From Mageeibacillus sp. UBA5770 (lineage in GTDB: Bacteria; Bacillota_A; Clostridia; Saccharofermentanales; Saccharofermentanaceae), in the NCBI GenBank assembly GCA_002418705.1, contig DIEQ01000068.1:1-10992 (forward strand): DNA of 10,992 nt. Reading direction: 5' to 3'. A program made the position numbers and the translations under genes. Shown here piece by piece: positions 1-10,992 of the stretch (position 1 is its first letter; each line of letters begins with the position of its first letter). The notes under the pieces were generated by a model. That model searched no databases, was not told where the DNA came from, and saw only the letters and a list, made by a program, of their open reading frames with translations.

Positions 1-10
1 TTCCTCCCTT
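1..10 (-). promoter_or_regulatory. Ribosome binding site of a gene left of the window
   Basis: Read on the minus strand, the first ten bases are AAGGGAGGAA, a strong Shine-Dalgarno sequence. The start codon it serves would lie just outside the window, so a minus-strand gene is expected immediately to the left. Nothing can be said about its product. It fits the promoter at 130-158, which points the same way. Confidence 0.6.
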
Positions 11-31
11 TTCAATTCGAAATACCTTTAC

Positions 32-97
32 TAAACTATTTGAGGTTCATTTGGTAAATTATGAAAGGCCGTATTTCGGCTCTTTTGAAATAGTTTA
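32..97. repeat. Perfect 10-bp inverted repeat with nested hairpin in a leader
   Basis: TAAACTATTT at 32-41 is matched by its exact reverse complement AAATAGTTTA at 88-97. Between them is a smaller hairpin with arms GCCG at 68-71 and CGGC at 77-80. The whole structure lies in the predicted 5' leader of the gene to the left. It could be a pair of operator half-sites or an RNA structure. It has no U-tract that would make it a clear terminator. Confidence 0.5.
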
Positions 98-107
98 CAA
101 ATGTTCC
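94..107. promoter_or_regulatory. Candidate operator, site A of a shared motif
   Basis: The plus strand reads TTTACAAATGTTCC, which contains the 8-mer ACAAATGT at 97-104. The complement differs by one base in 14 from GGAACCTTTGTAAA at 3037-3050 upstream of the kinase gene. The core lies 25 bases downstream of the predicted -10 at 130-135, a position typical of a repressor or roadblock site. A diverged inverted copy lies at 44-58 (GGTTCATTTGGTAAA). The regulator that binds is unknown. Confidence 0.5.
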
Positions 108-129
108 TGGTGTTGTATCGTTTGTCTAT

Positions 130-158
130 ATATTAGCGAGTTTTGTACGGCATGTCAA
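130..158 (-). promoter_or_regulatory. Sigma-70-type promoter for the gene left of the window
   Basis: On the minus strand there is a perfect -35 TTGACA (153-158), a 17-base spacer, and a -10 TAATAT (130-135). Transcription would start near position 123, leaving a leader of more than 120 bases before the off-window gene. CATGTC overlaps the -35 at 151-156 and recurs upstream as an inverted pair. Confidence 0.65.
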
Positions 159-190
159 GTTTATTGTTACAGTTATTGGGGTGTGATTTC

Positions 191-212
191 GACATGTTTA
201 ACAGTTCATGTC
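191..212. repeat. GACATG/CATGTC inverted repeat upstream of promoter
   Basis: GACATG at 191-196 and CATGTC at 207-212 form a perfect 6-bp inverted repeat with a 10-base gap. It lies about 70-90 bases upstream of the predicted start of the leftward transcript. A third CATGTC at 151-156 overlaps the -35 box. The placement would suit an activator site; this is inference from position only. Confidence 0.35.
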
Positions 213-226
213 TATGGCCGAAGATA

Positions 227-262
227 AAATGTCCGCTTAACACGATTGCTAAGCGGACATTT
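227..262 (-). terminator. Terminator of the kinase-isomerase operon
   Basis: Perfect 13-bp arms (AAATGTCCGCTTA at 227-239 and its complement at 250-262) enclose a 10-base loop. It starts 21 bases beyond the stop codon of the isomerase gene. On the minus strand the stem ends in TTT and continues TATCTT, a modest U-tract, so termination is likely but not textbook-strong. Confidence 0.75.
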
Positions 263-283
263 GAGTTCTTATACAAATTGATT

Positions 284-1477
284 TTATTTAGCTAGCCGAT
301 CCAGCAATTCATCTAAAGGAATGCCGTCTTCCGGGACAAATTGACGCCAGTAAACAGCGGTCTCCTTCAGCTTATCAATAATGTCATATGTATATTCGGT
401 ATTTGATCCGAAGATCTCAAAGTTCAGATAGAGATCATCCACTTTGGGCGGCATATCAGGCCCGATATTGTTTTCATAAGAAACCGCTATAGCCTTGAGC
501 AATTCCGGTCCCATGATAATTCCTTTGCCGTTGGTGTCGGCAGTAAACGCCGAATGAGGAGCCGAAATGCCATCTGTCTGCTGCATATGAATGATAGGCG
601 AGTAACACGCCAGCTTCTCAAGCCACGCATAGGGGTCCTGATCTTTGGGATCAATGGAGAACATATACGCGTATTTATCCATACTTTCACAGATAGCCTG
701 AGCGGCTTCCCCGTGATTTTGCCCGGTTTTTACTGCATGGAACCAGATCGAGCGTGTCTCGTCCGCACCAAGCCACATGGACGGGCGTGCTGTCTCCCCG
801 TCTGCTTTTTGCAGGCTGTCAACAATCTGTTCCTTTGACGGACGGACGAATTTCCTCTGGCCGACAATATGGCCGACATCAACCGTTGTATATACGGGTT
901 TCTGATTCAGCTGATAACAGTCGCGCAGGAAATCGATGGTTCCCTGAATCGTCCACGGCGGCTGATGAGGAGCATACATCTGCTCGACGCAAAGATTCAC
1001 ACCTCCCAGTTCATCGGCATATGCCGTCAGCTCACACATCCGTTCAACAAGCTTGCGGTAGACAGTCTCGTAGAGAGCCGGGTCCTGAAGGACATTGTCC
1101 GGAAGGGCATGGAAATAGAAGCCCATTCCCGCATCAGCCTTCTTTAATCTCTTGATCATTGGCTTGAGCCAATTATCTATAAGGTGCCTGACCATGCGCT
1201 CATCAGGATGCGTGAGGCCGGCCGTACGGTACGTCTGATAACCCGTGAAAAAATTAGCGACTTTTACGCCATATTCCCTGCCAAGGGTATCAATGGAATC
1301 AAACCAGTCATCCATATAATCCTGAGGCGAAAAGAGTCCGTCAATCTCATTATCAAAACTTGCTTCACTATAATTGAACCCGATTTCCTTAGTCAGCTTC
1401 AGCCAGTGTTTGGGTTCCACCCAGCGCTTGATGGCAAAGCAGTTATCTAAAGCCAGATATATTCTCGGATATTTCAT
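284..1477 (-). CDS. TIM-barrel sugar (phosphate) isomerase/epimerase
   Basis: This 397-residue protein looks like a xylose-isomerase-like TIM barrel (AP endonuclease 2 superfamily), whose members move carbonyl or hydroxyl groups on sugars using a divalent metal. Likely metal ligands are E165 (in VEQMY), D200 and H203 (in DVGH), H297 and E354 (in NFEIF). No signal peptide is visible, so it is cytoplasmic. It is longer than the usual 270-300 residues of the epimerases, with extra sequence around residues 206-295. The start is supported by AGGAG at 1483-1487, five bases upstream. Only 17 bases separate it from the kinase gene, so the two are co-transcribed and probably act in sequence, the isomerase on the kinase product or on the kinase substrate. 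The exact substrate is not recognisable. An L-rhamnose-isomerase-like role is a less likely alternative. Confidence 0.8.
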   Translation of the reverse strand: MKYPRIYLALDNCFAIKRWVEPKHWLKLTKEIGFNYSEASFDNEIDGLFSPQDYMDDWFDSIDTLGREYGVKVANFFTGYQTYRTAGLTHPDERMVRHLIDNWLKPMIKRLKKADAGMGFYFHALPDNVLQDPALYETVYRKLVERMCELTAYADELGGVNLCVEQMYAPHQPPWTIQGTIDFLRDCYQLNQKPVYTTVDVGHIVGQRKFVRPSKEQIVDSLQKADGETARPSMWLGADETRSIWFHAVKTGQNHGEAAQAICESMDKYAYMFSIDPKDQDPYAWLEKLACYSPIIHMQQTDGISAPHSAFTADTNGKGIIMGPELLKAIAVSYENNIGPDMPPKVDDLYLNFEIFGSNTEYTYDIIDKLKETAVYWRQFVPEDGIPLDELLDRLAK

Positions 1478-1494
1478 ATTATCTCCTAACTGTA

Positions 1495-2985
1495 TCAGAC
1501 AATTTTAGCAATTGATTTGTAGTGCTCGTATGCAGTGTCCCACTCCGCCGAATTGGCCGGAGCATATTCGATTGTCTCGTAAGAATTTTTGCAGAGCTGA
1601 CGGCCTTCTGATACGTTCGAAATCTTACCGTCGGCCATCAGCTGGAATATCAGGTTGCCGACAGAAGTTGTTTCAGTGGGTCCTGCAATAACCGGGATGC
1701 CTACAGCTTCTGCTGTCCAGCGGCACAGCAGTTTGTTCTTCGTACCGCCGCCGATCAGGTGGAGCAATTCGAACTCGCCTTCGGTAACCGTGCGCATATC
1801 GGAGAAACTGGACTTGAATTTGAGAACCAGGCTTTTCAGGATGCACCGCGCTGTTTCGCCGATGGTTGCCGGAACATCCTGCCCCGTCTGACGGCAGAAC
1901 TCGGCAATCACGCCCGGCATATCTTCCTGGTATTCGCCAAATCGGGCATCATCAACATCAATAATAGAGTTCTGGAGTGCAGAGGCTTCCGCGAGTTCGT
2001 CGATATAATCCCAATCGATTTCTTCACCTTTTTCCTTATTCCACTTGTTTCTGCACTGCTGCAGAATCCACAGACCTGTTATATTGCGCAGAAGCATGTT
2101 CTTGCCGGAGACGCCGCCTTCATTCCCGCATTTGATATCAACAACACGCGGATCAAGGACAGGCTCGTCCGTCTCCAGACCGGCTATGCACCAGGTACCC
2201 AGACTGATGAATCCCCATTTGCGGGAATGGTCAGTCACAGGGATTCCTGCTACTGCAGACGCAGTGTCGTGTGTTGCCGGAACAATGACGGGTATCGATT
2301 CAACACCGAGCTCACGGCAGACTGCCGGACTCAGTTTGCCAAGCTTATATCCCGGTTCAACAAGTTTTGTCAGCATATCATTACGGAGACCTAATTTTTC
2401 AAAAATAGCCGGTTCCCACTGGCGGGTCTTTTGATTGGCTAAAAGCGTCATCGTAGCATTGGTAAATTCATTGGCAATCTCACCGGTCAGGAAATAATTG
2501 AAGAGATCGGGCATCATCAGTAATTTGTGAGCCTCTCTATATTCGACAGCCTGTTCTCTCATCAACGCATATAGCTGATAAATACCCATAATACGGGTAC
2601 TCGGACCGCCCGAGAGCTGAAAAAGCTCAGGCTCAGGTAATGTTTCGTGCAGTTGGGAAGAATAATCGTAACGCTTGGCATCACGATACGTATTAGGGTT
2701 GCCGATTAGGCGTCCCTGCTTATCAAGCATGCCAAAATCGCAGCCCCAGGTATCAATGGCGAGGGATTTGCAGGGACCGTACTTCTTCTGGCTCAGCTGA
2801 ATGCCGATCTTGATTTCAGATAAGAGTCTGAGCACATCCCAGAAATATTCTCCCTGATTCGCAAATACCGGCCGATTGTCAAAACGATGGATAATATCAA
2901 ATTCAAATCGATCTCCATAATATTTGCCGACTACTGCCCGTCCATTGCTGGCGCCTAAATCAAATATTAAATAATTATCACTCAT
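1495..2985 (-). CDS. FGGY carbohydrate kinase, rhamnulokinase type
   Basis: The 496-residue protein is a full-length FGGY-family kinase (usual length about 480-520) that transfers phosphate from ATP to a ketose. Visible motifs are the N-terminal nucleotide loop DLGASNGRAV from D9, AIDTWGCDFG around 76-85, YRDAKR at 100-105, PATHDTASAV with the probable catalytic base D240, and IGGGTKN at 411-417 for adenine and phosphate binding. These motifs resemble RhaB more than xylulokinase or glycerol kinase. No rhamnose isomerase or rhamnulose-phosphate aldolase of the standard families is in the window, so rhamnulose may not be the substrate. The start has AGGAGG at 2995-3000, nine bases upstream. It is the first gene of a two-gene operon driven by the promoter at 3095-3123. 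Confidence 0.88.
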   Translation of the reverse strand: MSDNYLIFDLGASNGRAVVGKYYGDRFEFDIIHRFDNRPVFANQGEYFWDVLRLLSEIKIGIQLSQKKYGPCKSLAIDTWGCDFGMLDKQGRLIGNPNTYRDAKRYDYSSQLHETLPEPELFQLSGGPSTRIMGIYQLYALMREQAVEYREAHKLLMMPDLFNYFLTGEIANEFTNATMTLLANQKTRQWEPAIFEKLGLRNDMLTKLVEPGYKLGKLSPAVCRELGVESIPVIVPATHDTASAVAGIPVTDHSRKWGFISLGTWCIAGLETDEPVLDPRVVDIKCGNEGGVSGKNMLLRNITGLWILQQCRNKWNKEKGEEIDWDYIDELAEASALQNSIIDVDDARFGEYQEDMPGVIAEFCRQTGQDVPATIGETARCILKSLVLKFKSSFSDMRTVTEGEFELLHLIGGGTKNKLLCRWTAEAVGIPVIAGPTETTSVGNLIFQLMADGKISNVSEGRQLCKNSYETIEYAPANSAEWDTAYEHYKSIAKIV

Positions 2986-3036
2986 TCAGAGCATCCTCCT
3001 AATTGTAAGATAGATGAATTTTTCCGCGTCATTTAG

Positions 3037-3068
3037 GGAACCTTTGTAAATAAAGTATACATTTGTTC
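3037..3068. promoter_or_regulatory. Candidate paired operator, sites B and C
   Basis: Two facing half-sites, GAACCTTTGTA (3038-3048) and TACATTTGTTC (3058-3068), are separated by nine bases and share the inverted pattern GAAC-N3-TGTA / TACA-N3-GTTC. Their centres are 20 bases apart, about two helical turns. The right half holds the shared 8-mer ACATTTGT at 3059-3066. The left half, extended to GGAACCTTTGTAAA (3037-3050), matches site A at 13 of 14 positions. The pair lies in the leader of the kinase operon, 28 to 58 bases beyond the -10. Confidence 0.55.
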
Positions 3069-3094
3069 ATATGCTTGTTAATTATGTTGCTTCA

Positions 3095-3123
3095 ATTCTA
3101 GCATCGCATATTAGTACTGTCAA
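3095..3123 (-). promoter_or_regulatory. Promoter of the kinase-isomerase operon
   Basis: On the minus strand a perfect -35 TTGACA (3118-3123), a 17-base spacer and a -10 TAGAAT (3095-3100) are present. Transcription would begin near 3088, giving a leader of about 100 bases. It lies between the terminator of the transporter operon (3172-3202) and the kinase start, so this unit is expressed independently of the transporter. Confidence 0.7.
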
Positions 3124-3171
3124 CAGGCGAAAGGGTTCGTTTACTGCCTTTGTCTGTAAGCCCGGTCAAGA

Positions 3172-3202
3172 AAGATCCGGACAAATGATTTGCCCGGATC
3201 TT
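3172..3202 (-). terminator. Terminator of the ABC transporter operon
   Basis: Outer arms AAGATCCGG (3172-3180) and CCGGATCTT (3194-3202) are perfect complements. After one mismatch the inner arms CAAAT (3182-3186) and ATTTG (3188-3192) continue the stem. It lies 35 bases past the permease stop codon. On the minus strand the stem ends in CTT and continues TCTTGACC, so the U-tract is interrupted. Confidence 0.65.
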
Positions 3203-3237
3203 ACTTTCTTCACAGCTATAATATGATGCCTGTTTAA

Positions 3238-4242
3238 TCATGTTGTTGATTTGCTTTTTGCATTGGAGAATTTCTGCAGTAGGACAGCAGCCAGGATAAT
3301 AATGCCCTTAATTACCTGCTGAGGATATGCGGGAACCTTCATCAGGTTCATGATATTGCTGATCAGGCCGAGTGTAAAAACACCGAAGATCGTTTTCACA
3401 ACACTGCCGCGTCCGCCGTTAAGACTGGCACCGCCGATAACGGCAGCAGCAATGGCATCCATTTCTGTTCCGTCACCAACCAGCGGTGAACCAACACCGG
3501 TACGGCCGCTTACGATAATACCTGCGATCGTAGAAAAGACACCGCTGATGCAGTAGACAGACATTTTATATCTGTTGACCCGAACACCGGAAAGGCGGAC
3601 GGCTTCTTCGTTGGATCCGATTGCCATGACGAGGCGGCCATAGGTTGTAAAACGAAGGACAAGGAACATGATGACAAAAATTGCCAGCATGACATAGAAC
3701 TGACTCGGAAGACCGATGAAGTATGTACGGCTGAATTCAATAAACCCTTTATCTTTGATCTGGATAGAAGCTCCGTTACAGATAATATAGGAAGCACCTT
3801 TTGCAATGGATAAGACAGCCAAAGTTACGACGAACGGAGCAAGTTTCTGATAGGCTACCATGTATCCGGAAATAAGTCCGCATAAAAAACCGGCAAAAAC
3901 CGCATATAGTAATGCCACAATAAACGGCTGTCCGGTCTTGAGTGTGTATGCAAAAATAATATTTCCCAGTGTTAGCCCTGCGCCGACCGACAGGTCAATA
4001 CCGCCGGTCAGAATTACCATGAGCATACCAAAGCTGACAATACCCAGGCTTGCATTCTGACGAAGCAAATTGGTCAGGTTGCCCTCGGTAAAGAAATTAT
4101 CGGTCATGATAGATGAAAAAATAACCAGCAGCAGAAATATATAGATTGTATTATTGCGGTTAATATTGGACAGAACTCTTTTAAACGTGATCCCTTCCCG
4201 CGGGAACTTTTCAGCCTTCATTGGAGTGTTTGCGCTTGACAT
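3238..4242 (-). CDS. Simple-sugar ABC transporter permease (RbsC-like)
   Basis: The 334-residue protein is a polytopic membrane permease of the branched-chain/simple-sugar family (BPD_transp_2). It starts with about 30 polar residues, followed by hydrophobic segments throughout, the first near residues 31-46. Family signatures are GGIDLSVG at 80-87, the cytoplasmic coupling stretch GSNEEAVRLSGV at 209-220, and AAVIGGASLNGGRGS near 266-280. Length matches RbsC. Two copies would form the membrane channel and couple to the ATPase encoded just upstream. The start has a perfect AAGGAGG at 4251-4257 with an 8-base spacer. It is the last gene of the operon, 70 bases after the ATPase stop. Substrate cannot be deduced from the permease alone. 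Confidence 0.93.
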   Translation of the reverse strand: MSSANTPMKAEKFPREGITFKRVLSNINRNNTIYIFLLLVIFSSIMTDNFFTEGNLTNLLRQNASLGIVSFGMLMVILTGGIDLSVGAGLTLGNIIFAYTLKTGQPFIVALLYAVFAGFLCGLISGYMVAYQKLAPFVVTLAVLSIAKGASYIICNGASIQIKDKGFIEFSRTYFIGLPSQFYVMLAIFVIMFLVLRFTTYGRLVMAIGSNEEAVRLSGVRVNRYKMSVYCISGVFSTIAGIIVSGRTGVGSPLVGDGTEMDAIAAAVIGGASLNGGRGSVVKTIFGVFTLGLISNIMNLMKVPAYPQQVIKGIIILAAVLLQKFSNAKSKSTT

Positions 4243-4312
4243 CGATTGTTCCTCCTTAAGATATTAACAATATATACTGGATTAAGCCTTTTTTTATCTC
4301 TGGATCAGCGTG

Positions 4313-5860
4313 TTAACCGGCAATGCCTACTGAGAAATTAATAATTTTCTCCTGTGAAATTTCACCCCGTTTAAGCTCCGCCATGGGAATACCTTTGTTC
4401 AATACCAGAACCCTGTCACTTAGTCCAATAATCTCTTCAATTTCAGAAGAAATCAATACAATGGCCAGGCCGGAGTGTGTCAGTTCATTGATCAGATTAT
4501 ATATTTCAATTTTGGCACCAATGTCAACTCCACGCGTCGGTTCATCGAGCAGAATAACTTTATTGCCGGCGAACAGCCATTTACCTATGCTGATTTTTTG
4601 TTGATTTCCGCCGCTCAAGCTGCCGACTTCAATTTCGGTTCCGTCTGTTTTTACGCGTAAAACATCAATCAGCTTCTTTACTTCTTTCTTTTCCAGAGCA
4701 CTTCGTACCACACCCATAGCCGTGGAAATTTTTCTTAAGTTTGCCATTGTCGTATTAATTCGAACAGAGGAAGATAATATGATTCCGTGTTCCTTACGGC
4801 TTTCAGGTAAATAACCTATGCCAGCCGATACAGCCTGCGACGGGGAAAACAGATTCAGCTTCTCTCCCATCAGCTCAACGATACCGCTATCCCGTTTGTC
4901 AGCCGCGAAAATAGCACGTGCCAGTTCGGTTTTACCGGCACCGACCAATCCGGAAATTCCGTATATCTCACCGGCATGGACTTCAAAGGAGACGTCCTGG
5001 ACGCGTTGTCCGGAACAGATGTTACTTACTTTCAGTACCGTTTCACCCAGTACTGCATTGCGATCGGGGAACAATGACGAGTAACTTCGTCCGATCATCA
5101 TTTGAACAATGCTGTCAATATTTGTCTCTTTGGTATTTACCGTATCTACAACTTTACCGTCCCGCATTACTGTAATCCGGTCAGACAATTCGAAAATTTC
5201 ATCTAATCTATGTGATATGTAGATGATGCTTACTCCGTTTGCCTGCAGATTGCGAAGCAAATCAAAAAGTCTTTTCGTTTCATATGGAGATAATACAGCC
5301 GTTGGTTCGTCGAGTACAAGGACCTTGACGTCTTCGCTCATGGCTTTGGCGATTTCAACGATCTGCTGATACGCTACACTCAATTCTCCTAAAATCATTT
5401 TGGGATTAATATCAAATCCGATTTTTGTGATAATCTCGCCGGCGTCCCTGTACAATTTCGGCCAATTAATTAATCCCCTGTTGTTGCCGATATCCAGCCG
5501 GTTCATAAATATGTTTTCAGCTACAGTCAGGTCCGGAGCGAGGGCAAACTCCTGATAGATAATTCCCAAGCCTGCTTTATGTGTTTCAATGACACTGTTC
5601 ACGGAGAAGTGCTTGCCATTGACATAGATTTCACCTTTATCTTTTTGATATGCACCGGACAGAATTTTCACCAAAGTTGACTTTCCGGCACCATTTTGAC
5701 CAACCAGAGCATGAATTTCACCATATTTGACACGTAATGATACATTTTCCAAAGCGTTTACGCCGCCGAATGCTTTATAAATATTACGGAGTTCAATATT
5801 GTATTTTTCCTGGTCATTTTCATTTGTCGTGCTCTCGGAGCTTTTTTCTGCGGTTATCAT
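4313..5860 (-). CDS. Simple-sugar ABC transporter ATPase, two domains (RbsA/MglA-like)
   Basis: The 515-residue protein carries two nucleotide-binding domains in one chain, as is usual for ribose, galactose and xylose importers. Domain 1 has Walker A GQNGAGKST with K60, Q-loop Q103, signature-like LSVAYQQ from 160, Walker B with D184-E185, and switch H217. Domain 2 has GLVGAGKTE as Walker A, signature LSGGNQQK, and an intact LLDEPTRGVD with D439-E440. The first 18 residues are polar and precede the domain proper. It is encoded between the binding protein and the permease and should energise that transporter. The ribosome binding site (AGGAAG, about ten bases from the start) is weaker than those of its neighbours, which together with the upstream hairpin may lower its expression relative to the binding protein. 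Confidence 0.94.
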   Translation of the reverse strand: MITAEKSSESTTNENDQEKYNIELRNIYKAFGGVNALENVSLRVKYGEIHALVGQNGAGKSTLVKILSGAYQKDKGEIYVNGKHFSVNSVIETHKAGLGIIYQEFALAPDLTVAENIFMNRLDIGNNRGLINWPKLYRDAGEIITKIGFDINPKMILGELSVAYQQIVEIAKAMSEDVKVLVLDEPTAVLSPYETKRLFDLLRNLQANGVSIIYISHRLDEIFELSDRITVMRDGKVVDTVNTKETNIDSIVQMMIGRSYSSLFPDRNAVLGETVLKVSNICSGQRVQDVSFEVHAGEIYGISGLVGAGKTELARAIFAADKRDSGIVELMGEKLNLFSPSQAVSAGIGYLPESRKEHGIILSSSVRINTTMANLRKISTAMGVVRSALEKKEVKKLIDVLRVKTDGTEIEVGSLSGGNQQKISIGKWLFAGNKVILLDEPTRGVDIGAKIEIYNLINELTHSGLAIVLISSEIEEIIGLSDRVLVLNKGIPMAELKRGEISQEKIINFSVGIAG

Positions 5861-5889
5861 GTTTCACCAGCTTCCTACTTCATTTGCAA

Positions 5890-5926
5890 TGGGATTGTGC
5901 CGCCAGCTTTTGACGGCACAATCCCA
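5890..5926 (-). repeat. Intercistronic hairpin between binding protein and ATPase genes
   Basis: Arms at 5890-5902 and 5914-5926 are perfect 13-bp complements around an 11-base loop; the core is GGGATTGTGCCG. On the transcript it follows the binding-protein stop by 27 bases and has no U-tract after it. It is therefore more likely a 3' stabilising or partial-attenuation element than a full terminator. Such elements are common between binding-protein and ATPase genes, where the binding protein is needed in excess. Confidence 0.65.
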
Positions 5927-5953
5927 AACTTGGAGGGGACTTAAGTAAGTTAA

Positions 5954-6982
5954 TTAGAATGAAGAATTAGGATCGTAGTACTGATCAACGTTGTCGATCG
6001 TTACGCAGGCGGCTGTTGTATAAGTAAAGTTCGGGAATTCAGTTTCTCCTGCGAAATATCTGGCAGCAACGTCCATGGAGAGGTCACCGATCAGCTTAGG
6101 ACTGTTCAAACCTGTTGCGCCATAGTTGCCGGCCTTGATCATTTCAAAAGCTTCCTTCTGTCCGTCAGCAGCTGAAGCAATGAGTTTTCCTTCAAGCATG
6201 CCCTTCTCATCAAGAACATTCATGGCAGCCATCGTCATAACGTCAGCTTCAGACATCAGAACATTGAATTCTTCGTTCAGTGAAATAATGTCTTCCATTA
6301 CAGTAACTGCTGCATCTTCAGCCCATCCTTCGCAATAACCCTGGGCAATAATTTCGACATTGGCGGTACCTTCAGATGCCAGCTGCTCTTCAACGATTCC
6401 GTTGAGCAAGCCATCACGGCGGTCAAGTGAATTGATGGTGCCCATCTGACCGCTCAGGAGAGCAATTTTGATCGGTGTGCCTTTCATCTGCTGTGCAATC
6501 CATTTGCCAACAGCAAATCCGTTGCCATAGTTGTCAGCCTGGACGCAGGTCAATACTTTGGCTTCGGCATCAAGTGCGTTATCAATAGCGATAACGGGTG
6601 TGCCTTCATCTTTTAAGCGGTTGATTGTTTCTGTCAGAATTTGGGTATCAAATGAGTTACAGAGGATGACGTCGCATTTTTGTGTTACAAGGTCTTCCAT
6701 ATCAGCAATCTGCTTATTTGAATCACCCTGGGCATTCAGTGTAATCAGTTCATATCCTTTTTCTTTGCAAATTTCAGCTACGCGAGCCTGAATGGTAACA
6801 TAGAAAGGAATTACCATATCAATCATTGACATTCCGATTGTAAACTTGTCGCCGCTCTTTGGTGTGAGTGCACCGCCGGCGACTGCTGCTGTTGCTGAAG
6901 TATCGGCCGCTTTGGTTGTACATCCGGTAAACAGGGAAACAGCCATGACCATGCAAACGAGAATAGCGATTACTTTTTTCAT
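5954..6982 (-). CDS. Sugar-binding lipoprotein of the ABC transporter (RbsB-like)
   Basis: The 342-residue protein is a periplasmic-binding-protein type 1 solute receptor (Peripla_BP_4), anchored outside the membrane as a lipoprotein. It begins with a lysine-led signal peptide and a lipobox LFTGC, with C21 as the lipidated residue. An Ala/Thr/Ser-rich linker (about 22-40) leads into the domain at DKFTIGMSMIDMVIPFY. Family-typical pieces follow: NAQGDSNKQIADMEDLV, a CDVILCNSFDT strand, and a PVIAIDNA strand. The reading frame extends 21 codons upstream to 7045, but the start at 6982 has GGAGG at 6990-6994 with a 7-base spacer and gives a proper signal peptide. It is the first gene of the transporter operon. 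The ligand cannot be read from sequence; a sugar or polyol is expected. Confidence 0.93.
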   Translation of the reverse strand: MKKVIAILVCMVMAVSLFTGCTTKAADTSATAAVAGGALTPKSGDKFTIGMSMIDMVIPFYVTIQARVAEICKEKGYELITLNAQGDSNKQIADMEDLVTQKCDVILCNSFDTQILTETINRLKDEGTPVIAIDNALDAEAKVLTCVQADNYGNGFAVGKWIAQQMKGTPIKIALLSGQMGTINSLDRRDGLLNGIVEEQLASEGTANVEIIAQGYCEGWAEDAAVTVMEDIISLNEEFNVLMSEADVMTMAAMNVLDEKGMLEGKLIASAADGQKEAFEMIKAGNYGATGLNSPKLIGDLSMDVAARYFAGETEFPNFTYTTAACVTIDNVDQYYDPNSSF

Positions 6983-7091
6983 TTCTTTTCCTCCATTAAT
7001 TTTGCTTTTTCTAGTGTTACAAAGACACTGTGCACGAGTGTCCATAAACCAAGTGTTTAAGTCTTATACATTAAGGATCGGGAAAACAAAA

Positions 7092-7105
7092 GGTACATTT
7101 GTTAC
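7092..7105. promoter_or_regulatory. Candidate operator, site D of a shared motif
   Basis: GGTACATTTGTTAC contains the 8-mer ACATTTGT at 7095-7102. It lies in the leader of the transporter operon, 40 bases downstream of the preferred -10 (7143-7148). It would lie just upstream of the -35 if the weaker promoter TTTTGT-N17-TATAAG (7063-7091) is the real one. In the first case it suits a repressor, in the second an activator. Confidence 0.45.
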
Positions 7106-7142
7106 TCGGGTTGATTTTTTTGTAACCATTTCTGATAGCTCA

Positions 7143-7171
7143 ATTATGGCGAAGTGCGTATTAGATGACAA
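7143..7171 (-). promoter_or_regulatory. Probable promoter of the ABC transporter operon
   Basis: On the minus strand TTGTCA (7166-7171, five of six matches), a 17-base spacer and CATAAT (7143-7148, five of six) form a good promoter, giving a leader of about 150 bases. A second, weaker candidate closer to the gene has -10 TATAAG (7063-7068) and -35 TTTTGT (7086-7091). The preferred promoter lies within an inverted repeat, GCGTATT at 7156-7162 and AATACGC at 7170-7176, which spans spacer and -35 and could be an operator. Confidence 0.5.
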
Positions 7172-7176
7172 TACGC
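7156..7176. repeat. 7-bp inverted repeat over the promoter spacer and -35
   Basis: GCGTATT (7156-7162) and AATACGC (7170-7176) are perfect complements with a 7-base gap. They overlap the spacer and -35 of the predicted transporter promoter. A smaller pair, TGTGC (7211-7215) and GCACA (7221-7225), lies further upstream. Between 7046 and 7440, apart from these, the promoter, site D and the terminator, no gene is seen. Confidence 0.35.
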
Positions 7177-7279
7177 CAATTCACAGAAATGGTGTCAATT
7201 TCAAAGACATTGTGCAAAAAGCACATCACCCCGCTGGTATGGCGATACGGTTTATGCACTTTATACAAAGCTTTCATCC

Positions 7280-7330
7280 AAAAAAAAACGAAACGCAGAA
7301 TCTTTGAAATCATCAAAATTCTGCGTTTCG
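7280..7330 (-). terminator. Intrinsic terminator of the ATPase-dehydrogenase operon
   Basis: Perfect 13-bp arms at 7289-7301 (CGAAACGCAGAAT) and 7318-7330 enclose a 16-base loop. Nine A residues at 7280-7288 become a run of nine U on the minus-strand transcript. This is a textbook factor-independent terminator. It lies 110 bases beyond the dehydrogenase stop, and it separates that operon from the transporter promoter. Confidence 0.92.
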
Positions 7331-7440
7331 TCATGATGGAATGCCATCTATAAGTCAGGAATTCATGGAGGGTTTGCGTCACCGGCTGTTATGTCAGATT
7401 TGGGTTACGTCTGAACCGGCTTACTGAAGCTGTATCTGGA

Positions 7441-8517
7441 TCAGGGAACCAAAACAACCTTAATCGAATTTTCACCGCGTGAATTGAGCTCAAATGCCGT
7501 TTCCCAGTCTTCGAATGTGAAAGTATGGGTTACAACACCCTCTGTAGGTAATTTCCCTTCACTGATCCATTTGATAACCGGCGCAAAGGCATACGGACTC
7601 AGGTGAGCCCCGAGTATGTCAAGCTCCTTGCGGTCGCCGATAATCGACCAGTCGACCGTTGTTGCGGATCCGAAAACACTGAACTCCACAAAGCGCCCCA
7701 ATTTGCGGATCATACTCAAGCCCTGTGTTACACTCGACGGATGCCCGGTAGCCTCAATATAAACATCACAGCCATAACCATCTGTCATGTCCATGATCAT
7801 TTGGACAGCATCCTCTTTTCCCGGATTGATAACGACATCTGCGCCGAATTTTTTGGCGAGCTCAAGACGGTCCTGCTTCATATCGAGTACAACGAGTTTT
7901 CCGGGATTCTTCATTCTCAGGTATCCGATCATGCCTAAGCCCAATGTTCCAGCACCGGAAAGAACAACAACGTCTTCATTCGTGACGGAACCGCGGTCGA
8001 CAGCATGCTTGGCACAGGCGTACGGCTCTATCAGGGCTGCCTGTTTGGTCGGCATGTCCTTGGGAACCTTGTAAACAAGAGCTTCCTTCGTCAGTTTTAC
8101 ATACTCAGCCATACCGCCGTTAACATTGCTCTGGAATCCGAAGATGTCATGTTTCTGACACATCCAGTATTGGCCGGTCTTACAGAAACGGCAGACACCG
8201 CAAGGCACGATCTGCTCTGCTGCTACGCGGTCACCGAGCTTCATATCTCCTTTATAGTTCGGTCCGACCTCAACGATTTCACCGACAAACTCGTGACCGG
8301 GAATAAAGGGAGGCTTAACCCATGAGGGCTGTGTTTCATCACCCCAGAACATTGCGGCTCCGTGCCAGTTTTTTGTGTCCCCGGCGCATACGCCGCAGAC
8401 TTCCGTCTTAATTAACAACTCGCCTTCACCGGCACGAGGTGTGGGATATGCTTTTTCAAAACGGTAGTCATTTTTCCCGTAAAATACCAGAGCTCTCATT
8501 GTGCTTGGAATGTTCAT
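7441..8517 (-). CDS. Zinc-dependent polyol dehydrogenase, erythritol/L-threitol dehydrogenase-like
   Basis: The 358-residue protein is a medium-chain alcohol dehydrogenase (GroES-like domain, then Rossmann domain) expected to oxidise a polyol to a ketose with NAD+. Catalytic zinc ligands fit C44 (in CAGD), H75-E76 (in GHE) and E164. Structural zinc cysteines are C106, C109, C112 and C120. The nucleotide loop is GAGTLGLG at 188-195, and D212 at the end of the second strand favours NAD over NADP. Stretches such as HGAAMFWGDE, GHEFVGE, EQIVPC, VDWSIIGDRKELD and LGAHL resemble what I recall of erythritol/L-threitol dehydrogenases, but threonine or sorbitol dehydrogenase activity is not excluded. 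The frame is open to 8589, but the start at 8517 has GGAGG at 8526-8530 with an 8-base spacer and avoids overlap with the upstream gene. It is the second gene of the operon, 34 bases after the ATPase stop. Confidence 0.88.
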   Translation of the reverse strand: MNIPSTMRALVFYGKNDYRFEKAYPTPRAGEGELLIKTEVCGVCAGDTKNWHGAAMFWGDETQPSWVKPPFIPGHEFVGEIVEVGPNYKGDMKLGDRVAAEQIVPCGVCRFCKTGQYWMCQKHDIFGFQSNVNGGMAEYVKLTKEALVYKVPKDMPTKQAALIEPYACAKHAVDRGSVTNEDVVVLSGAGTLGLGMIGYLRMKNPGKLVVLDMKQDRLELAKKFGADVVINPGKEDAVQMIMDMTDGYGCDVYIEATGHPSSVTQGLSMIRKLGRFVEFSVFGSATTVDWSIIGDRKELDILGAHLSPYAFAPVIKWISEGKLPTEGVVTHTFTFEDWETAFELNSRGENSIKVVLVP

Positions 8518-8551
8518 AATATTATCCTCCTGTTTTACTGTATTATCCTGT

Positions 8552-10054
8552 TTATGTAACTGATAGCGAATCATCACTTTCAAGTTCAAGCAAAGTGTCC
8601 AAGGTCAGGTCTTGGGTAAGCCATTGTCCTTTTTCTTTGCCGTTTTTTATGGTAAGAATCCTGTGTGAGAGTGAGTATAGTTCTTCCGGCTCGGATGAAA
8701 TCAATATCATGGAAATGCCTTCATTGGCAAGGAGCTTTATCTGCTGTATTATTTCTTCCCGTGTAATTACATCTACGCCCTGAGTCGGATTCATAAGCAG
8801 CAAAATCTTCGGACGGGCTGCCAGCCATCGTGCTATCATAATCTTCTGCTGATTTCCGCCGCTTAAGTATCGAACACTCGAGATTTTATTTTGTTGTCTG
8901 ATGTTCAGATGTTTTGTCACGTCCTCAACCAGATATTTTTCCAGTTTCCGGTTGATAATTCCACAGGTACTGATATTTTTCAGAATCGGCAGGGTGATGT
9001 TCTTGTTAATTCCCTCATCGAGCAGCAATCCGTTTTTAATCCTGTCTGACGGAAGGAAGCTAATACGCAGCCTGACTGCTTTCCATGGATTTTGAATCTG
9101 AACAAGCCTGCCGTCAAACCGGATCTGTCCGGATGTCTTTGGGCAGATTCCGAACAAGACGTCAAAAATTTCTTCCTTACCCTCGTTTTCCCGGCCGACT
9201 AAACCAAGTATTTCACCGCGCCTGAGTTCAAGGGATAAATCATTCAATTTGTGAGCCGTGCTGATATTTTTGAGACTGAGCACAATGTCTGTTCCGGGTT
9301 CAAATTCCTGACGATCTATTTCAGCAGTTCTGTTCCCGACCATAATTGCAATCAGGCGATCCTTGATAAAATGAGCCCGGTCGACCGTAAGTACTGTATA
9401 GCCGTCTCTCATGATAGTAATGTGGTCAGAGATGGCCATAATTTCATTCAGGTTATGTGAGATCAGGAGAAAAGTAATTCCCTGGTCTGCAAGCCGCCTG
9501 ATGATCTGAAAAACAACACTTCTTTCAGAAGCATTCATCGACGAGGTAATTTCATCAAGGATAATCATTTGGGGCATGGACGAAATGGCTCGTGCCAATT
9601 CGATCAGGCGTTTTTGAGACAAAGATAATCCCTGCATTCTCTGACCCGGATCGATATTGGAAAGTCCAACCATTTCAAGAAACTTGTATGCCTCCTGATT
9701 CATTTTTTTCTGTTTGTGTAAAAATGCCGGTGAAGTTCCGTTTAACAGAAATATGTTTTCAGCTATCGTCAGTTCAGGTACAATCCGCATTCTTTGATGA
9801 ACACAACTGATACCGGTACCAATTGCGTCAGCTGTTTTTTCAAAATTCATCTCCTTCTCACAAAAATACATGGCACCTTCGTCTTTGGGATAAACGCCGG
9901 TCATAACATTGACCAGTGTTGATTTACCGGCACCATTTTCGCCGATTATTCCATGAATCTCTCCTTTGAGCACAGAAAGACTGACTTGATGAAGCGCAGC
10001 CGTTCCGTCAAGTATCTTCGATACATTATCCATGCGAAGAATCTCAATTCTCAT
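8552..10054 (-). CDS. Second double-domain sugar ABC ATPase, diverged, without a local permease
   Basis: The 500-residue protein has the two-domain layout of RbsA/MglA but is clearly diverged from the ATPase at 4313-5860. Domain 1 keeps Walker A GENGAGKST with K44, Q87, Walker B with D167-E168 and switch H200; its signature reads LSLSQKR from 143. Domain 2 has an aberrant Walker A (GRENEGKEE, 287-295) and a normal LSGGNQQK (397-404), but its Walker B reads LLLMNPTQGVD, with M421-N422 where Asp-Glu is expected. The site made from domain 1 Walker motifs and the domain 2 signature is complete, so ATP hydrolysis at one site remains plausible. No permease or binding protein is encoded beside it; a partner may be elsewhere or it may use the local permease. 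The start is weakly supported by AGGTGA about ten bases upstream. An alternative Met at residue 8 has no ribosome binding site. Confidence 0.88.
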   Translation of the reverse strand: MRIEILRMDNVSKILDGTAALHQVSLSVLKGEIHGIIGENGAGKSTLVNVMTGVYPKDEGAMYFCEKEMNFEKTADAIGTGISCVHQRMRIVPELTIAENIFLLNGTSPAFLHKQKKMNQEAYKFLEMVGLSNIDPGQRMQGLSLSQKRLIELARAISSMPQMIILDEITSSMNASERSVVFQIIRRLADQGITFLLISHNLNEIMAISDHITIMRDGYTVLTVDRAHFIKDRLIAIMVGNRTAEIDRQEFEPGTDIVLSLKNISTAHKLNDLSLELRRGEILGLVGRENEGKEEIFDVLFGICPKTSGQIRFDGRLVQIQNPWKAVRLRISFLPSDRIKNGLLLDEGINKNITLPILKNISTCGIINRKLEKYLVEDVTKHLNIRQQNKISSVRYLSGGNQQKIMIARWLAARPKILLLMNPTQGVDVITREEIIQQIKLLANEGISMILISSEPEELYSLSHRILTIKNGKEKGQWLTQDLTLDTLLELESDDSLSVT

Positions 10055-10091
10055 GTAGTTCCCATCACCTGTCCGACCCGCAGAAAATGTC

Positions 10092-10117
10092 TCTGGCAGC
10101 AGTCGGCAGCTGCCAGA
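10092..10117. repeat. Hairpin in the leader of the second ATPase gene
   Basis: TCTGGCAGC (10092-10100) and GCTGCCAGA (10109-10117) are perfect 9-bp complements with an 8-base loop. The hairpin is about 38 bases upstream of the ATPase start codon, inside the predicted leader. On the minus strand it is followed by GACATTTTC, on the plus strand by TTTTA. It could act as an attenuator or operator; nothing settles this. Confidence 0.45.
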
Positions 10118-10143
10118 TTTTAGTCAGCTTGCACAAAACCAAG

Positions 10144-10172
10144 TTGACATTTGTTCCTATAGGTGTTACGAT
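10144..10172 (+). promoter_or_regulatory. Candidate plus-strand promoter for the response regulator
   Basis: A perfect -35 TTGACA (10144-10149), a 17-base spacer and a -10 TACGAT (10167-10172, four of six) point toward the response regulator gene, with a leader of about 175 bases. A second candidate nearer the gene is TTAAGA (10262-10267), 17 bases, TAAAAT (10285-10290). The first overlaps both site E and the palindrome at 10166-10177, so a protein bound there could affect both directions. Confidence 0.35.
10146..10157. promoter_or_regulatory. Candidate operator, site E of a shared motif
   Basis: GACATTTGTTCC contains the 8-mer ACATTTGT at 10147-10154. It is in the leader of the second ATPase gene, 49 bases downstream of the predicted minus-strand -10 (10204-10209), and it overlaps the spacer of a possible plus-strand promoter. 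A partial relative, TTACAATGTTC, lies at 10226-10236. Confidence 0.45.
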
Positions 10173-10177
10173 CGTAA
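10166..10177. repeat. Perfect 12-bp palindrome in the divergent promoter region
   Basis: TTACGATCGTAA is fully self-complementary and overlaps the -10 of the candidate plus-strand promoter. It lies between the two divergent genes and is followed by another small inverted repeat, AGTGACTTTCACT (10185-10197). Both resemble dimer-binding operator sites. Confidence 0.4.
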
Positions 10178-10203
10178 AAAATATAGTGACTTTCACTGTT
10201 TTC

Positions 10204-10231
10204 ATTATGCCTCTTTATTTTTTTATTACAA
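10204..10231 (-). promoter_or_regulatory. Candidate promoter of the ATPase-dehydrogenase operon
   Basis: On the minus strand TTGTAA (10226-10231, four of six), a 16-base AT-rich spacer and CATAAT (10204-10209, five of six) form a moderate promoter. The leader would be about 140 bases and would contain site E, the 12-bp palindrome and the hairpin at 10092-10117. Confidence 0.4.
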
Positions 10232-10354
10232 TGTTCTAAGTTGCGGAAAAGGTGTCCGAATTTAAGAGTGAATTTCATGCTTCATAAAATAATTACATAA
10301 ATGCCTGAGGAGAAGCGTAAGAGTTGGATTGAAGATAAGCGGAGGCCTGTCGGT

Positions 10355-10992
10355 ATGCTAAAAGTCTTGATTGTCGACGATGAAGTATGGATTTGTAAAT
10401 TGATACAACATTCGATTGATTGGGAATCTCTGCAGTTGGAACCCGTTGCGTTTGCCCATGATGGAGCTGAAGCGCTGGAAAAAATCAAAGAACTTCACCC
10501 GGACATCGTTATCAGCGACGTCCGAATGCCCGTGCTTGATGGATGTGCATTGGCAAATATAGTCAAAGACATGCAGGACCCTCCGCGAATGATCATGATT
10601 AGCGGCTATCAGGATTTCGAGTACGTTCAAAGTGCTATCAAATGCGGTGTCGTAGATTATTTATTAAAACCGTATGATGAAGATCAGCTATACCAGGTGC
10701 TAAAAAAGCTTAGCCACGAGGTACAAGTAAAATCACAAAAAGAAATTGAAACGAAGAATGTTCATATTCAGCTGTCGAACAGCATGATCAAACTGCGGGA
10801 TATGTTCCTAAACAATTTGATTTTTAACAAACAGCTCCCGTCTTCTGCAGAGCAAATCGAGCAGGATTTTCAGTTTGGCTTTGTCGACGGGATTTTTCAG
10901 ATCCTGGTGACAAGACTTGACAGCCTGCACGGAGATCCTGATAATCAACAGCTCCTTACCTACGTCCGCAACCTGATGAACAACGCCTTATC
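10355..10992 (+). CDS. Two-component response regulator, YesN-like, truncated by the window end
   Basis: The first 212 residues of a response regulator are present and the frame is open to the edge. The receiver domain spans about residues 1-120, with acidic pocket D8-D9, phospho-acceptor D55 (in ISDVRMP), switch S83 and the invariant K105-P106. The ISGYQDFEYVQSAI stretch is typical of the YesN/AraC-type regulators of Bacillota. A charged helical linker follows. The DNA-binding domain, expected to be AraC-type, and any partner histidine kinase lie beyond the window. The start is chosen for GGAGG at 10341-10345 with a 9-base spacer; an in-frame ATG at 10301 would add 18 residues but has no ribosome binding site. 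Being divergent from the ATPase-dehydrogenase operon, it is the best visible candidate to regulate these operons. Confidence 0.9.
   Translation, partial: MLKVLIVDDEVWICKLIQHSIDWESLQLEPVAFAHDGAEALEKIKELHPDIVISDVRMPVLDGCALANIVKDMQDPPRMIMISGYQDFEYVQSAIKCGVVDYLLKPYDEDQLYQVLKKLSHEVQVKSQKEIETKNVHIQLSNSMIKLRDMFLNNLIFNKQLPSSAEQIEQDFQFGFVDGIFQILVTRLDSLHGDPDNQQLLTYVRNLMNNAL

Follow-up and report, generated by a model that had tools for sequence, protein, structure and literature searches.

The sharing of one regulator's element by the leaders of four transcription units is a common kind of arrangement. According to the available part of PMC3870299, rhamnose regulators of the DeoR family use direct-repeat sites (10-11 bp), those of the AraC family use direct repeats with a 21-bp period, and DeoR-family RhaR acts negatively in Rhizobium. 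In catabolite repression, CcpA acts at cre sites (TGWAANCGNTNWCA) or at the flexible crevar sites (TGTAAA/TTTACA), as given in the available part of PMC5263246. The forms of the Clostridium LexA box used for comparison come from the available part of PMC4234289. Here, we describe an oriented 34-bp element found in the leaders of four transcription units within a single stretch of DNA of 10,992 bases, referred to as the window.

Organization of the locus

The four units, all on the minus strand, are a left gene located beyond the window, a kinase-isomerase unit, a transporter unit (binding protein-ATPase-permease) and a second ATPase-dehydrogenase unit. The kinase-isomerase unit encodes an FGGY carbohydrate kinase (1495-2985), nearest to rhamnulokinase but under the cut-off of that family, and a 397-residue TIM barrel resembling sugar-phosphate isomerases/epimerases by sequence comparison (284-1477). 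The transporter unit encodes a sugar-binding protein (5954-6982), a sugar ABC transporter ATPase (4313-5860) and a permease of the ribose/arabinose type (3238-4242). The last unit encodes a second sugar-type ABC ATPase (8552-10054), which has no directly adjoining permease, and a zinc-dependent dehydrogenase (7441-8517). Hairpin terminators, read directly in the sequence, are located on the minus strand 3' of the kinase-isomerase (229-260), transporter (3173-3201) and second-ATPase/dehydrogenase (7289-7330) units; all three are missed by the automated terminator scan, which permits loops of 3-8 only.

A response regulator gene (10355-10990, plus strand) is divergent from the second-ATPase unit. 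The gene runs past the end of the window, which holds the receiver end only. Residues 2-190 are 33% identical to the response regulator of a relative (L026) that features an AraC-type DNA-binding domain and adjoins a related transporter; judged from this relative, the window protein is perhaps of the AraC type. No DeoR-family domain was found among the 8 window products in a Pfam scan.

An oriented element in four leaders

The 8-mer ACAAATGT is found at 97-104 on the plus strand and at 3059-3066, 7095-7102 and 10147-10154 on the minus strand, once in each of the four leaders. An exact count over the 10,992 bases revealed no other copy, in agreement with the initial annotation. Dinucleotide shuffles of the window contain on average 0.62 copies, not the 0.3 first estimated, and four or more are found in 1 of 200 shuffles. 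ACAAATGT is the sole 8-mer common to all four leaders, as cut in this analysis, and shuffled leaders shared any 8-mer in 10 of 3000 trials. The core is near-palindromic, as ACAAATGT and ACATTTGT differ at the two central bases. The reported likeness of the left and kinase sites is also present: GGAACATTTGTAAA (minus strand, 94-107) and GGAACCTTTGTAAA (plus strand, 3037-3050), a second, inverted partial copy adjoining copy 2, are identical at 13/14 positions; when the other three leaders were shuffled, such a match arose in 3/2000 trials.

A longer element surrounds this core. Motif discovery in the four leaders, with both strands allowed, returned an ungapped 34-bp element scoring 179 bits, against 148 ± 3.7 in shuffled leaders, which places the real alignment about 8 standard deviations above the shuffles. 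The real score was reached by 0/100 shuffles at each of widths 20, 26 and 34, and by 1/100 at width 12. The four copies, all on the minus strand, lie in the leaders of the left gene (copy 1, 92-125, ACAAACGATACAACACCAGGAACATTTGTAAACT), the kinase-isomerase unit (copy 2, 3054-3087, ACATAATTAACAAGCATATGAACAAATGTATACT), the transporter unit (copy 3, 7090-7123, ACAAAAAAATCAACCCGAGTAACAAATGTACCTT) and the second-ATPase unit (copy 4, 10142-10175, ACGATCGTAACACCTATAGGAACAAATGTCAACT). The likeness spans 34-40 bp around ACAAATGT, and the rough consensus, in the transcribed sense, is ACAWAnnnWACAACnnnAGGAACAWWTGTnAACTTTnTTT. In leave-one-out searches, the held-out site ranked first among 21,915 positions in all four cases, and with the 8-mer masked the ranks were 1, 1, 4 and 1, so that the similarity largely survives masking; these ranks are somewhat optimistic, since the limits of the element were set with all four copies in view. 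The four copies score 38.6-41.1 bits, whereas the runner-up position in the window, which overlaps copy 3 on the opposite strand, scores 8 bits.

The copies all have one orientation, that of the sense strand. Aligned in this way, their flanks feature 7 invariant columns out of 40, against 0.9 expected, a count with a frequency of 5e-5 among 20,000 random anchors and the highest of all 8 orientation combinations. The orientation proposed initially, with a reversed copy in the left leader, yields 3 invariant columns, and the reversal is only apparent, because the core is near-palindromic. A both-strand search at width 12 favours mixed orientations; hence, it is the flanks, and not the core, that fix the orientation. 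The symmetric dimer that had been argued from the reversal is not supported either, since the orientation is constant and the alignment shows no dyad symmetry above column shuffles (p = 0.28); a palindromic dimer operator of the LacI/GntR type was rejected on this result. Within the central 20 positions, 6, 10, 10 and 8 are symmetric in the four copies, and 6 of these come from the core.

Direct repeats are faint. Lag 9 has a z of 2.9 (uncorrected p 0.003, with 23 lags compared), lags 10 and 11 have z values of -0.1 and -1.2, and lag 21 has a z of 1.1 (p = 0.15). The triplet ACA recurs at positions 1, 10 and 22 of the element, in some copies only. Because the repeat structure is weak, the DeoR and AraC layouts are candidates at most.

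In two leaders, a near-consensus promoter is predicted immediately before the element. The predicted promoters of the left gene (TTGACA-17-TAATAT, 130-158, minus strand) and of the kinase unit (TTGACA-17-TAGAAT, 3095-3123, minus strand) end 4 and 7 nt before it, respectively. A possible promoter of the transporter unit (TTGTCA-17-CATAAT, 10/12 matches, 7143-7171, minus strand) ends 19 nt before the element, and a possible weak promoter of the second-ATPase unit (TTGTAA-16-CATAAT, 9/12, 10204-10231, minus strand) ends 28 nt before it; in the latter leader, another candidate (8/12) ends 2 nt before the element. A 10/12 or 11/12 promoter is thus found less than 10 nt before the element start in 2/4 leaders (chance 0.004 per point). 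The proposed placement of the 8-mer between promoter and start fits the left and kinase leaders well and the other two less well. Copy 4 also spans a promoter-like sequence on the plus strand (TTGACA-17-TACGAT, 10144-10172) that faces the response regulator gene. The possibility that the element is itself a promoter with the core in its spacer was rejected; the fit is good in the kinase leader only (TTAACA-16-TATACT) and poor by eye in the others.

Search for the element in relatives

Relatives at 81-88% exist; the comparison of upstream DNA covered distant relatives (isomerase identity 36-54%, binding protein 32-41%). A search of genome contigs with the isomerase yielded 21 loci at 36-54% identity. 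The binding protein was matched at E <= 1e-40 in six genomes only (G185, G078, G919, G1199, G1261 and G1356; 32-41% identity), in overlapping draws of 391, 396, 392, 7, 1 and 394 genomes, and no match at E <= 1e-30 was found in 7 chosen genomes. The kinase was matched at E <= 1e-90 in 24/246 genomes, drawn from the order of a Lachnospiraceae MAG carrying it, and none of the matches exceeds 40% identity. The viral scan found no relative.

The element is absent from all 15 upstream stretches of these distant relatives, three of which (L027-L029) are probably operon-internal and not leaders; conservation upstream of orthologous operons, suggested as a check in the initial annotation, was therefore not found at this distance. 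ACAAATGT is present in 2/15 stretches, the near-identical leaders of two Micrococcales MAGs. Weight matrices were run on the 15 stretches and judged against 60 mononucleotide shuffles each. The short matrix reached p <= 0.05 in five stretches (L004, L011, L012, L013 and L028) and the long matrix in four (L004, L010, L012 and L026). These matches were not counted as conservation, because the long-matrix scores range only from -24 to +3, against 39-41 for the window sites under a somewhat different matrix. The top element score in 53 other loci was 12.5 bits, and a model of the element, run with stricter filters, matched 17/148 Clostridia genomes at E <= 0.1, which is about the chance level. A literature text search for the core strings returned no bacterial sugar operator in titles among the matches listed.

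Other sequences were observed in these leaders. A dyad, GCAACAAATGTTGAC, is common to the kinase leaders of L011 and L012, and L004 carries GGAACGTTTGTTAC and a LacI gene. Both sequences may be bound by regulators particular to those lineages; neither is the element of the window.

A proposed shared operator and its alternatives

We consider it about an even chance (probability roughly 0.5) that the element is an asymmetric operator of approximately 34-40 bp, recognised by one locus-specific regulator in the leaders of the four units. Statistical tests on the extended element, i.e., the flank test, motif discovery and leave-one-out searches, back the single regulon proposed in the initial annotation. 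The functional coherence of the four units and the hairpin terminators 3' of three of them were also counted in favour. As the element starts 4-7 nt past the predicted near-consensus promoter in two units, it would cover about +1 to +40 in both. The element would be read as DNA, and the regulator's action is probably negative: once bound, it may block initiation or early elongation, and the presence of the sugar or of its signal would release it. Most likely, the shared element would let one regulator switch four sugar-use units together. The lead candidates for the regulator are the product of the divergent response regulator gene and a repressor encoded beyond the window, e.g., of the DeoR type.

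Should this reading hold, at least four transcription units of an uncultured Clostridia-like organism form a sugar or polyol regulon that is recognisable from sequence alone. The isomerase-kinase pair, as yet uncharacterised, would belong to the same pathway as a rare transporter, the dehydrogenase and the second ATPase, and the search for the substrate would therefore be narrower. The set of plausible regulators shifts once the reversed 8-mer is replaced by an oriented 34-bp element. These points are of interest mainly for specialists in regulon inference.

Alternatively, the neighbouring AraC/YesN-like response regulator may bind the element as an activator of promoters that lie further downstream or were misplaced by the scan. 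The location of copy 4 in the intergenic region between this gene and the second-ATPase unit, the AraC-type response regulator in the relative's transporter cluster and the partial recurrence of ACA at positions 1, 10 and 22 are consistent with this role. Nevertheless, we regard it as unlikely: near-consensus promoters located directly upstream in two units should need no activator, the element would then lie downstream of +1, the 21-bp lag lacks significance and the DNA-binding part of the regulator falls past the window end.

It is rather more doubtful that the element acts at the RNA level near the mRNA 5' end, as the target of a small RNA or protein or as the start of a short leader peptide. 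The preference for DNA over RNA in the initial annotation rested on orientation, and a constant orientation is compatible with RNA; RNA becomes less likely for want of a consensus structure. One orientation in 4/4 copies (chance 1 in 8) and a location at the predicted mRNA 5' end in two units would fit an RNA element, but the consensus RNA structure across the leaders contains 0 pairs, and single-leader folds gave z values of -1.0, -0.1 and +1.0, with -1.9 for the second-ATPase leader. A shared RNA fold was rejected, as there is neither conserved pairing nor an Rfam match at the element with E up to 1. AGGAACAAATG can be read as a weak ribosome site plus start codon, although it is poor and close when compared with the GGAGG-type sites of three window units. 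The ATG of ACAAATG opens short frames in 3/4 leaders (MYTLFTKVP, MYLLFSRSLMYKT and MSTWFCAS), the fifth residue being F in each, whereas the left-leader frame is a TTG followed by an immediate stop. That tiny leader peptides (M-[YS]-x-x-F...) near each mRNA 5' end, behind a conserved, unstructured ACA-rich stretch, control the regulon through translation of matched mini-ORFs, with no DNA-binding protein in that role, is very improbable; in this scheme, the left copy would be reduced to a start codon and a stop (TTG-TAA).

Catabolite repression by CcpA at cre or crevar sites in the 3' part of the element has a slim likelihood. TGTAAACTATTTCA in the left leader matches a loosened cre pattern (TGNAANCGNTNNCA) at 13/14 positions, and TGTATACTTTATTTACA in the kinase leader matches TGTAAA-Nx-TTTACA at 11/12; both matches start at the TGT of the 8-mer. 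However, no match at the element was found in the other two leaders at the same thresholds, and CcpA leaves the conserved upstream half unexplained. With matches in 2/4 leaders only, one to a loosened pattern, CcpA was rejected as the common explanation.

Chance sharing of an 8-mer by AT-rich leaders is highly unlikely. The 8-mer result does arise in some shuffles of the window and of the leaders, and the distant relatives examined show no conservation of the element, but the extended alignment stands far above its shuffles, and most of it persists once the 8-mer is masked. LexA (SOS) boxes are scarcely credible, since the core is similar to GAAC-N4-GTTC in its left part only, the window sites having GTAA, GTAT, GTAC and GTCA in place of the expected GTTC or GTTT, the window genes are sugar genes unrelated to DNA repair, and the full palindrome GGAACAWWTGTTCC, found in 3 genomes carrying a related binding protein, sits there just upstream of uvrA, an SOS gene. 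A fourth GGAACAWWTGTTCC copy, in G003, is located elsewhere.

The element shares single features with several known systems. It has the left half GAAC of the Gram-positive LexA box and its spacing to GT in 3/4 copies, but the right half-site is missing in 4/4. Its 3' part resembles cre or crevar sites in two leaders, and the copies in the remaining two show no such match. It recalls AraC-family/YesN-type systems in the adjacent response regulator gene, the asymmetric site and the ACA at positions 1 and 22 (21 bp); in contrast, a site 3' of near-consensus promoters is not where an activator binds, and the 21-bp repeat is not significant. The DeoR-family repressors (RhaR groups), as described in the available part of PMC3870299, share with the element a non-palindromic site, a location in leaders of kinase and transporter clusters and recurring ACA blocks; their direct repeats span 10-11 bp, whereas the ACA blocks are spaced by 9 and 12 bp here, a comparison of spacing and not of logos.

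A common oriented element in the four leaders

The 8-mer ACAAATGT/ACATTTGT occurs at 97-104, 3059-3066, 7095-7102 and 10147-10154, and no further copies are found elsewhere in the window. This recount bears out the number and places reported in the initial annotation, whose chance estimate was a little low: dinucleotide shuffles of the window contain a mean of 0.62 copies, and four or more were obtained in 1/200. It is the sole 8-mer common to the leaders of the left gene, the kinase-isomerase unit, the transporter unit and the second-ATPase/dehydrogenase unit; any 8-mer common to four leaders appeared in 10 of 3000 shuffles.

Because the core is a near-palindrome, its strand is ambiguous, and the left-gene copy (site A) had been taken as reversed. 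Alignment of the four minus-strand units in the sense direction gives GGAACATTTGT at site A and NNAACAAATGT at the other three, and leaves 7 of 40 columns in the flanks invariant. Random anchorings in the same leaders (n = 20,000) give a mean of 0.9 invariant columns, and at least 7 at a frequency of 5e-5. The seven alternative orientation combinations give 2 to 5, with 3 when only site A is flipped, which argues for one common orientation rather than a reversed site A.

Motif discovery with both strands allowed recovers the sense-aligned sites at widths 20, 26 and 34, with scores of 117.6, 143.3 and 179.1 bits versus null values of 100.9 ± 2.6, 122.2 ± 3.5 and 148.2 ± 3.7, respectively (0/100 shuffles as high at each width). 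The width-12 motif is matched by 1/100 shuffles, and its both-strand solution mixes strands; a sense-only run returns identical sites at all four widths. Leave-one-out matrices ranked the held-out site first among 21,915 positions in 4/4 cases, and at 1, 1, 4 and 1 with the 8-mer masked, ranks that are somewhat favoured, as the limits of the element were set with all four copies in view. The element extends beyond the 8-mer and points the same way in all four leaders. The four leaders have in common an oriented stretch of about 34 bp that is not easily explained by chance; a rough reading of the aligned 40 bp is ACAWAnnnWACAACnnnAGGAACAWWTGTnAACTTTnTTT.

RNAalifold found no common pair in the leaders, and single folds gave z values of -1.0, -0.1, +1.0 and -1.9. 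Rfam searches at E values up to 1 returned a single sub-threshold match, at 229-292 over a terminator, and none at the element.

Promoters and other leader features

Predicted promoters end 4 nt before the element in the left leader (TTGACA-17-TAATAT) and 7 nt before it in the kinase leader (TTGACA-17-TAGAAT). In shuffled leaders, a random point has a promoter of at least 10/12 ending within the 10 nt before it at a frequency of 0.004. As a rule, transcription starts about 7 nt past the -10 box; if so here, the element would span approximately +1 to +40 in both leaders. Weaker candidates end 19 nt upstream of the element in the transporter leader (10/12), and 28 nt (9/12) and 2 nt (8/12) upstream in the second-ATPase leader. 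A promoter-like TTGACA-17-TACGAT on the plus strand lies within copy 4 and faces the response regulator gene. Single weak matches mean little, because the whole scan yielded 36 promoter-like sites versus 21.2 expected.

Direct inspection of the sequence revealed three hairpin terminators, which end the kinase-isomerase, transporter and second-ATPase/dehydrogenase units. At the left edge, a ribosome-binding sequence points to a gene that begins just past this edge. In the transporter leader, a long imperfect inverted repeat, ACCATTTCTG...GCGTATTgtcatctAATACGC...CAGAAATGGT, is visible by eye at 7125-7190; it precedes the element, overlaps the predicted promoter and is a candidate that could serve as a second operator.

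The ATG of ACAAATG starts short frames in three leaders (MYTLFTKVP, MYLLFSRSLMYKT and MSTWFCAS), all with phenylalanine as the fifth residue, and the left leader has TTG-TAA at that position. Chance is the likelier explanation of these frames, ahead of a reading as small leader peptides.

Genes of the units and their relatives

The solved chain nearest to the TIM-barrel isomerase/epimerase is by name a D-erythrulose 4-phosphate dehydrogenase (E 5.5e-9, 61 residues), and two homologues bear the source name D-erythrulose 1-phosphate 3-epimerase. The FGGY kinase is nearest to rhamnulokinase, yet falls under the rhamnulokinase cut-off. The other products are a ribose/arabinose-type transporter, a zinc dehydrogenase, a second sugar-type ATPase and the receiver part of a response regulator. 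The second ATPase, a complete ABC ATPase at 8552-10054, lies in the dehydrogenase unit, which includes neither permease nor binding protein. The transporter binding protein has few homologues: 49 proteins match at E <= 1e-40, the window's own counted, and one of them, at 88% identity, is labelled Eubacteriales bacterium.

Among proteins, relatives reach 81-88% identity to window products. Isomerase relatives (36-54% identity) were found at 21 loci, 8 of which have a kinase relative nearby, as in the window pair at 284-2985. The kinase is directly beside the isomerase at L004, L008, L010, L011, L012, L013 and L020, and 1.3 kb from it at L019 (32% identity). Transporters related at 32-41% occur in six genomes. 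Two isomerase loci, L004 (1371-8298) and L009 (11384-14168), carry phosphate propanoyltransferase and aldehyde dehydrogenase genes, and L004 also carries a microcompartment shell (BMC) gene, a DeoC-type aldolase and triosephosphate isomerase. This content suggests a microcompartment-linked sugar pathway. LacI-family regulators are encoded at L004:11166-12194, directly after the isomerase, and at L020:15954-17048. The L004 kinase leader features the dyad GGAACGTTTGTTAC, a possible site of the L004 regulator.

Of 15 upstream stretches from distant relatives, three of which are probably operon-internal, 2 had the 8-mer or its W forms, both being near-identical leaders from a pair of Micrococcales MAGs; no stretch had the long element. 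The kinase leaders of these MAGs (L011:8349 and L012:224, loci of 62-63% G+C) have in common TGTCAACATTTGTTGCA, a dyad with the 8-mer core of the window and different flanks. A 40-bp sequence model exceeds 28 bits only at the window's four sites, from which it was built; the next-best match in 53 other loci reaches 12.5 bits. Under stricter filters, 17 of 148 Clostridia genomes had matches at E <= 0.1 (best 18.3 bits), with about 15 expected by chance. The searches of 15 stretches, 53 loci and 148 genomes give no proof of conservation, and within their reach the element is at most specific to the window's own lineage.

Candidate regulators and known operators

The data fit four units under one regulator reading a putative DNA operator. 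Repression or a roadblock is favoured by the position of the element, shortly after two strong predicted promoters. By analogy, the neighbouring response regulator is a plausible candidate binder, because a related transporter cluster encodes a complete response regulator that has an AraC-type domain. Activation by this protein would not suit the element, the position of which fits that role poorly.

CcpA could contribute to regulating the left and kinase units, in whose leaders strings resembling the cre or crevar consensus, as given in the available text of PMC5263246, begin at the core TGT (13/14 to a loosened cre pattern, and 11/12); it does not account for the transporter and second-ATPase units.

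A LexA box, GAAC-N4-GTTC in the available text of PMC4234289, is rejected as the identity of the window sites, the right half being absent in 4/4. In 12 genomes searched for GGAACAWWTGT, copies were present in all, mostly at rates like those of the backwards control; two relatives' genomes exceeded it (G185, 18 versus 9; G1356, 3 versus 0). The full palindrome GGAACAWWTGTTCC occurs in genome G003 and in three genomes of its order with a related binding protein. In these three it lies between TTGAC and TATAAT (L030:27-40, L031:7715-7728 and L032:3432-3445), and the copies are probably LexA boxes because they are just upstream of uvrA (UvrA identity confirmed by NCBIfam in 3/3). The G003 copy is not at that position.

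The element sequence has no match among cre, crevar and LexA sites, DeoR and AraC sites being compared by description only. Rhamnose regulators with direct-repeat sites, as described in the available text of PMC3870299, include DeoR-family (10-11 bp) and AraC-family (21 bp) proteins. Neither period is established in the window element: of 23 direct-repeat lags, one gave a weak signal, at 9 bp (z 2.9, p 0.003), with z 1.1 at 21 bp and nothing at 10 and 11 bp, and inverted symmetry does not exceed that of column shuffles (p = 0.28). Beside these systems, the element is a putative operator of a local regulon, of an ordinary kind.
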